Part shown: one piece after another, positions 1 through 64,000 of the stretch
Layout: the number at the start of each line of letters is the position of its first letter
How positions within the stretch are numbered: position 1 is the first letter of the stretch
Source: Candidatus Nitrosopumilus sp.
GTDB taxonomy: Archaea; Thermoproteota; Nitrososphaeria; Nitrososphaerales; Nitrosopumilaceae
DNA: 64,000 nt
NCBI GenBank assembly: GCA_029255365.1
Contig: JAPFQF010000040.1
Span: forward strand, 1-64,000
Direction: 5' to 3'
The notes under the pieces: generated by a model
The model's input: the letters and a program-made list of their open reading frames with translations, nothing else
Database searches by the model: none
Told to the model about the DNA's origin: nothing
Made by a program: the position numbers and the translations under genes

Positions 1-101
1 ATAAGTAAGCAGATTAAAAAAATGGCAATAAAAATTAATTTCATATAAATTTATGAAGTGTATAGTAAAAAAGATTTATCATGGATTCTTGAAGTTAAGT
101 A

Positions 102-368
102 GTGAGTTTTAAACAGATAATCAAAGGTGTAAAACAAGCGATTTATATTGTTTTTTGGATTGAGGTGTTCTTAGTAACCGTAATTTTGTTAATTGGATCA
201 CAAGGAATAGAAAATCAGATTTTAATTATTTGTTTAGCAGTTTTTATGTACTACATTTCAATTTTTTGGAGAGATAATAAATTTGTCTTTGGATTCATGA
301 CGGTATCAGTAATATTATTTGTAATTGTTTTAGTATTATCTAGTTCTAAATCAAAATATAAAATCTAG
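102..368 (+). CDS. Small three-helix membrane protein, unknown function
   Basis: An 88-residue hydrophobic protein starting at a GTG. Three membrane segments are visible, at about residues 12-33, 36-55 and 62-81, and the tail is short and basic. I recognise no family. It lies just before the PQQ-dehydrogenase-like gene in the same direction but has about 100 nt and a separate promoter between, so an operon is unlikely. The hydrophobic pattern and clean stop support a real gene; the start is uncertain. Confidence 0.55.
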   Translation: MSFKQIIKGVKQAIYIVFWIEVFLVTVILLIGSQGIENQILIICLAVFMYYISIFWRDNKFVFGFMTVSVILFVIVLVLSSSKSKYKI

Positions 369-431
369 AGTTTTCTAATATTTTTTCTTATGTGTATTTA
401 TCAGGATCATCAACTCTTTTGAGAACAGACA

Positions 432-447
432 ACACGCTTAAGTTCAT
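432..447 (+). promoter_or_regulatory. Extended CTTAAG promoter box
   Basis: The sequence ACACGCTTAAGTTCAT fits the consensus ATACGCTTAAGTTCAT found eight times in the first 12.6 kb. The centre of CTTAAG lies 27 nt before the TTG start at 467, the normal TATA-to-start distance of a leaderless archaeal transcript. Confidence 0.7.
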
Positions 448-466
448 ACAATTAATGAAAAATTAG

Positions 467-1993
467 TTGAAACTTCTAATAATTATCGCAATAGCAGTTG
501 TTTTGTTAATTCCAATATCTGGATTTGCAGAACCATCACTAAATGTACAGGACTTAGTTGTTGAAAAATACGTTTCAGATCTCTGTTGTATGATTACTAC
601 AATGACATTTGTTGAAGATGACATTCTAATTTTACAAAAAAGTGACGGAGTAGTTCGTTTAATTCAAGACGGGGTTTTACAAGACAAGCCTGTACTTGAT
701 GTAAATGTTGATTCGGCTGGAGAAAAAGGAATGTTAGGAATAACTAGCGTTGGATCAACAGTATACCTCTATTATACAGAAGCAAATGAAGATGGGGGTG
801 AATCTTTAGGAAACCGAATTTACAAATATGAATGGACTGGAGATTATTTGATAAATCCAGAATTACTAAAAGAATTGCCCTCAAATATTTCTCATAATGG
901 TGGTGTAATGGTTGTAGGATTAGATGAACAAGTCTATGCAGTTATTGGTGATACCTTAGGTTATGGTCTTCTTCAAAACAAACCTCTAGAATGGCTGGAA
1001 GGAGATGATATTGATTTAAAAAATAATGGAGTAATTTTACAATTAGAGGGAGAAAATCCCTATTTTGCTATGGGTATACGAAATAGCTTTGGTTTAGCAA
1101 TAGATCCTGTTACAGGAAATTTGTGGGCTACTGAAAATGGAGATGATAATTTTGATGAAATTAATTTGATTCTAGAGAAGTTTAACAGTGGTTGGATAGT
1201 CATTATGGGCCCTGCAACTGAATCTGAACTTGCTAGTCTTCCAGGATACAAAGATTACATTTACGATGATCCAAAATTCTCTTGGGAACAATCTGTAGCA
1301 CCAACTGGATTAGATTTTGCAAAATTTCAAGAAATCAATAATTATGATAATTCTCTTTTTGTAGGAGACTGTAATACAGGAAATCTCTATAAATTTGAAT
1401 TAAATGAAAATCGTAATGGTTTTGAATTTACCAATTCAGTTCTTCAAGATAATGTAGTAAACAAAGATGAGTCTTTGGATGAAATTATAATTGGTACTGG
1501 ATTTGGATGTGTAACTGATATTGAAAGAGGCCCTGATGGTTTTCTCTACGTGGTGTCATTGAGTGAAGGCGTCATCTATAGAATACTTCCTGCTCAAACA
1601 ATTACAAATTCTACAGTTTCAGATAATGGTGGTGGATGTCTCATAGCAACTGCAACATACGGTTCAGAACTAGCACCACAAGTACAGCAATTACGAGAAT
1701 TGAGAGATAATTCACTATTACAGACTGAATCAGGCACCAATTTCATGACTTTATTTAATGACTTCTACTATTCTTTCTCCCCTGTAATTGCAGATTATGA
1801 GCGTGAAAATCCAGTGTTTAGAGAAATGGTAAAGGTTACAATTACTCCAATGATTACTAGCTTGTCTCTAATGAAATATGCAGATTCTGAAAGTTCAGTA
1901 TTGGGAATTGGAATTAGTTTGATTGTACTAAATGGATTGATGTATGTTGGACTTCCGATTGCAGGAATTATTACAATTAGAAAGAGATTCTAA
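467..1993 (+). CDS. PQQ-dependent sugar dehydrogenase-like secreted protein with CFI-box C-terminus
   Basis: A 508-residue exported protein. Residues 1-21 form a signal peptide ending in a small-residue motif (SGFAEP). Residues about 30-375 look like the six-bladed propeller of soluble glucose/sorbosone dehydrogenases (segments such as MGIRNSFGLAIDP and ENGDDNFDEIN). From about residue 388 there is a CFI-box type C-terminal module (GGCLIATATYGSEL followed by a LRELRD segment), then a membrane helix near residues 480-503 and a basic end. It is therefore likely anchored outside the cell. The substrate is unknown, and I did not verify PQQ ligands. TTG start, leaderless, under an extended CTTAAG box. 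Confidence 0.8.
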   Translation: MKLLIIIAIAVVLLIPISGFAEPSLNVQDLVVEKYVSDLCCMITTMTFVEDDILILQKSDGVVRLIQDGVLQDKPVLDVNVDSAGEKGMLGITSVGSTVYLYYTEANEDGGESLGNRIYKYEWTGDYLINPELLKELPSNISHNGGVMVVGLDEQVYAVIGDTLGYGLLQNKPLEWLEGDDIDLKNNGVILQLEGENPYFAMGIRNSFGLAIDPVTGNLWATENGDDNFDEINLILEKFNSGWIVIMGPATESELASLPGYKDYIYDDPKFSWEQSVAPTGLDFAKFQEINNYDNSLFVGDCNTGNLYKFELNENRNGFEFTNSVLQDNVVNKDESLDEIIIGTGFGCVTDIERGPDGFLYVVSLSEGVIYRILPAQTITNSTVSDNGGGCLIATATYGSELAPQVQQLRELRDNSLLQTESGTNFMTLFNDFYYSFSPVIADYERENPVFREMVKVTITPMITSLSLMKYADSESSVLGIGISLIVLNGLMYVGLPIAGIITIRKRF

Positions 1994-1996
1994 ACT

Positions 1997-2012
1997 ATAC
2001 GCTTAAGTTAAC
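1997..2012 (+). promoter_or_regulatory. Extended CTTAAG promoter box
   Basis: ATACGCTTAAGTTAAC with its CTTAAG centre 26-27 nt before the TTG start at 2031. Same box and spacing as at 432-447. Confidence 0.65.
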
Positions 2013-2030
2013 AGATTCATTGAAATTGTA

Positions 2031-2255
2031 TTGAATAATCGGCGTACGGGGTTAGCTTTGATAATTGCTTCTGCCATTATTGGGATTATTGCTATAAGAT
2101 TGAATGGTTTGCCAGAAGAGGCAATTATTTCACTTTTAGTAATTAGTGGTATTGGTTTTGTCAGCGGTATATTTCTGCTAAATTATAAAGCAAAACATTC
2201 CAAACGAGATAAAGGTAAATTCAAAAGAACAAACACTAATTCTTGGGATGCTTAA
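2031..2255 (+). CDS. Small two-helix membrane protein
   Basis: 74 residues, TTG start fixed by the promoter box 27 nt upstream. Two hydrophobic segments (about residues 8-25 and 30-51) are followed by a strongly basic, hydrophilic tail (KAKHSKRDKGKFKR). No recognised family. Immediately downstream of the PQQ-dehydrogenase-like gene but with its own promoter. Confidence 0.55.
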   Translation: MNNRRTGLALIIASAIIGIIAIRLNGLPEEAIISLLVISGIGFVSGIFLLNYKAKHSKRDKGKFKRTNTNSWDA

Positions 2256-2330
2256 TTTTCAGACAGTTAGATTCTAAACTCTATTCCACAATAACCTAAA
2301 GATCTTTAATCATATCCTCATGATGGAATC

Positions 2331-2500
2331 ATGTATCAGTTCAAAGTCGTAAAGAACGGCGTACCTGTCATTTTATTCAGGCGAACTAACAACCACCCAA
2401 TTACGGATTGGCTGGAGTGATTCTAAACTCCAATACAGTGTGGATTGAGGATATTGACGAGGGGATAAAGACATTCAATTGCCAGTGTGAACAGTGCTAG
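2331..2500 (+). pseudogene. Possible frameshifted small Cys-rich protein
   Basis: An ATG at 2331, about 24 nt after an AT-rich TATA-like stretch (CTTTAATCATA), opens a frame of 29 codons that stops at 2420. A different frame runs straight through the end of it and stops at 2500 with FNCQCEQC. Joined by a single shift near 2410 they would give one protein of about 56 residues with a C-x-C-x2-C tail. The tail coding sequence recurs at 3039-3068. A decayed gene or a sequencing error are both possible; neither half alone is convincing. Confidence 0.35.
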
Positions 2501-2507
2501 GGTATAA

Positions 2508-2654
2508 TTAGTTCTTGAGACTTTTTTGCAGTAACTCGTTAAACACTTTGGAATAGCTAACTGAACTGTTAGTAGTCTGAATCCTTTTTACCTGAATCGC
2601 TCTTATTTTTTTATCCAGATCATCGTCAATCATTATTGTTATTCTTTTTGCTAT
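2508..2654 (-). CDS. Ribbon-helix-helix (CopG/Arc-like) DNA-binding protein with apparent ATA start
   Basis: A 48-residue ribbon-helix-helix protein. The first strand is AKRITIMIDDDL, followed by two helices (DLDKKIRAIQ and SVSYSKVFNELLQKSLKN). It aligns throughout with a second copy at 19119-19259, whose ATG corresponds here to ATA at 2654. That ATA lies 26-27 nt from the CTTAAG centre, exactly where the other leaderless starts in this group fall. The next in-frame ATG (codon 8) would remove the DNA-binding strand. So it is either a rare ATA start, a start-codon mutation, or an N-terminally shortened protein. Confidence 0.6.
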   Translation of the reverse strand: MAKRITIMIDDDLDKKIRAIQVKRIQTTNSSVSYSKVFNELLQKSLKN

Positions 2655-2672
2655 GAATCCTCTAAATTTCCT

Positions 2673-2688
2673 ATGAACTTAAGCGTAT
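2673..2688 (-). promoter_or_regulatory. Extended CTTAAG promoter box
   Basis: On the minus strand this reads ATACGCTTAAGTTCAT, the full consensus, driving the ribbon-helix-helix gene to its left with the standard 26-27 nt spacing. Confidence 0.7.
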
Positions 2689-2736
2689 TGTTGCTTTCAA
2701 AAGAGTTTAGAAAAATAAAACCCAACAATCTTTTTT

Positions 2737-2919
2737 TTAACTTGCTGGAATTTGGACTGGGATTTTCTTTTTCACATATTGTGCTAAAGTTTCTGGCGAA
2801 TATTCAATCCCATGTTCATTGTTCATGTGATCCCAATAATCGAAGACCACTTTCTCAACATTCCCTGATGTGGCAAATTCACAATCAAAACCACAGTTAT
2901 TACATCTGATAGTTACCAC
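2737..2919 (-). CDS. DUF1059-like small metal-binding protein
   Basis: 60 residues, GTG start. The layout is CNNCGFDCEF, then about 20 residues, then H-x3-EHG, and a short tail (SPETLAQYV). This matches the Cys-rich head and paired His of small DUF1059-type metal-binding proteins. The consensus promoter box at 2999-3014 predicts a transcript start near 2980, leaving an unusual leader of about 60 nt. Function unknown. Confidence 0.55.
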   Translation of the reverse strand: MVTIRCNNCGFDCEFATSGNVEKVVFDYWDHMNNEHGIEYSPETLAQYVKKKIPVQIPAS

Positions 2920-2998
2920 ACAGAATTATTCATACTTAATAATAAAAGAATGATCATGACGAAATTAAAAATTTGTTTAATTTATTGATGAATTTTGT

Positions 2999-3014
2999 AT
3001 GAACTTAAGCGTAT
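2999..3014 (-). promoter_or_regulatory. Extended CTTAAG promoter box
   Basis: Minus-strand ATACGCTTAAGTTCAT. No start codon lies at the usual 26-27 nt; the nearest gene start is 2919, so this is the one member of the group with a leader. Confidence 0.6.
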
Positions 3015-3038
3015 GGCTTGGGGTCTAAGGATAAGGCG

Positions 3039-3068
3039 TTCAATTGTCAGTGTGAACAACAGTGCTAG
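3039..3068 (+). repeat. Second copy of the FNCQCEQC tail sequence
   Basis: Thirty bases here match 2474-2500 apart from a C/T change and a 3-bp insertion. Both encode FNCQCEQ(Q)C and a stop in one frame. No start codon or body precedes it in that frame, so it looks like a gene remnant. Confidence 0.4.
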
Positions 3069-3071
3069 AGT

Positions 3072-3182
3072 CTAAGGTGCAAGTATGGTGTTTGCAGAAT
3101 TAGTTACCAGAAATGTTACTGCTACAATGGTTACTGCTATGATGGCTACGATTACAACGATACTCCATTTTAGAATACTCAT
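3072..3182 (-). CDS. 36-residue single-helix membrane peptide
   Basis: ATG at 3182 lies exactly 26.5 nt from the centre of a CTTAAG box, as for the neighbouring leaderless genes. The product starts MSILKWSIVV, continues as one long hydrophobic helix (residues 7-27) and ends in a short polar tail. No family known. Promoter spacing is the main evidence. Confidence 0.6.
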   Translation of the reverse strand: MSILKWSIVVIVAIIAVTIVAVTFLVTNSANTILAP

Positions 3183-3200
3183 ATTATTCCCAGATTTTAT

Positions 3201-3216
3201 CAGAACTTAAGCGTAT
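3201..3216 (-). promoter_or_regulatory. Extended CTTAAG promoter box
   Basis: Minus-strand ATACGCTTAAGTTCTG, 26-27 nt before the ATG at 3182. Confidence 0.65.
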
Positions 3217-3219
3217 GGC

Positions 3220-3444
3220 TTAGGTTACATCCGTCTTCATCGCCACGTCAAATGTCATTCTAGCTGTGGCATCGGCCTGTTTTGCGTTTTCCAATAATCG
3301 TTCTACATGAAGAAGAAACGGATCGTTTGGATTCATTTGTTTAATCTGCTCAACAGACTTTTTGAGGTGTGGAACCTCTCTAGCTAAGCTTTCTAAGATT
3401 ACTTCACACGAATGTATTACTGTCTCCATTGTGGAACTATCCAT
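3220..3444 (-). CDS. Small helical protein, unknown function
   Basis: 74 residues, largely helical and charged, without membrane segments. The ATG at 3444 is chosen over the TTG one codon earlier because it lies 27.5 nt from the CTTAAG centre. No recognised domain. The gene is followed by another member of the same promoter group. Confidence 0.55.
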   Translation of the reverse strand: MDSSTMETVIHSCEVILESLAREVPHLKKSVEQIKQMNPNDPFLLHVERLLENAKQADATARMTFDVAMKTDVT

Positions 3445-3463
3445 CAAACACGTTGATTTTATT

Positions 3464-3479
3464 ATGAACTTAAGCGTAT
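3464..3479 (-). promoter_or_regulatory. Extended CTTAAG promoter box
   Basis: Minus-strand ATACGCTTAAGTTCAT, driving the gene starting at 3444. Confidence 0.7.
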
Positions 3480-3530
3480 GTACAATTCCAAACTATTTCA
3501 GGCACGATAAGAAAAAGGGTGTCAATAAAG

Positions 3531-3824
3531 TTAGTTAAAACCCTCTGGTGGCCTTTGAACAAATACATTACAGACTAGCGCGTCTGTCTTCTCGTCCCTG
3601 TACTGCACATTGCATGAGACAAACTTTCCTTTGAGTGCGCGTTCCAAATCCTCTTTTGTTTTTTCTTCATATTGCGGCTGTTCAGGATCATCAATTTTAC
3701 TCATGATGATTTTTTCCACTTTTCCGTATTGATCCTGGTTGTCTTTTCTGGTGTGGCTGACCAGTAATTCAAAAGCGTTGTTTGTGAGAATCGAAAGAAC
3801 TGCTCCGCCTATGCCGTCTCCCAT
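3531..3824 (-). CDS. Conserved-looking small soluble protein
   Basis: 97 residues, ATG start, charged and soluble. Begins GDGIGGAVLSILTNNAFELL and ends in a beta-rich segment with two Cys (VSCNVQYRDEKTDALVCNVF). Lies 26 nt after the mqnD stop in the same direction and may be cotranscribed with it. No family recognised. Confidence 0.5.
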   Translation of the reverse strand: MGDGIGGAVLSILTNNAFELLVSHTRKDNQDQYGKVEKIIMSKIDDPEQPQYEEKTKEDLERALKGKFVSCNVQYRDEKTDALVCNVFVQRPPEGFN

Positions 3825-3850
3825 GTTCTGGATTTTTTTCCGTTCTATAA

Positions 3851-4678
3851 TTACTTGTTGGCAATGCTGATTTCAAAGTCTGGGACAAGCCCCTTCTCTT
3901 TTGCCATTTCAAACAATCTTCTGATGGCCTCTTCACCTGGCTCTCCCATGTTGACCGTGACTTTGTTCACATACATCTTTACAAATTTCTCAATCAAGCT
4001 GCGCTCTTTTCCTCTGGCATATTGCATTGCATACTCGATTGCATCATCAAAGTGCTCGATTCCAAACTCGATTGACTCCTGCAGATATCTGTCAAATTTC
4101 ACTATGGTTTCCATGCCCAGGTCTGTTTTCATTACGTTAATTCCAAGTGGAACTGGCAAACCGTTGGTAGTCTTGTCCCACCATTCACCAACATCTAGAA
4201 TTTTCACATTTCCTTCCTGCTCGTATGACAGTTGGGTCTCGTGAATTACTAGCCCAACATCCACTTTGCCTGATTTTACTGCTTCTGGAATATCGCTGAA
4301 ATTCATTTCAACATAGTCAAATTTTCCAATCATCAGCTGCAGCAGCAAGAATGCTGAAGTCATTTTTCCAGGAATTGCAATCTTGCATTTTTTTATCTCG
4401 TCAACTGTCATCTGCTTTCTGGCGGTGACTATCGGGCCGTAGTTGATTCCGAAACTTCCGCCGCTTCTCAATATCGTATATCCTGGAATGTAAGCGCACG
4501 CGTGAACTGAAACCGCAGTTACGTCAAGTACTGGATCTGTCGCTTTGAGATTCAGTTTTTCAATGTCTTCGATTACATGGTTTACTTTAAAATCCGGTGA
4601 TGACACTTTGCCTGTAAACATTCCATAAAACATGAACGCGTCATCCGAATCCGGCGTATGTCCTACGGAAATTTCCAT
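3851..4678 (-). CDS. mqnD: MqnD-type 1,4-dihydroxy-6-naphthoate synthase (menaquinone, futalosine route)
   Basis: A 275-residue periplasmic-binding-fold enzyme of the MqnA/MqnD group. The start MEISVGHTPDSDDAFMFYG is the family signature near the N-terminus; further motifs are the substrate-loop region GGSFGINYGPIV and DVGLVIHETQ. MqnD turns cyclic dehypoxanthine futalosine into dihydroxynaphthoate. An upstream in-frame extension to 4759 would add a hydrophobic stretch, but a TATA-like box (ATATTTATTA) about 27 nt before 4678 favours the shorter start. UbiX (33842) may serve the same pathway. MqnA versus MqnD is the main uncertainty. Confidence 0.8.
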   Translation of the reverse strand: MEISVGHTPDSDDAFMFYGMFTGKVSSPDFKVNHVIEDIEKLNLKATDPVLDVTAVSVHACAYIPGYTILRSGGSFGINYGPIVTARKQMTVDEIKKCKIAIPGKMTSAFLLLQLMIGKFDYVEMNFSDIPEAVKSGKVDVGLVIHETQLSYEQEGNVKILDVGEWWDKTTNGLPVPLGINVMKTDLGMETIVKFDRYLQESIEFGIEHFDDAIEYAMQYARGKERSLIEKFVKMYVNKVTVNMGEPGEEAIRRLFEMAKEKGLVPDFEISIANK

Positions 4679-4841
4679 ACTTGTTTCCCAAATTATCGTA
4701 ATAAATATCCCCACCAATATGACGGGGCCAAAAACAAATTGATGATGATTTCTTTGCATGCTGAAAAATACTATGATGTTTCAAATCACACGATCTGGCA
4801 CAAGGCTAAGATTTAATACCTGAATCCCAAGTTTTTCGAAC

Positions 4842-7034
4842 ATGGCAAAATTCAAGTCAACTGCTGAGGTTATGAAAATTATCAAGAATAAGAAAAACAT
4901 CCGCAATTTTGGTGTCATTGCCCACGTTGACCACGGCAAGACAACCATGAGTGACAGCCTTTTGGCATATTCTGGAATTATTGCCCCCTCTGCTGCTGGA
5001 AAAGCACTTGCAATGGACTTTGACAAAGAGGAACAGGCAAGAGGAATTACTATTTACCAAGCTAACGTCACTTTGCTGTTTTCCCAAAAAGGCGAAGAAT
5101 ACGTCATTAACATGATTGATACACCTGGACACGTGGATTTCAGTGGAAGGGTTATCCGAAGTCTTAGAGCCATTGATGGCGCAGTTGTAGTATGCGATGC
5201 TGTCGAAGGCATCATGACCCAAACTGAAACTGTCACCAGAATGGCACTTGAGGAGAGAGTAAGACCAGTTTTGTTTATCAACAAAGTAGATAGACTCATC
5301 AAAGAGCTAAGGCTGACTCCAGAAAAAATGCAAGAACAGCTGGTAGATGTTGTTAACAGTTTTAACCAGTTAATTGACACGTATGCCGAACCCGAATACA
5401 AAGAAAAATGGAAAGTGTCCATCCAAGACGCTAGTGTAACATTTGGTTCTGCAAAAGACAGATGGGCAATCAATGTTGATATTATGAAAGAGAGAGGAAT
5501 TACATTCAAAGATGTAATTGATGCATATACCAGTGAAAAAGTTTCAGACCTTGTAGAAAAAGCCCCCCTGGCTGACGCTGTACTTGGAATGGTTGTAAAA
5601 CATCATCCTCCACCTGGCGAAGCAGTAAAGTATAGAATTCCACAAATTTGGAAAGGCGACCTGGAATCTGATATCGGAAAAGCATTACTTGCATGCAGTG
5701 ATGACGGTCCGACAATCATGATGGTTGTAAACATGGTTTTAGATCCTGCAGCAGGACCTGTCGCAATTGGAAGATTATTTTCTGGTACTATCAAAGATGG
5801 CCAAACTCTCAATATTATAGATGAAAAGAGGGAGGGACGTGTCCAATCTGTCAATTTCTTTATGGGCAACCAAAGAGAACAGGTCGGAGAGCTGGGAGCA
5901 GGAAACATTCCTGCGTTATTGGGACTGACTGAATGTAGGGCTGGCAATACGCTATCCTCAGTAAAGGGCATTCAGATATTTGAAGGCGTCAAATATGTTT
6001 CAGAACCTGTCGTACAAATTGCAATTGAGCCAAAACATCCTAAAGATTTACCTAAACTCGTGGAAATTCTAAGACAGCTGACAATTGAGGATCCAAACCT
6101 CATTGTGAAAATTGATGAGGAAAGTGGCGAGACAATTATTGCCGGAATGGGTGTGCTGCACTTGGATGTTGCAACACACAGAATTCAGGATGCAAAATGT
6201 GAGATTATAACTTCTGAACCCTTGATTAACTACAGGGAAACTGTGAAAGGCAGTTGTGAGCCAATCATGGCAAAATCCCCCAACAGACACAACAAAATTT
6301 TCATGAAAGTGGAGCAGCTAGAACCGGCAATCGCACACATGCTAAGGACTGGAGAAATCAGTGATTTGAAAGACAAGAAACAAGTTGCAGATTTGCTCAA
6401 AGGGGCCGGTTGGGATACTGACACAATAAAGAGAGTGATGAAGTTTGATTCACGTGGAAACGTTTTGATTAACGGGACAAAAGGTGTTCAGTTTGTTCAA
6501 GAATCAACTGACTCTATAAATTCCGGATTTGAGGATGTGATGAAGGAAGGACCGCTGTGTAAAGAACAGATGAGAAATTGCAAGTTTATCTTTACCCACT
6601 TTGTTCCTCATGAGGACACTGCACACAGAGGTCTGTCTCAACTGGGTCCTGCATCAAGAAGAGCATGCATGGGTGCATTGCTGACTGCTGGCACTGCAGT
6701 TTTAGAGCCGACACTGGCAATTGAAGTTCGTGTACCGACTGATCTGGTTGGAAACGTCGCAACAATTCTTTCTGGCAAGCGTGGCAAGGTACTTGACATG
6801 TCCCAAAAAGGCGCCTCCAGCATTGTCATCGGTGAGATTCCTGCATCTGAAACATTCACTTTATCTGAAGCAATGAGGGGCCAAACCTCAGGCCGTGCAA
6901 CCTGGAATACTTCCTTTAAGGAGTGGACTGAAGTTCCAAAATCTATGCTTGCAACAGCTGTTGCTGATATCAGAAAGAGAAAAGGTTTAGCACCAGACCC
7001 ACCAGGCATTGGCGAATATATCGACAAAGACTAA
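4842..7034 (+). CDS. fusA: Translation elongation factor aEF-2
   Basis: A 730-residue GTPase that moves the ribosome along mRNA. The P-loop AHVDHGKT is at residues 27-34, the G3 motif DTPGH near 93 and the G4 motif NKVD near 147, followed by domains II-V. The diphthamide loop HEDTAHRG places the modified histidine at residue 595, which fixes it as an archaeal EF-2 rather than bacterial EF-G. A TATA-like GATTTAATA lies about 28 nt before the ATG. Full length for the family. Confidence 0.97.
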   Translation: MAKFKSTAEVMKIIKNKKNIRNFGVIAHVDHGKTTMSDSLLAYSGIIAPSAAGKALAMDFDKEEQARGITIYQANVTLLFSQKGEEYVINMIDTPGHVDFSGRVIRSLRAIDGAVVVCDAVEGIMTQTETVTRMALEERVRPVLFINKVDRLIKELRLTPEKMQEQLVDVVNSFNQLIDTYAEPEYKEKWKVSIQDASVTFGSAKDRWAINVDIMKERGITFKDVIDAYTSEKVSDLVEKAPLADAVLGMVVKHHPPPGEAVKYRIPQIWKGDLESDIGKALLACSDDGPTIMMVVNMVLDPAAGPVAIGRLFSGTIKDGQTLNIIDEKREGRVQSVNFFMGNQREQVGELGAGNIPALLGLTECRAGNTLSSVKGIQIFEGVKYVSEPVVQIAIEPKHPKDLPKLVEILRQLTIEDPNLIVKIDEESGETIIAGMGVLHLDVATHRIQDAKCEIITSEPLINYRETVKGSCEPIMAKSPNRHNKIFMKVEQLEPAIAHMLRTGEISDLKDKKQVADLLKGAGWDTDTIKRVMKFDSRGNVLINGTKGVQFVQESTDSINSGFEDVMKEGPLCKEQMRNCKFIFTHFVPHEDTAHRGLSQLGPASRRACMGALLTAGTAVLEPTLAIEVRVPTDLVGNVATILSGKRGKVLDMSQKGASSIVIGEIPASETFTLSEAMRGQTSGRATWNTSFKEWTEVPKSMLATAVADIRKRKGLAPDPPGIGEYIDKD

Positions 7035-7110
7035 ATCTTCTTTCAGACAACTTTTTTCACTTGTTCAAATCTTCTTTTCATAACGGTTTTTCATAATCTG
7101 GATTTTGAAA

Positions 7111-7159
7111 TGTTTGTTCATTTGAACAAACAAAAACCCTGTTTGTTCATCTGAACAAA
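7111..7159. promoter_or_regulatory. Two palindromes TTTGTTCA-N2-TGAACAAA
   Basis: Perfect inverted repeats at 7113-7130 (extending to 7111-7132) and 7142-7159. Their centres are 29 bp apart, nearly three helical turns. They sit between the EF-2 stop and the phasin-like gene promoter and look like a double operator or, less likely, a terminator structure for EF-2. Confidence 0.55.
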
Positions 7160-7200
7160 AATCATCGAGTGTATCTGTTGAGCCTAAATCACTCATTATT

Positions 7201-7248
7201 TACCATTCATTGCCATTGATTACCATTCATTACCAATAGTATATATAG
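7201..7248 (+). promoter_or_regulatory. Ten-bp tandem repeats abutting a TATA box
   Basis: Four consecutive 10-bp units: TACCATTCAT, TGCCATTGAT, TACCATTCAT and TACCAATAGT. They run directly into the TATA box AGTATATATAG (7238-7248), whose centre lies 26 nt before the ATG at 7269. Helix-phased repeats at this place are what a cooperative activator site would look like. Confidence 0.6.
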
Positions 7249-7268
7249 AAGCAGTATAATGTGATGAT

Positions 7269-7682
7269 ATGAGTACACAAACTCCAACAAGCGATGCATT
7301 TAACATGTACAAGCAAAATGTTCAGAAATACTTTGAAAATATTTCAAAACTGACACCACACTATTTTCAATCTGTTACAGAATTGCAAAATGAATGTATG
7401 AATACATGCCACAAGACAATCAACGCTACAGTATCAATGCAACAAGAATTTGCAAAAAAGACTGGATTGAACACTGAAATTCCAGATTCTGCAAAAACTG
7501 CAATTGTTGATACCAACAAGCAAATTGTCCAAGCAAGTACAGTGAACAATCAATGGGCCAAAACCACCATTGATGCAACCGTACAAAATTTCAAAACATT
7601 TAACGACAACGTTAATGCATTTACTGAATTGAACAAAAACATTATCCAATCCTGGATAACCCCATTCACACTAAAAAACTAG
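7269..7682 (+). CDS. Phasin-like helical protein
   Basis: 137 residues, soluble, almost entirely helical with heptad character (MYKQNVQKYFENISKLTPHYFQ; FKTFNDNVNAFTELNKN). The composition and size resemble phasins, which coat polyhydroxyalkanoate granules in organisms with PHA synthase. This is inference from pattern only; no PHA synthase gene is in the window. The gene has an unusually elaborate upstream region (two palindromes, phased repeats, a strong TATA) and an ATG fixed by TATA spacing, suggesting high, regulated expression. Confidence 0.55.
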   Translation: MSTQTPTSDAFNMYKQNVQKYFENISKLTPHYFQSVTELQNECMNTCHKTINATVSMQQEFAKKTGLNTEIPDSAKTAIVDTNKQIVQASTVNNQWAKTTIDATVQNFKTFNDNVNAFTELNKNIIQSWITPFTLKN

Positions 7683-7951
7683 TGTGACTGATTTTTATTT
7701 TTTTTTATTTGGTTTTCAAATACTCATGAAATTTGATGATTACTCGTCAAACTCCACCGTGTGTTAGGTGATTTGCATTTCAAAATTTGTATTTAACCCT
7801 GATGGCTAATTTATCTGTGAAAATTTGAATTGGTGAGCTTCATACATGTGAAACAAAATAAATTACAAGCGTTGATCACATGAAAATTATCTGACGCACT
7901 TGGGATGTAAGAAGAGCTTATTTCGACATTTCCCAACATATCTTGAATCAT

Positions 7952-8083
7952 ATGGTGAAAGGTTATTGGGAGAAACGCTTCAAAAATGAACTTGCCGAGG
8001 AAGGAGACAAACTCAAAGAGGAAATTGCAGAAGCTGCTCACAAGAAACTCGAGGAGCTGACCGACTCTGAGCCTGAATCCTAA
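7952..8083 (+). CDS. 43-residue charged helical protein
   Basis: ATG at 7952 begins MVKGYWEKRFKNELAEEGD and continues as a strongly charged amphipathic helix ending EPES. The same frame is open further upstream and includes a TTG at 7943, so the start is uncertain. An overlapping minus-strand frame exists but shows no protein-like composition. Function unknown. Confidence 0.45.
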   Translation: MVKGYWEKRFKNELAEEGDKLKEEIAEAAHKKLEELTDSEPES

Positions 8084-8147
8084 TTTTAAAGAACACCAAA
8101 CCTGTGCTCTGATCTGTTTGCCTGGATTAATCCGATACTGATTAATA

Positions 8148-8176
8148 GTTGACCTGTATAAAGTAGGTCGACCTAC
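8148..8176. promoter_or_regulatory. Operator-like inverted repeats around the TATA box of a winged-helix gene
   Basis: A perfect 14-bp palindrome GTAGGTCGACCTAC at 8163-8176 ends 2 bp before the ATG. A third half-site, GTTGACCT, at 8148-8155 lies on the other side of the TATA-like GTATAAAG. Half-sites bracketing TATA suggest autorepression by the gene product. Confidence 0.6.
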
Positions 8177-8178
8177 AT

Positions 8179-8760
8179 ATGATGAGTCAAAATGAGCCTA
8201 ATTTGGAATTATATGAGCGCGAACGAGTGGTTTTTGAGGCGATAAAGAATAGTCCCAATTCCCATCATAACGAACTGATAAAGCAAATCGTTCCTAAATT
8301 TATGGCAAAAACTACTTTTGAGAAAACAAGGGATTCTTTGCTGGATAAAGAAATCATCTTTGTAAGAAAACAAGGAAATATGAAATTCTATCTTCCGACT
8401 GAAAATTATGAGGTGAAACTGCAGCACAAAATAGAGCGAAATACCACCAATTCTTTCCACGATTTAAAATTAAAAATCAAAAAATTGGATTTTGATTATT
8501 CTCACAAAGACGTTGATGAAAAGATAGCCGTTGCAAATTTTCTATTGAAAAATTTAATTCATGTAGATAACGGGTTTACTATTTTGGACTCTGCAAAAAA
8601 CCCAAAAAGGACGTTATACCATGACGAGCATTTGACAATTCAACAATTAATCCACAACGTTTTTGAAATCATTAGAAAAGATAGGGATTTTGAAACCATA
8701 TTCCCTGCAATTATGGGCAATTTGGAAATTCTCATCTCTCGTGGTTCGTCGGATAAATAG
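8179..8760 (+). CDS. Winged-helix-like transcription regulator
   Basis: 193 residues. Residues about 12-75 look like a winged helix: VVFEAIKNSPNSHHNELIKQ, then TTFEKTRDSLLDKEIIFVRKQG with the wing and GNMKFYLP. The rest is helical and probably a dimer or ligand domain. The upstream palindromes over the TATA box suggest it represses itself. Ligand and other targets are unknown. The second ATG (8182) is an equally possible start. Confidence 0.6.
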   Translation: MMSQNEPNLELYERERVVFEAIKNSPNSHHNELIKQIVPKFMAKTTFEKTRDSLLDKEIIFVRKQGNMKFYLPTENYEVKLQHKIERNTTNSFHDLKLKIKKLDFDYSHKDVDEKIAVANFLLKNLIHVDNGFTILDSAKNPKRTLYHDEHLTIQQLIHNVFEIIRKDRDFETIFPAIMGNLEILISRGSSDK

Positions 8761-8803
8761 GATTCCATCTAGTTATTTATTCAGGTCTTTTTATCAGTAA
8801 TCC

Positions 8804-9040
8804 GTGGGACTTCTATACACAAAATTTCACATGGATTTTGACAAAGATGAATGGTTGCAAATCTCCAATGACCCTTTGGTTTTCCAAACCATCAAAGACG
8901 GTGTCAGTATCGAAGTCGAAGACATTTCGAATAAATCTTACAGGCTTCATTTCAAAGAAGGGGGAAAACTTCACATGTTTAGAGTAACTGGAAAGTTTCG
9001 CTTAACATGGGATAATGAGGATCTGTCAAAACCGCTATAA
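8804..9040 (+). CDS. Small beta-rich protein, unknown
   Basis: 78 residues from a GTG at 8804, which lies about 27 nt after a TATA-like AGTTATTTAT; an ATG at 8831 is the alternative. Beta-strand rich (SIEVEDISNKSYRLHFKEGG). No recognised domain. It is followed 29 nt later by another small gene in the same direction. Confidence 0.5.
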   Translation: MGLLYTKFHMDFDKDEWLQISNDPLVFQTIKDGVSIEVEDISNKSYRLHFKEGGKLHMFRVTGKFRLTWDNEDLSKPL

Positions 9041-9069
9041 AGTAATAGTGGGAATGTCTGACTGGTTCC

Positions 9070-9300
9070 ATGTCTTTAGAAGATCAGATAAATGCAATTC
9101 TGGATGATTTTGAAAATACATCTCCTGAAAAAACTCTTGATGTTTTAAACCAAATAAAACCTCACTTCAAAAACGAACTCATTTCCGAATATCTGCAAGG
9201 CAAAATGCAAAAAATTCGTGACTCTGCGGATGAACGGGATAAAAAAGAACAATGCAGGGCGCTGTTGCCCTATTTTGATTGGTATCTACAAGGACTGTAA
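9070..9300 (+). CDS. Small helical protein, unknown
   Basis: 76 residues, ATG start, acidic N-terminal half and basic C-terminal half, predicted all-helical (SLEDQINAILDDFENTSPEK). Possibly cotranscribed with the gene at 8804. Converges on the minus-strand gene that ends at 9303. No family recognised. Confidence 0.5.
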   Translation: MSLEDQINAILDDFENTSPEKTLDVLNQIKPHFKNELISEYLQGKMQKIRDSADERDKKEQCRALLPYFDWYLQGL

Positions 9301-9302
9301 AA

Positions 9303-9725
9303 TTATTCTGAAAAATGTTTGATTTTTTTCAACGCCGTCTTGATGGTTTCTAAATCATGTCTTCCCTGCTCCATGTCTCCGACCAATTTTACAAAATATT
9401 CGTGCCCTGTATCTTCTGCTTTGTGGATGTCTGACTCGTAGCATGTGAGGGCTTTTTCTAACAATTGTTTTTCTTCCTCCAAGGCATCCATGTCTCTAAT
9501 GTCTTTCAGCCCGATGTGAATTTTTTCAATGACCTCGCTGATCTTTGGAACTATTTTTCTTGCTTGCTGATTCAAAACCGATGCAAACATTGCTGCTGAC
9601 TCTTTTAATTCCGGGCTGTCGTTAAGTGTTTTCAATCTATTTCTGTAATGATTTAGCGATTTCAAAATTATCTCATAGCCCCCCTCGTCCTTAACATATA
9701 TCGCCCACAACCAATTTTCAGCCAT
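9303..9725 (-). CDS. Coiled-coil protein, unknown
   Basis: 140 residues, mostly heptad-like helix (DIRDMDALEEEKQLLEKAL) without signal or membrane segment. The ATG at 9725 lies about 30 nt from an AT-rich TATA-like stretch. A TTAGCAC word occurs at 9781-9787 but 62 nt from the start, outside the 56-59 nt range of the 19-31 kb promoter group. Function unknown. Confidence 0.55.
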   Translation of the reverse strand: MAENWLWAIYVKDEGGYEIILKSLNHYRNRLKTLNDSPELKESAAMFASVLNQQARKIVPKISEVIEKIHIGLKDIRDMDALEEEKQLLEKALTCYESDIHKAEDTGHEYFVKLVGDMEQGRHDLETIKTALKKIKHFSE

Positions 9726-10014
9726 CAGTAATTTGTTTCCTGTATGCGTTATTATAATTTAGTTTTTAATTTTACCGCCAGTGCTAATTCCACTTTTTTG
9801 CAACGTGCCGGAAAATTGCACATGCAATCACGAATGTTGCAAATGAACTTTACATTGGAAATCCTGTGGCAATCCCTTCGGTGCATGGCTGATTCGATAT
9901 GTCGTGGAACATTTCCTGTGAAAATCAAATCAACATCTGACATGGAAGTGCTATTCTGCAATGTTAGTAAATTTGTAATTGCGGTGGGCTGATGACTGGA
10001 ACGATGTCTTGATC

Positions 10015-10239
10015 TTATACATCGGAGTGCTCTTTTATCGATGGCTCGTTCTTGTTAATCAGGTATAGCAAAATACCTGCAAGACAAACACCCATTCCGC
10101 TAATCCCTACAAACGTGCCTGCATTTTTGACAAATCTCAGCAAGGTATCTGTTTGTCCTAATTCAACTGAATAGAACATTATCAAGCCAGACACAAACAT
10201 CAGAATTCCTATGGTTGCTATTCCGACAGACATTTTCAT
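10015..10239 (-). CDS. Small two-helix membrane protein
   Basis: 74 residues, ATG start. Two hydrophobic segments (about residues 5-24 and 41-62) separated by a short polar loop, with a charged C-terminus. No family recognised. The 289 bases between this gene's stop and the start at 9725 hold no supported gene. Confidence 0.5.
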   Translation of the reverse strand: MKMSVGIATIGILMFVSGLIMFYSVELGQTDTLLRFVKNAGTFVGISGMGVCLAGILLYLINKNEPSIKEHSDV

Positions 10240-10597
10240 ATCCAGACTATTTTTTTCTGATTAATAAACAGCGCCAGCAAAAATTTGTGTCGCTATTATG
10301 CAAGGAATTTCCACATTTCAAATCCAAACATTCAGTCGAATATTCAATTCAGGCAAATTTTGCATGTTGTTTGAGACAACGGGCCGGAGGATGAAAATCA
10401 CACAGTCGTCTGAAAGATCAACTGTATCTGTTTTTTGATTTTTCAACTGGTGATTACATTTCTAATTCTTCGAGAACGATTTCAGCATACTCTTTCGTCT
10501 GATTGTATGTTTTTTAATTAATCATTATCTGTCTTGTAAAGTCGTCTTTACCAAAAAATTTGATGGCTTATATTTAGCGAATCTTTTCCAAGTTGAC
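10240..10597. other. Gene-poor stretch
   Basis: I see no supported gene or clear repeat here. A short minus-strand frame ending near 10457 (YAEIVLEELEM) is protein-like but has a stop just upstream and no start. The right edge holds the promoter of the 10598 gene, with TATA-like CTTATATTTA about 27 nt before its ATG. Confidence 0.4.
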
Positions 10598-10975
10598 ATG
10601 GCTTCCAAAAAGGTTGATCTGCTTGATATGATCCAAAAAATACTCAAGTTGGATCCGAAGATGAGGTTTGCAGCTATTATTGATACTAAGGGCAATATTC
10701 GAGAAGCCATTATGAAGACAGGAAAGACAAACTTAAAAAATCAAAAGGAAGAGGAGCATTTTTGCAATCAAGTCGCCCAAAGGCGCACTATGAGAAAAGA
10801 GTTTGACAGCTCACTAGGAAAAGTGAGATACGTTCATGTTGAGAGAGAAAAGGTTTCCCAGATGGTAATTTACACGAAAAGAAACATTGTATATTTTACA
10901 ATGGAGCCTGAAATGCCAATCAATACAAAAATTAGATTGATTACGACAGTCAAAAAAATCACTGCAGACCTTTAG
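10598..10975 (+). CDS. DUF6659/roadblock-like thaumarchaeal protein
   Basis: 125 residues. Opens with a helix, then MRFAAIIDTKGNIREAIMKTG, a strand-loop-strand like roadblock/LC7 folds, and ends with a strand pair. It is one of four paralogues in the window (also 12043, 29794, 30309), all sharing R(F/L)xxxIxxxG near residue 25. I place them in the DUF6659 group from memory of similar thaumarchaeal proteins. Function unknown; roadblock folds usually act in signalling or scaffolding. Confidence 0.6.
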   Translation: MASKKVDLLDMIQKILKLDPKMRFAAIIDTKGNIREAIMKTGKTNLKNQKEEEHFCNQVAQRRTMRKEFDSSLGKVRYVHVEREKVSQMVIYTKRNIVYFTMEPEMPINTKIRLITTVKKITADL

Positions 10976-10997
10976 GCTTTTTTAAAGGCTGTGCGTT

Positions 10998-11360
10998 TTG
11001 GATGTCATGGCGTTTCACAAATACCTTGGTGACTCTAAGATGTTTGAATATGACAAGCACTATCGTGATTGCCAGCAACAAAACAAGCCATTTATCAAAG
11101 CAAAAATAAATCCCGCCCACGGAAATTACTATGTTCAGCTGGATCTGATGACCTGCAATTACAAACTATCTGATGACATGATGGGACAAATTGGCAAATC
11201 AGTGCAAGATGAAGTGGACTATGTCGAGTCAAACTTGAAATATGTTTTTAAGGATTTCAGCATCGACAAAGAACTTGCATGGTTTGACGGCGTATCATCT
11301 GAACACGTTGACGCATTTTGCAATTTTCTATATGATCTGACTCAGAAAAATTCCGTCTAG
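10998..11360 (+). CDS. Small soluble protein, unknown
   Basis: 120 residues, following the DUF6659-like gene after 22 nt and probably cotranscribed. The first possible start is a TTG at 10998; an ATG three codons on (11007) is also likely. Ends in a helical segment SSEHVDAFCNFLYDLTQK. No family recognised. Confidence 0.5.
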   Translation: MDVMAFHKYLGDSKMFEYDKHYRDCQQQNKPFIKAKINPAHGNYYVQLDLMTCNYKLSDDMMGQIGKSVQDEVDYVESNLKYVFKDFSIDKELAWFDGVSSEHVDAFCNFLYDLTQKNSV

Positions 11361-11563
11361 AACCGTATCAGGTTTTTTAAAACTCTGTCTATCACTTTGA
11401 TTTCCCGCTTCCTCTCTTTTATCGTTGACTGATTCCAATCTTTTGCAAATTCTGACTGCTTGTCCATTTTTTCTAAAGCTTCTACGTACTTTACAAGATA
11501 AATTTTGTATTCGTGAAGTAAATCCAGATGTTTGTTGTGGTTATTCTCAGTTGGTGTGGCCAT
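11357..11563 (-). CDS. Small charged helical protein
   Basis: 68 residues, strongly charged, helical (STIKERKREIKVIDRVLKN). Its start overlaps the end of the next upstream gene (11547-11828) by 17 nt, an operon arrangement with probable translational coupling. Function unknown. Confidence 0.5.
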   Translation of the reverse strand: MATPTENNHNKHLDLLHEYKIYLVKYVEALEKMDKQSEFAKDWNQSTIKERKREIKVIDRVLKNLIRF

Positions 11564-11828
11564 CCCATTCCTCTTCTCTGATGTCTGGAAACATCTCTCT
11601 TATCCTTTTTTTATCCTTCTCTATCGCGTCTACCCTGCTATCCAGATGACTCTTGATTGCCGGTTCGCCTTCCTGCTCTTTCTCCTCTTGAATTTCTGAG
11701 ATTACCCTGCAAAGTGATCTGTAATATGAGATGTGGTTATTTTTAGATTCTTCTGACGTGTCTTCTTCTTTTACATCCAATGCACCTTGTGGCATTATTG
11801 AAAATAAGTACTTGATGCTCCCCCGCAT
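11547..11828 (-). CDS. Small charged protein, unknown
   Basis: 93 residues from ATG 11828 (MRGSIKYLFSIMPQG). The frame is open to 11873, but that extension merely reads through the palindromic CTTAAG promoter box of the divergent gene, so I prefer the inner start. Charged helical C-terminal half. First gene of a two-gene operon. Confidence 0.5.
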   Translation of the reverse strand: MRGSIKYLFSIMPQGALDVKEEDTSEESKNNHISYYRSLCRVISEIQEEKEQEGEPAIKSHLDSRVDAIEKDKKRIREMFPDIREEEWDGHTN

Positions 11829-11857
11829 TTGCCGCCAACCATCTATTCTGAACTGCA

Positions 11858-11873
11858 ATACGCTTAAGTTCAT
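11858..11873 (+). promoter_or_regulatory. Extended CTTAAG promoter box
   Basis: ATACGCTTAAGTTCAT on the plus strand, 26.5 nt from the ATG at 11892. Confidence 0.7.
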
Positions 11874-11891
11874 TATTCCTGCAGAAAATTC

Positions 11892-11999
11892 ATGAACGTC
11901 GCGTGGAACGAGAGAAAGACAATGATTGCAAGTGTGGGACTGTTGATCATTATTGGCGCTTATATCGCAATCAAGTATCTCCAGGGCAATTTCCCGTAA
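11892..11999 (+). CDS. 35-residue single-helix membrane peptide
   Basis: The ATG sits exactly at the leaderless position behind a consensus CTTAAG box. The product has a charged head (NVAWNERKT), one membrane helix (MIASVGLLIIIGAYIAI) and a short polar end. Resembles in layout the peptide at 3072-3182. No family known. Confidence 0.6.
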   Translation: MNVAWNERKTMIASVGLLIIIGAYIAIKYLQGNFP

Positions 12000-12042
12000 A
12001 TGAAATTATATTAAATACGATGAAATTGTAATTATTTTGTAA

Positions 12043-12438
12043 ATGGCTGATTTGGAATTTCCCATTGAAGAGATGAAAAATAAAATAAACAATATTTTGC
12101 TGGAACCTGAAATCCGATTTTGCGGCCTTATTGACGGTTCTGGCCAATTGATTGCAGGCGATATGAAAAGCGGGTTGATTCCTTTTGAGAGTGATGCTAG
12201 AAGACAACAAATGTTTCAGGAATTGGCGCATAGGGTGGCAAATAGGACCGGATTTGACGCCAATTTGGGCAGAGTAAAATACTCTTCCTCCAGGAGGGAA
12301 AAAGTCGTAATGATGAGTTTTCCTCTTGGGAAATACGTCATACTGGTGATCGCAGAACCCTGTGTTAACATCGACAGGCTTGGCTGGAAAATAATCGACA
12401 AACTCGGAAACCAGTGGTCTGAATTTCACGGATTTTGA
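12043..12438 (+). CDS. DUF6659/roadblock-like thaumarchaeal protein
   Basis: 131 residues, second of four paralogues. The core EIRFCGLIDGSGQLIAGDM aligns with MRFAAIIDTKGNIREAIM of the 10598 gene, and LGRVKYSSSRREKVVMMSF with its LGKVRYVHVEREKVSQMVI. No catalytic signature. It lies 43 nt after the small membrane peptide gene in the same direction. Confidence 0.6.
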   Translation: MADLEFPIEEMKNKINNILLEPEIRFCGLIDGSGQLIAGDMKSGLIPFESDARRQQMFQELAHRVANRTGFDANLGRVKYSSSRREKVVMMSFPLGKYVILVIAEPCVNIDRLGWKIIDKLGNQWSEFHGF

Positions 12439-12525
12439 GCTTACTCAGACTACTGCAATGCTTTCAAATCGTACTTTTGGGCATGCTACTTTTAACACTG
12501 GATTGCAAGCGGATTTTAAATTGCA

Positions 12526-12541
12526 ATATGCTTAAGTTGAA
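12526..12541 (+). promoter_or_regulatory. Extended CTTAAG promoter box
   Basis: ATATGCTTAAGTTGAA, the most divergent of the eight copies; its centre is 25.5-28.5 nt before the TTG-ATG pair at 12559-12564. Confidence 0.55.
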
Positions 12542-12558
12542 TCAAAAATTTATTGTAA

Positions 12559-12855
12559 TTGATGAAAAATGTCCTTATTGATCAAAATTGCAAGTGGTTG
12601 GTAAATGAAGGCGCTAAAAAACATCTGGAAAACTATCACAAAATATTTGTCGTTGGAGTCGACTTGAAACAGCGAGACTATGACGAGACCCTGGCAACTT
12701 TTTGCAAGGAGAATGATTGCGAGTTGCTTACTGCGGATAATCGCGCATACATTCACTTTTTCAGCGAGAAAAAAATCAAGAACGTTCAGCTTTCAGAGTT
12801 CATCTACGAGGACAAGGCAGATAGGCCCATCTATCTTGTCAAGATTGTGGACTAG
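12559..12855 (+). CDS. DUF5615/PIN-like protein
   Basis: 98 residues. Begins KNVLIDQNCKWL and has the later segment CELLTADNRAYIHFF, the two acidic-residue motifs typical of small PIN-like (Mut7-C/DUF5615) proteins, which are often toxin-like nucleases. A partner antitoxin is not evident; the gene to the right is convergent and encodes a winged-helix-like protein. TTG or the following ATG may start it. The nuclease role is inferred. Confidence 0.5.
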   Translation: MMKNVLIDQNCKWLVNEGAKKHLENYHKIFVVGVDLKQRDYDETLATFCKENDCELLTADNRAYIHFFSEKKIKNVQLSEFIYEDKADRPIYLVKIVD

Positions 12856-13418
12856 TTCACGTTCTTTGAATCTATGTGTGATATTCTTAAATTTGAAAGA
12901 ACCTCGTTGAGAAAATCCACTTCCTGCTGATGCGCAATACTGCTCATAATTGATTCCCAGCAATCGTCTATTTTTCTGATGATCTGCGAATACATTCTGT
13001 CCTTTTTGAATGCCGGATAGTACGACAGCAATTTCATGATTCCGTCTGTCGATTGCACTATGTGGATTTGATGGATGACTGATCTTAACCTTTCATGATA
13101 TGAGAGATTCTCCTCCTTCACGGTTGTTTCAAAGTTGGATATTTCTTCATACACCATGTCAGCCTCCCTGTGTAGATTCTTCAGCTGATTGTTTACTGAT
13201 TCGGAAAGATTGATTAGCTCATACACGATATGTGCCCTGCTGTGAACTTTTTTGTCAATTTCTCCTGATTCTACCAGTGCGCTAATCTCCCGATAGACTA
13301 TTTTCTCGTTGCCTACTTTCTCTATCACTCGTTTGGCAAGTTCGGTACTCCTTGTCTTTCCATTTTCATTTAGTATTCTGATGATTTCAGTTCTGATAAT
13401 CTCTGAGTTTTTATCCAT
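12852..13418 (-). CDS. Winged-helix-like regulator with coiled coil
   Basis: 188 residues. Residues 1-70 form a helix-turn-helix with wing (EIIRILNENGKTRSTELAKRVIE; REISALVESGEIDKK). The remainder is a long helical region that is probably a coiled coil (NNQLKNLHREADMVYEEISNFE). It starts 9 nt after the stop of the 13428 gene, so the two form an operon. Targets unknown. Confidence 0.55.
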   Translation of the reverse strand: MDKNSEIIRTEIIRILNENGKTRSTELAKRVIEKVGNEKIVYREISALVESGEIDKKVHSRAHIVYELINLSESVNNQLKNLHREADMVYEEISNFETTVKEENLSYHERLRSVIHQIHIVQSTDGIMKLLSYYPAFKKDRMYSQIIRKIDDCWESIMSSIAHQQEVDFLNEVLSNLRISHIDSKNVN

Positions 13419-13427
13419 CTCTTTCTC

Positions 13428-13667
13428 CTAGTTTTTGCTTTGATATTTCTCTAATACAGCTTCTTGTCCTAACTCGTTGATCTCCGCAACCAGCCCCTCT
13501 AAAATTCTGATTCCGTTCATTATTGGCGCCTTCTCTATGCTCTTGTGTTCCAATTTTTGCTTAAGCACCATCCTTTCATTGTTTACAAAACTCAAAAGTG
13601 GAACGTTCTCCCCCATGTTCAGATTTATGAAAAAATCCACATATTCCCCAGTTGATTTTATTACCAT
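13428..13667 (-). CDS. Small soluble protein, unknown
   Basis: 79 residues, ATG start, no signal or membrane segment. Contains a basic-hydrophobic helix (ERMVLKQKLEHKSIEK) and an acidic end. First gene of an operon with the winged-helix-like regulator. No family recognised. Confidence 0.5.
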   Translation of the reverse strand: MVIKSTGEYVDFFINLNMGENVPLLSFVNNERMVLKQKLEHKSIEKAPIMNGIRILEGLVAEINELGQEAVLEKYQSKN

Positions 13668-13744
13668 GATTTACCATCTTTATTCTAGTATTTGTTTGAA
13701 GGCATGCTGTCTAGGTTTAATTAGATTTTCAATCAAATACGGCT

Positions 13745-13993
13745 ATGGATGCGTGTGATGCTAGAATTCGGGCATACAAAAACGGCAAAACCTTTGACCA
13801 ATGCCGAGATATTGCCAAATCCATGAATCCTGATTTTAAAAAACACATTGAAGATAAAGGGAAGATTACGTGGGCTGAAATTCTAGACCTGGCAGGCCAT
13901 GACGAAATAATTTACAAGCTCACTCTGAAATTTTTAAGACGCGACGGTTACGATATTGGAAACCACAAAATTCCGGAAGTAAAAAAATTCTAG
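13745..13993 (+). CDS. Small soluble protein, unknown
   Basis: 82 residues from ATG 13745, with two Cys near the N-terminus and helix-rich remainder (HIEDKGKITWAEILDLAGHDE). Its stop overlaps the stop of the convergent membrane gene by 4 nt. No family recognised. Confidence 0.5.
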   Translation: MDACDARIRAYKNGKTFDQCRDIAKSMNPDFKKHIEDKGKITWAEILDLAGHDEIIYKLTLKFLRRDGYDIGNHKIPEVKKF

Positions 13994-14811
13994 CTGCTGA
14001 CTTTGCAACTGCCATCTACATTTCGCAATTTTCTTGCCATGATGTATGGTGTCACAAGCAATATTGGTATTGAAACGGCGATGAAAAATGTTTGCAGCTG
14101 TGTCAGCGCGATTGACAATGCTATTCCGCTTGCAGTTCCGACAAAAACTGACAAGAATGATCCTGCACAAGTCGGGCATGCGATAAATAATCCAACCAGT
14201 GCCCCGATGCCGCTTGCCCCCCTGCCTTTTTTGGAAATCGTGTATGCGTTTACTGCGATTGCCGTGTTTAATCCAACCAAATACGAAACGATGACCTGCA
14301 ACACTAGATTGATGGGTATCACGTTTAATCCTACGTGTTCTGTAAGGTAAATGATGACTTGTGGCATATATCCTGGCTCGCCACAACACGGTGCGACAAA
14401 TCCTGATGGGATGGTAGCTCCGTAGTGATATGAAAAACTGATTTCTGGCTGATAAACAAGTGTCCCGGAAACCAGCGAAAAAAATATCCCGTATCCGACA
14501 AAAGTTACAGCAAAGATTTTTCGAGATTTTGAATTCCATGTGGCCAGTGCGATGATTGAGGAAAGATCTTTTCCTTTGCTTTCCACTTTCTCTCTGTGGT
14601 ATCTGTACATGCCAAAAGCAATGGCCCCAAACGATGCCAGCAGAGTGATATAAAACCCGTAGGCGATTCTCTGTATTGTGCCTATTGCACTGGGAGTTAG
14701 CAGTTCGGGATCTTGATATCTGCCATAAATTGCAAATATAATCACCATAGTTGCAAATCCCAAAACGATTAGTTTTTTGCCCTGATTCGTACTTTTTCTC
14801 TCCACAGTCAT
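13990..14811 (-). CDS. Polytopic membrane protein with CCGEPG and CPTC motifs
   Basis: 273 residues with about six or seven membrane helices. An extramembrane loop carries APCCGEPGYMPQ and a late helix begins IACPTCAGSFLS; paired cysteines in these places suggest metal or thiol chemistry, possibly copper handling, but this is inference. Near the end of the protein is another Cys (DGSCKVSS). It is 29 nt downstream of the TrkH gene, in the same direction. Confidence 0.6.
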   Translation of the reverse strand: MTVERKSTNQGKKLIVLGFATMVIIFAIYGRYQDPELLTPSAIGTIQRIAYGFYITLLASFGAIAFGMYRYHREKVESKGKDLSSIIALATWNSKSRKIFAVTFVGYGIFFSLVSGTLVYQPEISFSYHYGATIPSGFVAPCCGEPGYMPQVIIYLTEHVGLNVIPINLVLQVIVSYLVGLNTAIAVNAYTISKKGRGASGIGALVGLFIACPTCAGSFLSVFVGTASGIALSIALTQLQTFFIAVSIPILLVTPYIMARKLRNVDGSCKVSS

Positions 14812-14840
14812 ATCTTTTCTATGTGAAATTAAATTCTATC

Positions 14841-16655
14841 CTAGATGAGTTTGGGAACAAAGATGTAGATTATAGCAATTATTTCAAGTCTGCCAAATAT
14901 CATCAAAAACCCTAGGATGATCTTTGTCGTAGGATCTGTGTCAATATCAATCACTCCCATAGCCAGCCCTCCAGTTGTAATTACTCCTACAGATTCAAAT
15001 AACGCATCTTGAAATGGGACATCCTCTATTGCCGACAGGTGCAGTCCTGTGATTACTGCAATTGTGGGAAATAATGCCAAAATTATGAGTGCCACAATGA
15101 TTTCTTTTTTTGCCTGATCTGACAGTTCCGCCCTTCTTACTTTGCTAAATAACGCCCTTGCGTCTTTTAGATGCATCAATCTGAATATTTTCAGACCACC
15201 TGCGGTAGAGAATCCGCAACCTCCTACGATCATCAAAATTATCAGAATGGCATGTGCCCCGCCGCCCAATCCTGCAAGATTTTCCATTTGCAATCCTGCA
15301 GTGCTGCTTGCCGACACGGAATAAAATGCACTTTGTATCGGATCCAAACCGCTGATTGGTATAAACAGAATGGTCGCACTACCTAGAATTGCAAAATATA
15401 CCAAAACCTCTTTTCCAAGTTTTGGCGACAGGAATTTTTTCTTTACAAACGCATAGTGGAACGTAAATGGCAGTGCGCCTAGTATCATTGCGGCAATTAA
15501 GATTACATGCTCTTGCCATACCATCTCTTCAAGAATCATGGATGTCGGCGTAAATCCTCCCGTGGAAAGAGTGCTCATCGCCAATGAGAAATTATCGATG
15601 ATGTCACTCTCTCCAAACACATACAACAATGACGCCACAATTACAATGTATATGGAAAAGATGACTGTAATTGTTAGGAACAGTTCTTTCATGTGCAGAT
15701 TTTTGCCTGAAATAAAACCGCGCATTGATTGCAGTTTGGATTCTGGATAGAATGCAGTGATTACCAAATAAATGAAACTCAATCCTCCTACCATCTGGGT
15801 GTAGCTTCGAAAGAATGTGAAACTCTGAGAGAGTTTTTCCGGCTCATCAAATAACGATATTCCGCCCGTGGTAAACCCTGCGGCGCTGGAAAAGAACGCA
15901 TTGCTGAATACCTCTGTGCTAGTTTCAGTACTTGGAAATACGTACAGATACGGAACAGTTCCAAACAATGTCAGTAAAAACAGGCTTGAAAACACCAGAA
16001 TTGATGCTTGCTGCAGATTCAGACTGGATTTTTCACCATATGAATTCAAGAAAAATCCCGTAACCAGCAAAAGCACCGTGGTAAGGTAAATCCCCGTAGC
16101 TGTTGTGGTGTCTTCAAGCAGTGTGGCAACTATGGCTGGAACAAGCAGCAGCGCTCCTGCGAATTGTAAAACAAATCCAAGGCTCCCTAACACTGCTTTT
16201 ACTGGCGGACTCAGTAAACGAGGGTGGGTGTTCGTTGCGTCTCTGATGATGTTTGCAATGACTGATTGGAAAATAATGCCGATCACTTGATTTTTTCTTG
16301 TTATTATGGGAAGCTTCCTGATGTTGTTATCTCGCATTTTGTGCAATGCGTCTTGCAATGTAGATTTTTCATTAATCGTAATCAGAGGTGTAGACATAAT
16401 GTTTTGCAGTGTTGTGTGTTCTGCGTAAACCGTAGAGTCGCTGACACAATTCAGAATATCCTCATCTGTGACAATTCCAATTGGAATATTATTTTCATCT
16501 GTAACTATAATGTCGTCTGTTTCATATTTCTGCAGCATTCTGGCCGCATCTCTGGTGGATGTTTTTTGCCCGAGCATCAGAAAATCCTTGTTCATGTAAT
16601 TTGTAACGTACTTGCTTAGAACATACGATATGGCCTTTTCTGAATCAGTTGACAT
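14841..16655 (-). CDS. trkH: CBS-domain-TrkH potassium uptake protein
   Basis: 604 residues. Residues about 15-140 are two CBS domains (IIVTDENNIPIGIVTDEDIL; NIRKLPIITRKNQVIGIIF), which commonly bind adenine nucleotides. The rest is the TrkH/KtrB channel with repeated pore loops such as AAGFTTGGISLF, STGGFTPTS and SSTAGLQ. A CBS module fused to the channel implies gating by nucleotides; usually a separate TrkA subunit does this, and none is seen here. ATG 16655 is preferred to TTG 16658 because a TATA-like box lies 28 nt upstream. Confidence 0.88.
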   Translation of the reverse strand: MSTDSEKAISYVLSKYVTNYMNKDFLMLGQKTSTRDAARMLQKYETDDIIVTDENNIPIGIVTDEDILNCVSDSTVYAEHTTLQNIMSTPLITINEKSTLQDALHKMRDNNIRKLPIITRKNQVIGIIFQSVIANIIRDATNTHPRLLSPPVKAVLGSLGFVLQFAGALLLVPAIVATLLEDTTTATGIYLTTVLLLVTGFFLNSYGEKSSLNLQQASILVFSSLFLLTLFGTVPYLYVFPSTETSTEVFSNAFFSSAAGFTTGGISLFDEPEKLSQSFTFFRSYTQMVGGLSFIYLVITAFYPESKLQSMRGFISGKNLHMKELFLTITVIFSIYIVIVASLLYVFGESDIIDNFSLAMSTLSTGGFTPTSMILEEMVWQEHVILIAAMILGALPFTFHYAFVKKKFLSPKLGKEVLVYFAILGSATILFIPISGLDPIQSAFYSVSASSTAGLQMENLAGLGGGAHAILIILMIVGGCGFSTAGGLKIFRLMHLKDARALFSKVRRAELSDQAKKEIIVALIILALFPTIAVITGLHLSAIEDVPFQDALFESVGVITTGGLAMGVIDIDTDPTTKIILGFLMIFGRLEIIAIIYIFVPKLI

Positions 16656-16804
16656 CAATCTACCATAGTTGGGGATTTTAAATAACTTGGGGTTACGTGT
16701 GAGAATTCATCGTTAAAAATTAATCCGCATTTTGAAATTACCAAACTTGATCTCGATAATTTGCTATCTTTATAAGCACTGAAGGGGAAGTTTTACGTAT
16801 TATC

Positions 16805-17233
16805 ATGGAAATTGATCAAGCACAAGAGCCTGATTATGACTCTGTAAAAATTGACTATGTTGGATTCGTTGATCCGTATGCTGTTGAAGGCATGGTTGTT
16901 CTGAAATCTGACAACGGCAAGGAATTCCATATGAGGGCATTTTCTGGCGAAGTCGCAAAACACATCTCAAGTTTTGGCGAAACCACAGGTGAGGCAGCCC
17001 CGTCAATTTACAAGATGATTGAGGAGATCTGTGAACAAAATGAGATACTTCTAGTCAAAGTCAAAATCTATGAAAGCGGAGAGGTACTGCGTGCCAATCT
17101 GTACTTTACAGGCAGGAAAGACCTTGTACTGAGAAATTACCGCGCTTCAGACGCTATGGCGTTAGGTGCCTTTTACAACATTCCAATTCTTGTTAGGAAA
17201 AATCTTCTAAAAGAAAGCATGGAAGCTGAATAG
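16805..17233 (+). CDS. DUF151 bifunctional-nuclease-family protein
   Basis: 142 residues matching the BFN/DUF151 family: the beta-rich head VVLKSDNGKEFHMRAFSGEVA, the long helix EAAPSIYKMIEEICEQ, and the diagnostic end YRASDAMALGAFYNIPILV. Members have RNase/DNase activity in plants; the archaeal role is unknown. Confidence 0.8.
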   Translation: MEIDQAQEPDYDSVKIDYVGFVDPYAVEGMVVLKSDNGKEFHMRAFSGEVAKHISSFGETTGEAAPSIYKMIEEICEQNEILLVKVKIYESGEVLRANLYFTGRKDLVLRNYRASDAMALGAFYNIPILVRKNLLKESMEAE

Positions 17234-17283
17234 TCCCCTTCTTGATTAGAATTGTTTTTCTTCTAGCGTTCGGATAAAATGCC

Positions 17284-17514
17284 ATGGACGAACAAGAGCA
17301 GCTGATGGACAATCTACTAAACGTTGATCTCGAAATAATTGATGTCATAAGAGAACTGCACCAGAGTAATTGGGATTCCGCATCTCTGAAACAGCAAGTT
17401 GGAGATTTGTTGAAAATTCGAGATGAGATGGTGCAAGAACTGCTGTCACTAAAGGGCGATGATCATTCTTGTGATTGCGGCCATGATCATGCCCATGATC
17501 ATGCCCATGAATAA
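17284..17514 (+). CDS. Helical protein with His/Asp-rich metal-binding tail
   Basis: 76 residues. The first 58 form charged helices; the last 17 are a Cys-His-Asp run (HSCDCGHDHAHDHAHE) that almost certainly binds a soft or transition metal such as copper, nickel or zinc. Lies 50 nt after the DUF151 gene. Its role as a metal store or chaperone is inference. Confidence 0.6.
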   Translation: MDEQEQLMDNLLNVDLEIIDVIRELHQSNWDSASLKQQVGDLLKIRDEMVQELLSLKGDDHSCDCGHDHAHDHAHE

Positions 17515-17721
17515 CTAACTCAACCCTTCAAAAAAGTTATCTGGAAATTTTTTCTTAATTTTAATTATTTCCAATTCGTAATTTTTGATTTTTAATTGGA
17601 TTTCCTCTTCTTCGCCCCCTTGAAGATTTTCTTTCTCTTTTTTCAACTTCTTAATTTGGTTTGACAATGTCTTGTACATTATTGAAAATTCTGGAAAATT
17701 TTCTGGAAGTTCCTCACCCAT
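17515..17721 (-). CDS. Coiled-coil small protein
   Basis: 68 residues from ATG 17721 (MGEELPENFPEFSIMYKTL), followed by a Lys/Glu coiled coil. The open frame extends to 17832, but that part overlaps the divergent secreted-protein gene and lacks protein-like character; a TATA-like AGTATTA lies about 28 nt before 17721. Its stop abuts the stop of the His-rich gene. Confidence 0.5.
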   Translation of the reverse strand: MGEELPENFPEFSIMYKTLSNQIKKLKKEKENLQGGEEEEIQLKIKNYELEIIKIKKKFPDNFFEGLS

Positions 17722-17756
17722 GGTTAGATTAAATACGCATCCCCCTAATACTGGTT

Positions 17757-18149
17757 GTGAAAATTCTGCTGTTTTCTTTACTGGTTCTATCCTCTGGCAT
17801 GAGTTTTGCTTTCGGTGGTCTTGCAACTGCACAGACTCTTTCCGAAGATAAAATTCATTTTGTGGGTGAACAAATTATGATAGTGTCCGATATTTCAAAC
17901 AACCAGGATGCACAACAAACATTTGCATATATTACACAGGTGAGAAACAACGACGACGTTGTAATTTCATTGTCCTGGCTGACTGGTTCCCTTTCTCCCA
18001 GACAATCATTTTCCCCCGCCCAATCTTGGATCCCTGCAGAATCTGGAACATACCACATTCAGGTGTTTGTTTGGGAGAGCATTGACAGTCCGTCAGCTTT
18101 GTCTCCCCCCCTATCAATGACCGTGAATGTCAGCGAACGACAAACATGA
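17757..18149 (+). CDS. Secreted beta-sandwich protein
   Basis: 130 residues, GTG start. A signal peptide (residues 1-25, ending FGGLATAQT) precedes a beta-rich domain (GEQIMIVSDISNNQDAQQTF; SGTYHIQVFVWESIDSP), typical of small thaumarchaeal cell-surface Ig-like proteins. No anchor is seen. Function unknown. Confidence 0.6.
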   Translation: MKILLFSLLVLSSGMSFAFGGLATAQTLSEDKIHFVGEQIMIVSDISNNQDAQQTFAYITQVRNNDDVVISLSWLTGSLSPRQSFSPAQSWIPAESGTYHIQVFVWESIDSPSALSPPLSMTVNVSERQT

Positions 18150-18308
18150 TTAATTAAAACATGCTTCATAATTCGGCAATCTCATCATCTATCAGTATAG
18201 CTTAGAAGGTTGATTAATCATCAGCACTTTTTCTTGTTATTTCTATAGTATATTATCCAATGTAAAAAATCATAACCTTTTTGATGTGACGTGATATCAT
18301 TATGACGT

Positions 18309-18674
18309 ATGGCCAATTTTGAAAAAGTCTACCAGAGGGTTGCATCGCAAATAATTCAAAGATGCCACGGTGCAATCAAAATCACCAAGCACGGAAAAAT
18401 TATCGAAGTGTATGATACCAAACGTCATATTTGGAGTGACGGGTTGGCAGGTCTGATAATTAAAGAAGAATCGCGTAAATCTGGTTTGAAAGATTGGGAG
18501 GTTGCCCGGTGTATCCGGCCTCGGATAATTGCGTCACTTCTTGAGGACAAAAAAGGGCTATTGTCTACACGATTAGCACCGGCTAATGGAAGGAAAGTGC
18601 CTGGGAAAAAAGCGACACAAAGGATACACGCAACATCGAAACCAACTACAAAAAAACCTCACAGTAAAAAGTAA
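18309..18674 (+). CDS. Small protein with Lys-rich tail
   Basis: 121 residues. Residues 1-85 appear folded (FEKVYQRVASQIIQRCHGAI; RPRIIASLLEDKKGL), residues 86-121 are Lys/Pro/Thr-rich and probably disordered, suggesting nucleic-acid contact. ATG 18309; an ATG at 18302 is out of frame. No family recognised. Confidence 0.5.
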   Translation: MANFEKVYQRVASQIIQRCHGAIKITKHGKIIEVYDTKRHIWSDGLAGLIIKEESRKSGLKDWEVARCIRPRIIASLLEDKKGLLSTRLAPANGRKVPGKKATQRIHATSKPTTKKPHSKK

Positions 18675-18680
18675 TGATGA

Positions 18681-18941
18681 TCAATAAACAACTTTTCTGA
18701 TCAAATGGGGCTCTTTTAACATGATGGCGTCGTCCCTGATTGACGACAAATCGACTTGTTTTAGGTTGTGGTTTGTGATTACAATTAACGCCTCACATCT
18801 GGTGCACAATATCGTCTTTCCGTTTGAGCGTCCCTCTCTAACTACGTCTCTTTCCAGCCTGTCTTCCTTTTGGCATGTGGGGCACAGCCTTGGCTCTTTT
18901 AGAATGGTGATTATTTCCTTGATGAAGATTGATTTCCCCAT
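18681..18941 (-). CDS. Zinc-ribbon protein
   Basis: 86 residues with two Cys pairs, LCPTCQ and LCTRCE, spaced 24 residues apart, a classic zinc ribbon. The flanks are charged and helical. It converges on the 18309 gene. Could be a transcription or RNA-associated factor; the partner is unknown. Confidence 0.6.
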   Translation of the reverse strand: MGKSIFIKEIITILKEPRLCPTCQKEDRLERDVVREGRSNGKTILCTRCEALIVITNHNLKQVDLSSIRDDAIMLKEPHLIRKVVY

Positions 18942-19118
18942 GCACTGTGATTTGCAATTGCCACTAAAGAATTGTGGTGTTAATTGGTATCAGCAATCCA
19001 TTTTGAATGTCAAACCGCTTTAATCATTCAAAATTAGATCGAATGGTATTCAGTATATTTCCAATCTAACCAATTAACACTATTCCATGAATTTTCTTGA
19101 AAATATATTTTTGTAAAC

Positions 19119-19259
19119 CTAGATGGCTTTTCTTAACAAATCATTCACTGCTTTAGAATAACTGTATGTCGAATTTTCCTTCTGTATCATTTTAGATTGG
19201 TAGTGTCTGATTTTCTTATCCAGGTCATCCTGAATCATTACTGTTACCCGTTTTGACAT
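19119..19259 (-). CDS. Ribbon-helix-helix (CopG/Arc-like) DNA-binding protein
   Basis: 46 residues: strand SKRVTVMIQDDL, helix 1 DLDKKIRHYQSKMIQ, turn, helix 2 TYSYSKAVNDLLRKAI. A paralogue of the protein at 2508-2654. The ATG at 19259 lies 26 nt after a TATA-like TGAAATTAATACG and 57 nt after the TTGGCAC box, so the gene itself belongs to the 19-31 kb promoter group. It could be the regulator that reads that box, which is inference. Confidence 0.75.
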   Translation of the reverse strand: MSKRVTVMIQDDLDKKIRHYQSKMIQKENSTYSYSKAVNDLLRKAI

Positions 19260-19309
19260 GGTGAAAATTACAATTCATCGTATTAATTTCACAAGTTATT
19301 TTTTTGCTA

Positions 19310-19316
19310 GTGCCAA
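19310..19316 (-). promoter_or_regulatory. TTRNCAC promoter box (single)
   Basis: Minus-strand TTGGCAC followed by TAG; first base 57 nt before the ATG at 19259. No proximal copy 19 bp closer. Confidence 0.6.
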
Positions 19317-19453
19317 TACTGATTTTCAATTGATGTTATTTAATAATTTACAATATTTTACACTTTTTCTTGAAATAAATCATGCTAAATCTTAAATAGT
19401 TATTTGTCTTATACATATTGATGTCGTTAGTTATAAAATCTGGCGATTAGATT

Positions 19454-19547
19454 GCGCTGCCCCACAGAACAAAAAAGGCAATCAGGCGTTTAGACGTTTG
19501 ACCACGAGAGGAAATCTCTCACTGTTCTGTAGTTAGGGGCTTGCGCC
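19454..19547 (+). ncRNA. Candidate structured small RNA
   Basis: No coding frame. Long-range pairing closes the element: ACAGAACA (19464-19471) pairs perfectly with TGTTCTGT (19523-19530), GCCCC (19459-19463) with GGGGC (19536-19540), and GCGC (19454-19457) with GCGC (19543-19546). An inner hairpin GAGAG-GAAAT-CTCTC spans 19506-19520. TATA-like GTTATAAA at 19430-19437 lies about 25 nt before the predicted 5' end, and a T-rich run follows the stem. The local GC is far above that of its flanks. The strand is inferred from the promoter and T-run. I do not recognise it as tRNA, 5S, SRP or RNase P RNA. Confidence 0.55.
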
Positions 19548-19593
19548 TTTAATTTTCTTTAGTTGATCCTGTAATTTTAGAAAAATAAAAAAA

Positions 19594-19953
19594 TTATGGT
19601 GAGAAGCCTTTACCGCTGACACTACTGTCCCAGGCATCTACCATTGGGTTTTGTCTTCTATCAAGTTCTTCCAAGTATCCGTTGGTTTCCCCTGCAGGAA
19701 TGTTAAATGTTGCAGAAACAGTATCCCCAACACTTGCATCGCAGTTTGAAACAACGACTGATCTTCCAAGACTTGACTCACCTACACAACCATAATCCGT
19801 TACAGCGATAACTGATACTTCTTCAGTAACTGAAATTGGAAGTATGTTCCAAGGTGCTACTGTGAAAACTAGTATCACTGAAGTTGCGATAGCCACAATT
19901 GCTAGAAATTTTAGTTGTGGTGTTTTCTTGTTTTTTGTTTGTTGTATTTCCAT
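19594..19953 (-). CDS. Membrane-anchored small extracellular protein
   Basis: 119 residues. A basic head (QQTKNKKTPQLK) precedes one membrane helix (FLAIVAIATSVILVFTVAP), then an exported beta-rich region with two Cys (DYGCVGES; VVVSNCDAS) that may form a disulfide. No family recognised. The promoter carries both TTRNCAC-type boxes, 19 bp apart, with the distal box 59 nt from the ATG. Confidence 0.6.
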   Translation of the reverse strand: MEIQQTKNKKTPQLKFLAIVAIATSVILVFTVAPWNILPISVTEEVSVIAVTDYGCVGESSLGRSVVVSNCDASVGDTVSATFNIPAGETNGYLEELDRRQNPMVDAWDSSVSGKGFSP

Positions 19954-19986
19954 ACTGCATGATTACACATTATGATATTTAATCTA

Positions 19987-20012
19987 GGGCTAACATTTTA
20001 ACTAGTGCTAAT
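19987..20012 (-). promoter_or_regulatory. TTRNCAC promoter box pair
   Basis: Minus-strand distal TTAGCACTAG (heptamer 20006-20012) and proximal TTAGCCC (19987-19993), 19 bp apart; TATA-like ATTAAATATC follows, then the ATG at 19953. Confidence 0.65.
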
Positions 20013-20015
20013 TAT

Positions 20016-20141
20016 TTAGGATATCCAAATTTTTTTGCAATTTTGGCATTCTAAAAACTGAATACTGATATCTCCAATATTTTCCAATTCGGATAACCCG
20101 TATTTCATTGATCCACATGTTGGACATCCGTCATCTATCAT
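20016..20141 (-). CDS. 41-residue zinc-ribbon protein
   Basis: ATG 20141, starting 3 nt after the stop of the PPOX-family gene. Two Cys pairs, GCPTCGS near the start and ECQNCKK near the end, frame a short beta-rich centre, the layout of a minimal zinc ribbon. Third gene of the operon starting at 20689. Confidence 0.65.
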   Translation of the reverse strand: MIDDGCPTCGSMKYGLSELENIGDISIQFLECQNCKKIWIS

Positions 20142-20144
20142 TAG

Positions 20145-20579
20145 TTAAACACCCTTCATTCTTTTTGAATAATCATAATTAAAAATATTTTTCGGTGAAA
20201 TTTCTATTGCTACTTCTGTTTCTGAATTGTTGTTCAAATATTTTGATAATGTTGATTCCTTATCTCCTAAATACTTCTTCATTAAAATTTTAAGAATTTC
20301 TTGCCCTTGATTTTCAATAATTTTTACATTCCCTGTTCCCCGTATACCTTTGTATGGTGGTTTATCAGTAGCTATCTCAAAACCACATTTTGGATTATTT
20401 TGAAGATATGCCACAATTTTTGCTGTTAGTTTTGTTGCACAATATATTTTCCCATTGATCTGTTCATACCATAATGATATGATGCTGGGGGTTCCATCTG
20501 GTTTTACAAAGGCAATTCTTATTGGAATTTTTGAATCTGAAACGAATTGGTCAATTTGGATCCCTTCTACTTGCTGCAC
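20145..20579 (-). CDS. Pyridoxamine-5'-phosphate-oxidase-family flavin-binding protein
   Basis: 144 residues of the split-barrel PPOX type: IPIRIAFVKPDGTPSIISLWYEQINGKIYCAT, then PKCGFEIATDKPPYKGIRGTGNV. Such proteins bind FMN or F420. A GTG at 20579 is preferred because further upstream the frame overlaps the zinc-ribbon gene that ends at 20567. The open frame extends to 20636. Middle gene of an operon under a TTRNCAC box. Confidence 0.72.
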   Translation of the reverse strand: MQQVEGIQIDQFVSDSKIPIRIAFVKPDGTPSIISLWYEQINGKIYCATKLTAKIVAYLQNNPKCGFEIATDKPPYKGIRGTGNVKIIENQGQEILKILMKKYLGDKESTLSKYLNNNSETEVAIEISPKNIFNYDYSKRMKGV

Positions 20580-20689
20580 AGTAAACTCTCCATTTGATTG
20601 ATGATTGTTCTTGTATAACAATAGTCGCAAGGCCATCCGTGAAATTCCTTTCCACAGCCGCTACATCTTTGAGTTTCGAATCTTTTCAC
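20567..20689 (-). CDS. 40-residue zinc-ribbon protein
   Basis: GTG at 20689 lies 25 nt after TATA-like TAATATAG and 57 nt after a TTGGCAC box. The product holds CSGCGKEFHG and CDYCY, two close Cys pairs of a zinc knuckle, and a last Cys near the end. It overlaps the start of the PPOX-family gene by 13 nt. The promoter geometry and Cys pattern make it convincing despite its size. Confidence 0.65.
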   Translation of the reverse strand: MKRFETQRCSGCGKEFHGWPCDYCYTRTIINQMESLLCSK

Positions 20690-20739
20690 GAGTAAAATCC
20701 GCTTTTTCTCTATATTAGGAGCGTCCCTAATTCCCCCTA

Positions 20740-20746
20740 GTGCCAA
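20740..20746 (-). promoter_or_regulatory. TTRNCAC promoter box, equidistant from two divergent starts
   Basis: Minus-strand TTGGCACTAG. It lies 57 nt before the minus-strand GTG 20689 and, by its other edge, 57 nt before the plus-strand ATG 20797, so it may serve both divergent genes. Confidence 0.6.
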
Positions 20747-20796
20747 TGCCGAAAAAATTGCCCGTAGTTAAAATACGAATTTTCTAGAACGCAATC

Positions 20797-21444
20797 ATGA
20801 AAACAATGCTGTTTTTGTTTTTGATAATCCTTGTTTCACTAAGCCCCGCATACGCGCACAAATTAATTAGCCATGATGATGCTCACAGAAATTTTGAATC
20901 TGCCCTTAAAATTCCAGATCATAAAGTATCTTGGGCAATTTATGAAAATTTGGGGGAAAATGAGGCAAAGTTCTACACTTTTGAAGCCGTCAAAGGGGAT
21001 TCATTTTATGCCAGTATTGTTATTCCTAAAATTGAGGGCTTGGAAGAATATTCCCCGACTCTTGTTTTGGTGGGTGATGATAATTCTGGAAAGAAAAAAA
21101 TCAACTATGAAAAAGATTTTCCTGGTGTTGAATTTTATGAGCCATTTGGCCAGATTACATATTGGGAAAGGCAGGAATTTAAAACAGAAATTCCAGCGGA
21201 TGGGACATATTTTCTTGTTGTAATGGATGAAAAAAATCAAAGTGGTAAATACAGTTTAGCTATTGGAACGATTGAGGATTTTTCACTTGTTGATTTTTTT
21301 ACTATTTTACCCAAAGCCTGGATAGACACAAAATTATTTGTAAATGATTATAATTCTATTACAATATCTATTTTGATTTTAATGGGATTTGTTATTGTTC
21401 CAACATTGATAGTATTCAGAAAAAAATTACTGAAGCATAAATAA
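20797..21444 (+). CDS. Secreted protein with C-terminal membrane anchor
   Basis: 215 residues. Signal peptide residues 1-20 (ending SPAYAH), a beta-sandwich region of about 130 residues with a pre-peptidase-C-like strand (ADGTYFLVVMDEKNQSGKYSLAIG), a membrane helix near residues 187-207 and a basic tail. TATA-like GTTAAAATAC lies 26 nt before the ATG. Probably faces outside the cell; function unknown. Confidence 0.65.
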   Translation: MKTMLFLFLIILVSLSPAYAHKLISHDDAHRNFESALKIPDHKVSWAIYENLGENEAKFYTFEAVKGDSFYASIVIPKIEGLEEYSPTLVLVGDDNSGKKKINYEKDFPGVEFYEPFGQITYWERQEFKTEIPADGTYFLVVMDEKNQSGKYSLAIGTIEDFSLVDFFTILPKAWIDTKLFVNDYNSITISILILMGFVIVPTLIVFRKKLLKHK

Positions 21445-21468
21445 ATTATTTTTTATGATTAATTCAAA

Positions 21469-21798
21469 TCAGATTTTACAATTACATCCTTTCTGTTTTA
21501 AAATTTTGATTTGTTTTGACGGTGTGTCTATATACACATCCTGTTTTGATTTGCCTGTTGCATTTTTTGCATCCAATGGACTTTGATGGTTATACCCCCT
21601 GTGTTTCATCTCTTTTACTTGTTCATCATGCCTAAGATACATGGCCTTTAATTTTCCAATCCAACGAATGGTTTCAGGATGTTTAGAATATCCTTTTTTG
21701 TTTTGTGTGATTACAACCCACATGGCATGTAACTCCCGATGCTCACCTAGTAGGTGGTTTCTACATAGTTTTTCAACAGGAATGTCCCAAATCCTCAT
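21469..21798 (-). CDS. Pyrimidine-dimer DNA glycosylase (DenV/T4 endonuclease V family)
   Basis: 109 residues. The head MRIWDIPVEKLCRNHLLGEHRELH aligns with the phage T4 enzyme, including the Arg-Glu pair (here R21-E22, T4 R22-E23) in which the Glu is catalytic. It would nick DNA at UV-induced cyclobutane dimers. The T4 nucleophile is Thr2; here position 2 is Arg, so the nucleophile needs checking. The ATG overlaps the stop of the zinc protein by 4 nt, making a TFB, zinc protein, glycosylase operon. Confidence 0.75.
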   Translation of the reverse strand: MRIWDIPVEKLCRNHLLGEHRELHAMWVVITQNKKGYSKHPETIRWIGKLKAMYLRHDEQVKEMKHRGYNHQSPLDAKNATGKSKQDVYIDTPSKQIKILKQKGCNCKI

Positions 21799-21980
21799 TT
21801 GGCTTTCCTGGATCGTGGCTTTGTTCTTAAAACGGCCTTACAACACATACATCTGGCGTTCTCTGATAATACAAAAATTCCACAGAATGTACATCTTTTT
21901 TGGCCTATCTCATACCTGATTCTGTTGGGAGCCGGTAATGCCTTGTATCGTTCACAAATATTGTTGCATGTTCTACCCAT
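21795..21980 (-). CDS. Small Cys-rich zinc-binding protein
   Basis: 61 residues from ATG 21980 (MGRTCNNIC), overlapping the TFB stop by 8 nt. Cys pairs RCTFCG and RCMCCK form a zinc ribbon; the tail is strongly basic (RTKPRSRKAK). Middle gene of the TFB to glycosylase operon. Likely nucleic-acid associated. Confidence 0.6.
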   Translation of the reverse strand: MGRTCNNICERYKALPAPNRIRYEIGQKRCTFCGIFVLSENARCMCCKAVLRTKPRSRKAK

Positions 21981-22884
21981 TGATTTCACCTCCGATTTTT
22001 TCTTTGATTTCTCTGGACCTATCCCTAATTGTTACTGCACTAATGCCTGAGGCCTTTGAAATTTTCATCTGAGTGATTTTTTCACCATTCATCAATGATG
22101 CGAGATTGATTGCAGCGGCAGCCATCGACATTGGATGTTTACTAGTTGAGACGTTTTTCTTTTCGCAGATAGTTAGTATTTTAAAAGACAATCTTTCCGT
22201 CTTCTCTGATAGTCCCACTGCTTTTGAAACACGCGTGATAAATTCCATTGGGTTGTAAGCCTCAGGATATAATTCCAATTCTTTCATCAGAAATCTGTAC
22301 GCTCGTTGCAAATTCTTTTTCTTCAGGTTTCCAGCATCGGCTATGTCTTGCAGCGTTCTTGGGGTATCGGTTAGCCTGCACGTCATGTACACTGTAGCGC
22401 ATAACATGGATGACGTGGATCTTCCTGCAAGAATTTTCTTTGCAGCGATTTTTCTGAACAAGTATGCTGCCTCTTCCACCACTGATTCAGGTAATGCCAG
22501 TTTTGATCTAATTCCGTCTAATAATGTAAATGCCTTCTGAAATGATTTGACAGAAATAGACGACCTGCTGTTTCTATCCCACATTCTGAGACGATAAAAC
22601 ATCCTGCGATTCTCGATTGACAGTCTTTTGCCTGAAGAATCTTTGTCTTCTGCTTCCATTATCGTGGATAGCCCTCTATCGGACATCTTTAATGATGTCT
22701 TCATGCCTACTCTGGAGCTATTTTTATTATCTTGCCCACTAAACCCGCTGAATTCTGCAGACACGCTAATTATTTTTTCCAAAGAAACGGCTCCGCAATT
22801 GCTGCATGCAATTTCCCCCGTGTCTGTATCGGTAATCATGCTGTTTTTTTTGCAGTTTGTTTGATGAACTAATTCAGTTGACAT
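21973..22884 (-). CDS. tfb: Transcription initiation factor B (TFB) with altered zinc ribbon
   Basis: 303 residues. N-terminal ribbon (second pair CSNCG), B-reader/linker with GLSTIM, then two cyclin-like repeats (about 105-185 and 200-290) ending in the helix-turn-helix SKASGISAVTIRDR. TFB recruits RNA polymerase to the TATA/BRE complex. The first Cys pair of the ribbon is replaced by H-x3-C (HQTNC). ATG 22884 is chosen because it lies 57 nt from the TTAGCAC box and 25 nt from TATA; ATG 22890 is two codons upstream. Confidence 0.88.
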   Translation of the reverse strand: MSTELVHQTNCKKNSMITDTDTGEIACSNCGAVSLEKIISVSAEFSGFSGQDNKNSSRVGMKTSLKMSDRGLSTIMEAEDKDSSGKRLSIENRRMFYRLRMWDRNSRSSISVKSFQKAFTLLDGIRSKLALPESVVEEAAYLFRKIAAKKILAGRSTSSMLCATVYMTCRLTDTPRTLQDIADAGNLKKKNLQRAYRFLMKELELYPEAYNPMEFITRVSKAVGLSEKTERLSFKILTICEKKNVSTSKHPMSMAAAAINLASLMNGEKITQMKISKASGISAVTIRDRSREIKEKIGGEING

Positions 22885-22934
22885 ACTCATATTTCAGGAT
22901 TAAATTATTTAAGATGCCTATATTTTAAAATCTA

Positions 22935-22941
22935 GTGCTAA
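22935..22941 (-). promoter_or_regulatory. TTRNCAC promoter box of the tfb operon
   Basis: Minus-strand TTAGCACTAG, 57 nt before ATG 22884. No clear proximal copy. Confidence 0.65.
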
Positions 22942-22974
22942 TCTGAACCTATGTTGCACCCAGTCACTGTATTT

Positions 22975-22981
22975 TTAGCAC
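22975..22981 (+). promoter_or_regulatory. TTRNCAC promoter box
   Basis: TTAGCACTAGG, 59 nt before the TTG at 23034; TATA-like GCATAAATAG lies between. Confidence 0.6.
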
Positions 22982-23033
22982 TAGGATGTTTTTCCAACTT
23001 TGCATAAATAGTATGAGAATAAAATGTTTACAG

Positions 23034-23393
23034 TTGCCTCACATTGTTCTGAATAAGGAAGTGGATCTTTTCGAATTTTCAAGATCCTTTTTACCCTATT
23101 TCCAAAAATCGCCGCTGATAAAAATTTCAAACATCTATGTTGAAAACAACGGGCTCACTGCATTATTACGAGTGGTTGTAATTGATGAATTGCATCAAGA
23201 ATTTTTTATTCAAATTTCTACTGGAACAAAAAAAACAACTATCCGACTGCTGCCTCTCACTGATCCTGAAAAAACGGATTCTGTGAAGAGATCCATATCT
23301 TTAGTTTATTGCCAACTGCAGAAATTTGATTCCAGTCTTGTTGTTACAAAATCAAACCTTTGGGAATATGTTAACATGGAAATTTCACCATGA
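23034..23393 (+). CDS. Soluble protein, unknown, first of an operon with an SRPBCC protein
   Basis: 119 residues from a TTG at 23034. An ATG at 22986 is in frame but lies upstream of the apparent TATA box (centre about 23006), so the later start fits the transcript. Alpha/beta, with LPYFQKSPLIKISNIYVENNG. No family recognised. Its stop overlaps the next ATG by 4 nt. Confidence 0.55.
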   Translation: MPHIVLNKEVDLFEFSRSFLPYFQKSPLIKISNIYVENNGLTALLRVVVIDELHQEFFIQISTGTKKTTIRLLPLTDPEKTDSVKRSISLVYCQLQKFDSSLVVTKSNLWEYVNMEISP

Positions 23394-23839
23394 CCACGTT
23401 CAATTTATCTGGAAATTCATCGCTAAATCGCGAACTAGTTTTTAAAATCAACACAGATGTGAAGAATTTTCAACATATAATGCCGAATTATTTCAAGTCA
23501 CTGGATATTGTTAGTGATGATGAAACCGGAATAGTTGTTTTAGAAAAAATAAATTTTTTAGGATCATCTGTGAAAGTTAAAACAAAGCATCTTATCATTC
23601 CTCCAAACATCCACAAAGTCACTATGTTGAACGGCCTGTTGAAAGGAACTTCTTTTACTGAGCGCTACGAACCTACTTCATATGGTACATTGATTTCTAT
23701 ATCTGTAAATTTAGAAATAAACGGCCCTCTGAAGTTTATTCCGTTTGTCGGTAGAATTCTTAGAAGAAAAATGAGTTCAGTGATGGCTGAATTCATTAAT
23801 TGTGCAGAAAAATATTCTGCCCAGAACGGCTTGCCATAA
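23390..23839 (+). CDS. SRPBCC (START/polyketide-cyclase-like) protein
   Basis: 149 residues with the SRPBCC pattern: a first strand followed by VFKINTDVKNFQHIMPNYFKSL, then long antiparallel strands and a C-terminal helix (RRKMSSVMAEFINCAEKY). The fold binds hydrophobic ligands; proteins of this class accompany FAD oxidoreductases and SDR enzymes in bacterial light-induced clusters. A similar protein is at 34410. Translationally coupled to the preceding gene. Confidence 0.65.
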   Translation: MTTFNLSGNSSLNRELVFKINTDVKNFQHIMPNYFKSLDIVSDDETGIVVLEKINFLGSSVKVKTKHLIIPPNIHKVTMLNGLLKGTSFTERYEPTSYGTLISISVNLEINGPLKFIPFVGRILRRKMSSVMAEFINCAEKYSAQNGLP

Positions 23840-23841
23840 AG

Positions 23842-23867
23842 TTAGCACTATTTTGATTGGTTAGCAC
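23842..23867 (+). promoter_or_regulatory. TTRNCAC promoter box pair
   Basis: TTAGCACTA (23842) and TTAGCACCT (23861), 19 bp apart, then TATA TATATATAAT centred 26 nt before ATG 23900. The distal box is 58 nt from the start. Confidence 0.75.
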
Positions 23868-23899
23868 CTGTATATATAATATTTTTTGGCAAGACCTAC

Positions 23900-25246
23900 A
23901 TGGGTGTGCCTATAGTCGTGATTGGTGCAGGCGTAGGGGGGCTCACCACTGCCGCACTACTGTCTGGCAATGGCCATAAGGTCAGAGTCCTAGAAAAGTC
24001 ATCAAAATTGGGGGGCCGCACTGCCTCAATGGTGTTTAGAAACCATATACTTGATAACGGGTTTCACATAATGCCATTTTATAAAAAATCTGCAATTTTT
24101 AGCGTGCTTAAGAAATTGAATATTGAATCTCATTTGAAGCTTGCAAAAGTAAACGACATTGCATTTTATTCAGCAGACGGATTTCATGCTTATCCTAAAG
24201 GTATCCTTGATTTGCTAAAACTTTCATTACTTCCTTTTAAAAGCAGGTTGAAACTTTTAAGAATTCTACTTCCTTTGGCATTCACCTCTATAGAAAAGAC
24301 TGAATTGTGGGATGACACACCTCTGACAGATATCACCAACAATTTGGATTCTGAAACAAATGCTTTTTTTGAATCTGTATGCATGCTGGCATTTGCAGAT
24401 ACTGCAGATCACATATCTCTAGGCGAATTTGCTCGTACTATAATTAGAGCAAATCCGTTTAAAGGAGGAACAAGCGAATTCGCATATCCTGACAATGGCG
24501 GGTATGATTCTATTTCTCATGTTTTATCTGATTATATCTTATCGAAAAACGGCGAGGTCCATACACTGCAATCCGTAAAAAAAATCATCGTTGAAAACTC
24601 AAGGGTAACAGGTATAATTGTAAAAGACACGGGGGGATCTGAACAGTTAATCCCTACAAACTGTGTTGTTGTCTCATATCCTGCATACCATGCACTAAAT
24701 CAATTGTTTGAAAAAAATATCATCGATGATAAATTTGTACAAAAAATCAACAGATTGAATAAGACCACTTCTGTCATTGAGGTCCATTTTGCGCTGAAAT
24801 CAAAAATTGATTCACGTCAGGTCGTATTTCCCGTCGGCGATGAATATGTCACCAAAGGGATATTCTTTATTTCCAACATCACTCCATCTGTTTCCCCTCC
24901 AGGCGAGCACTTGATTATTGCGGGAACTCCTGTAAATCCTGAGATTACTGATGACCCAAATGCTATCAAAAGCATTGTTGATAAAATGAGAAATGAGATC
25001 TCGTCAATTTATCCTAAATTTGAGCCTGAATTAATTTGGGAACGCCCCATGGCCTGGAAATTAGTCGAATCCGTAGTGAAGGAGCCTGGAAAAGTTTGGA
25101 AATCCAAGATGCCCCACCAAATCCCTGGAATTGATGGGCTGTTTTTCGTTGGAGATTCAACTGTAAGTTATGGCATTGGGACTGATTCCGCTGCACATAG
25201 TTCTATTCTGTGCTCTCCGAAGATTGAATCTTTTTTAAAGTCTTAA
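23900..25246 (+). CDS. FAD-dependent phytoene-desaturase/amine-oxidase-like oxidoreductase
   Basis: 448 residues. The dinucleotide-binding motif VIGAGVGGLTTAALLSGNGHKVRVLEKSSKLGGR at the N-terminus and the closing FVGDSTVSYGIGTDSAAHS place it with CrtI/amine-oxidase flavoproteins. It may act on a carotenoid or lipid; the substrate cannot be read from the sequence. Own promoter with both TTRNCAC boxes. It converges on the B12-binding gene with a 4-nt stop overlap. Confidence 0.8.
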   Translation: MGVPIVVIGAGVGGLTTAALLSGNGHKVRVLEKSSKLGGRTASMVFRNHILDNGFHIMPFYKKSAIFSVLKKLNIESHLKLAKVNDIAFYSADGFHAYPKGILDLLKLSLLPFKSRLKLLRILLPLAFTSIEKTELWDDTPLTDITNNLDSETNAFFESVCMLAFADTADHISLGEFARTIIRANPFKGGTSEFAYPDNGGYDSISHVLSDYILSKNGEVHTLQSVKKIIVENSRVTGIIVKDTGGSEQLIPTNCVVVSYPAYHALNQLFEKNIIDDKFVQKINRLNKTTSVIEVHFALKSKIDSRQVVFPVGDEYVTKGIFFISNITPSVSPPGEHLIIAGTPVNPEITDDPNAIKSIVDKMRNEISSIYPKFEPELIWERPMAWKLVESVVKEPGKVWKSKMPHQIPGIDGLFFVGDSTVSYGIGTDSAAHSSILCSPKIESFLKS

Positions 25247-26100
25247 TTTTTTAATGATCCCGCACTTCTAATGATTTTTGGCAGCTCTTCCAGATTTATC
25301 TCTGAAATTATTTTTGCGTCAAACTTTGGGATTTTTTCTGATTGCATCGCATACCCTCCAACTAAAATTGGAATCTTGCATTCGTCGCTAATTTTTCTCA
25401 CTAGTCTTTGGCCAGCTAAAATATTGTCCGGCAATGTAATCGAGATGAATACGATGTCTGGCCTGTTGTTTTCAATAAAATTGATGATTGATTCTGTTGG
25501 TATCGATGTTCCCATATTGTATACCTTGAATCCTTTAATTGAAAGATATGTTTCCAACACGTCGCATCCCAAATGATGCTCCTCTCCAACCGGGACACAT
25601 ATTAGAATTTTTTTCTTATTTGCTAACCCTGACACACTATCCATAATTATTTTGACCAGTGTTTGAGCGACGTTGCTTGCCACATGCTCTGTTCCAATAC
25701 TTATTTTATTGTTTGCCCAATCTTCTCCGATGTCACACATTACTTGTTTTAGAATTTTATCAAAAAAATCCGCCGGATTGAAAATTTTTGTATACTCTTG
25801 ATATATTTTTACACAGTCCTCGATGTTCCCTTCTGTTAATTTCTTGTAAAGGCGTTCTTTTGATTTCTTTGTCGACTCTTCTCTTTTTTTAACGTCTTTT
25901 GGATTGTAGGATGCTAGTACTGAAAGAATTTTGGGGTTGTCTCTATATTCTATTGGAATGTCATCTTTTACGACTTCTGATGCTTTTCCAAGATATTTTA
26001 CAATTTCCTGCTTTGAAGTACTTTTCTTTGAATCCCAGACACTTTTGACCAGGTAGAGATACTGATCAGATTTTACATTCTTTGCTCTAATGTATACCAT
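25243..26100 (-). CDS. CarH/LitR-type cobalamin-binding (putative photoreceptor) protein
   Basis: 285 residues. The four-helix cap has the W-x9-EH motif of light-sensing B12 proteins (WANNKISIGTEH), followed by the Rossmann B12 domain with E-x-H-x2-G (GEEHHLGCDVLETYL) and the end ILVGGYA. In CarH these residues bind adenosylcobalamin and respond to light. The usual MerR DNA-binding domain is missing; instead there are about 100 residues beginning MVYIRAKNVKSDQYLYLV, resembling an IS1634-type N-terminal region, then a charged helix. It may act through a partner. Divergent from the SDR gene, both with double TTRNCAC boxes. Confidence 0.78.
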   Translation of the reverse strand: MVYIRAKNVKSDQYLYLVKSVWDSKKSTSKQEIVKYLGKASEVVKDDIPIEYRDNPKILSVLASYNPKDVKKREESTKKSKERLYKKLTEGNIEDCVKIYQEYTKIFNPADFFDKILKQVMCDIGEDWANNKISIGTEHVASNVAQTLVKIIMDSVSGLANKKKILICVPVGEEHHLGCDVLETYLSIKGFKVYNMGTSIPTESIINFIENNRPDIVFISITLPDNILAGQRLVRKISDECKIPILVGGYAMQSEKIPKFDAKIISEINLEELPKIIRSAGSLKN

Positions 26101-26131
26101 GACTATTTTTTTCTTATATGCTATTTAACTG

Positions 26132-26157
26132 GTGCCAATATGCTTGCATAGTGCTAA
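26132..26157 (-). promoter_or_regulatory. TTRNCAC promoter box pair
   Basis: Minus-strand distal TTAGCACTA (26151-26157) and proximal TTGGCACCA (26132-26138), 19 bp apart, then TATA-like AGTTAAATAG; distal box 57 nt from ATG 26100. Confidence 0.75.
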
Positions 26158-26201
26158 TTATCCTCACGTTCCATGACTGCGTTCAAAGACTAGCTGGTAG
26201 A

Positions 26202-26227
26202 TTACCACTATTAAAACCACTTATCAC
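26202..26227 (+). promoter_or_regulatory. TTRNCAC promoter box pair
   Basis: TTACCACTA (26202) and TTATCACTAG (26221), 19 bp apart, then TATA-like GTTTAAATTATT; distal box 58 nt from ATG 26260. Confidence 0.75.
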
Positions 26228-26259
26228 TAGTTTAAATTATTCCTAGTGAATAATTCTTC

Positions 26260-27639
26260 ATGGAAAGGACTCAGTTAAGCAAACCAATTTCACAATCCTC
26301 GCCCTTTTCAATAATGGTTACTGGTGCTACTGGATTTATTGGCTCTAGGCTGATTTCCTTGCTGTCGTCAAACGGTTGCACGATAACAGGTTTGAGCAGG
26401 CAAAATCTGAACAATACAGAAAATGTGAAATATGTTCAGGTCGATGTTTTTGACAATGATGAGCTCACTCGATCTATGCAGGGTGTAGATGTTGCATATT
26501 ACTTACTTCACTCGATGGAGGGCAGCAAAAGTGAGTGGCAAGAATTTGCAAATCGTGAAAAAATTCAAGCTCAAAATTTTCTTAAATCTGCAACGAAAGC
26601 AGGTGTGACGAGGATAATTTACTTGGGGGGACTTGTCAATGACAGCTTAGAGTTATCCCCTCACATGAGAAGTCGCAGGGATGTGGGTGATATACTTCGT
26701 TCAGGACCCATACCTGTAACTGAATTGCGTGCGTCATTAATTATCGGGGCCCAGGGCGGCTCATATGCTATGCTTCGCTATCTTGTTGAGCGATTGCCTG
26801 TAATGGTCTGTCCGTCTTGGGTAAAATCATTGGCTCAGCCAATAGCTGTTGACGACGTGGTTCACTATTTGGCCGAATGTCTTTGCAAACCTGAAACCAT
26901 GGGCCAAATTTTTGAAATTGGGGGTCCTGATAAAATCACTTATGAGGAATTAATGCGCATTTATTCCGCATATTTGAACAGGAATCTCTTTGTTTTGCAA
27001 ATTCCATTTTTGACTACCCGTCTCTCATCTTATTGGGTAGATCTAATCACTCCTGTCAAGGCTTCGCTTGCAAGACCTCTAATTGACAGTCTTGTGCATG
27101 ATACCGTTGTCACAGATGATAAGATCACAAAAATCATTCCGATTAGATTGAAATCCGTTCGTGAATCAATTGATATCGCAACAGCGGAGATGAATTCCTC
27201 TCCTCCAGTGTCTAAACCAAAAGAGGAAAAAACAGGTTTTAAAATAAATCAAAAACTTATTCAAATATCATTATTTGCTATGGCTTTGATTGGAACTTCT
27301 TACTATTGGCTAGATGATCGGCCTGACGTTTATCAGACGCTTTGGCTAGTTGGCTCTTTTGTATGGTATGTTGCCATTTTTTCTTCAGTATTCCTTATTC
27401 GTAACAAGACACGTTTGGGTTATTTTGTTGCTGGAATTTTATCTTGGGTGACTTTGGCTGTTTGGCTGGTGGATAACTTTTACCTTGTGTTCGAGACATC
27501 ATTAATTGCAGGGCAACCCGGCGCCTTGATGACCGTTAGGAATTTTATAGGTATTGCATTTGCCTCAATCACTGTTGTTGCTTCGCATAATCTCTTTCAC
27601 AAAGTAATTGATTATCAGTATAAGGGGAAGTCCATATAA
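26260..27639 (+). CDS. NAD(P)-binding SDR/NmrA-like protein fused to a four-helix membrane domain
   Basis: 459 residues. Residues about 18-310 are an atypical SDR with the nucleotide motif VTGATGFIGSRLISLL and the region YYLLHSMEGS. After a linker rich in Ser/Pro/Lys, residues about 330-455 form four membrane helices (ISLFAMALIGTSYYWLDD; LVGSFVWYVAIFSSVFLI). Related SDR proteins are common in light-induced bacterial gene sets, sometimes with membrane tails. Substrate unknown. Double TTRNCAC promoter, divergent from the B12-binding gene. Confidence 0.75.
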   Translation: MERTQLSKPISQSSPFSIMVTGATGFIGSRLISLLSSNGCTITGLSRQNLNNTENVKYVQVDVFDNDELTRSMQGVDVAYYLLHSMEGSKSEWQEFANREKIQAQNFLKSATKAGVTRIIYLGGLVNDSLELSPHMRSRRDVGDILRSGPIPVTELRASLIIGAQGGSYAMLRYLVERLPVMVCPSWVKSLAQPIAVDDVVHYLAECLCKPETMGQIFEIGGPDKITYEELMRIYSAYLNRNLFVLQIPFLTTRLSSYWVDLITPVKASLARPLIDSLVHDTVVTDDKITKIIPIRLKSVRESIDIATAEMNSSPPVSKPKEEKTGFKINQKLIQISLFAMALIGTSYYWLDDRPDVYQTLWLVGSFVWYVAIFSSVFLIRNKTRLGYFVAGILSWVTLAVWLVDNFYLVFETSLIAGQPGALMTVRNFIGIAFASITVVASHNLFHKVIDYQYKGKSI

Positions 27640-27720
27640 TTTTGCTAGTGGCTTTTGCCGAATTAATTTCTATATTTTTCTATTACCATTAGATGACAAT
27701 CCTTGAATTTAAAATCATCC

Positions 27721-27942
27721 TCATGGATTAAGATCTCCTGATTCCCATTGTTGTTTTTGTTGTTCAGTTCCAAATACATGAATGGATTTATCAAAACAAT
27801 CAACACGATTTATTCCTTCATCAAATAACCTTTTACAATCATCTAATGTGAGCCGGAGATTCATTTGGTCGCGTGCCTGAGTTATCTCTTGATAGTCCGC
27901 ATTACCAATAACACCTACAATGATTGCAATTACAATTACCAC
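27721..27942 (-). CDS. Small membrane-anchored protein
   Basis: 73 residues from GTG 27942: one N-terminal hydrophobic helix (VIVIAIIVGVIG), then a soluble charged part with two Cys (DDCKRLF; RVDCFDK). It may be exported with an N-terminal anchor. Third gene of an operon led from the TTGTCAC promoter at 28403. Confidence 0.5.
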   Translation of the reverse strand: MVIVIAIIVGVIGNADYQEITQARDQMNLRLTLDDCKRLFDEGINRVDCFDKSIHVFGTEQQKQQWESGDLNP

Positions 27943-27958
27943 TAATATTATTGCTAAA

Positions 27959-28231
27959 TTATTTAATTAATCCACTTCTCCTTAATGCTTGCATATAGTT
28001 TTGAGTCTGAACTTTAGATTTTTTAGAATAATTGTTTCTTGCAAGCCATTTTTCTAAAATTCCATATTTGAATTCTAAATCTGTTTTAAGCATAGACTTT
28101 CGTATTACTTGCCAATCCTCATCTTTGACAGATTGCAGTCTAATTACAGTAGGAATCCAGTCAAAAAATTTGAATTTAGACCACTCCATTTCAGGAATTT
28201 TCTCCATATGGTATTCTTTCAGGGTTAACAA
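27959..28231 (-). CDS. Small soluble protein, unknown
   Basis: 90 residues, TTG start whose bases overlap the stop (TAA, 28225-28227) of the small hydrophobic frame before it. Basic and helix-rich (YGILEKWLARNNYSKKSK), ending in a helix-turn-like segment (QNYMQALRRSGLIK). No family recognised. Confidence 0.5.
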   Translation of the reverse strand: MLTLKEYHMEKIPEMEWSKFKFFDWIPTVIRLQSVKDEDWQVIRKSMLKTDLEFKYGILEKWLARNNYSKKSKVQTQNYMQALRRSGLIK

Positions 28232-28352
28232 ATCACATCCTTACATTTTTGCATTAGAAATGTAGTTAGAACAAATCCTCCAAGGATTGTAATTCCAAGT
28301 GTATGGCCAATCCTGGAAACAAGGTTCTCTTTTCATTAAATTTCATCATCAT
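28225..28352 (-). pseudogene. Frameshifted small membrane protein at the head of an operon
   Basis: The promoter predicts an ATG at 28352 (57 nt from the TTGTCAC box, 26 nt from TATA-like AGTTAATATGC). That frame soon loses protein character and stops at 28264. Another frame encodes a convincing membrane helix (RIGHTLGITILGGFVLTTFL) and stops at 28225, overlapping the next gene's start. The 128-base span is not a multiple of three, so one indel, a recoding site or a sequencing error separates start from body. Confidence 0.45.
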
Positions 28353-28402
28353 AAACAAATTTTTTAGACATAGCATATTAACTGATTCTTACTAAATTAC
28401 TA

Positions 28403-28409
28403 GTGACAA
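28403..28409 (-). promoter_or_regulatory. TTRNCAC-type promoter box
   Basis: Minus-strand TTGTCACTAG, 57 nt before the ATG at 28352. Confidence 0.6.
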
Positions 28410-28527
28410 ACATGTTTCAAATCATTTTTTTTGAGTGCAGTTTCTCGTGATGAATTTAATTTACTTGTCTTTTACAATATTTACTATCTTGTATCCAGTT
28501 ATAGGCATTAAAACCAATTATAAATAA

Positions 28528-29079
28528 TCATATTTCTATTTTTGTTTTTAATTTCTGATTTATCCTTTCAATCACTTTGGATATTACTGTTGGACTATAT
28601 GAGAAGAAGCCCTTATACTGCTCATCACCCATGCCTTCTGCAACCAGGCCAAATGGACCTTTTGGACCACGTGTTAGCACTATCCACATATCTGAAATAT
28701 TTGTGCCATCACAACTAATTACTTCTGTAGATGCTGGAGGTTGTGGTGCGAGAAGAGGATTGTTGAAATTTCCAATTACCCATGCTTTTGGAATTTTTTG
28801 AAGAATCTCGGTATAATGATCCTCAACATACTTGTATCTCTCACCTGTCTCAAATGTGGCAAGGAGTGGGGCATTATTTTTTACGGCATAGTTTTCAAGC
28901 AAAATACTTAATCGGTATAGCTCTTTTCTTCCCTCTTTGAAATTGACATATCCTGCATCAATGTATTCAGTTAATGTCCATAAGATGTTGTGATCAGATA
29001 AATCCGTTAATTTTGCATCTGCAAGGCCTGTAAAATTTGACCAAATTTCTTGTATGAAACTATTGTATTGTTGACTCAT
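28528..29079 (-). CDS. DICT-like sensory domain protein
   Basis: 183 residues from ATG 29079, which is 57 nt from the distal promoter box and 25 nt from TATA; ATG 29088 is three codons earlier. The C-terminal two thirds look like a DICT domain: NAPLLATFETGERYKYVEDHY, a strand with AWVIGNF, then MWIVLTRGPKGPFGLVAEG and GFFSYSPTVI. DICT domains occur in bacterial and archaeal signalling proteins and were proposed to take part in light sensing. A paralogue lies next to it. Confidence 0.62.
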   Translation of the reverse strand: MSQQYNSFIQEIWSNFTGLADAKLTDLSDHNILWTLTEYIDAGYVNFKEGRKELYRLSILLENYAVKNNAPLLATFETGERYKYVEDHYTEILQKIPKAWVIGNFNNPLLAPQPPASTEVISCDGTNISDMWIVLTRGPKGPFGLVAEGMGDEQYKGFFSYSPTVISKVIERINQKLKTKIEI

Positions 29080-29110
29080 GTGTTGCATTTTTCTTTTTAA
29101 TATATAAATA

Positions 29111-29136
29111 GTGATAAATTAATAGACTAGTGCAAA
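29111..29136 (-). promoter_or_regulatory. TTRNCAC-type promoter box pair
   Basis: Minus-strand distal TTTGCACTAG (29130-29136) and proximal TTATCACTA (29111-29117), 19 bp apart, then TATA-like ATTTATATATT. Confidence 0.7.
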
Positions 29137-29150
29137 TTAATATTGTTCTG

Positions 29151-29696
29151 TTATTGAATAGTAAATTTAGCCCCTAGAATTTTACACATCTTACTAACTG
29201 CATGTCTACACACATTGGGATTTAGGCTAAAAAATCCTTTAAATTTCCCACTTTCATATTCTTCTGCAATCAAACCAAATGGGCCATATGGCCCTCTAGT
29301 AATAACACTCCAAACGTTAGCCAAGCTCGTCCCACGACAATTTACTAACTCTATGTTCAGAGTGGTTTTAATGTCTATTTTGCCGTAATCTGCAATAACT
29401 GTAATTTTTGGTATCTGTTTAATCATATCTTGATATCTTTTTTCAACAAATTTGTAACGTGCAATTTTTTCAAAAGTTGCAAGTAGTGGCTGACTGTTAT
29501 CTTTAGCATAGTTTTCAATTAGTTTACTGATGTGGAATAACTGCTTTCTTTCTGCATGAAAATTGTGATAACCTGCTTCAACAAATTTGTCCAAACTCCA
29601 CATTGACAGAAGTGATGGATCATCGTCATGCCATTCTGCAAGCTGTGGAAAATCTTCCCAAACTTCACCGACAAAACCTGCATACTTTCCTAGCAT
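29151..29696 (-). CDS. DICT-like sensory domain protein, paralogue
   Basis: 181 residues from ATG 29696 (25 nt after TATA-like ACTTATATC); a TTG two codons upstream is possible. It aligns with its neighbour throughout: QPLLATFEKIARYKFVEKRY, VWSVITRGPYGPFGLIAEE and GFFSLNPNV. No good TTRNCAC box stands at the usual distance, so the duplicates may be regulated differently. Confidence 0.6.
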   Translation of the reverse strand: MLGKYAGFVGEVWEDFPQLAEWHDDDPSLLSMWSLDKFVEAGYHNFHAERKQLFHISKLIENYAKDNSQPLLATFEKIARYKFVEKRYQDMIKQIPKITVIADYGKIDIKTTLNIELVNCRGTSLANVWSVITRGPYGPFGLIAEEYESGKFKGFFSLNPNVCRHAVSKMCKILGAKFTIQ

Positions 29697-29793
29697 ATTC
29701 AATACCAGTCAAAATGAGATATAAGTTAATCTTTCTTGTGATGAATTGAGATTTTAACAAATTGTTTTTATTCTCTAAAATTATATCCTATCC

Positions 29794-30198
29794 ATGGGTA
29801 GATATGAAAAAGTTCTCAATATGCTGATGGATTTTGATGAGTCGATCAGACTTGCGGTGATTAGTAATACTTCTGGAGACATATTATGGAATTCTAAAAG
29901 ATCTGACGTAAAACTTCAAGTCCCAATTGCTGAAACTAAAAAAGCACTAAAGCGAGAATCAGATGACTGGGTTGACCGATGTAAGGCAGCAGACCGTACA
30001 GCCCTTGGAGCGCCACTATACCACATCACATCTTTTGAGAAAATCAAAAGAGTTACACTTCCAATCGATGCGTTTCATCTATTGTTTATGAGTATAGATA
30101 ACACACCTATGAAAAACACAAAAAGCAAAAGTTATGGAAGGATGGTGGAAATGGGGAAAATATTATCTATTGTCGATTTCGTAAATACATTTGAATAG
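29794..30198 (+). CDS. DUF6659/roadblock-like thaumarchaeal protein
   Basis: 134 residues, third paralogue. Core MDFDESIRLAVISNTSGDILWNS matches the following gene's MEFDDSVRFAAVTDEKGEILWNS; the two share the end YGRMVEMGKILSIVDF and are a tandem duplication. Lacks the TTRNCAC box of its neighbour. Divergent from the DICT-like pair. Confidence 0.6.
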   Translation: MGRYEKVLNMLMDFDESIRLAVISNTSGDILWNSKRSDVKLQVPIAETKKALKRESDDWVDRCKAADRTALGAPLYHITSFEKIKRVTLPIDAFHLLFMSIDNTPMKNTKSKSYGRMVEMGKILSIVDFVNTFE

Positions 30199-30252
30199 AA
30201 ATTTAGAATTTTAATATTTCTAACTCGTCCACAAAATAATTTTGTATTGATT

Positions 30253-30259
30253 TTAACAC
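30253..30259 (+). promoter_or_regulatory. TTRNCAC-type promoter box
   Basis: TTAACACTAGG, 56 nt before the GTG at 30309; TATA-like ATATTTATT lies between. Confidence 0.6.
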
Positions 30260-30308
30260 TAGGATAATAATTTAGAATATTTATTAACAGAAACAACTCA
30301 TTTAATTT

Positions 30309-30716
30309 GTGGATAAATACGAAAAACTACTTGGTATGGTTATGGAATTTGATGATAGCGTTAGATTTGCAGCCGTTACTGATGAAAAGGGAGAAATATT
30401 GTGGAACAGTCAAAGAACAGGATTAAAAAATATTGTTCCAATTAATGAGACTAAACAAACTATTTTGAGAGCCCTGGATGCTTGGAAAGAAAATGCCGGA
30501 GTCAAGAACAATATCGGTTCGGGATTATATTCAATTGCATCTTATGAGAAAATCAAAAGAATCACAGTTCCTTTAGGAAATGGTAGACTATTGTTTTGCA
30601 GTGTAAATAATGAGCCACTAAAAAAATCAACAACGAGTGGAAAGAAAAATTATGGCCGTCTTGCAGATATGGGTAAAATACTATCCATTGTCGATTTCAT
30701 CAAATCTCAAAAATAA
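30309..30716 (+). CDS. DUF6659/roadblock-like thaumarchaeal protein
   Basis: 135 residues, GTG start placed 27 nt after TATA. Fourth paralogue and close copy of the preceding gene, with the same SYEKIKRITVPLG strand and YGRLADMGKILSIVDF end. Under the TTRNCAC promoter, unlike its twin. Roadblock-like proteins often serve small GTPases or sensors, so a signalling role is possible but unproven. Confidence 0.6.
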   Translation: MDKYEKLLGMVMEFDDSVRFAAVTDEKGEILWNSQRTGLKNIVPINETKQTILRALDAWKENAGVKNNIGSGLYSIASYEKIKRITVPLGNGRLLFCSVNNEPLKKSTTSGKKNYGRLADMGKILSIVDFIKSQK

Positions 30717-30792
30717 TCTACACTTCAATCACAGGTGAATTCTTTCTGTGTATTGGCATTGCAGATATTCTAATTACAAAGTTTCAAAACAA

Positions 30793-31326
30793 TTACTTTG
30801 GTAGTAATTTAAACAGATTTCCTGGTTGTTGGTTTGAGTACAGCAGAAAATACGTCTGACTTGCAAGATATGTGTTGTTGAATCGATATATTGTGGGATT
30901 AATTTCACAAAGAATCTCCCCTATTGACATTTTTTCATCCTTGAAATTGGCCAACAGTTCAAAAAATTTTTCTTTCTCTTGCTGGCTAAAACTGCCTGAA
31001 AAAAATCCAAATATGTGCAGTATCACGTTACTGTGTGTTTTTGTAGTCGCTTCAGTCTCTAGGGCCATTTTCAGATGCCTTTCATACTCTTCGAGCATTT
31101 CCGAGAGTTTGATTTTTTTATTGCTTGCGACTATGTTCCCTAGGATTTTTAACTCGTTTTGATTATGCGCCATAATCATGTGTTTGTTCCTGGTATGAAA
31201 TGAGACTAGATCTTTGATGCTGCTGGATTTTTTCACCTCTGCGAAACGGCCAATGACAAATTCTTTGATGTCTTTCTCAGTCAATTTTTGTACCGAATCG
31301 CTGAATCTTTCTTGGGCTTTATCCAC
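30793..31326 (-). CDS. Helical protein, unknown
   Basis: 177 residues, soluble and almost wholly helical (AQERFSDSVQKLTEKDIKEF; EKFFELLANFKDEKMSIGE). The C-terminal half resembles the helical tail of small DUF1722-like proteins only vaguely, so I name no family. TATA-like ATATATAAAA lies about 26 nt before the ATG. Divergent from the AWVKNNAGWW gene, with a TTACCAC word between them. Confidence 0.5.
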   Translation of the reverse strand: MDKAQERFSDSVQKLTEKDIKEFVIGRFAEVKKSSSIKDLVSFHTRNKHMIMAHNQNELKILGNIVASNKKIKLSEMLEEYERHLKMALETEATTKTHSNVILHIFGFFSGSFSQQEKEKFFELLANFKDEKMSIGEILCEINPTIYRFNNTYLASQTYFLLYSNQQPGNLFKLLPK

Positions 31327-31377
31327 TTTTAGAGTTCTTTGTATTTTATATATATACAGAAATTCTGTTTTTTCAGT

Positions 31378-31434
31378 TTACCACTATGTTTTGTGGCGAT
31401 GTGATAAATTATCACTAGATTTGGATATTATCAC
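31378..31434 (+). promoter_or_regulatory. TTRNCAC-type promoter box triplet
   Basis: TTACCAC at 31378, TTATCACTAG at 31409 and TTATCACTAG at 31428. The last two are 19 bp apart and followed by TATA-like GGTTAAATAT; the 31409 box is 58 nt from ATG 31467. Confidence 0.75.
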
Positions 31435-31466
31435 TAGGTTAAATATGATGACGGAAAAAAACTGGT

Positions 31467-32378
31467 ATGAAAACCACAATAGCTGCAATCTCGACAATTG
31501 CCCTACTTTTGGTAGCGACCTCATCTGTATCGTCTGCTTATGCGGAAGTTCCAGCTTGGGTGAAAAACAATGCCGGATGGTGGGCTGACGGGGCCATCAC
31601 TGAATCTGAATTTATTTCAGGTATAGAATTTTTGATAACTGATGGAATCATAAACGTCCCTCCGACAGCTGTGTCCTCTGAAACATCTAGCGGTGTTCCA
31701 GCTTGGGTGAAAAACAATGCCGGATGGTGGGCTGATGGAATTATCACTGATGGTGAATTTGTAAATGGAATTCAACACTTGATTAAATCTGGATTGATTT
31801 CAGTTTCTGTAAATTCTGAACCTGTCCAAGTTACTTCTGTTGAATCCAATACTGAAGATTCAGCATCAGACGTACTTGATGCAGATTTAGAACAATGTTC
31901 TGAAATCAGAAAAGCGTATGATAGACTTAATTGTGAAAGAGATGCAAAACATCAAATCATCGCATACACTTACAAAGCAGTCTCTCAAGCATTTGAAGTC
32001 GGACCAGTCACTTACTATTGGCCTGGATTTGATACTGAAGGAAACACATTTGGAATTACTTCCTCAGGTCAACCATTACTTCATCTTAGAATCCTAGTTG
32101 AGAATACTGGTTCTGAAACTGAATCGTTGTTTTGTACAGGTCCTGCAATATGTAACTATGATGTGACAAATGGTGATACGAGTTACAAATATTCAGGAAT
32201 GGATTTCACCAATGGCCAAGTCGTAATTAAATCTGGAGAATCTAAAATCTTCAATATGTTCTTTGGACCAAATATTGGCGGTGGCGGAACTACATTTGAA
32301 TATGATTCTTCAAAAGAATATCACTTTAGAATCATGGAGTCTTTTGGTAGTGCTTCTATCCCATTGAATTTGGAGTGA
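31467..32378 (+). CDS. Secreted protein with two AWVKNNAGWW repeats and a DUF4352-like domain
   Basis: 303 residues. Signal peptide residues 1-27 (ending SVSSAYAE). Two tandem repeats of 49 residues follow, each beginning VPAWVKNNAGWWADG and containing EF-x2-GI-x2-LI, a module frequent in thaumarchaeal surface proteins. Residues about 165-303 form a beta-sandwich (FEVGPVTYYWPGF; LRILVENTGSETESLFC) like DUF4352/TelA-type domains. Two Cys pairs may form disulfides. Probably faces outside; under the TTRNCAC triplet. Confidence 0.72.
   Translation: MKTTIAAISTIALLLVATSSVSSAYAEVPAWVKNNAGWWADGAITESEFISGIEFLITDGIINVPPTAVSSETSSGVPAWVKNNAGWWADGIITDGEFVNGIQHLIKSGLISVSVNSEPVQVTSVESNTEDSASDVLDADLEQCSEIRKAYDRLNCERDAKHQIIAYTYKAVSQAFEVGPVTYYWPGFDTEGNTFGITSSGQPLLHLRILVENTGSETESLFCTGPAICNYDVTNGDTSYKYSGMDFTNGQVVIKSGESKIFNMFFGPNIGGGGTTFEYDSSKEYHFRIMESFGSASIPLNLE
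31548..31737 (+). repeat. Near-identical direct repeat inside the AWVKNNAGWW gene
   Basis: About 43 bp starting GTTCCAGCTTGGGTG recur with one difference at 31548 and 31695. The 147-bp spacing equals one protein repeat, showing recent duplication or gene conversion. Confidence 0.75.
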
Positions 32379-32451
32379 TCCTCCATTTTCTTTATTTTTA
32401 ATTTTTAGGCGTAATTTTACGTGTTAATATTGTTGATTTTGAGTATTTTGC

Positions 32452-33543
32452 TCAAGTGACGATTTCATCTAACCTGTCTTCTTCTTGGGCCCTTCTGATT
32501 TCCATGGCAATCCTTCTGCCCACCCCAAATGTCTGTCCGTACTGGTATTTCGTATACGGGCTGGTCGTTGCAACAATTGGATTTCCTGGCACTCTCAATG
32601 ATACGTCATACACTACCAATTCCAAGTCTTTTGTGATTACGCTCTGTAGTGAAAATGGCCCTATGATTCCCGGGGCGTATTCTTTCTTTACTGCTGCGAC
32701 AAATTTGTCTCCCATTCTGAGGACTTTTTCAAGCAGTGACTCTCTGATGCTTGCAGGCGTGTGCCCTACTTCGATATTCTGCAAATCAATATCCATTTCC
32801 AGCTGCTCTTTTGCCGGAAGTGCGTTGTAATCGTGAATGTTGGTTTGCAGCCTTCTTTCAATTCCGATAAAGTCCACCTGGTTTGAAATTGGCGTGTGGA
32901 AGAAATTAAAATTCATGTATGTCCCAATTGCCAATTCCTCAATGCTTGCTTTTTCAAGGTCTTTTCTGGCAATCACCCCCTGTTTGATTTTTTCTTCGGA
33001 TTTTTTTACATAATCCTTGTATGACGAAACGGTGAAGAATGCTCGCTCTAGCGGCCTCTTTTTTTCTTGAACTTTGACGATGCACGGCTTGTTAATCCCT
33101 TTGGGATCCATGAACAGTTTCGGATATTTTATTTTGGCTTTTTCCAAAAGATAGTACTGGCCTTTTTTTGCAGTCCTTTCCTCAGCTTGGAACAGTTTTC
33201 TGTTTCCAAAAATTGGAACCTTGAATGAATTTTCAATCGTTTTGTATCCTAGGTATACTGTAAGTGATCTGTGAGGAACTATGATTGTGCTGGAATCCCG
33301 CAACTCTTTCTGATATTTGGCAGATGCCATGTCTTTGAATTTGTCCAAAACGGTAATCTCGTCTGCAATGCGAGCAAATCTTTGGTATGGTCCTTCCCGT
33401 CCTTTCTGACAAAAGACCCTGGTTTGAAAATCCTCGTCTTTTGCCCCGTCCATTATTTCCAGTGCCGAGTGACTGCCAAGAACTCCAATCTTCACATCTG
33501 AGTAGCCGCTGACGATTTTCTTTATCTCAGAACTCTTTATCAC
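32452..33543 (-). CDS. purP: PurP, formate-dependent AICAR ligase
   Basis: 363 residues, the archaeal ATP-grasp enzyme that makes FAICAR from AICAR, formate and ATP. Family marks are the start VLGSHSALEIMDGAKDEDF, the segment NFFHTPISNQVDFIGIERRLQTN, and the ATP-grasp end PFSLQSVITKDLELVVYDVSLRVPGNP. It replaces the folate-dependent transformylase and joins purS, purQ, purL, purF and purC of this window in de novo purine synthesis. Own promoter, opposite strand to the others. Confidence 0.92.
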   Translation of the reverse strand: MIKSSEIKKIVSGYSDVKIGVLGSHSALEIMDGAKDEDFQTRVFCQKGREGPYQRFARIADEITVLDKFKDMASAKYQKELRDSSTIIVPHRSLTVYLGYKTIENSFKVPIFGNRKLFQAEERTAKKGQYYLLEKAKIKYPKLFMDPKGINKPCIVKVQEKKRPLERAFFTVSSYKDYVKKSEEKIKQGVIARKDLEKASIEELAIGTYMNFNFFHTPISNQVDFIGIERRLQTNIHDYNALPAKEQLEMDIDLQNIEVGHTPASIRESLLEKVLRMGDKFVAAVKKEYAPGIIGPFSLQSVITKDLELVVYDVSLRVPGNPIVATTSPYTKYQYGQTFGVGRRIAMEIRRAQEEDRLDEIVT

Positions 33544-33641
33544 ATTATGCCTAGATGTTGGGATCTAATATAGCTAATTTTTGATTTCTCAGATCGGTTT
33601 GGTTAGATAGATTTTTTTTAAATCACTGTTTGATTCGAATA

Positions 33642-33785
33642 ATGCTTTACAATTTTGAACTTCAAATGCTTGGCGCAATCCTTCTTCCTGCCATGCTTGC
33701 TGGATGTGTTTTCCTGTGGCTTAAGCGAAGGAAGGCAAATCATGCGGCGGCTGATGCCGAAAACGAAGATTCTTCAAATATCTAG
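33642..33785 (+). CDS. 47-residue single-helix membrane peptide
   Basis: ATG 33642 encodes a product with one membrane helix (LGAILLPAMLAGCVFLWL), a basic stop-transfer (KRRKANH) and an acidic tail. The frame is protein-like, unlike a longer overlapping frame. It ends 56 nt before ubiX. Confidence 0.5.
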   Translation: MLYNFELQMLGAILLPAMLAGCVFLWLKRRKANHAAADAENEDSSNI

Positions 33786-33841
33786 TGTCAACCTCTCGAC
33801 ATGCATGACATACATAATATACTGTAATTTTCAGTGATTAA

Positions 33842-34402
33842 TTGTTGAAGCTTGTAATTGGAATCACCGGAAGCACCGGTGCAATCTATGGAATTCGAAT
33901 GCTTGAGACGCTCAAAAAATTAAACGTTGAAACTCATCTGATAATTTCTGAATGGGGGGAAAAATGTATTTCCATGGAGACTGATTTTACCGTTGACTAC
34001 GTAAAATCACTTGCGACAAACACCTCCGATGAAAAAAACATGGCATCTAGTGTTTCAAGCGGAACCCATAGGATTGACGGGATGGTGGTTGCCCCCTGCA
34101 GCATGAAAACATTGTCTGCAATTGCAAACGGCTATGATGACACTCTGGTGGCAAGGGCAGCTGGAGTCACGATTAAGGAATCCCGGAAACTCATCTTGAT
34201 GGTTAGAGAGACGCCTCTCTCTGCAATTCATTTGGAGAATATGCTAAAGCTTGCCAGGTTGGGTGTTGTTATCTTGCCGCCTGTAACTGAATTTTACACT
34301 AAACCAAAATCTATTGATGATATTGTAAATCACGGTGTCGGAAAATGTTTGGACCAGTTTGACATAGAGCACAATTTATACCCTCGATGGGGCACCCTCT
34401 AA
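33842..34402 (+). CDS. ubiX: UbiX-type flavin prenyltransferase
   Basis: 186 residues. The FMN site ITGSTGAIYGIRMLETL and the segments VAPCSMKTLSAIANGYDD and LMVRETPLSAIHLENM are diagnostic. UbiX makes prenylated FMN, the cofactor of UbiD decarboxylases, used in quinone synthesis among others. TTG start. The SRPBCC gene follows after 7 nt in the same direction. Confidence 0.9.
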   Translation: MLKLVIGITGSTGAIYGIRMLETLKKLNVETHLIISEWGEKCISMETDFTVDYVKSLATNTSDEKNMASSVSSGTHRIDGMVVAPCSMKTLSAIANGYDDTLVARAAGVTIKESRKLILMVRETPLSAIHLENMLKLARLGVVILPPVTEFYTKPKSIDDIVNHGVGKCLDQFDIEHNLYPRWGTL

Positions 34403-34409
34403 ACTACCG

Positions 34410-34838
34410 TTGCCAAGGTTCTCTTTAGAAAAAATTGTTGACAGTAACCGCGATGATGTTTTTGAAATTTTCTCAAACTTTGAAAACTATCAAAGAATAA
34501 TCCCGCAGCATTTTCCGTCAGTCCGTATTCGTTCAATGCGTGGAAATGTCTCAGTAGTCGAAGAACATTTGATTCTGGGCGAACTTGAGTTGCTGATTAT
34601 GGCAAAACATGTTTCTCAAAAACCATTCTTGCATGAAATTTTTGTGATTGGCGGTGATGCAAAAGGAAGTCAATTCAAGCAAGAGTTTATCGAGCTTGAA
34701 AAAGGAACAAAAATTCTGGTAGATGTGGATTTGAAATTTAAAGGTAAAATGATGATATCTGCAATGTTTGGGAAAAATAATTTCAAGGAAGATTACGATA
34801 AGATGTTGGATAATTTCATAAAAATTGCTGAAAACTAG
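34410..34838 (+). CDS. SRPBCC/polyketide-cyclase-like protein
   Basis: 142 residues, TTG start. SRPBCC pattern: FSLEKIVDSNRDDVFEIFSNFENYQRIIPQ, a family of hydrophobic-ligand binders, and a C-terminal helix. Seven nt after ubiX, so the two are probably an operon, and the ligand may be a quinone or lipid. Resembles the protein at 23390. Confidence 0.65.
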   Translation: MPRFSLEKIVDSNRDDVFEIFSNFENYQRIIPQHFPSVRIRSMRGNVSVVEEHLILGELELLIMAKHVSQKPFLHEIFVIGGDAKGSQFKQEFIELEKGTKILVDVDLKFKGKMMISAMFGKNNFKEDYDKMLDNFIKIAEN

Positions 34839-35041
34839 TCTGATTTTACTTCTTTATCCTTGGGGCCTTTGTTCAGACTTTCTTTGAATTCTTTGAGATC
34901 CCTTTCTGCTTCAATTTTTCCTTTCTCAAATTCCCCCTTGGCCTTGCCAAACGTTTTGGCCAGTTCTGGAATCTTTTTTGCACCAAAAATCAATACGCCG
35001 ATAACGATTACCAGTATGATGATCTCTTGAGTTCCTAGCAT
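34835..35041 (-). CDS. tatA: Twin-arginine translocase subunit TatA
   Basis: 68 residues: short N-terminal helix (EIIILVIVIGVLIFGAKKIPELAK), the FGKAKGEFEKG amphipathic helix and a Lys/Glu tail. TatA forms the pore of the Tat export system for folded proteins. It lies directly downstream of tatC, as an operon. Stop overlaps that of the SRPBCC gene by 4 nt. Confidence 0.93.
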   Translation of the reverse strand: MLGTQEIIILVIVIGVLIFGAKKIPELAKTFGKAKGEFEKGKIEAERDLKEFKESLNKGPKDKEVKSD

Positions 35042-35067
35042 ATTGTAAAATATTTACGATTTCAGAT

Positions 35068-35862
35068 TTAAGTGTTCGACTTTTTCCTATACTTGCGTTC
35101 GATGACTACCATGCCTGCGACATACAGTACAATCATCGGGCCTGCAACAAACATCATTGTGACCCCTGTTCCGTCTGGGGTGATCACCGCTCCAAAGATT
35201 ACTATGATGACTATTGCGTATCTGATGTTCTTTCTCCAAAAACCTGCATCCACCATCCCAGACGCTGCTATGGCATACATTACCAAGGGGAGCTGAAACG
35301 AAAAGCCAAAGGCTAACAAAAACTGTAACACGAATGTTACAAATTCCATCACGTTGAGAAAAGTAACCAGCCCTGCTCCCTCTCCATACTTGTACAGAAA
35401 ATCCAGCATGTATGGAATTACAAAATTATAAGAAAATACACAGCCTGCGACAAATAATCCCAACGCTGGCAACGATATGCTTCTGCTTACATTGATTTCC
35501 TTTTCCTTTAATGCCGGTTTGATGAATCCGACCAGCTCCTTTATGATTACCGGCATTCCTACGGCAATTCCGACAAGTACGGCAACATACATTTGAGCAA
35601 AAAATGCCTCTCCTGGTGCAGTTTGAATCAGCTGCACGCTTTCTGGAACTAGATCAACTCTCATGTGATTTGTAATCTGTGCTGCCATGTTGTTGACTGG
35701 TTCAAGTGTTGGATAATACAGCGTGAATTGGTTTATCTGAAATGGCTCTGCATGAAACATCAAAAGAAATCCTGAAATTCCACCTATTACCAAAACTATC
35801 CTGACTAATCTTTTTCTTAATTCTTGAAGGTGCTGATTAATGCCATCTAGTTCTTCGGACAT
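35068..35862 (-). CDS. tatC: Twin-arginine translocase subunit TatC
   Basis: 264 residues, six membrane helices. The start LDGINQHLQELRKRLVRIV and the segment PGEAFFAQMYVAVLVGIAVGMP are TatC hallmarks; TatC recognises the twin-Arg signal. The last helix ends in a basic tail (ERKYRKKSN). Precedes tatA by 26 nt. Confidence 0.93.
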   Translation of the reverse strand: MSEELDGINQHLQELRKRLVRIVLVIGGISGFLLMFHAEPFQINQFTLYYPTLEPVNNMAAQITNHMRVDLVPESVQLIQTAPGEAFFAQMYVAVLVGIAVGMPVIIKELVGFIKPALKEKEINVSRSISLPALGLFVAGCVFSYNFVIPYMLDFLYKYGEGAGLVTFLNVMEFVTFVLQFLLAFGFSFQLPLVMYAIAASGMVDAGFWRKNIRYAIVIIVIFGAVITPDGTGVTMMFVAGPMIVLYVAGMVVIERKYRKKSNT

Positions 35863-35891
35863 CTGTCATCTTTGATTCTAAACTATAATAA

Positions 35892-36359
35892 TTATGTCGG
35901 AATTGGCAACAGTTTTGATTCCGGAAGCCCTGCCTCTTTGAGTGCATTAGCAGTAATCCCTGCAAATTCCAACGATATGATGGCCTTTACGTTGAATTTG
36001 GACTCCATCGCTTTTGCCAAATCTGAAATGTCCTTGGCCGAATAGATTTCATCAGATCCTTTCAGGATTACTCTGTCCCCTTTTTCCATCTCTTTACCCT
36101 TGTATTTTTCCTGAAGGAATTTGGTAATTTGCGGCAATTCCTTTCGGTCTATGTTGTTGTAAAAATAGCATATTCCTCTAACTGATTCATAATCATACGC
36201 TGTTCCATTTCTAAACATGAACACACCGATAAAATGAGCGTCTGCTTCTGGCTCTCTAATGCATTTGATTTCCCAATTTAGCAAGTTCTTCTCGTCATAT
36301 GCATAACCTGCCAATTCTTCGGATGTGATCTTCCAGTATCTCATTCTACCTTTTGCCAT
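35892..36359 (-). CDS. Soluble protein, unknown
   Basis: 155 residues. Begins AKGRMRYWKITSEELAGYAYDE, with a middle beta region (FIGVFMFRNGTAYDYESV) and a helical end. Lies 29 nt upstream of tatC on the same strand and may be transcribed with the Tat genes. No family recognised. Confidence 0.55.
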   Translation of the reverse strand: MAKGRMRYWKITSEELAGYAYDEKNLLNWEIKCIREPEADAHFIGVFMFRNGTAYDYESVRGICYFYNNIDRKELPQITKFLQEKYKGKEMEKGDRVILKGSDEIYSAKDISDLAKAMESKFNVKAIISLEFAGITANALKEAGLPESKLLPIPT

Positions 36360-36530
36360 TCTGAAATATTGTGAATTATTCTGATATATTAAACAAGCCT
36401 GAGTGTTTTGACCTCATGTCTTTTATGCAGTAATGACTGAAATGCGATAACATGTTCAACTGATGAATTGAAAACCCGCAAAGTTTCCAATTCAATGATT
36501 TATACAATAATTGCGATGAAGGTATGGTTC

Positions 36531-37298
36531 ATGGCTACAAAACGCGATTATTATGAGGTTTTAGGTGTCACGAAATCGTCTTCGTCTGATGAAGTTAAAC
36601 AACAGTATAGAAAATTAGCGTTGAAATTCCACCCTGACCGTAACCAATCAAACCGCAATCAGTTTTCTGATGCCGGAGAACATTTCAAAGAAATTTCCGA
36701 AGCATATGCAGTCATTTCTGATCCTGAGAAAAAACAAGTCTATGATCAATACGGCCATGCTGATGGCGACGGTTATTCCAGCGAAGAAATTTTTCAAAGA
36801 GCACGACGAAGAAAGTTTAACTCCAATGACGCGGTTGCATGGAATTACAAAGGCCGCGCACTGTATAACCTTGAAAAATACGACGAAGCAATCATGTGCT
36901 ACGACAAGGCCATAGGGATTGATCCTGACAACGCGGATTCGTGGAATAACAAAGGCCGCGCAATGTATTTCCTTGTCAAATACCGTGAAGCAATCGCATC
37001 GCTGAACAAAGCCCTGGAGATTGATCCTGGCAACGCGGTTGCATGGAATTACAAAGGCCGCGCAATGTACCATCTTGACAAATACGACGAAGCCATCAAA
37101 TGCTACGACAAGGCCATAGGGATTGATCCTAAAGACGCGGAGGCATGGAATAACAAAGGCAATGCGCTAAATTCCCTTGGCAGATACGAGGAGTCAATTT
37201 CATCATATGACAAAGCAACCAAGATTGATCCTAGCTATACGGGTGTATGGAACAACAAAGGTCTTGCCAGACAACCAGTGCCACTTGAACTGAGTTGA
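36531..37298 (+). CDS. J-domain (DnaJ-like) protein with TPR repeats
   Basis: 255 residues from ATG 36531, about 28 nt after TATA-like TTTATACAA; the open frame extends further upstream. Residues 3-75 are a J-domain ([20 protein letters not shown] in FHPDRN) that stimulates Hsp70. Four TPR units of 34 residues follow ([19 protein letters not shown]), then a cut-short fifth unit ending oddly in [10 protein letters not shown]. The repeats are nearly identical in DNA, for example the GGCATGGAAT blocks. The Gly/Phe and zinc domains of full DnaJ are absent. Confidence 0.82.
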
Positions 37299-37317
37299 CT
37301 GATTCGGAATTACGATT

Positions 37318-37512
37318 ATGGATAATTTAGACAATGCAAAACACGACCATCAGAAAAACAAATCTGACATCGTGAATCTGGTGAAGCAAATGATTGCTCT
37401 GGATAAATGGGGCGATGCGGAATACAAAAAAGAGTTACAAGACTTGGTAAGGAAAGACGAGGATTTGGTCAAAGAAGTTACTAGAATTATCAGGGAAAGA
37501 AATGAAACTTGA
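37318..37512 (+). CDS. Small charged helical protein
   Basis: 64 residues, ATG start 19 nt after the J-domain gene and probably cotranscribed. Highly charged helices (AEYKKELQDLVRKDEDLVK). No family recognised. Confidence 0.5.
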   Translation: MDNLDNAKHDHQKNKSDIVNLVKQMIALDKWGDAEYKKELQDLVRKDEDLVKEVTRIIRERNET

Positions 37513-37590
37513 AAGTATTGTTGAATTGCTATAAAAGAACAAAATTATTCGGAAGATAGATTAACCTCGATTTGATTTTTCAACTTGTAA

Positions 37591-37851
37591 ATGGCAATTT
37601 TTCAAGTCAATGTAACTATTGAAAACAAGCCCGGAATCAGTGACCCTGAGGGCCAAACCATTCTGAACGATTTGGTTCTAAAGGGAGCGCACAAAACTGT
37701 CTCAAACATCAAAACTGCAAAGATGCTGAAATTTACAATCAAGGAAAAAGATAAAAAATCTGCCCAGTCCAAAGTGCGAGAAATTTGTGACGAGCTGAGA
37801 ATTTACAATCCTATGGTAAGCATAGTCACAACTGATGTTTTTGAAAACTAG
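37591..37851 (+). CDS. purS: PurS subunit of FGAM synthase
   Basis: 86 residues: FQVNVTIENKPGISDPEGQTI is the PurS signature. PurS bridges PurQ and PurL in the three-part formylglycinamidine ribonucleotide synthase. purQ and purL follow after the broken CBS gene on the other strand. Confidence 0.92.
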   Translation: MAIFQVNVTIENKPGISDPEGQTILNDLVLKGAHKTVSNIKTAKMLKFTIKEKDKKSAQSKVREICDELRIYNPMVSIVTTDVFEN

Positions 37852-37888
37852 CCCTGCTCTGAATCTATGTTGTCCACTGTGGCGTTGA

Positions 37889-38266
37889 TCAACAGCTTCT
37901 GAGAAAATCTGCAAAATCTGTCTGGGTGATTACCACGACCAATTCTTTGTTTTCAAGCACAATTAAACGCCTGATGCTGTTGTTTAGCATCTTTTGAACC
38001 GCCTGCTCTATCTCCGTATCTGGCGCAACCCATTTGAAATCCTTTGACATTATCTCTTCCAGTTTTATCTGCGACGGCTTGAGATCTTCGGCTGCAATCT
38101 TTCTTACGATGTCGCTTTCTGAAACAATTCCTGCTATCTTTCCCTCCTTCATGATGAGGAGAAAGCTGATCTCTTTTTCTTTTAGGATGACTTATACATC
38201 AAGTGCAGTTTTGCGATAATCCATGGTGATTACATTTTTTTCCATGATGTCCCTTACTTGAGTCAT
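37889..38266 (-). pseudogene. CBS-pair protein broken by an in-frame TAA
   Basis: A full two-CBS protein of 125 residues reads from ATG 38266 (MTQVRDIMEKNVITMD) to 37889 in one frame, except for a TAA at codon 25 (38192-38194). The sequence on both sides is normal CBS (YRKTALDV-stop-VILKEKEISFLLIMKEGKIAGIVSESD). A restart at ATG 38152 would give an 87-residue remnant with half of the first domain. Either a real nonsense mutation or a base error. Confidence 0.7.
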
Positions 38267-38344
38267 AGCGATCAAGTGATCTGTTTACATAAGAGTTTAC
38301 TTCGACTAGATTCAAATTAAATATCTCTAGATGTTTGAAGAATT

Positions 38345-39025
38345 GTGAAAGTCGCAGTTGTAGTTTTTCCAGGTAGTAATTGTGATCGTGACATGTATCA
38401 CGTGCTGACTGACGTATTCCATCTTGATGCCGAGTATTGCTGGCATGAAAAAGAACTACCGAAAAATATCGACGCGGTAATTCTTCCTGGAGGATTCTCC
38501 TACGGTGACCGATTAAGGGCAGGTGTTATTGCAGCCCACAGTCCGATTATCAGGGATGTCAAAAAAATGGCCGAAAAAGGAATTCCGATTTTAGGTGTCT
38601 GTAACGGATTTCAAATTCTTGTCGAATCCGGATTACTTCCTGGCGTGTTGCTCAAAAACGAGTCTCTTAATTTTATGTGCGAATGGACAAATTTGATTGT
38701 AGAAAATAACAAAACCCCGTTTACTAATCAATTCAAACTTGATGAGAAAATCCCAATCCCGATAGCCAATGGCGAGGGTAGATACTATGCTGATGATGAA
38801 ACCATGAAGACATTGAAAAAGAAAAATCAGATTGTTTTTAGATACAGCGAGGTTGTAAACGGTTCGGCAGATAGAATTGCAGGCGTATGCAACGAGGATG
38901 GAAATGTTGTCGGGATGATGCCTCACCCTGAAAGGGCAGTCGAATCTGACATCAATCCAATTGATAACAAGCCCTCTTCCCTCATCTTTGAATCGCTAAT
39001 GGCGAAAATGGGTGTTGGCAAATGA
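38345..39025 (+). CDS. purQ: PurQ glutaminase subunit of FGAM synthase
   Basis: 226 residues, GTG start. Class I glutaminase: nucleophile in GVCNGFQIL and His-Glu in MMPHPERA. Supplies ammonia to PurL. Its stop overlaps the purL ATG by 4 nt. Confidence 0.95.
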
Positions 39026-41199
39026 GTCTGGAAGATCAAGAACTTGCCGAGCTGAAATCCAAGATTGGCAGAGACCCAACTCCTACAGAATTACAGATTG
39101 TGGCTGCCGAATGGTCTGAGCACTGCTCTTACAAATCATCAAAAAGACACCTCAAAATGCTGCCAATGGATGGCCCTCTGGTAATCAACGAGAAAGGATA
39201 TGATTCTGGAGTTTTGGATGTTGGTGACGGCTATGTTGTTACAGCGCACATTGAAAGCCACAATCACCCGTCTGCAGTAGAACCGTACGGCGGTGCTGCG
39301 ACTGGCGTAGGGGGTGTGATTCGAGATATTTTATCTGCTGGAACAAGACCCATTGCAATTTTTGACGGATTGAGATTTGGCGATATCGAAAAAGACTTGC
39401 AGGCCAGGTGGCTTTTCAAAAATGCAGTTACTGGAATTGCTGATTATGGAAACTGCTTGGGCATTCCGACTATTGGCGGGGAAGTTGAGTTTGACGAATG
39501 CTACAAAAATTATGCCCTTGTGGATGTGGCCGCGCTAGGTTTTGGCAAAAAAGAAAATCTAATCAAAAACCATGCAAAAAAAGGCGACGTTGTTGTTTTG
39601 ATGGGCGGTTCGACTGGCAGGGACGGCATTGGCGGTTCACAATTCGCATCTGACTCTTTGGAATCTGAGGACCGCTCCGCAGTCCAAATTCCAGACCCAT
39701 TCATTGAGAAACTGATTATCGAGGCTGTTTTACAGGCAAGAAATGACGGATTGATTCACGCAATGAAGGATCTTGGAGGCGGCGGTTTGTCCTGTGCAAT
39801 TTCTGAGACTGCTGACGCACTAGGCATTGGAATTGAGATGGATGTCGACAAAGTTCACACCCGCGAATCCGACATGACTCCGGATGAAATCATGGTGTCA
39901 GAATCACAGGAAAGAATGCTGATTGTAACCAGTAAAACTAAATTAAAAAAACTGGAAGATATCTGTAAGAAATTTCGCATTGGCTGCTCCGTAATCGGTC
40001 TGGTGAAATTTGGCAATCTGGTCCATATCAAGAAAGGCAAAAAGACGGTTGCCCGTCTGTCTGCTGACGTTGTGGCTAATGCGACGCTACTTGATTTGCC
40101 CTCAAAGGAGCCGTCTTACTTGAAGACAATTGAGAGCGAGAAGAAATTCAAGCCTGTCTCCGATTACTCCAAACTCATGATGACTCTGCTTGCATCACCA
40201 AACATCGCAAGCAAGATTTGGGTCTACGGGCAATATGATCATGAAGTGGGGATTAGAACTGTTGTGAAACCTGGAACTGACGCATCAGTACTGCGACTAG
40301 ATAATGGGAAATACCTTTCTGCAAAAATTGACGGCAATCCAAAACAATGCTACATTAACCCTCGCGAGGGGGCAATCGGCTGCTTTGAGGAAGCGTGCAG
40401 AAACGTTGTGTGTACTGGGGCAAAACCAATTGGAATGCTTGACCATCTCCAATTCGGCAACCCGAAGGATCCTGAAATTTTTTGGACATTTTTAGAGTCT
40501 TTGAAAGGACTGACTGACTTTGCTAAATTTTTTAAAATCCCGTGTGTCGGCGGCAAGGTCAGTCTGTACAATGAGACTCCAGCAGGCCCAATAAAGCCAA
40601 CTCCTGTCATCGGTGTTATCGGACTGATTGACAAGAAGCCATCAGTTCCTCAGAAAATTTCCACGGGCGACTGCCTTCTAATTGTCGGCGATACCAAAAA
40701 TGAGCTTGGCGGTTCAGAGTACTTTGAGTATGTTCATAAATTTGTTGGAGGAAAATGTCCCAGGGTTGACTTTGAGGATTCAAAGAAACACATGAAATCA
40801 GTTCTCGATATAATTGACAAGAACCTCATCAAATCTGCACATGATTGCTCCAAAGGCGGATTGGCAGTTGCGGTATCTGAAATTTGCATGACCAATCAAA
40901 TTGGTTGCAGAGTTTCATTGGACAAGGTTCCTGGTGAAAAACTAGATGTTGACAGAATTTTATTTTCTGAAAGCCATTCCAGATACCTGCTATCCTTTGA
41001 CAAGAAAAACATCTCAATGATTGAGGACATTCTCAAAAAGAACAAAGTATCATTCAAGCAAATCGGTCAGTTTGGCGGTGGGCAAATTCAATTTGAAAAC
41101 GATTCAAAACTGATAATTGATCTTGATTTGAAAAAAGCGCACGAATCTTGGCTACATGCGCTTCCAAATCTGGTTTTACACGGTAAAAAGACTACTTGA
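39022..41199 (+). CDS. purL: PurL, FGAM synthase large subunit
   Basis: 725 residues, the small archaeal/Gram-positive type. [15 protein letters not shown] and [23 protein letters not shown] are the ATP/FGAR-binding signatures. Converts FGAR to FGAM with PurQ and PurS. Coupled to purQ. Confidence 0.96.
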
Positions 41200-41575
41200 T
41201 ATCTTTCATAACGGCCAGTCGTTTTAGGCCCAAAATATCCTGACCACTCTCCAATACTCTGTAACGTGTGTTAGATTGAGAAAATTGAGATTGACGTTTC
41301 AGATAATGGTGTTTTGATCTTCTGTCTGTCTGTAATGGCAAGGAGGCAAACGTCGAGGAGAATCTAAAAAACATTATCTGATAGCATTTGATCTTGTCGA
41401 AATGGAAAAAATTAGAACACAAAAATTATTTTCTGATCGCTAAAACTAATCAGCATTTTTATTGTTCAAAATGAATGATGGATCAGGGGATGAGGGCATT
41501 AACTGATTTTTCAGCCAAGTTTTACACTTTTCCAAACCTTTCGATGATGCCTTTTCACGGGGAGTCTGCCTAGAT
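41200..41575. other. Gene-poor stretch between purL and purF
   Basis: No supported gene. A minus-strand frame (41192-41422) overlaps the end of purL and is not protein-like. Promoter elements of purF must lie at the right end, but I cannot pick a clear TATA box. Confidence 0.4.
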
Positions 41576-43018
41576 TTGCCTAAAGTTAAAGAAAACTGCG
41601 GCGTTGTTGGAATTTACAGTCTATCTGGAACAAACGTGGTTCCGATGGTTTTTGATGCACTGCGAGCTTTACAGCACAGGGGACAGGAAGCTTGGGGATT
41701 CGCAGTTCCAAACAAGCAGCCATTTAAAAAAATGGGATTGGTTTCGCATTCCTCATCTGATTTTAAAAGACTTGCTCAGGAGTATGCGTCTCCATGTGTG
41801 ATTGGACATGTTAGGTATTCTACAATGGGCACTAGCACTCTGGAAAATGCGCAGCCTTTGAAAGTAAAAGATCTATGCATTGCGCATAACGGGACAATTG
41901 CCAATGCGCAAGAACTATCTAATTTAGTTGGAGGATGTTCCTTTACTCCGCAAAATGCAAGTGACACGCTTGTTGCAGCACAAAGACTTGTAGCACTAAT
42001 TTCTGAGAACGGCGGGATGGGAAAGGCACTAGCAATTCTCAAAAATGAGATGGTCGGCTCTTACTGTTTTACGTTTATCTCTGACGACAACTCTGTTTAT
42101 GCTGCACGTGATCCTAAAGGATTCCGTCCGATGGTGTTGGGATACAAGGAATCTGACGACACTTACATTGTGACCTCTGAATCATCTGCCGTTACTGCAG
42201 TTGGGGCAACTCTTCAAAGAGATGTGGTTCCAGGCGAATTAATTAAACTGAGTAAAACAGGTTTGGATACTGAGCTATTTTCAACCGACACTTCTCGTGC
42301 ACACTGCTCTTTTGAATTCACCTACTTTGCACACCCTTCCAGCAACATGGAGGGACACAACATTTACGTTTCAAGAAAAAATATTGGCAAATTTATGGCA
42401 AGGAAATTTCCAATCAAAGATGCCGACTTGGTAATCCCGGTGCCTGATTCTGCAAGACCTGCGGCACTGGGATATGCCCAGGAGATTGGCGTGTCTTTTG
42501 ATGAGGGTTTGCTGAAAGACAGGTACAGTAAGAAAGGCCCGCTGCGAAGCTTCATCGAGCCTCACCAAAGTGACAGAGTTGAAATAAATCGCTGGATAAT
42601 CCCAATCAGCGAGATAATCAAAGACAAACATGTCGTAGTGATTGACGACAGCCTGGTCCGTGGCACTAGCTCAAAGGCCATTGTCAAGGCACTTCGTCGT
42701 GCAGGCGCTAAAAAAATAAGCATGTTGATCACGTATCCGCAGATTAACTATCCCTGCTATGCCGGGATTGATTTCCCGTCTCAGGAGGAGCTTGCAACAT
42801 TTACTGACGGAAAAGCAATGACTGGTGACGAGATTACTGAGATGGTGCGACAAAGTATCGGCGTTGACTTTTTAGGATACAACGATGCTGAAAATCTGGC
42901 CAATGCAGTTGGAATGGCAAAGGACTCCATGTGCTTTACCTGTTCCTCGGGAAACTATGACTCGTTGGGAATAAAACCTGATTTTACAAAACGCGAGCAA
43001 GTCAAAACCAGAATTTAA
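41576..43018 (+). CDS. purF: PurF, glutamine PRPP amidotransferase
   Basis: 480 residues, TTG start. After a seven-residue propeptide (PKVKEN) the catalytic Cys8 begins CGVVGIYS; RALQHRGQEAWG follows. The phosphoribosyltransferase site is VVVIDDSLVRGTSSKAIV. Makes phosphoribosylamine, the first step of purine synthesis. The Cys pairs near the end (CFTCSSG) suggest the iron-sulfur form found in Bacillus. Confidence 0.95.
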   Translation: MPKVKENCGVVGIYSLSGTNVVPMVFDALRALQHRGQEAWGFAVPNKQPFKKMGLVSHSSSDFKRLAQEYASPCVIGHVRYSTMGTSTLENAQPLKVKDLCIAHNGTIANAQELSNLVGGCSFTPQNASDTLVAAQRLVALISENGGMGKALAILKNEMVGSYCFTFISDDNSVYAARDPKGFRPMVLGYKESDDTYIVTSESSAVTAVGATLQRDVVPGELIKLSKTGLDTELFSTDTSRAHCSFEFTYFAHPSSNMEGHNIYVSRKNIGKFMARKFPIKDADLVIPVPDSARPAALGYAQEIGVSFDEGLLKDRYSKKGPLRSFIEPHQSDRVEINRWIIPISEIIKDKHVVVIDDSLVRGTSSKAIVKALRRAGAKKISMLITYPQINYPCYAGIDFPSQEELATFTDGKAMTGDEITEMVRQSIGVDFLGYNDAENLANAVGMAKDSMCFTCSSGNYDSLGIKPDFTKREQVKTRI

Positions 43019-43070
43019 CACTCGACTGATCTGGGGATTTGATTAAATATGGTAAACTGCTCTGATGATC

Positions 43071-43349
43071 ATGCAGGCAATTTGGAACGGTGCGGTAATT
43101 GCGGAAAGCGATGAAACTGTTGTGGTGGACGGGAATCACTACTTTCCATCCGATTCGATCAAAGAGGAGTATTTTAAAAAAACCGAACTGACCACTGTAT
43201 GTGGGTGGAAAGGAATGGCAAACTATTACTCTGTTGATGTGGATGGAAAAACAAACAAAGACTGTGCATGGTACTATGCAGAACCAAACGATGCTGCCTC
43301 TAAAATCAGGGGGATGGTAGCTTTTTGGAATGGCGTCAAAGTGCAATAA
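43071..43349 (+). CDS. DUF427 protein
   Basis: 92 residues: MQAIWNGAVIAESDETVVVDGNHYFP and the later CGWKGMANYYSV are clear DUF427 marks. ATG 43071 is about 28 nt after TATA-like GATTAAATAT; ATG 43065 also possible. Function of the family is poorly known. The opposing minus-strand frame here is a shadow. Confidence 0.85.
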   Translation: MQAIWNGAVIAESDETVVVDGNHYFPSDSIKEEYFKKTELTTVCGWKGMANYYSVDVDGKTNKDCAWYYAEPNDAASKIRGMVAFWNGVKVQ

Positions 43350-43365
43350 TTTTTGATATTTTTTC

Positions 43366-43542
43366 TCAGTTCCCGTTGCAATGATTGCACCGTGTAAATT
43401 TTTCCACGATTGCCTGTTCCAGGGTATCCGGGACAAAGTATGTTTTATCAAGTTTTTTTATTTCAACGATTTTGCATTCTGATGTCATTGCTCCGAGATG
43501 GTGAACAATGCTGTCTGATTTGTTTCCTAGATATCCTGCCAT
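43366..43542 (-). CDS. 58-residue protein with C-terminal Cys pair
   Basis: ATG 43542 opens a protein-like frame beginning AGYLGNKSDSIVHHLGAM, with a beta segment (CKIVEIKKLDKTYFVPD) and the end RCNHCNGN, a metal-knuckle-like pair. TATA-like AATAGATATT lies 28 nt upstream. Converges on the DUF427 gene. Confidence 0.6.
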   Translation of the reverse strand: MAGYLGNKSDSIVHHLGAMTSECKIVEIKKLDKTYFVPDTLEQAIVEKFTRCNHCNGN

Positions 43543-43674
43543 GAGTATATAGTAATTTACCGAGAATATCTATTTTTGCCTGGTAATTGATAGAATTATG
43601 TGCAAATATATAGAAAATTAGCCACAGACTGGAAAAATTCCGCCGGTATATAACGAGTATGGCCAATACAGAGT

Positions 43675-43785
43675 ATGCTTAAAAAAATACTTGGAAAATT
43701 AAAATTCGGTTTATGCAAAACCAAAACTTTGGATGTAAACGCATTCAAAGAATCAGAAAAGAGACCAGAGGAAAAGTCAAAATAA
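43675..43785 (+). CDS. 36-residue basic peptide
   Basis: ATG 43675 is 26 nt after TATA box GTATATAAC. Begins LKKILGKLKFGLCKTKT, ends Glu/Lys-rich. It precedes the C2H2 peptide gene by 1 nt, an obvious two-gene unit. Confidence 0.55.
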   Translation: MLKKILGKLKFGLCKTKTLDVNAFKESEKRPEEKSK

Positions 43786-43786
43786 A

Positions 43787-43894
43787 ATGAAATACAACTG
43801 TAAGAAATGCAAATTTCATTGGGATGGAAATTCCGACACTTTCTACAAAGTGCTGACTCATGAAAAAACACACGTAAAGAAAGTTGTTGCCTAG
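43787..43894 (+). CDS. 35-residue C2H2 zinc-finger peptide
   Basis: Starts MKYNCKKCKFHWDG and has the C-x2-C then H-x3-H pattern of a single classical zinc finger (final part VLTHEKTHVKK). Second gene after the TATA at 43645. Such stand-alone fingers occur in archaea; target unknown. Confidence 0.62.
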   Translation: MKYNCKKCKFHWDGNSDTFYKVLTHEKTHVKKVVA

Positions 43895-44043
43895 TGGTAG
43901 TCTGCAACACCTGCTACAACGAGCATCATGATCAATGCATGGGAAAATCTGGTATGTTTGAATGTAGCTGTGATTTTTGCAAGGCGCATCACTAGACCCG
44001 CGAATGATTGCTGAATCCTCTGGCTGTCTTTTCTATTCTTCAT
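43891..44043 (-). CDS. Small protein with one hydrophobic helix
   Basis: 50 residues from ATG 44043, overlapping by 11 nt the stop region of the acidic 22-residue frame before it. A basic amphipathic part (RLAKITATFKHTRFSH) and a hydrophobic end (ALIMMLVVAGVADYH). The frame is open further upstream, but the promoter points to 44101 in another frame. No family. Confidence 0.45.
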   Translation of the reverse strand: MKNRKDSQRIQQSFAGLVMRLAKITATFKHTRFSHALIMMLVVAGVADYH

Positions 44044-44101
44044 CAAAGTCATAATCGTCATCATCATAACATTCAATGAAATCAAAGTCAAATAATTTCA
44101 T
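44033..44101 (-). CDS. 22-residue acidic peptide
   Basis: ATG 44101 is 26 nt after TATA-like CCTATATCC. The peptide starts MKLFDFDFIEC and continues almost wholly Asp/Glu/Tyr/Phe. It overlaps the start of the following small gene. Could be a leader peptide that couples or controls translation of that gene. Confidence 0.4.
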   Translation of the reverse strand: MKLFDFDFIECYDDDDYDFDEE

Positions 44102-44193
44102 AATGTCATTAGATTTTAACAGGATATAGGTATCCTGTCTATGAATACTGTTTCACTATAAAATCTATATAGTTATTCGCGCCTTTACTGTCT

Positions 44194-44394
44194 CTACAGT
44201 TCATCTACTTTTTTGTTATACTCGTCTATTTTTAGATTATACTCGTCAATCTCTTTGTTTTCGGCATCAATGCCCTCTTCAAACAATTCCGGGTGCTCCT
44301 CTTGCGCCTTCCTCATTAGTTTTTTGAATGTGTCAGGATCATCTCTTTGAAGTTCCAACAGTATCTTTCCAATGGACTCGTCGAGGTTACTCAT
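44194..44394 (-). CDS. Small acidic helical protein
   Basis: 66 residues: SNLDESIGKILLELQRDDPD then a helix and a repeated tail (EIDEYNLKIDEYNKKVDEL) with a seven-residue repeat, probably a coiled coil. Function unknown. Confidence 0.55.
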   Translation of the reverse strand: MSNLDESIGKILLELQRDDPDTFKKLMRKAQEEHPELFEEGIDAENKEIDEYNLKIDEYNKKVDEL

Positions 44395-44526
44395 CGCATC
44401 AGATGTTACAATGTACTATTTTTGAACATATCTCCGATCTTGCCTTTGCGGGACAACTGGAATAACACATTCACAATAGTTAAATGATCCTTTTTCAGAA
44501 TCGTATCAGTTAATCTTTATCTTTTA

Positions 44527-46608
44527 TTGCCGTTAATTTTGGGCGTTTTAATTCTTGGAAGCGCAACCAGTTCTTTTGCCGAAATAGAATCCATAGATGT
44601 CGTTGAAAATAAACTTGTGACTTTGGTCGGAGAGGGTATTGATTCCGATGCAGGCGAGCTTACATTCCAATGGACCCAAATTTACGGTGACCATGTGATT
44701 TTATCGTCAAACACTGTGCCAGAACCGACATTTATGGCCCCTGATGTGAAAAACGGGGAAATCAAAGTGCTTACTTTTGAATTGGTGGTCACTGATCCTC
44801 TTGGAGAAAGCAACTCAGACAGTGTTGAAATCATCGTAAATTCTGTTAATAATCCTCCAACAGTTGATGCGGGAAGAGATCTTTTTACAATCAAATCCAT
44901 CAGCGTTGTCACTATATTTCCAAATGTTTCAGATATTGATGGCGACCTGCTGTCCTACAACTGGAAACAGCTGTCTGGTCAGAACGTGAATCTTTTATCC
45001 ACGACAACAAAACATCTTACCCTCCAACCTGTCACTTTTGATTTCTCTCAAGAAGACACACTGACATTTCAACTAACTGTTGATGATGGATTTGGCGGCG
45101 TAGTTAGCGATACAGTAAACGTAATATTATTTTCAGGTATTCCGGGCAGCCGAAATATTTCAATTGATGCAGGACCGATTCAAACTGTAACCGAGGGCCA
45201 GACTGTAACTCTTGATGTTACTGGAAAAACATTGAACAACAAACCAATCAGCTATACTTGGATTCAGTTCATTGGAACTCCTGTAAAACTTAGTTCGTTT
45301 AATGGCGATAGCGTTGAATTTACAGCTCCAGACATAGGTGACAATGAAGAACTACTGTCATTCCATGTGACTGGATATTCTTCAGGAAATGGATGGGCAA
45401 CTGATATGGCTCTAGTCAAAGTGCTTCCATCAAACCATTCACCAATCGCCGATGCCGGAGATGATCAAGACGTTCCTCAAAGGACATTCGTATACCTGGA
45501 AGGAACCGGAACAGATCCTGACGGTGACAATATCCGATATTTGTGGTCCCAGAAATCCGGAATCAAAACTGATATTTATGAAAGTACAAGTCCATCCGCA
45601 TACATTGTAATCCCATCAATCCAGTCTTTGTCCGTACCATTGACATTTTCGCTTAAAGTAACCGATGTACAAGGCAATTCTGATACCGATGACGTGGTAA
45701 TCACTGTAAGTACAACCAACAGTCCTCCACGTGCATATGCCGGCTCCGATAAAAGAGTGCATGGCGGCGATAGCGTATCTATAACTGGAACCGCAGTTGA
45801 CTTGAACAACGACAACCTGAAAATTCAGTGGAAACAGATTTTCGGTGACACCGTATCATTTGATAACTCTAACCTGACACTGTCCTTTACTGCACCTGCA
45901 GTCGATCCTGCCTCTTCCAAACGATTGACCTTTGAACTTACTGTGACAGATCCTGAGGGACTGACTGACTCTGATCAAGTTGTAATCTTTGTAACCCCTA
46001 AAAACAGCGCCCCAAAAGCTAACGCTGGTGCGGATATGACTGTCGATGAAAACACTGTTGCCAGCTTACACTGCATTCGAACTGATCCTGACACCAACCG
46101 CCTTGCTTACACATGGAGCACACAATCAAACACTGTAATAGAACAAAGTAGCAATGCAGACACCACCGTTAGTGTTCCATATGTAGCGAGTGATACAACA
46201 ATTACCTTTACTTGTACCGTATCTGACGGAACATATTCTTCCTCAGACAGTATGGACATTCTAGCTAAAAATACTCTCAGCATGGATATAATCGCAAATG
46301 CCGGAATTGACAAAATAGTGAACGAGCATGTAAAAGTCTCATTGGATGGAAGTAAAAGCCATGATCCTGAAGAACAGCAAGTTTCATTCAAATGGACACA
46401 ACTGTCCGGAGAGAGTGTAAAGTTATCTTCGACTTCCGACATTGCCACCTCGTTTACAAGTCCAACTGTAAACAATAACGAAGTCAAGGTTCTAACCTTT
46501 GAACTTAAAGTATATGATGGCAACGGACGATCTAGCGTTGACACTGTGGTGATTACTGTAGACCCTGTCAATTCTCCACCTGAGGCATCGGCATCTGCAA
46601 AACAATAG
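44527..46608 (+). CDS. Large secreted PKD/REJ-repeat surface protein
   Basis: 693 residues, TTG start, N-terminal signal (LILGVLILGSATSSFAE). About seven PKD/REJ-type Ig-like repeats of 90-100 residues follow, each with marks such as NNPPTVDAGRD, TFQWTQIYGDHVILSS and LTFELVVTD-P-G-SDSV. The C-terminus (VNSPPEASASAKQ) ends where another repeat would begin and has no anchor. Such proteins likely act in adhesion or in the S-layer. Confidence 0.8.
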   Translation: MPLILGVLILGSATSSFAEIESIDVVENKLVTLVGEGIDSDAGELTFQWTQIYGDHVILSSNTVPEPTFMAPDVKNGEIKVLTFELVVTDPLGESNSDSVEIIVNSVNNPPTVDAGRDLFTIKSISVVTIFPNVSDIDGDLLSYNWKQLSGQNVNLLSTTTKHLTLQPVTFDFSQEDTLTFQLTVDDGFGGVVSDTVNVILFSGIPGSRNISIDAGPIQTVTEGQTVTLDVTGKTLNNKPISYTWIQFIGTPVKLSSFNGDSVEFTAPDIGDNEELLSFHVTGYSSGNGWATDMALVKVLPSNHSPIADAGDDQDVPQRTFVYLEGTGTDPDGDNIRYLWSQKSGIKTDIYESTSPSAYIVIPSIQSLSVPLTFSLKVTDVQGNSDTDDVVITVSTTNSPPRAYAGSDKRVHGGDSVSITGTAVDLNNDNLKIQWKQIFGDTVSFDNSNLTLSFTAPAVDPASSKRLTFELTVTDPEGLTDSDQVVIFVTPKNSAPKANAGADMTVDENTVASLHCIRTDPDTNRLAYTWSTQSNTVIEQSSNADTTVSVPYVASDTTITFTCTVSDGTYSSSDSMDILAKNTLSMDIIANAGIDKIVNEHVKVSLDGSKSHDPEEQQVSFKWTQLSGESVKLSSTSDIATSFTSPTVNNNEVKVLTFELKVYDGNGRSSVDTVVITVDPVNSPPEASASAKQ

Positions 46609-46667
46609 TTTTTTTCAACCGCCCTACATACTAGAAGTTAAATTATATCAAAATCAGCCATAATCTG

Positions 46668-47492
46668 TTGAAGTTTCTTACAAGTGGTAAGGTAAAGGAT
46701 CTTTACGAGGTAGACGAATCCAGCATTCTATTCAAATTCTCAGACCGTGTTTCGGCATACGATGTAAAGTTCAAGCAAGATATCCCGCGAAAGGGGGAGG
46801 TTCTTTGCAAATTTGCAGAGTTTTGGTTTAACGAATTATCCGTACCAAACCATTTCATCAGGAGAGAATCGGACACTGAGATTGTTGTAAAAAAGATGAA
46901 GATGCTGCCAATTGAATGCGTGGTTAGGGGCTATTTTTACGGCAGCCTGGTTGGCAGATGGAAGAAAGGCGAGGTGAGGGTTCCTGAAGGAACAGATACG
47001 ACGCTAGCTGCAAAACTTCCAGAACCCATGTTTGATCCTACTACAAAATCCGAACATGATGTTCCAATTGACAAAGAAAAGGCACTGGGGATGAAACTGG
47101 TGACAGAAGAGCAATACGCATGGCTGGAGAGGACATCCGTTGACACTTACAAAAAGATGGCTAAAATTGCAGACGATGCCGGGTTTATCCTGGCTGATTT
47201 GAAATTGGAATTTGGACTGCTTGATGGCCAAATCACCCTGGGCGATTCAATCGGACCTGATGAATACCGCTTGTGGCCTAAAGATTCCTTTGAAGTTGGA
47301 AAAATACAGGAGGCATATGACAAGCAACTCTTGCGTGATTGGCTGACTGCAAACGGATACCAGAAAAAGTTTGATGATGCGCGTGATGCAGGCCAAGAGC
47401 CTGCAGCTCCTGACATTCCGCAAGAGATTATCTCGAAGATGACAGAGCGCTATGTGATAGCGTATGAGAAATTGACTGGAAATACTCTTTAG
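46668..47492 (+). CDS. purC: PurC, SAICAR synthetase
   Basis: 274 residues, TTG start. [28 protein letters not shown] and [13 protein letters not shown] are diagnostic; the [13 protein letters not shown] motif closes the active site. Joins aspartate to CAIR. Separated from purF by 3.6 kb of small genes. Confidence 0.95.
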
Positions 47493-47513
47493 GAATGAGC
47501 CAAGTTGTAAGGT

Positions 47514-47819
47514 GTGGAGTCCTCGGAAGACAAAAAAGAACTTGTGACGCTGCTGGATATAGTAATCAACCAAATTCCGTCGTACACCAACATGGTCAAT
47601 TCTGCAAATTGGGATGTGAATTCAGATGACTGCATATTTGGAATGGTCTATCACTCATTTATTGCAAAATCAACCGAATACATGAAAAACAAGTTCATTG
47701 ATACCGGACAGACCATGAACGCCGAATCCACTTTTCAAATGATGAATGCCATTTCTGAAATATTTGATGAACGACTTGCGGATATCAAGCAGGCAATAGT
47801 ATTCGCATCCAACTACTAA
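47514..47819 (+). CDS. Small helical protein, unknown
   Basis: 101 residues, GTG start 21 nt after purC, so perhaps cotranscribed. Helical, acidic, with NMVNSANWDVNSDDCIFGM. An imperfect GC-rich hairpin (CGCCGTC/GACGGGCG, near 47880) lies downstream and may end the transcript. Confidence 0.5.
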   Translation: MESSEDKKELVTLLDIVINQIPSYTNMVNSANWDVNSDDCIFGMVYHSFIAKSTEYMKNKFIDTGQTMNAESTFQMMNAISEIFDERLADIKQAIVFASNY

Positions 47820-47967
47820 CCCAAACTCACTCCTGACACATACTGTACAACTCGAATTTTGTTTTTGACCCTTTGACAAACGCCGTCCTGACGGGCGATT
47901 TGACACCCTCTTTCCCGGGATACGCCTTTTTTGATATTTTTTGAAAAATTTCAAACCGCTACAATGA

Positions 47968-48081
47968 TTGTTCACCCTATACAATATTGATCATAGTGCT
48001 ATTGAAAATACTGAATATGTTACAATATTTATCGTAGTGGCTTGCATCTTTGTGATAGCAGTCCAATATCCGCTAAAGTAA
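47968..48081 (+). CDS. 37-residue single-helix membrane peptide
   Basis: TTG 47968 directly follows an in-frame stop and opens MFTLYNIDHSAIENTEY, then the helix VTIFIVVACIFVIAV and a short basic end. AT-rich TATA-like sequence (GATATTTTTT) lies about 28 nt before. No family. Confidence 0.45.
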   Translation: MFTLYNIDHSAIENTEYVTIFIVVACIFVIAVQYPLK

Positions 48082-48155
48082 ACAAAAATTGATGCGATTG
48101 GACAAAAAAATATGATACACGGATCTTTTAGATCGGCTCTGTAAGGTAATTCTGT

Positions 48156-48653
48156 ATGTCTACGCTACTAGAAAAACAGATCAAAGTTAATCGTATTGTT
48201 ACTACAAATATTGGACACGCACGTGCAATTGACGACCCTGCACGGGCAAAAATCGTTGAAATTCTATACCATCAAGCATTATCAGCTGATCAGATTTCCA
48301 CCGCTCTCAAAAAGACAGGATACAAAAAAGCTCTGACCACTGTCCGCCATCATTTGGAAATTCTAAAAGTATCCGGACTGATAGAAATTGCAAGAATTGA
48401 GGAATCTCGCGGAGCCATCACGAAATTCTACAGCACATCTACAAAACTGCTGGATTTTCAGACTCCTGAGGACTTTGATTCCACATATTCAAAAATCATC
48501 AACAACACTTCGACGAAAATTGAAAAACTTGTAAAAGGACTGACCCCAAAAACTACAAAGGGAAAAAAATCCGTAGAGTATTCTCAATACATTGTAATGG
48601 AGATTATGAACAGGGCAATGACAAACGTTCTTGAAAAATCCGGCACAAAATAA
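48156..48653 (+). CDS. ArsR-like winged-helix regulator
   Basis: 165 residues. Residues 20-95 are a winged helix: RAIDDPARAKIVEILYHQALSADQIS, then TVRHHLEILKVSGLIEIARI and the wing ending KFYSTSTK. Helical C-terminus for dimer formation. No metal-binding Cys seen. Target may include the PPOX-family gene downstream, inferred from position. Confidence 0.8.
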   Translation: MSTLLEKQIKVNRIVTTNIGHARAIDDPARAKIVEILYHQALSADQISTALKKTGYKKALTTVRHHLEILKVSGLIEIARIEESRGAITKFYSTSTKLLDFQTPEDFDSTYSKIINNTSTKIEKLVKGLTPKTTKGKKSVEYSQYIVMEIMNRAMTNVLEKSGTK

Positions 48654-48798
48654 TCTTTGAGACTGACATGCTAAACCACCTAAAACCGATCAGCTCAATT
48701 TTTGTACTGGGACAAAAAATGTACAAAAAACCCTCTGAAAAAGCAGTTACACTGACAGATGTTGGAAAACAATCAACATCAATTCGGAATTGTGAAAA

Positions 48799-49206
48799 AT
48801 GATGGATGAGAAATCTATCCGGCTGTTTTTAGAAAAAAACTTGGTCTTTGTTGCAACCATAATGAAAGACGGCTCGCCACAAGTTTCACCCGTGTGGGCA
48901 AATTACGAGGACGGCCATGTTTTGATAAATACTGCAGAAGGCAGAATAAAACACAAAAATATTTTGCGAGACAACAGGGTGGCAGTATCCGTCGTGTCAA
49001 AAGACAATCCACTTGACATGGCGACAATTCGTGGAACTGTGGAGGAATTAATTCCGGACTATGATTATACGCATGCTGACAAACTGACACTGCAATACAT
49101 GGGAAGAGAACACTATCCTTTCAAACGTGATGATGAGAAACGAATCATCCTGAAAATCAAGCCTGTCAGAGTTTTTGTCTTGCCTGATCTGAAGATGCAA
49201 GAGTAA
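48799..49206 (+). CDS. PPOX-class FMN/F420-binding oxidoreductase
   Basis: 135 residues matching the TIGR03618-like group: FVATIMKDGSPQVSPVWANYEDGHVLINTAEGR and VAVSVVSKDNPLDMATIRGTV. Split-barrel fold; the cofactor is F420 or FMN. Full length. The gene ends 10 nt before a 26-bp palindrome. Confidence 0.82.
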   Translation: MMDEKSIRLFLEKNLVFVATIMKDGSPQVSPVWANYEDGHVLINTAEGRIKHKNILRDNRVAVSVVSKDNPLDMATIRGTVEELIPDYDYTHADKLTLQYMGREHYPFKRDDEKRIILKIKPVRVFVLPDLKMQE

Positions 49207-49216
49207 CAATTTAGAA

Positions 49217-49242
49217 TGTTTCTAAATTCGAATTTAGAAACA
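49217..49242. repeat. 26-bp perfect palindrome, copy 1
   Basis: Left arm TGTTTCTAAATTC, right arm its exact complement. Lies between convergent genes, 10 nt after one stop and 45 nt before the other. Two near copies occur at 51922 and 52561. Confidence 0.7.
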
Positions 49243-49287
49243 TAATACATTCAGTAGGGCGGATTAGAAAAAATATGGCAGGACAGC

Positions 49288-49569
49288 TTAACGTCGACGT
49301 TTAGCTGCCTTTCTCTTTGGAGCGGCCTTGCGTTTAGCTGCGACCTTTCTCTTTGGAGCTGCCTTTCTTTTTGCTGCTGCTTTTCGTTTAGGGGCTGCAT
49401 TTCTCTTAGGTGCTGCTGATGCTGCGTTTTTCCTCCGAGTTGCTGCTGCCTTTCTTTTACGAGATGCTGCTGCTTTCAGTGCTGTTGCTTCTGCCAATGC
49501 TGCATTCCTCTTTCGAGTTCTTGCTGCTTTTTTAGATGCTTCAGATCTTTTTGCTTTGGACGTTGCCAT
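49288..49569 (-). CDS. Histone-H1-like Lys/Ala/Arg-rich protein
   Basis: 93 residues made almost wholly of Ala, Lys and Arg. The second half repeats RKAAAKRKAAPK-type units of 6-9 residues. This matches H1-like C-terminal tails of chromosome-compacting proteins; it probably binds DNA or RNA without a folded domain. The codons are GC-rich compared with neighbours. ATG start. Confidence 0.72.
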   Translation of the reverse strand: MATSKAKRSEASKKAARTRKRNAALAEATALKAAASRKRKAAATRRKNAASAAPKRNAAPKRKAAAKRKAAPKRKVAAKRKAAPKRKAAKRRR

Positions 49570-49660
49570 GACTTTTTTCGAAAATCATCGGTGTTATATT
49601 GTAAAAGTCACACATTACTACGCTTGATATTGAAAAATTTGACACTTTTTTTATTTCCGA

Positions 49661-50146
49661 TCAGCAATTTGTAAGACAAACGACAGCTGTATCTACAGTT
49701 GACTGATCTTTTTGCGGACGAATAATTATTTTGTATTGTTTTTCTTCATCGTATGGGATGTCGAACTGTGTGGTTCTCTGAATAGGTTTGTTTGGTTCCA
49801 GAGCTTCCAGATACAAATCAATGGCGGAAAATTCACCAAACACAGCTTCATGTTTTTGGTCTCTGTCATCTACAATGTAAAACTGCCCCCCTGAAATGAT
49901 TGTTTTTTCGTCACTGGTGTTTTTTGCAGTAATTCCAATCATCACAAACGTGTTTTCTGGCACCTTTTCTTTGTTTCCGTTATGTGTGCCTTCAAAAGTT
50001 ATCATATATTCAACTGGCCCCACATTTACTGCATTTCCCACACTTGATTCAATGTAGTTTGTTTCATATTCCATGTATGTGATCAGTGCAAATCCCATTG
50101 AAGCTACGATTGCACCTATTACAATTACAATGCCAAGTCCTGCCAT
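49661..50146 (-). CDS. Membrane-anchored DUF4352-like extracellular protein
   Basis: 161 residues. One N-terminal helix (IVIVIGAIVASMGFALITYM) then a beta-sandwich: NVGPVEYMITFEGT, FVMIGITAKNTSDEKTIISGG, FDIPYDEEKQYKIIIRPQ. A terminal Cys pair (VVCLTNC). TATA-like AACTATATACC is 26 nt before ATG 50146. Resembles the sandwich of the 31467 protein. Confidence 0.68.
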   Translation of the reverse strand: MAGLGIVIVIGAIVASMGFALITYMEYETNYIESSVGNAVNVGPVEYMITFEGTHNGNKEKVPENTFVMIGITAKNTSDEKTIISGGQFYIVDDRDQKHEAVFGEFSAIDLYLEALEPNKPIQRTTQFDIPYDEEKQYKIIIRPQKDQSTVDTAVVCLTNC

Positions 50147-50174
50147 ACATTATTGTGATTATTTTGGTATATAG

Positions 50175-50662
50175 TTGAAACTGCCATTTTTTGTGTCTAA
50201 TTTGTCCTCAAAACCCCCATGCATCACAGACGTTACAGATTCTACCCGAGGTGGAATCAGAGTCGATAAAAATGGTGTAATGAGAGTTTTCCAACATCTG
50301 AACTTGATGGAGGATCTATTTCTGGTCTGGCATCTGGATTCAATATGTTCCAGGTGTTTTAGACTGCAGGTAAACATCCATTACAACTTCAAGTACAATT
50401 CGTACCGTTGAGACATTTTTCTCGTTTTTTCTTTATTTTTTATCAAAATTTAGTGGGTTGAGCTTTTACGCACAACTACAAAAGATCATGCCCCTTTAGC
50501 TGGGAGAGCTTGGTGGAATTACGGTTGCATGTTGCATCTAGGCACAAGTGTCCCACCCCCCCAACAAATACCTCATTTTGAAAATTTCACAACATGACTA
50601 AACCCTGTATTTTTCAGGGGGGGTTTAGCGCCTAGGCTTATTTTTACAGAATTGCTCATTTT
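50175..50662. other. Gene-poor stretch with hairpin and G/C tracts
   Basis: No convincing gene; frames on both strands near 50160-50410 lack protein character. A stretch from 50490 (GCTGGGAGAGC) recalls a tRNA D-arm but has no T-arm. A C7 run ends near 50562 and a hairpin lies at 50599-50629. Confidence 0.4.
50599..50629. terminator. Hairpin CTAAACCCTG / CAGGGGGGGTTTAG
   Basis: The arms at 50599-50608 and 50616-50629 pair with a G bulge around a T-rich loop. It could be a terminator or part of an RNA. Position relative to transcripts is unclear. Confidence 0.4.
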
Positions 50663-50881
50663 ATGACATTGTCTGAAATTGACGTAATCCAATCAAAAAT
50701 TTGTAAAAATAGGCCGGATGTTAACATTCTAAATTCATCAAAGATGTTGTTTGTGGATGCAAACGTTTCATTGATTGCAGATTCGTCAATTTGTAAAGCG
50801 TACTCTTTCATCCCTTATTTTGGACCCGTTCTGATTTTATTCTGTGTATGCACTATTGGACACACATTTTATGTCAAATAA
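50663..50881 (+). CDS. Small protein with hydrophobic C-terminus
   Basis: 72 residues, ATG start, 21 nt after CTTATTTTTA. The first half is soluble; the last 25 residues form a membrane helix (FIPYFGPVLILFCVCTIGHTF). It stops at a G7 run and converges on the micro-ORF operon. No family; moderate doubt. Confidence 0.4.
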   Translation: MTLSEIDVIQSKICKNRPDVNILNSSKMLFVDANVSLIADSSICKAYSFIPYFGPVLILFCVCTIGHTFYVK

Positions 50882-50950
50882 GGGGGGGTATGTGGGGTAT
50901 AGTTTCCATGAAAGAGTCTTTTGGGGATGTTTTTGCTGTTTCTCCGCCCT

Positions 50951-51034
50951 TTATTGTTTCAGTTCCTTCTGAACTGTCTTTACAATAAAGTGCACTGCTA
51001 TGGCCAGTCCTATGATTTTGAAGAGATTATTCAT
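50951..51034 (-). CDS. Micro-ORF 4: 27-residue membrane peptide
   Basis: ATG 51034 overlaps the stop of micro-ORF 3 by 8 nt. Encodes MNNLFKIIGLAIAVHFIV and a basic tail KTVQKELKQ: a single amphipathic or membrane helix. Last of four coupled micro-ORFs. Confidence 0.55.
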   Translation of the reverse strand: MNNLFKIIGLAIAVHFIVKTVQKELKQ

Positions 51035-51098
51035 GTGGCTGTACCTCGTTGTTGTCATATGTGTCCAGAATCTCCTCTATCATCTTGATTATGTTCAA
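51027..51098 (-). CDS. Micro-ORF 3: 23-residue acidic peptide
   Basis: TTG 51098 overlaps the stop of micro-ORF 2 by 4 nt (TTGA). Product NIIKMIEEILDTYDNNEVQ, acidic helix. Weakest of the four. Confidence 0.45.
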   Translation of the reverse strand: MNIIKMIEEILDTYDNNEVQPHE

Positions 51099-51217
51099 TT
51101 CTGAATCACCTCAAACTGCGTGCTTTTATTTTCCAGTCTTAGTTTGTTAACTGTGATGTTAACGCTGATTTCAAAGTTCCTTGTCTTGTGTCTGAATAGG
51201 ACGTTGAAGATGTTCAT
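51095..51217 (-). CDS. Micro-ORF 2: 40-residue beta-rich peptide
   Basis: ATG 51217 overlaps the stop of micro-ORF 1 by 4 nt (ATGA). Product starts MNIFNVLFRHKTRNFEIS and is basic, beta-rich (VNITVNKLRLENK). Confidence 0.55.
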   Translation of the reverse strand: MNIFNVLFRHKTRNFEISVNITVNKLRLENKSTQFEVIQN

Positions 51218-51345
51218 TTCAAAAACACCACCAAAGTTGCGATTGTTGTCAAGACAAAGACCTTGTTTTTCGATGCCTTGAGTTTGAGGATTTGGCTTTC
51301 TATAAAATTGCCTTTCTGTGCAAATTTTAAAAATCTGATTTTCAT
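51214..51345 (-). CDS. Micro-ORF 1: 43-residue peptide with C-terminal membrane helix
   Basis: ATG 51345 is 26 nt after TATA-like CCTTATATCA, a textbook leaderless start. Basic head (KIRFLKFAQKGNF), then a hydrophobic end (VFVLTTIATLVVFLK). Heads a chain of four overlapping micro-ORFs. Confidence 0.6.
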   Translation of the reverse strand: MKIRFLKFAQKGNFIESQILKLKASKNKVFVLTTIATLVVFLK

Positions 51346-51406
51346 ACTATGCAATGGCCAGTTTTTGATATAAGGTCCGCGTAGAACTGATAAATCGTCT
51401 ATTTTT

Positions 51407-51856
51407 TTAAAACGTTTTCAGCAAAAATCTGGATGTTTTGTCATATTTCTCGGACACGCTGTCTATCGCATCAAGCATTGTCTGCTGGTTTATGTTTTCT
51501 TTGTCATCCATAACCACATAGACGCCGACTTTTTGTTTCCCGTCCTCTGTGATCATTTTGTTGATTACCTGTATGGAGTTGCAAAAATCGTTCACTTTGT
51601 TCTCAAACCTCTCTTTTTCTTCTGCACTAAATCCCAAATATCTTGCAATCTGGCTGTTCTTCATTTCCACTTTGGCACCAATTACTAGAATTCCCGGCTG
51701 TCTTTTTGGTTCAAACACGTCAACTGGAATTCCGTACCGTCCTGCGTGTTTTACTAGAATTTGAAAAATATTTTCAGGATTCTTTACTTGTTCTGACTTG
51801 AGCCCTTCGTGAATTATCCATCTCTCGACATTGTCTCTCATCCTGGACACGCTCAT
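51407..51856 (-). CDS. DUF2299-like archaeal protein
   Basis: 149 residues: RDNVERWIIHEGL, then a beta segment PGILVIGAKVEMKNSQIARYLGFS and a helical end with INQQTMLDAIDSVSEKYDK. Size and layout agree with archaeal DUF2299, whose function is unknown. Starts at 51856, 51850 or 51841 are possible. A 26-bp palindrome lies 66 nt upstream. Confidence 0.55.
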   Translation of the reverse strand: MSVSRMRDNVERWIIHEGLKSEQVKNPENIFQILVKHAGRYGIPVDVFEPKRQPGILVIGAKVEMKNSQIARYLGFSAEEKERFENKVNDFCNSIQVINKMITEDGKQKVGVYVVMDDKENINQQTMLDAIDSVSEKYDKTSRFLLKTF

Positions 51857-51921
51857 GGAAAATCTTTCAAATTGGTTCTATATGATTCTAAATCCTGATG
51901 ATTGCTGTGCTAAATTTACAA

Positions 51922-51947
51922 TGTTTCTAAATTCGAGTTTAGAAATA
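51922..51947. repeat. 26-bp palindrome, copy 2
   Basis: Left arm TGTTTCTAAATTC as in copy 1, right arm with two changes. It lies 66 nt upstream of the DUF2299-like gene and 36 nt after the stop of the next gene. Confidence 0.65.
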
Positions 51948-51983
51948 ACAGTTATCTTTACCAGGAAAACAAGCGACCGCGGG

Positions 51984-52211
51984 TCAGACGTTCACATTAA
52001 AGCCTGGATCCAAGCCTGGAACGGATGGCGCAATCAAAATATTTAGAATGATTCCAAAAATCATAAACGCGATTCCAATGTACAGGCAATTTTTTGCCTT
52101 GGGCAGGTCATCTCTCCGTAAAATAAAAAATGCAATTATCCCTCCAATCACTCCGAAGAAAATTGGTAGCAAAAACCAAGCGTTGCTCCTGGGTTTTTCT
52201 GGATATGACAT
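51984..52211 (-). CDS. Small two-helix membrane protein
   Basis: 75 residues with two hydrophobic helices (about 12-31 and 44-61), a basic link (LRRDDLPKAK) and a Pro/Gly tail (SVPGLDPGFNVNV). It looks like a short zinc-ribbonless 'DUF-type' two-helix protein. Eleven nt after the zinc-ribbon gene stop, so probably an operon. Confidence 0.55.
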   Translation of the reverse strand: MSYPEKPRSNAWFLLPIFFGVIGGIIAFFILRRDDLPKAKNCLYIGIAFMIFGIILNILIAPSVPGLDPGFNVNV

Positions 52212-52222
52212 TATGGCTCACT

Positions 52223-52471
52223 CTATTTTGCAACTATTACTTTCTTTTGCAATTGTGTAATTTCAATTTCTACTGTTTCTAAAGGATCCTCTACTTGATT
52301 ACGTCTAATTGAGAACATTTTTGGCTTTTCAAAGTCTTCTGTGCAATCCGGGCACGCGTAAACTAGAACTCTGTGTTCGTTGGGGGCTTTGGGATTTGAC
52401 AATCTTGGATAATACACCAATCTTGCTCCACAATCAACACAATATCTGTTGGCCCTTCTAGTTCTGACCAA
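52223..52471 (-). CDS. Zinc-ribbon protein
   Basis: 82 residues, TTG start fixed by TATA-like CGCATACTTA 27 nt upstream. Cys pairs YCVDCGARL and YACPDCTED form a zinc ribbon; C-terminal acidic then basic segment. Downstream of two inverted repeats (52508-52532, 52561-52586). Confidence 0.6.
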   Translation of the reverse strand: MVRTRRANRYCVDCGARLVYYPRLSNPKAPNEHRVLVYACPDCTEDFEKPKMFSIRRNQVEDPLETVEIEITQLQKKVIVAK

Positions 52472-52507
52472 TGTAAACCCCCTGCATCATTCTAAGTATG
52501 CGATCAT

Positions 52508-52532
52508 CTATTAGATCTATATTGTCTAATAG
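52508..52532. promoter_or_regulatory. Inverted repeat CTATTAGA-N9-TCTAATAG
   Basis: Perfect 8-bp arms 22 nt upstream of the TATA centre of the zinc-ribbon gene. Likely operator. Confidence 0.55.
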
Positions 52533-52560
52533 AGTAAACCAATTGCTAACAACCGATCAA

Positions 52561-52586
52561 TGTTTCTATATTCGAGTTTAGAAATA
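52561..52586. repeat. 26-bp palindrome, copy 3
   Basis: Left arm TGTTTCTATATTC, right arm GAGTTTAGAAATA. Ninety nt upstream of the zinc-ribbon gene and 76 nt from the tRNA 3' end. Confidence 0.65.
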
Positions 52587-52661
52587 TATTGGATTGCTAT
52601 CCTGTATTGATACACCATTGCAAAAATAAAATATTTCAAAACCTGCGTTTAGAAAGCAGAG

Positions 52662-52735
52662 CGCCTCCCACCAGACTTGAACTGGTGACCAACCGGTTAA
52701 CAGCCGGTTGCTCTACCACGCTGAGCTAGGGAGGC
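52662..52735 (-). tRNA. tRNA-Asn (GTT)
   Basis: 74 nt. The acceptor stem GCCTCCC/GGGAGGC is perfect, D-arm TAGCTCAGCGTGGTAGAGC, anticodon loop CTGTTAA with GTT, T-arm with GTTCAAGTC. Discriminator G; CCA is not encoded. No intron. Confidence 0.95.
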
Positions 52736-52808
52736 ACACATCTGAGTACCTTGGCAAAAGTGATTTAATCTTTGCGACTAAGCACAAATCACTAAAATTG
52801 GAAAGTCT

Positions 52809-53096
52809 TTAGTTGAATTTGACAAAAAATTCCTTGATTTCTTTTGCATGACTTTCGACCAATTCGATAATTTCCAGGTGCTCATCAGCTGTCGGTTCTC
52901 TCTGGTGCACGATTTGAAATGCGCTAAGTGCAGAACCCACCATTTCGCCTACAAAAAACCCGCACAAAAAATCCCCGACCTTTTCACACTCCCACATGTC
53001 TCCGATTCTTGGAGATGCCCCTGCAGATTTGTATAGTTCTAATGTCTGTTCTATTAAATCGGTTGTCTGTTTTGAAAATTCAGGATCAAGGGCCAT
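52809..53096 (-). CDS. Small soluble protein at the end of the ribosomal operon
   Basis: 95 residues, helical, acidic, with two Cys (MWECEKVGDFLCGFFVG). Lies 16 nt after rpl6 on the same strand and is likely cotranscribed with it. No family recognised. Archaeal operons usually continue with rpl32e here. Confidence 0.55.
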   Translation of the reverse strand: MALDPEFSKQTTDLIEQTLELYKSAGASPRIGDMWECEKVGDFLCGFFVGEMVGSALSAFQIVHQREPTADEHLEIIELVESHAKEIKEFFVKFN

Positions 53097-53112
53097 TTGT
53101 TAAATCGGGTTT

Positions 53113-53670
53113 TTATTTTTCTATGCCTTTGTTCTTTTCAAATCCATAGATGCCGTCAAGGAAAACTCTGTGATCTTTGTTTTTTACTTTGGATTTTTGT
53201 TCAATGTTAGCTGCAGTTTGAGTTACGTCAGTCCACACTTCCCCTGTGACGATTACGTCTTCTCCTTTTGGAGTCACCTTGGTGTTGCCAACAATGTTTG
53301 TTATTCTTGGCGCACGTTCACCTTGAAAATTTTCAATTATGACTTTTTTTCCGTCAACCTTTACTGTGATTGGAAAGTGTGAAAACACTATTTTCATTTT
53401 AATTGTGTATCCTGTTATCAAACCTTCGCAGATGTTTCTGATGATTGATCTTGCGGTGTGCAATATTGCATAGTCTTCCTTCTTGGACTCTATTGAGGTC
53501 AAGAGGATCTTATTGCCATCTATTTTGATCTCTACTGGGATTAATCTAAAGCTTTTGTGGGTTTTGCCTAGGGGACCCGTAAAGTGTAACATGTGCTTGT
53601 TTAGTGACACTGTGACTCCTTCAGGTATGACTACCTCGTCTTTGAATTTTTCAATTTGTTTAGTAGACAT
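53113..53670 (-). CDS. rpl6: Ribosomal protein uL6
   Basis: 185 residues with two L6 repeats: VSLNKHMLHFTGPLGKTHKSF, then HFPITVKVDGKKVIIENFQGERAPR. Binds 23S rRNA near the factor site. Overlaps rps8 by 11 nt. Confidence 0.93.
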   Translation of the reverse strand: MSTKQIEKFKDEVVIPEGVTVSLNKHMLHFTGPLGKTHKSFRLIPVEIKIDGNKILLTSIESKKEDYAILHTARSIIRNICEGLITGYTIKMKIVFSHFPITVKVDGKKVIIENFQGERAPRITNIVGNTKVTPKGEDVIVTGEVWTDVTQTAANIEQKSKVKNKDHRVFLDGIYGFEKNKGIEK

Positions 53671-54052
53671 AGCCGATTAAAAATCCTCCAATTCCTTTCT
53701 GTACTGCTTCATGATGAGACATTACTCCCTGGTTGGTTGTAACCAGAAGCATTCCCCTGTTATATGATGGCAAATATTGCTGTTCCCAGCTGTTGTATTC
53801 ATCAGTTTTTACTTTGAATCTTGGGGATATAGCCCCACATTTTGTTATTTTTGCTAAAAGCTTAATTTTGAATTTTCCGCCTCTTTTATCGTCAATGTGC
53901 TCAAACTCTCCAATGTAGCCGTCTTTTTGAAGTGTTTTTAGAACTTCTACGCCTAGTTTTGATGTTGGAAGTATGAGGCAGTCGGATTTTCTTCTAGCTT
54001 CGTTATTGTAAAGTGTGACAAATAGATTTGCTAAGATGTTTGTTGCTGGCAT
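53660..54052 (-). CDS. rps8: Ribosomal protein uS8
   Basis: 130 residues: NILANLFVTLYNNEARRKSDC and the end motif RGMLLVTTNQGVMSHHEAVQKGIGG. Central-domain 16S rRNA binder. Between rps14 and rpl6 in the spc order. Confidence 0.94.
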   Translation of the reverse strand: MPATNILANLFVTLYNNEARRKSDCLILPTSKLGVEVLKTLQKDGYIGEFEHIDDKRGGKFKIKLLAKITKCGAISPRFKVKTDEYNSWEQQYLPSYNRGMLLVTTNQGVMSHHEAVQKGIGGFLIGYVY

Positions 54053-54058
54053 GCTATC

Positions 54059-54235
54059 TCACTTGTTTTTCCTGAACCCTAAAGATGTTGCTACTTCCCT
54101 GAAGCACCGTCTGCATAACATTAAATCATATTTTTGAATTACTGCCGTATAATCACCACATCTTTTACACCATCTGGAACCCCTGCCAAAGTTGTGCACT
54201 TTTCTTCCAGTTGCTTCGTATGATCTGTCTTTCAT
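54059..54235 (-). CDS. rps14: Ribosomal protein uS14 (zinc type)
   Basis: 58 residues: MKDRSYEATGRKVHNFGRGS, with the zinc ligands C23, C26, C41 and C44 (RWCKRCGD; LMLCRRCF). Its ATG overlaps the rpl5 stop by one base (TAATG), and its stop is 6 nt before rps8. Confidence 0.95.
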   Translation of the reverse strand: MKDRSYEATGRKVHNFGRGSRWCKRCGDYTAVIQKYDLMLCRRCFREVATSLGFRKNK

Positions 54236-54756
54236 TATACCACAGTTGCTCCAAATTCTTTTGCAATATAGTCTTGTGCTTCTTTACTATTGATAGTATG
54301 ACCTTTTCCAACTTTTGCTTTATGTTTACTTCGTGTTCTAACTCCATATCCTGGTCTAGTCAGCGTGATTGAAATCCCCAATCCTAAAATTCCAACCTGT
54401 GGATCATATTTTACTCCAGGTATGTCTATGTGTTCGTTAATTCCAAATGAAAAGTTTCCAAAATTGTCAAATGATCTGCCATTTACCCTGTTGCCTTTTG
54501 ATTCAAGCAATCTTTTGAATAATGATGTTGCGTCATCTCCGCGAATTGTCACTGCTACGCCGATTGGCTCCCCTTTTCTGACTCCCCAATCCCTGTGTGC
54601 TTCTTTTGCATTACGTGTGGATGGTTTTTTTCCGGAGATTTGCTCTAGTGCAATTTTTGCGATGTTTATTACGTCGCCAGATTTTCCTAAACCCATGTTT
54701 AGTACAATTTTCTCTAAGGAGATTTTCTTCATTGGGGATTCTGTTGTTTGAGACAT
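54235..54756 (-). CDS. rpl5: Ribosomal protein uL5
   Basis: 173 residues: ISLEKIVLNMGLGKSGDVINIA and GVRKGEPIGVAVTIRGDDA. Contacts 5S rRNA. Four nt gap to rps4e. Confidence 0.95.
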   Translation of the reverse strand: MSQTTESPMKKISLEKIVLNMGLGKSGDVINIAKIALEQISGKKPSTRNAKEAHRDWGVRKGEPIGVAVTIRGDDATSLFKRLLESKGNRVNGRSFDNFGNFSFGINEHIDIPGVKYDPQVGILGLGISITLTRPGYGVRTRSKHKAKVGKGHTINSKEAQDYIAKEFGATVV

Positions 54757-54760
54757 ATGA

Positions 54761-55477
54761 TCACTTTAATTGAATTATTGGCTCTCCTTTTCCAATTGGC
54801 ATAATAATATCTGCAGGTATTTCGATTTTTCTATCTCTTAATATAACGATGACTCTTTTTGGGAGGATGAATGTTCCTTCTTCGACTGTTTCGATTTTTC
54901 CAATTTGACCTGCGTTACTTCCTCGTGTAACCAGTCCCTGACAACCGACCTCTAATTTGATTACCTCGAGAATTTTCACTTCTGGAATTTGAATCAGACA
55001 AGTGTCCCCGATGCTTACTTTGACATCTGAAATTAATGAACGGCCGTCATGGAATCCAATTTGTAATTTTCCTTTGTTGATTGTGGTTTTAGTGGTAACT
55101 CTGACAAGTTTTTTAGATTTTTCTGATTCTTTGATTTTAATTGGCTGCAGTAACTTGTTTTCTGTTGGAACTAGGCGATAAATTTCTGAAACATCTGCCA
55201 ACTCGACAACATCCATTAATCCAATTGCATGGTGAAGTGATTTTCTTACCACTCCGTCAACCTTTACTCTTCCGGAGTAAATTGAAGCTTTTGCTTCTCT
55301 TAGGGTGGTCACAATATTCAACACGTCTCTGAGAAATACTGCGTTTGGTACTGATAATTCCTTTTTGTGTGGACCTGGTTTTACTGTGATTACGAATCTC
55401 TTGGCTTTTCTGGCAATTCCCCAGAATTGTGGGGCCATTTGACGTTTGAGTTTTTTACTACCTGAAATACTTACCAT
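54761..55477 (-). CDS. rps4e: Ribosomal protein eS4
   Basis: 238 residues: start VSISGSKKLKRQMAPQFWGIARK, S4-like RNA-binding part ASIYSGRVKVDGVVRK, and a KOW-like end. Archaeal/eukaryotic protein in the archaeal spc position. Confidence 0.94.
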   Translation of the reverse strand: MVSISGSKKLKRQMAPQFWGIARKAKRFVITVKPGPHKKELSVPNAVFLRDVLNIVTTLREAKASIYSGRVKVDGVVRKSLHHAIGLMDVVELADVSEIYRLVPTENKLLQPIKIKESEKSKKLVRVTTKTTINKGKLQIGFHDGRSLISDVKVSIGDTCLIQIPEVKILEVIKLEVGCQGLVTRGSNAGQIGKIETVEEGTFILPKRVIVILRDRKIEIPADIIMPIGKGEPIIQLK

Positions 55478-55944
55478 TATTTCTCATTTCCCTCTTTTTT
55501 GGCCTTTTCCGCCCCTTTTGTTTCTTTAATGACCTCTTTGACGGGCTCTGGTTTTGTTTCTGTTTTTACTTTTTCTACTTTTGGTTGTTTTCTAGGATCT
55601 TTCCCTTCAAGTTTTGCAATTCTCCATTTGTCTTCTGTGTTGAGTGAAGTCACTACAAGATTGGATGTGTGAATGTAAACGTCAAATTTATCCCCTTTAG
55701 TTTTTTCTTTCTTTACTCCTTCAATTGCAACACTGCTTTTTGGAATGGATATTTTGGATACTTTGCCGTCCACCCCTTTGAATTCACCTCTGACTATTCT
55801 AACACTGTCTCCTTCACTGACTCTTACGCTTCTTTTACCGTATTTTTTATGCAGTTCTTTGGAGAGTGCACTTCCAAGTTGTTTGCTTTTAGTTTGATAT
55901 GTTGCCTGATAAATCAACAGATTGCGCATTTTAGTTGGTTTCAT
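55477..55944 (-). CDS. rpl24: Ribosomal protein uL24
   Basis: 155 residues. KOW motif [21 protein letters not shown]. The C-terminal 40 residues are a Lys/Glu-rich tail ([19 protein letters not shown]) that is longer than in most archaeal L24. Overlaps rps4e by 1 nt. Confidence 0.93.
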
Positions 55945-55948
55945 TTTA

Positions 55949-56371
55949 TTATACCACCATTGATGCCAAGTTAGCTACTCTTGGCCATTTCTCTGTAGCT
56001 TCTGCTGCTACTGGTCCTTTGATGTCTGTTCCTTTAGTTTCTCCTTCTGGAGTGATAAGCACTGCTGCGTTATCTTCAAAACAAACTCTTACACCGTTTA
56101 ATCTGCGAACTGCATATTTTTGTCTAATAATTACTGCGCCATAAACCTGCTTCCTTAACTCTGCAGGGCCTTTCTTAACTACTACGTTGCAAAAGTCGCC
56201 AACAGACGCTGATGCGTATCTTCTTGCTCTTGTATGGTGTCTTGGAACGTTGATTATTTCTAAAATTTTAGCGCCAGAGTTATCTGCACAAACAATGTTT
56301 GCTCCGACTGGGAGTACTTTGGTGACTCTTGGTCTGAACTCTTTTACGCCTTTACCTGCTTGCTTTGCCAT
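55949..56371 (-). CDS. rpl14: Ribosomal protein uL14
   Basis: 140 residues: [20 protein letters not shown] and [11 protein letters not shown]. Overlaps rps17 by 1 nt. Confidence 0.95.
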
Positions 56372-56694
56372 TATGCTTTAACCTCCACAACAACATATGA
56401 TACTGACTTGGAGATTGGTCTGCATTCTGCAGTTAAGACGTGATCTCCTGTTTCAACATCCATACAGCCTGGAACGTGTGCGTGAATGGTACTTGTGCCC
56501 CTGGCATATCTTTTATATTTACTAAAGTAAATTGGTGAATCTTTTTCTAATGTGATTGTCTTTCTTGCTTTACTTCCTGTTACTTTACCGTCGAATAATT
56601 TTCCTCTGATTGATAAACCTCCGTGGAACGGACAGTGTTTGTCCTCGCATTCTCTAGTTGGCTCTTTTACCTTTAATCCTATGTTGTGAGTCAT
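56371..56694 (-). CDS. rps17: Ribosomal protein uS17
   Basis: 107 residues: GKVTGSKARKTITLEKDS, YKRYARGTSTIHAHVPGCMDVETGD. Archaeal N-terminal Cys pair (ECEDKHCPFHG) present. Overlaps rnp1 by 4 nt. Confidence 0.95.
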   Translation of the reverse strand: MTHNIGLKVKEPTRECEDKHCPFHGGLSIRGKLFDGKVTGSKARKTITLEKDSPIYFSKYKRYARGTSTIHAHVPGCMDVETGDHVLTAECRPISKSVSYVVVEVKA

Positions 56695-56957
56695 GCTTTT
56701 CCTCCAATTCTGTCAAACGGTCTTTTTGCTATCTTGCTGCCTTCCACCACTATGTTTTTTCCACCAATTGAGAACTTCCAATTGTTGTTTGATTTTGCAA
56801 TGGATTTTGATCCGTTTTCTGTGTTTATTGTAAACATTGATTTTGTTTCATTGATGATTCTTCCATTTAATCCTATTACTTGCGGATTGGTGGATTGTAT
56901 GATCTCCGTATTTAAGCCTATGAATTCATGTGATGTTATGTTGTCTGCGGTAATCAT
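56691..56957 (-). CDS. rnp1: RNase P protein component 1 (Pop4/Rpp29)
   Basis: 88 residues: EFIGLNTEIIQSTNPQVIGLNGRIINETKSMF is the Rpp29 core. The position between rpl29 and rps17 is the usual archaeal one. Helps RNase P RNA trim tRNA 5' ends. Confidence 0.92.
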   Translation of the reverse strand: MITADNITSHEFIGLNTEIIQSTNPQVIGLNGRIINETKSMFTINTENGSKSIAKSNNNWKFSIGGKNIVVEGSKIAKRPFDRIGGKA

Positions 56958-57160
56958 TTCTCTCTCCTTATCTCGTTCAACCTGGTGAGCATTCTTGCAA
57001 TGTCGTGGCGTATTGGTTTTAGTTTCCCACTTTGTTTTCTTAAGGTTCCCTTTGATCCGTCAATTCTAAGTTTGGCTAGCTCACTGCGTGATTCTTGAAC
57101 TTTGCTTTTTAGATCTTTTTCGTTAAGCTGTTTGATTGTTTTCATGCTGAGTCTGGTCAT
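56954..57160 (-). CDS. rpl29: Ribosomal protein uL29
   Basis: 68 residues, two-helix hairpin with [18 protein letters not shown] and [11 protein letters not shown]. Overlaps both neighbours by 4 nt. Confidence 0.93.
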
Positions 57161-57945
57161 TTCAGTTTTGTCTCCTCTTCTTCTAGTGTTTCAAGTGTTT
57201 CCATCTTCTCTGATTCGATTTCGATTACTGCTGACTCAGATTCGGCATTGTCTTTTTTACCTACCGCTTTGATTACTTCCACTTTGTTATCGCCAATCAA
57301 TATCTCTTCAACTATTACTGATGGCTTGTTGTCTTGTTTTCCTTTCTTTGTTTTATCGACCCTCATCTCAAATTCTGGAATGAGATTTTCTTTTTTTGCA
57401 ATTCTAATTCTGACTCCGATTAACCCCATTGCTGTTTTTACATGTGCAATGTCTTCTTCCACTATCATTTCTGCGTGATGGCCTGCTCTTGGCAAGATCC
57501 CCTGGGCGTGTTTTTCAAATGCTGAACGGTCACCTCTAAGTTTGCCTGAAATTGTAATTTGAACCCCCATTGCACCGGCTTCCATTATTTGTTTCAGTGT
57601 CCACATGGTTGCCCTTCTGAATGCGGTTCCTCTCTCCAAATGCGCTGCCATTCTAGTACACATTACACTTGGTGAGAGTTCTGGTTTCTCAATTTCAACC
57701 ACTGAAATTTGTGGGTTTTTTAATCCAAAGTTTAGTGCAAGTTTATCAGTCAGTTCCCTAATGCCAGAACCTTTTCTACCTATTACGATTCCTGGTCTTG
57801 TTACGTGTAATGAAACTCTAGTTCCCACCGGTGTTTTTGAAATTTCTGCATGTGAGAAACCTGCGTCCTTGATTGCTTCCCTGAGATAGTCTTTGATCAG
57901 CATCATGTTGTAGTTGTCTTTAATTACATTTTTCACAGCTGACAT
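57157..57945 (-). CDS. rps3: Ribosomal protein uS3
   Basis: 262 residues. KH domain [16 protein letters not shown] and the C-terminal domain [17 protein letters not shown]. An acidic tail of about 60 residues after the conserved part is longer than in bacteria. Two nt gap to rpl22. Confidence 0.94.
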
Positions 57946-57947
57946 TT

Positions 57948-58415
57948 CTAAATCTCCTTTGCCACCAATTCTACGTGAGTTAATACGTTGTTCTTTGGAG
58001 TTGCTCTTCCCATTGCTCTTGGGGTGAATCTTTTTACGATTACTCCTCTGTGAACAGTTGCGTTTACGATTCTTAATCTATCCAAATCCATTCCTTTGTA
58101 TTCTGCGTTTGATTCTAAATTGTCCAGAACTTTGATGAACTCTTTTGCAGTTTTTTGTGGATATCGTCCCGACATTACTCCTGGGTCTGATCTGTGCGCT
58201 ACTTGATTTTTAAATCTTCTAAACGGAACTGCTCTTTTTTTGGCAATTACTGCAATGAGATAGTCTCTTGCTTTTTCAATTGACAATCCTTTGATTGACA
58301 CTGCAACTTCACGTGCATGTTTGGGGGAAATGTCTTTTTCTCTTAATGAAGCACGTACGTGTCTCGTTGGGTCATAATTTTGGAAAGCGTAATCGAATCT
58401 ACCCATAACAATCAC
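57948..58415 (-). CDS. rpl22: Ribosomal protein uL22
   Basis: 155 residues: [22 protein letters not shown] and the end [19 protein letters not shown]. Lines the exit tunnel. Overlaps rps19 by 4 nt. Confidence 0.94.
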
Positions 58416-58807
58416 TTTAATGGCACGTAGAGGCTGGATCTTGATGCGCCGACACCTGGGGCACCATGTGAAACCTTCTTGTTCGTTATTACATATTCTC
58501 CCAAATAATGCCCAATCATTTCAGTTGCTATTACAACTGGTCGAAACTCTTTTCCGGAGAATGTGTTTACTGTAACTCCTACCATGTATGGCAGAACTAT
58601 CAAATCCCTGACGTGAGTTTTGATAGGGTTTTTTAGTTTGCCTGCTTTTGCAGACTTGATCTCTTCAATTAATTTTCTTTTTCCATCGGTGATCCCCCTG
58701 GTTAGTGATCTTCTCTGTCTGGAATTAAATAACAAAAATAATTTTTCTAGCGATAAGCTGTCTAGTTCCTCTTTTGGAATGCCTCTGTATAAAAATTCTT
58801 TAACCAT
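58412..58807 (-). CDS. rps19: Ribosomal protein uS19
   Basis: 131 residues: KTHVRDLIVLPYMVGVTVNTFSGKEF and MIGHYLGEYVIT. Preceded by 44 bp of non-coding DNA where rpl2 would normally lie. Confidence 0.94.
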   Translation of the reverse strand: MVKEFLYRGIPKEELDSLSLEKLFLLFNSRQRRSLTRGITDGKRKLIEEIKSAKAGKLKNPIKTHVRDLIVLPYMVGVTVNTFSGKEFRPVVIATEMIGHYLGEYVITNKKVSHGAPGVGASRSSLYVPLK

Positions 58808-58851
58808 CTCTATTCTCCTCTGTTAGTATTCTTCGAGTTCTATGGTCCATA

Positions 58852-59118
58852 TTATAGCATTCCTATCTTAGTTGCCAAATCTCTGGCTTTTTCGGTACTT
58901 TCAAACTGAACAAATGCTTTTTTGCCGTAAATTGTTCTTGCAGTGTTTACTTTTTTGACTTTTTGATTGTAAAGTGTGGTTACTGCTTCTGAAATTTCTG
59001 ATTTGTTTGCAGATATCTCTACTATGAAACAAATTTTACTTTCATTCTCAACCATTGCAAAGGTTTTTTCCGTAATGTACGGCTTGATGATTATCTTCAT
59101 TGCTTGATCTACGTTCAT
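58852..59118 (-). CDS. rpl23: Ribosomal protein uL23
   Basis: 88 residues: IKPYITEKTFAMVENESK and NTARTIYGKKAFVQF. Overlaps rpl4 by 4 nt. An internal ATG after a few codons is also possible. Confidence 0.93.
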   Translation of the reverse strand: MNVDQAMKIIIKPYITEKTFAMVENESKICFIVEISANKSEISEAVTTLYNQKVKKVNTARTIYGKKAFVQFESTEKARDLATKIGML

Positions 59119-59927
59119 TGTGTTTTCACCATTAATTCTAGATGTGTTGATTTTATTTTTCCAATCTCCTCGATTGCAGATCTGGAATACACGGTTAATC
59201 TAATTGCGTCAGAACCTGGGGCTAGATCTAACACGCTCAAGTCTTTAACATTTCTTACTTCTACTCCTGGTATTGCCCCTGTTGCTTGCAGAAGGTTTGA
59301 CGAATTTACAGTTACAAACAAAACACTCTTTCCCACTTTCTTACTTCTGCCTCTGAGCCTTGATTGTCCAGAACGTGGCTTTCTTGTGTTTAATCTTTCT
59401 ACATCCTGTGTTAATTTCAACGCGTTTAGGACTTTGGTAATCTCGCTTGTTTTGGCAATGGATTCAATGTCGTCTGATACTATGATTGGGAATGATTCTA
59501 TGCCTTGGACTTTGTGACCCCTTAATTCGACGAGATCCTTTGACGCTGTTGCTGCAATTGCAGAACATAGTGCCAGTTTGTTTTCTTTTTTGTTTAATTT
59601 CTTGTAGATTACCTTGTCGACAATTGGTGGATGTGCTTGCCTGCCGCCTCTGGTGGATGCCACTTCTGCCCCTTGTCCCTGTCGTCCACCGCCTCCACCT
59701 GTCATTCTTGCAACACGGGCGACGCCTTGACCAGTTGGAGGGTTGTTTGAATCTGCAACTACGTCCATACCTGCATTTGGTTTTCTTCCCTGTCTTTGGA
59801 ATTTATGGGATGTTAAATTGGTGCAAGCCTTGTGAATTAACTCTCTTCTGAACGGAGTTGAGAAAATTATTGGCAGTTCTATTTCTGAATCTTTTGATCC
59901 TGTGGTTGTGTAGGTTGCTGTCTTCAT
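59115..59927 (-). CDS. rpl4: Ribosomal protein uL4
   Basis: 270 residues, archaeal L4e type: the exit-tunnel loop VARMTGGGGGRQGQGAEVAST, then GIESFPIIVSDDIE. Overlaps rpl3 by 1 nt. Confidence 0.94.
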   Translation of the reverse strand: MKTATYTTTGSKDSEIELPIIFSTPFRRELIHKACTNLTSHKFQRQGRKPNAGMDVVADSNNPPTGQGVARVARMTGGGGGRQGQGAEVASTRGGRQAHPPIVDKVIYKKLNKKENKLALCSAIAATASKDLVELRGHKVQGIESFPIIVSDDIESIAKTSEITKVLNALKLTQDVERLNTRKPRSGQSRLRGRSKKVGKSVLFVTVNSSNLLQATGAIPGVEVRNVKDLSVLDLAPGSDAIRLTVYSRSAIEEIGKIKSTHLELMVKTQ

Positions 59928-60922
59928 CAGATAACTACCTCCAAAATGTTTGGTTTGATAACTTTGTCAGGTGCATTTCTAATCTGACTTCTTAGTTTGA
60001 TTAATCTTTTGTATGTTCCTGGGACCGAACCTTTTAGAATGATAAAGTCTCCTTTTACTAGACCAAAGTGTTTGTATCCACCATCTGGGTTGATTTTAAT
60101 TTTATCCGATTCAGTATTTCCCATAACCATAATTCTTTTGTCGTATTCTAGTCTTTGATGGAATCCTGTCTGTCCTGCTCTTGGAACTGTATACATGACA
60201 CTTCCTGGTGAAATTGGGCCTAATGAACCAACTTCTCTAACTGTTTTTCTTGATTTAGCCTGTTTAGTTTTAACGCCCCATCTTCTCATGACTCCTTGCC
60301 ATCCGTGACCTTTTGTAATTGCTGCAACATCGACAGTTGCACCTGTTTCAAAAATTTGATCAATCTTAATTTCTTTTCCTAGTAATTCTTTAACGTGTGC
60401 AAATTGTTTTTCGATATCTCCTCCGCTGACCATTGCTTCAAAAATATACGGTTTCTTCATTTCTAATCCTGCGGCTCTTGGGGAAACTGCAACAATTGCA
60501 AAAATTTCTTTAATCTTTTTTAATCTTGATTCTGCGTTTTCAATTGAACCTGCAATATTTTTAATTGAGATTTCTTTTGAAATGTTTTTTGGAATGTCTT
60601 CAGCATACACATCAAATTCTGCGTGGTTTCCGTCATGATCTTTTGAATATCCTCTAATTCCTAAAATTAAAATTGGTGGGGTAACTAATACTGTTCCTAA
60701 ACTAACTAGCTGTTTTCCTGCATTGGGCACTTTGTCACGATCATCAATGCTGACTATTTGCACACACCCTGCCTTGAACCCGCAGTGAGCTAAAATTTTT
60801 GGTTCATCTGTTGCTGATCGTGTTGGCCATGATCTGATTCTTGCTTCCATACTTTTTGCACGTACTCTACGTGAGTATGCAAGACTTCCTCTACGTGCTT
60901 GATGTCGCTTTCGGGCTCCCAT
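59927..60922 (-). CDS. rpl3: Ribosomal protein uL3
   Basis: 331 residues: GARKRHQARRGSLAYSRRVRAK and the motif TKGHGWQGVMRRWGVKTKQ. First gene of the ribosomal operon. Archaeal length. Confidence 0.95.
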   Translation of the reverse strand: MGARKRHQARRGSLAYSRRVRAKSMEARIRSWPTRSATDEPKILAHCGFKAGCVQIVSIDDRDKVPNAGKQLVSLGTVLVTPPILILGIRGYSKDHDGNHAEFDVYAEDIPKNISKEISIKNIAGSIENAESRLKKIKEIFAIVAVSPRAAGLEMKKPYIFEAMVSGGDIEKQFAHVKELLGKEIKIDQIFETGATVDVAAITKGHGWQGVMRRWGVKTKQAKSRKTVREVGSLGPISPGSVMYTVPRAGQTGFHQRLEYDKRIMVMGNTESDKIKINPDGGYKHFGLVKGDFIILKGSVPGTYKRLIKLRSQIRNAPDKVIKPNILEVVI

Positions 60923-61015
60923 GACTAAAACGCATCATCGAAATCCCTCTATTAAACCATGTGAGGTATCGTTAACCACTAAAAAAATCCAGGTTAACTA
61001 ACTACGACTAATTTG

Positions 61016-61126
61016 TCACGGTAAAAACAATTCTGACGCTGAATTCCAGATTGTAATTCCGCCTACTAATATCCCGAAAATGCCTAAACCGATGGCAAAT
61101 AGCAGAAAGTTTTTTCGTTCTGCCAT
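61016..61126 (-). CDS. 36-residue single-helix membrane peptide
   Basis: ATG 61126 starts 1 nt after the TGA end zone of the SPOUT gene (overlapping by none or a few bases). AERKN head, helix FLLFAIGLGIFGILVGGITIW, polar tail. Placed between the SPOUT gene and rpl3; no family known. Confidence 0.6.
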   Translation of the reverse strand: MAERKNFLLFAIGLGIFGILVGGITIWNSASELFLP

Positions 61127-61127
61127 G

Positions 61128-61940
61128 TTATGACGTACTTTGAGCGTTAAGTATTGCCAATGTTCCAAGCAGTGCTTCCTCAAGACGTACTGTTTCAGTC
61201 GCTTGATTTGGAAAAAAGTTCAATGACTTTGCATTTTGGACCTTGTTCATCCTGCCTCCGATAATCTCATGCACTCCTCTTTCAGGAGATCCAAATACTA
61301 CAAGTGTCGGTTCGTCTGATTTTGTATATTTTGACAACTGTTCACTGGAAACCGGTTTGCCTTTTCTTGATGTTATGATGATGTTCCCTTTCCATTCGGA
61401 CAGTATGGAAAATAAGTTCGCTCTTTCTTTTACAGAATATCCCCAATAGGTCGGAATTTGACTTTTATCAATATCTTTGACTGACAATCTTGGATATCCC
61501 TCCTTGAATCTGACTGTCACTCTTTTCCCGTTTGAAGTGTCTCCATAATACTGGATTAGTTGATTTATTCCGACATCTACAAACTTTTTCCCTTTCTGAC
61601 TTACCACGATTCCTTCTCTGATGTCTCCTGCCATGATTTTTTTAGCGTTAACTGGTGTGTTGTGGCTTGGAATTTTTAACGGGTGCAGCACTCCTGAAAA
61701 TTTCAAGTCGTTCATTATTGGAAACAACCTTCTTCTCAAAAATTGTGGTGTTTCTAAATATTTTAGAATCATTACCATAAACCCTCCCTCTGACTTGTTG
61801 GTTCCCTCTTGATAGACGTAGATTGTATCAATTTTAAAAATTGCACAAGCTCTAGCTAGCACGGAAATTTTTCTAGTTTTATCGATTTTTAGTGATTCGT
61901 CTGATAGAGCAGACCCTGGAATTGCAACAGATAATTTCAA
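61128..61940 (-). CDS. COG2106-type SPOUT RNA methyltransferase
   Basis: 270 residues. Start LSVAIPGSALSDESLKIDKTRKI, then YLETPQFLRRRLFP and HPLKIPSHN; the SAM-binding trefoil knot is near the C-terminus (LVVFGSPERGVHEIIG; NFFPNQATETVRLEEALLGTLAIL). The human homologue modifies 28S rRNA at an N3 uridine; this supports an rRNA target here. Confidence 0.88.
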   Translation of the reverse strand: MKLSVAIPGSALSDESLKIDKTRKISVLARACAIFKIDTIYVYQEGTNKSEGGFMVMILKYLETPQFLRRRLFPIMNDLKFSGVLHPLKIPSHNTPVNAKKIMAGDIREGIVVSQKGKKFVDVGINQLIQYYGDTSNGKRVTVRFKEGYPRLSVKDIDKSQIPTYWGYSVKERANLFSILSEWKGNIIITSRKGKPVSSEQLSKYTKSDEPTLVVFGSPERGVHEIIGGRMNKVQNAKSLNFFPNQATETVRLEEALLGTLAILNAQSTS

Positions 61941-61971
61941 TGTAATTTAATCTCGCAGGCAGCCTAATTAA

Positions 61972-62709
61972 TTATTTTTGTTCGTGTGGGTATTTTGTTT
62001 TGGCGTCATTTGCATACTTTATGATTTGCTCTTCTGAGATTAATTCGTATAACCCTGTCTCTTTTTTAATACGTGCCATTCTGATGTGGCTTGTCCCCTT
62101 CTTGTCTTCACTTGAAAGATATATTCCTGCAGTGGCCAGTGTTGCAGCATCATCAAGTGAAAGATCTTTTTTGTATGTTTTCTCCAAAAAGTCTGTTACT
62201 TGTTCAGAACCTGAACCGATTGCTATTGCGTCATATGAGATGTATGTTCCACTTGGATCAGTAAGAAACAATTCGGGTTTGTTGTTTACAACTCCGCCGA
62301 GAATAAGTGCAACACCGTAAGGTCTTACACCTGCATACTGTGTATATTGTTGACATTGATCAGCTAAATGTTTTGCAATTGTTTCAACTTCGACTGGTTC
62401 ATCATAAACCATCTTGTTGCTTTGTGAAAAGAATCTTGCATTGTCTACTTGACTTCTTGCATCTGGAATGTACCCTGCCGCTGCGACTCCTACATGATCA
62501 TCGATCTGGAAAATCTTTTGAGCTGTGCTTGAAATTTGTAATTTTCTTGGCTTTTCCTCGACTGCGATGATGATTCCATCTTTGCATTTTATCCCGACAG
62601 CTATCGATCCCCTTCTTACGGTTTCAATGGCGTATTCCACTTGGTACAATCTGCCATCAGGTGAGAATACTGTGATTGCTCTGTCGTAACCTTGTTGTGC
62701 TGGAAGCAT
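61972..62709 (-). CDS. psmA: 20S proteasome alpha subunit
   Basis: 245 residues: QQGYDRAITVFSPDGRLYQVEYA is the N-terminal gate helix and signature. Forms the outer ring. The end KTKYPHEQK is not the HbYX kind. TATA-like TTGTATAATC lies about 23 nt before the ATG. Confidence 0.95.
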   Translation of the reverse strand: MLPAQQGYDRAITVFSPDGRLYQVEYAIETVRRGSIAVGIKCKDGIIIAVEEKPRKLQISSTAQKIFQIDDHVGVAAAGYIPDARSQVDNARFFSQSNKMVYDEPVEVETIAKHLADQCQQYTQYAGVRPYGVALILGGVVNNKPELFLTDPSGTYISYDAIAIGSGSEQVTDFLEKTYKKDLSLDDAATLATAGIYLSSEDKKGTSHIRMARIKKETGLYELISEEQIIKYANDAKTKYPHEQK

Positions 62710-62826
62710 TTGATTGCAATGCTTTGATTATACAATTTAAACCATGCCAACAATTGAGAGCAATTGCCACTTTGATCGGAGCCTGATTGATGATGAATCG
62801 TTACAAATCAAACCTTAATTTGAAAC

Positions 62827-63261
62827 TTGAATTATGATGGATTTGTGAAGTTTGAAATAGAATTTACAGGACATGAGAATATTCGCTCTAACCATCAGAT
62901 GACCTTGGAGATTACTAAAGAATCTCATTTGACTCCCAGGGGAGATTGCATTATCGGCGTTAATGCAAAATCCAGCTGTGTCGATTTACCTGAAGAATTA
63001 AAAAATAAGCTGAAAACCCCTGATTCTAAAGTATATTTTTCAATTAAGGTTGGGGATGAAGAGTTTGCAATGGAGGGAAAAGGACACCCTGATCTTATTT
63101 TGAGCCACGCTGAGGATATTGTTATTCGAAAAAGTGATTTTATTTGCCCGCGAACATTGGCAATTAAGTGTGACAAGGCCTCTGATTTGTTACCTAGAAG
63201 CATGGTGGTCCTGCTACAAGATCCAAAAACTATCGGCACATTTACCATTGTTGTCGAATGA
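62827..63261 (+). CDS. DUF371 protein
   Basis: 144 residues matching archaeal DUF371: FTGHENIRSNHQMTLEITKE, LTPRGDCIIGVNAKSSC, RTLAIKCDKASDLLPRSMV. Function unknown; strongly conserved in archaea. Start codon chosen at TTG 62827. Confidence 0.85.
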   Translation: MNYDGFVKFEIEFTGHENIRSNHQMTLEITKESHLTPRGDCIIGVNAKSSCVDLPEELKNKLKTPDSKVYFSIKVGDEEFAMEGKGHPDLILSHAEDIVIRKSDFICPRTLAIKCDKASDLLPRSMVVLLQDPKTIGTFTIVVE

Positions 63262-63298
63262 TGCTGACAATTTTATACCCTGTACTTTCATTTCCACC

Positions 63299-63418
63299 GT
63301 GGGTCTTAAAACTAACTTGTTCCTCTTGGTGCCGTTGGCAATCTTTGCGGCAATAATTATCGGATTTGGCATGTTCAACACCATATGTAAAAATTCCAAT
63401 GTCCCGATAAACTGTTAG
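63299..63418 (+). CDS. 39-residue single-helix membrane peptide
   Basis: GTG 63299 lies 25 nt after TATA-like TTTTATACCC. Basic head (GLKTN), helix LFLLVPLAIFAAIIIGFGM, then a Cys-containing tail. A longer frame into the DUF371 gene and a minus-strand frame here are shadows. Confidence 0.55.
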   Translation: MGLKTNLFLLVPLAIFAAIIIGFGMFNTICKNSNVPINC

Positions 63419-63505
63419 ATCTGCTGAATTTCTTTACACAATTTTCTGTTTTAGCTAATTCTGATTTAGCGTGATTTTCTTAAGCCATGACGTTCTAAAC
63501 TATTC

Positions 63506-63847
63506 GTGATAAAGCATGTCGTTGAGTTACCACTTTCCATAAAACCTACTGATGCAGAACTAAAAAAACTGAAAGAATACTTCAAAGAAATGCCTGTGGC
63601 TGAAATTCTTACGGGGCTGAAATTTGCAAATAATAGATGGTCTGCAAAAGACGCCGGCACCCTAAAAGTGGGTAGAAAAAGCATCGTCCAGAAGGAAATT
63701 CATTCAGTTACATCTGAACAAGCTCAGTGGAGACTAAAAAATTGGAAGATGATGATTGCAAATTATCGCAGACGAGGTTACAGCTACCCGACAATCTCCA
63801 GAATTAAAAAAATCTTGATACAAAAAAGTAAAAAGAAATCCAAATAA
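63506..63847 (+). CDS. Small basic protein, unknown
   Basis: 113 residues, GTG start. Lys-rich throughout, ending KKILIQKSKKKSK; a folded middle with ATLQWRLKN-like helices (SEQAQWRLKNWKMMIANY). Possibly nucleic-acid binding. No family recognised. Confidence 0.5.
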   Translation: MIKHVVELPLSIKPTDAELKKLKEYFKEMPVAEILTGLKFANNRWSAKDAGTLKVGRKSIVQKEIHSVTSEQAQWRLKNWKMMIANYRRRGYSYPTISRIKKILIQKSKKKSK

Positions 63848-63863
63848 TTTAAAAATTATTTTT

Positions 63864-64000
63864 CTATATGAACACGTCTGTTCTTCTCTGAACGATTTGT
63901 TGTTTTAACGAATCTGGAATATCTGGAATTGTAGATTTTGTTTGCCCTGCAATTATGCTGTGTGCTTCTTCTAGAATTGCCAGTGTGTCTGCATTGGTTT
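63864..64000 (-). CDS. C-terminal end of a protein cut by the window edge
   Basis: Minus-strand frame ending at TAG 63864: DTLAILEEAHSIIAGQ, then IPDIPDSLKQQIVQRRTDVF. The start is beyond 64000, so the family cannot be named. Confidence 0.6.
   Translation of the reverse strand, partial: TNADTLAILEEAHSIIAGQTKSTIPDIPDSLKQQIVQRRTDVFI

What the first reader, a model, noticed from the sequence alone, without database searches (positions are those of the whole stretch)
50951..51345. Operon of four overlapping micro-ORFs (43, 40, 23 and 27 codons)
All four overlap by 4, 4 and 8 nt in the ATGA/TTGA manner of translational coupling, behind a perfect leaderless promoter. The first and last encode membrane helices. 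They are too short for normal annotation, yet random chance of such a chain is small. They could form a small membrane complex or a toxin-like set.
Basis: seen in the sequence. Interest (0 to 1): 0.6.

Follow-up and report, generated by a model that had tools for sequence, protein, structure and literature searches.

The report
Four overlapping microprotein genes in Nitrosopumilus
A marine ammonia-oxidising archaeon carries a row of four tiny overlapping genes that comparison with about twenty related genomes shows to be real protein-coding genes unlike any known family, while other relatives carry a single unrelated small gene behind the same promoter instead.

Summary
The chain alone is not unusual (about 2.5 per simulated 64-kb strand); conservation is what makes it real. 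Homologues lie downstream of a DUF2299 gene in 23 of 95 same-genus genomes (Nitrosopumilus). In 21, all four frames are intact, every internal start is kept, and dN/dS is 0.35, 0.14, 0.22 and 0.09 (shifted same-strand frames 0.65-1.9). Two copies are decayed. ORF1 starts 28 nt after a TATA box (leaderless); ORFs 2-4 have Shine-Dalgarno matches to the 16S tail. No relative was found in Pfam, NCBIfam, PADLOC, PDB or outside the genus. New here: the slot is two-state. About as many genomes carry one unrelated 50-codon basic protein gene behind the same promoter motif; the two never share a slot and have been exchanged. Best reading: an accessory operon of four coupled microproteins, probably a small membrane-associated complex made at fixed stoichiometry. 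Coding, coupling signals and exchange are shown by sequence; membrane location, complex and function are inferred. The toxin reading has no positive support.

The parts
51377..51395 (-). conserved upstream motif ATTTATCAGTTCTACGCGG, just upstream of the TATA box; candidate regulator site
   Evidence: near-identical in both cassette classes, decayed or absent in slots with neither; the only close match in the own genome
51368..51373 (-). TATA box TTATAT, 28 nt before ORF1's ATG
   Evidence: spacing 28 nt in 18 of 21 carriers
51214..51345 (-). ORF1, 43 aa, leaderless, basic N-terminus and C-terminal hydrophobic stretch
   Evidence: intact in 21 genomes, dN/dS 0.35; hydropathy
51226..51232 (-). 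Shine-Dalgarno-like GGTGGTG before ORF2
   Evidence: pairing with 16S 3' end GGATCACCTCC, mean -8.1 kcal/mol over 21 genomes against background about -3.5
51095..51217 (-). ORF2, 40 aa
   Evidence: dN/dS 0.135; ORF1 ends AAATGA in 21/21, which keeps the ATG
51105..51112 (-). Shine-Dalgarno GAGGTGAT before ORF3
   Evidence: mean pairing -12.9 kcal/mol over 21 genomes
51027..51098 (-). ORF3, 23 aa, TTG start, acidic
   Evidence: dN/dS 0.22; AATTGA junction in 20/21, ATTTGA in the other
51043..51047 (-). Shine-Dalgarno GAGGT before ORF4
   Evidence: mean pairing -8.8 kcal/mol
50951..51034 (-). ORF4, 27 aa, hydrophobic helix plus charged tail
   Evidence: most constrained of the four, dN/dS 0.09; start codon kept while the ORF3 residue at the junction varies
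51407..51856 (-). upstream neighbour, DUF2299 gene that marks the slot
   Evidence: Pfam PF10061 E 5.8e-21; adjacent in the carriers examined
50656..50811 (-). downstream neighbour, separate 51-aa ORF (ORF5), not part of the overlapping set
   Evidence: conserved, dN/dS 0.23; occurs behind both cassette types

Best explanation
This is a real accessory operon of four microprotein genes carried by a subset of Nitrosopumilus. A promoter with a conserved upstream motif makes a leaderless mRNA whose first codon is ORF1's ATG. Ribosomes that finish ORF1, ORF2 and ORF3 restart at the overlapping, Shine-Dalgarno-assisted starts of ORF2, ORF3 and ORF4, so the four products are made in linked amounts. 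The most likely reason for the linkage is fixed stoichiometry of a small hetero-complex in which ORF1 and ORF4 sit at the membrane and hold the acidic ORF3 and the amphipathic ORF2. The unit is dispensable and shares its slot with an alternative single-gene cassette under the same promoter. Shown by sequence: coding, purifying selection, start conservation, SD and promoter placement, slot exchange and decay. Inferred: reinitiation itself, membrane location, complex formation and any physiological role.
For: All four frames intact in 21 of 23 carriers; dN/dS 0.35, 0.135, 0.22, 0.09 against 0.65-1.9 in shifted same-strand frames. Junctions AAATGA 21/21, AATTGA 20/21; at ORF3/ORF4 the encoded residue varies (CAT, AAT, GAT, TGT, or CCA/CCT followed by TGA) but a start codon is kept 21/21. 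The 16S tail carries the anti-SD, and SDs precede ORF2-4. TATA at 28 nt. Hydrophobic stretches in ORF1 and ORF4, opposite charge of ORF1 (+8) and ORF3 (-5). Overlaps from -8 to +10 nt are enriched for subunits of heteromeric complexes (PMC10666635: 45.2% against 5.6% in H. volcanii).
Against: No transcript, peptide or interaction data. Hydrophobic stretches are short, and AlphaFold confidence is modest. Over half of closely spaced gene pairs in H. volcanii do not encode known complexes. SD strength exceeds synonymous recoding only moderately (8-20% of recodings as good). ORF1 is only moderately constrained.
Confidence: 0.55

Rival explanations
1. Four genuine, coupled microproteins that do not form one complex: independent small regulators, for example of different membrane proteins, co-expressed for convenience.
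For: Same sequence evidence for coding and coupling; many known small proteins act singly on larger partners (general knowledge).
Against: The four are always found together with identical order and overlaps; no genome in the sets searched shows one clearly without the others.
Confidence: 0.22
2. An antagonistic multi-peptide system (bacteriocin-like, or a toxin with immunity partners) exchanged among strains at a hotspot.
For: Patchy distribution, exchange of the cassette at one slot, short hydrophobic peptides.
Against: No match to toxin, antitoxin or defence families; no transporter or processing gene beside it; products conserved rather than diversifying; no leader peptide or double-glycine motif seen in the sequences.
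Confidence: 0.12
3. One polypeptide made by serial programmed frameshifts across the overlaps.
For: Frames follow each other with short overlaps.
Against: Start codons are kept at every junction although a frameshift would not need them, and residues change while the start remains; no constant slippery heptamer, since the base before AAATGA varies (listing); SDs sit at initiation distance.
Confidence: 0.03
4. Chance ORFs over a structured or antisense RNA, or a decayed larger gene.
For: Chains of four ORFs occur about 2.5 times per simulated strand.
Against: Codon-phased conservation in 21 genomes with off-frames unconstrained on the same strand; no Rfam match over the ORFs; no larger relative found.
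Confidence: 0.02

Closest known systems
Overlapping gene pairs translated by termination-reinitiation in archaea and bacteria (Huber et al. 2019, PMC6728339; 2023, PMC10666635)
   Same: Co-directional genes with -4 nt ATGA-type and short overlaps, SD upstream of the restart
   Different: Four consecutive genes all under 50 codons, one restart on TTG; reinitiation not measured here
Clusters of single-helix small subunits such as cyanobacterial psbEFLJ (from general knowledge, not compared here)
   Same: Several genes of about 40 codons in a row, hydrophobic products, presumed membrane complex
   Different: No sequence relation tested or claimed; psb genes are core subunits of a known complex, these are accessory and of unknown partner
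Additional small subunits of archaeal ammonia monooxygenase (AmoX, AmoY, AmoZ; PMC10030591, seen as a search result only)
   Same: Small membrane-associated proteins in ammonia-oxidising archaea
   Different: Not compared by sequence; present set is in about a quarter of Nitrosopumilus genomes, which argues against a core enzyme subunit

Membership tests
Operon translated by termination-reinitiation | Short overlaps of stop and start codons | tested here: met
   4, 4 and 8 nt (4 nt at the third junction in three genomes), kept in 21 carriers
Operon translated by termination-reinitiation | Start codon at the overlap under selection | tested here: met
   start kept 21/21 at each junction, also where the upstream residue changes
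Operon translated by termination-reinitiation | Downstream translation depends on upstream translation | not testable with these tools
   needs a two-reporter experiment
Leaderless archaeal transcript | TATA box about 26-28 nt before the start codon and no SD before the first gene | tested here: met
   28 nt in 18 of 21, 29-30 in 3; no SD-like stretch seen before ORF1
Leaderless archaeal transcript | Mapped 5' end at the start codon | not testable with these tools
   no transcript data
Toxin-antitoxin or bacteriocin system | Homology to a known toxin, antitoxin, immunity or defence protein | tested here: not met
   no hit in Pfam, NCBIfam or PADLOC
Toxin-antitoxin or bacteriocin system | Toxicity and neutralisation | not testable with these tools
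   needs expression tests
Programmed-frameshift gene | Conserved slippery site and no need for internal starts | tested here: not met
   starts kept at all junctions; base before AAATGA varies
Small membrane complex | Hydrophobic helices in subunits | tested here: inconclusive
   ORF1 and ORF4 have 14-15-residue hydrophobic stretches; AlphaFold helical with modest confidence for ORF1 and ORF2; ORF4 too short for the tool

The most novel reading that the evidence does not exclude
A two-state locus: one conserved operator-promoter drives either a four-microprotein membrane assembly or an unrelated single basic microprotein, never both in one slot, and marine ammonia oxidisers exchange the two. 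The cassettes would be alternative solutions to one task, or mutually incompatible, and the four-part set a new kind of assembly built only from translationally coupled subunits under 50 residues.
Probability: 0.25. Interest if true: 0.7.

Novelty: new variant of a known kind. Interest (0 to 1): 0.52.

Why it matters
Four protein families of 23-50 residues matched nothing in the libraries searched, yet are under clear purifying selection in abundant marine archaea; genes of 23 and 27 codons are easily missed in annotation. The locus offers a compact test of serial termination-reinitiation (three couplings in under 400 nt, one on a TTG start), and the mutually exclusive cassette pair behind one promoter gives a genetic handle on what the microproteins do.

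Tried and rejected
(1) Rarity of the ORF chain as evidence: rejected, simulations give about 2.5 per strand. (2) Known RNA gene: no Rfam match over the ORFs. (3) Known protein family, solved structure or defence system: none. (4) Viral origin: no relative in IMG/VR. (5) Relatives outside the genus: none convincing in 400 order-level genomes with ORF4 (one E 0.025 hit with a stop) or 400 class-level genomes with an ORF2 profile (a few hits at E 0.002-0.006). (6) Homology of ORF1 with the alternative 50-aa protein: hhalign finds none, but the profiles are thin. (7) AlphaFold on ORF1 and ORF2: helical with too little confidence for a fold search, so none was run. (8) The first multiple alignment mixed orientations for minus-strand loci; it is not used, and the work was redone from correctly turned loci. 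(10) Paper searches on small ORFs in N. maritimus and on DUF2299 returned nothing.

Full report
What is there. The four ORFs are on the minus strand, 51345 down to 50951, downstream of a DUF2299 gene (51407-51856); further on come a small ORF (50656-50811) and a DUF4352 gene (49661-50146), all on the same strand. The window lies in a 1.2-Mb, 86%-complete genome; named records that hold the same locus are mostly titled Nitrosopumilus, others Nitrosopumilales, Thaumarchaeota or simply archaeon.

Chance. The chain itself proves nothing. With the same rules (at least 20 codons, ATG/GTG/TTG, overlap 1-8 nt), first-order Markov sequence modelled on the window gives 2.45 chains of four or more per 64-kb strand, and one lies on the opposite strand over part of the same bases.

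Conservation. A DNA search showed conservation running through the ORF region in some same-genus genomes and stopping soon after DUF2299 in others. A protein search with ORF2 found 23 of 95 genus genomes. In 21 of them all four frames are open and arranged the same way. Nei-Gojobori dN/dS pooled over pairs is 0.35, 0.135, 0.22 and 0.09 for ORF1-4; the two shifted frames on the same strand give 0.65-1.9. One reverse-strand frame is also lowish (0.17-0.32 in ORFs 2-4), but always higher than the true frame; it is the reverse frame whose silent positions best coincide with those of the true frame. G009 (indel in ORF2, stop in ORF3) and G092 (stops in ORF1 and ORF4, ORF2 start lost) are decayed copies, so the unit is dispensable.

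Coupling signals. ORF1 ends AAATGA in 21/21, and ORF2 ends AATTGA in 20/21 (ATTTGA in G098, where ORF2 stops two codons early); each contains the next start. At the ORF3-ORF4 junction the encoded residue varies (CAT, AAT, GAT or TGT before the GAA/GAG-TAA end; CCA or CCT before a TGA end), yet a start codon is always kept. This points to selection on the start rather than on the peptide. The 16S of this genome carries GGATCACCTCCTT at its 3' end; the stretches before ORF2, ORF3 and ORF4 pair with the anti-SD at mean -8.1, -12.9 and -8.8 kcal/mol against a background near -3.5. Synonymous recoding does as well in 8%, 14% and 20% of draws on average, so the SD signal beyond protein constraint is suggestive, strongest for ORF2. 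ORF1 has a TATA box 28 nt before its ATG. Published work ties overlaps of this size to termination-reinitiation and to subunits of hetero-complexes (PMC6728339, PMC10666635).

The slot. I fetched the DUF2299-downstream region across the genus and scored it. Of 70 slots on the tree, 22 hold the four-ORF cassette (A), 21 a single ORF of about 50 codons for a very basic protein (B; dN/dS 0.136), the rest neither; none holds both (Fisher p = 6e-5, not corrected for descent). G074 has A and B on different contigs beside two DUF2299 copies, which may be a mixed bin. A and B start at the same place behind the same conserved motif and TATA box; slots with neither have lost or degraded it, with visible remnants in G094, G109 and G065. 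On the DUF2299 tree A needs five label changes and B twelve; short-gene trees are poorly resolved in parts. The A-operon tree places G084 and G110 with G007 and G009 (100/100), whereas the DUF2299 tree places them with B carriers (100/98): the cassette has moved independently of its neighbour. B also occurs in four other genera of the family; A was found in none, so A looks like the newer occupant (inference).

Products. ORF1: basic, variable N-terminus, near-invariant C-terminal half ending in a hydrophobic stretch bounded by lysines. ORF2: 40 aa, invariant His10, Glu16, Glu36. ORF3: acidic. ORF4: hydrophobic helix, then a charged tail. AlphaFold gives helices with modest confidence for ORF1 and ORF2. 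None has a match in the libraries searched.

Mechanism. A leaderless mRNA, initiation at ORF1, then three SD-assisted restarts giving linked output of four microproteins, two of them hydrophobic: a small membrane-associated assembly is the most economical reading (0.55 for the whole statement; I put the claim that the four are genes above 0.95). Independent small regulators (0.22) and an antagonistic peptide system (0.12) remain open; the toxin idea has only patchiness and exchange in its favour.

Limits. No expression data for this locus were available. Pooled pairwise dN/dS is not corrected for descent. Absence calls depend on draft genomes, some well under 70% complete.

Noticed in passing
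window 50440-50645 (-): A single-copy element of about 190-200 nt, conserved nearly without gaps in 65 slots of the genus between the cassette slot and the DUF4352 gene, with facing C-rich and G-rich runs; consensus fold -12.6 against -1.2 for column shuffles but no covariation, and no Rfam match above threshold. Possibly an undescribed RNA or regulatory element.
   Followed up: partly
window 50656-50811 (-): ORF5, a 51-aa conserved small ORF (dN/dS 0.23) found downstream of both A and B cassettes in 33 of 95 genus genomes; no Pfam or NCBIfam match.
   Followed up: partly
L101, L128, L163 and other B-type loci: The alternative cassette B: one 48-50-codon ORF for a very basic protein (charge +11), dN/dS 0.136, often followed by a hairpin-like GC repeat and T-run; present in five genera of the family.
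   Followed up: partly
window 49288-49569 (-): A 93-aa Lys/Ala/Arg-rich repetitive ORF of histone-H1-like composition beside the DUF4352 gene.
   Followed up: no
L010 (G007), downstream of ORF4: A different short ORF (MDLGALFNSDALMEAATGVANQMMTATTGLVDKLMSSVMLG) downstream of the cassette, not noticed in the other carriers viewed.
   Followed up: no
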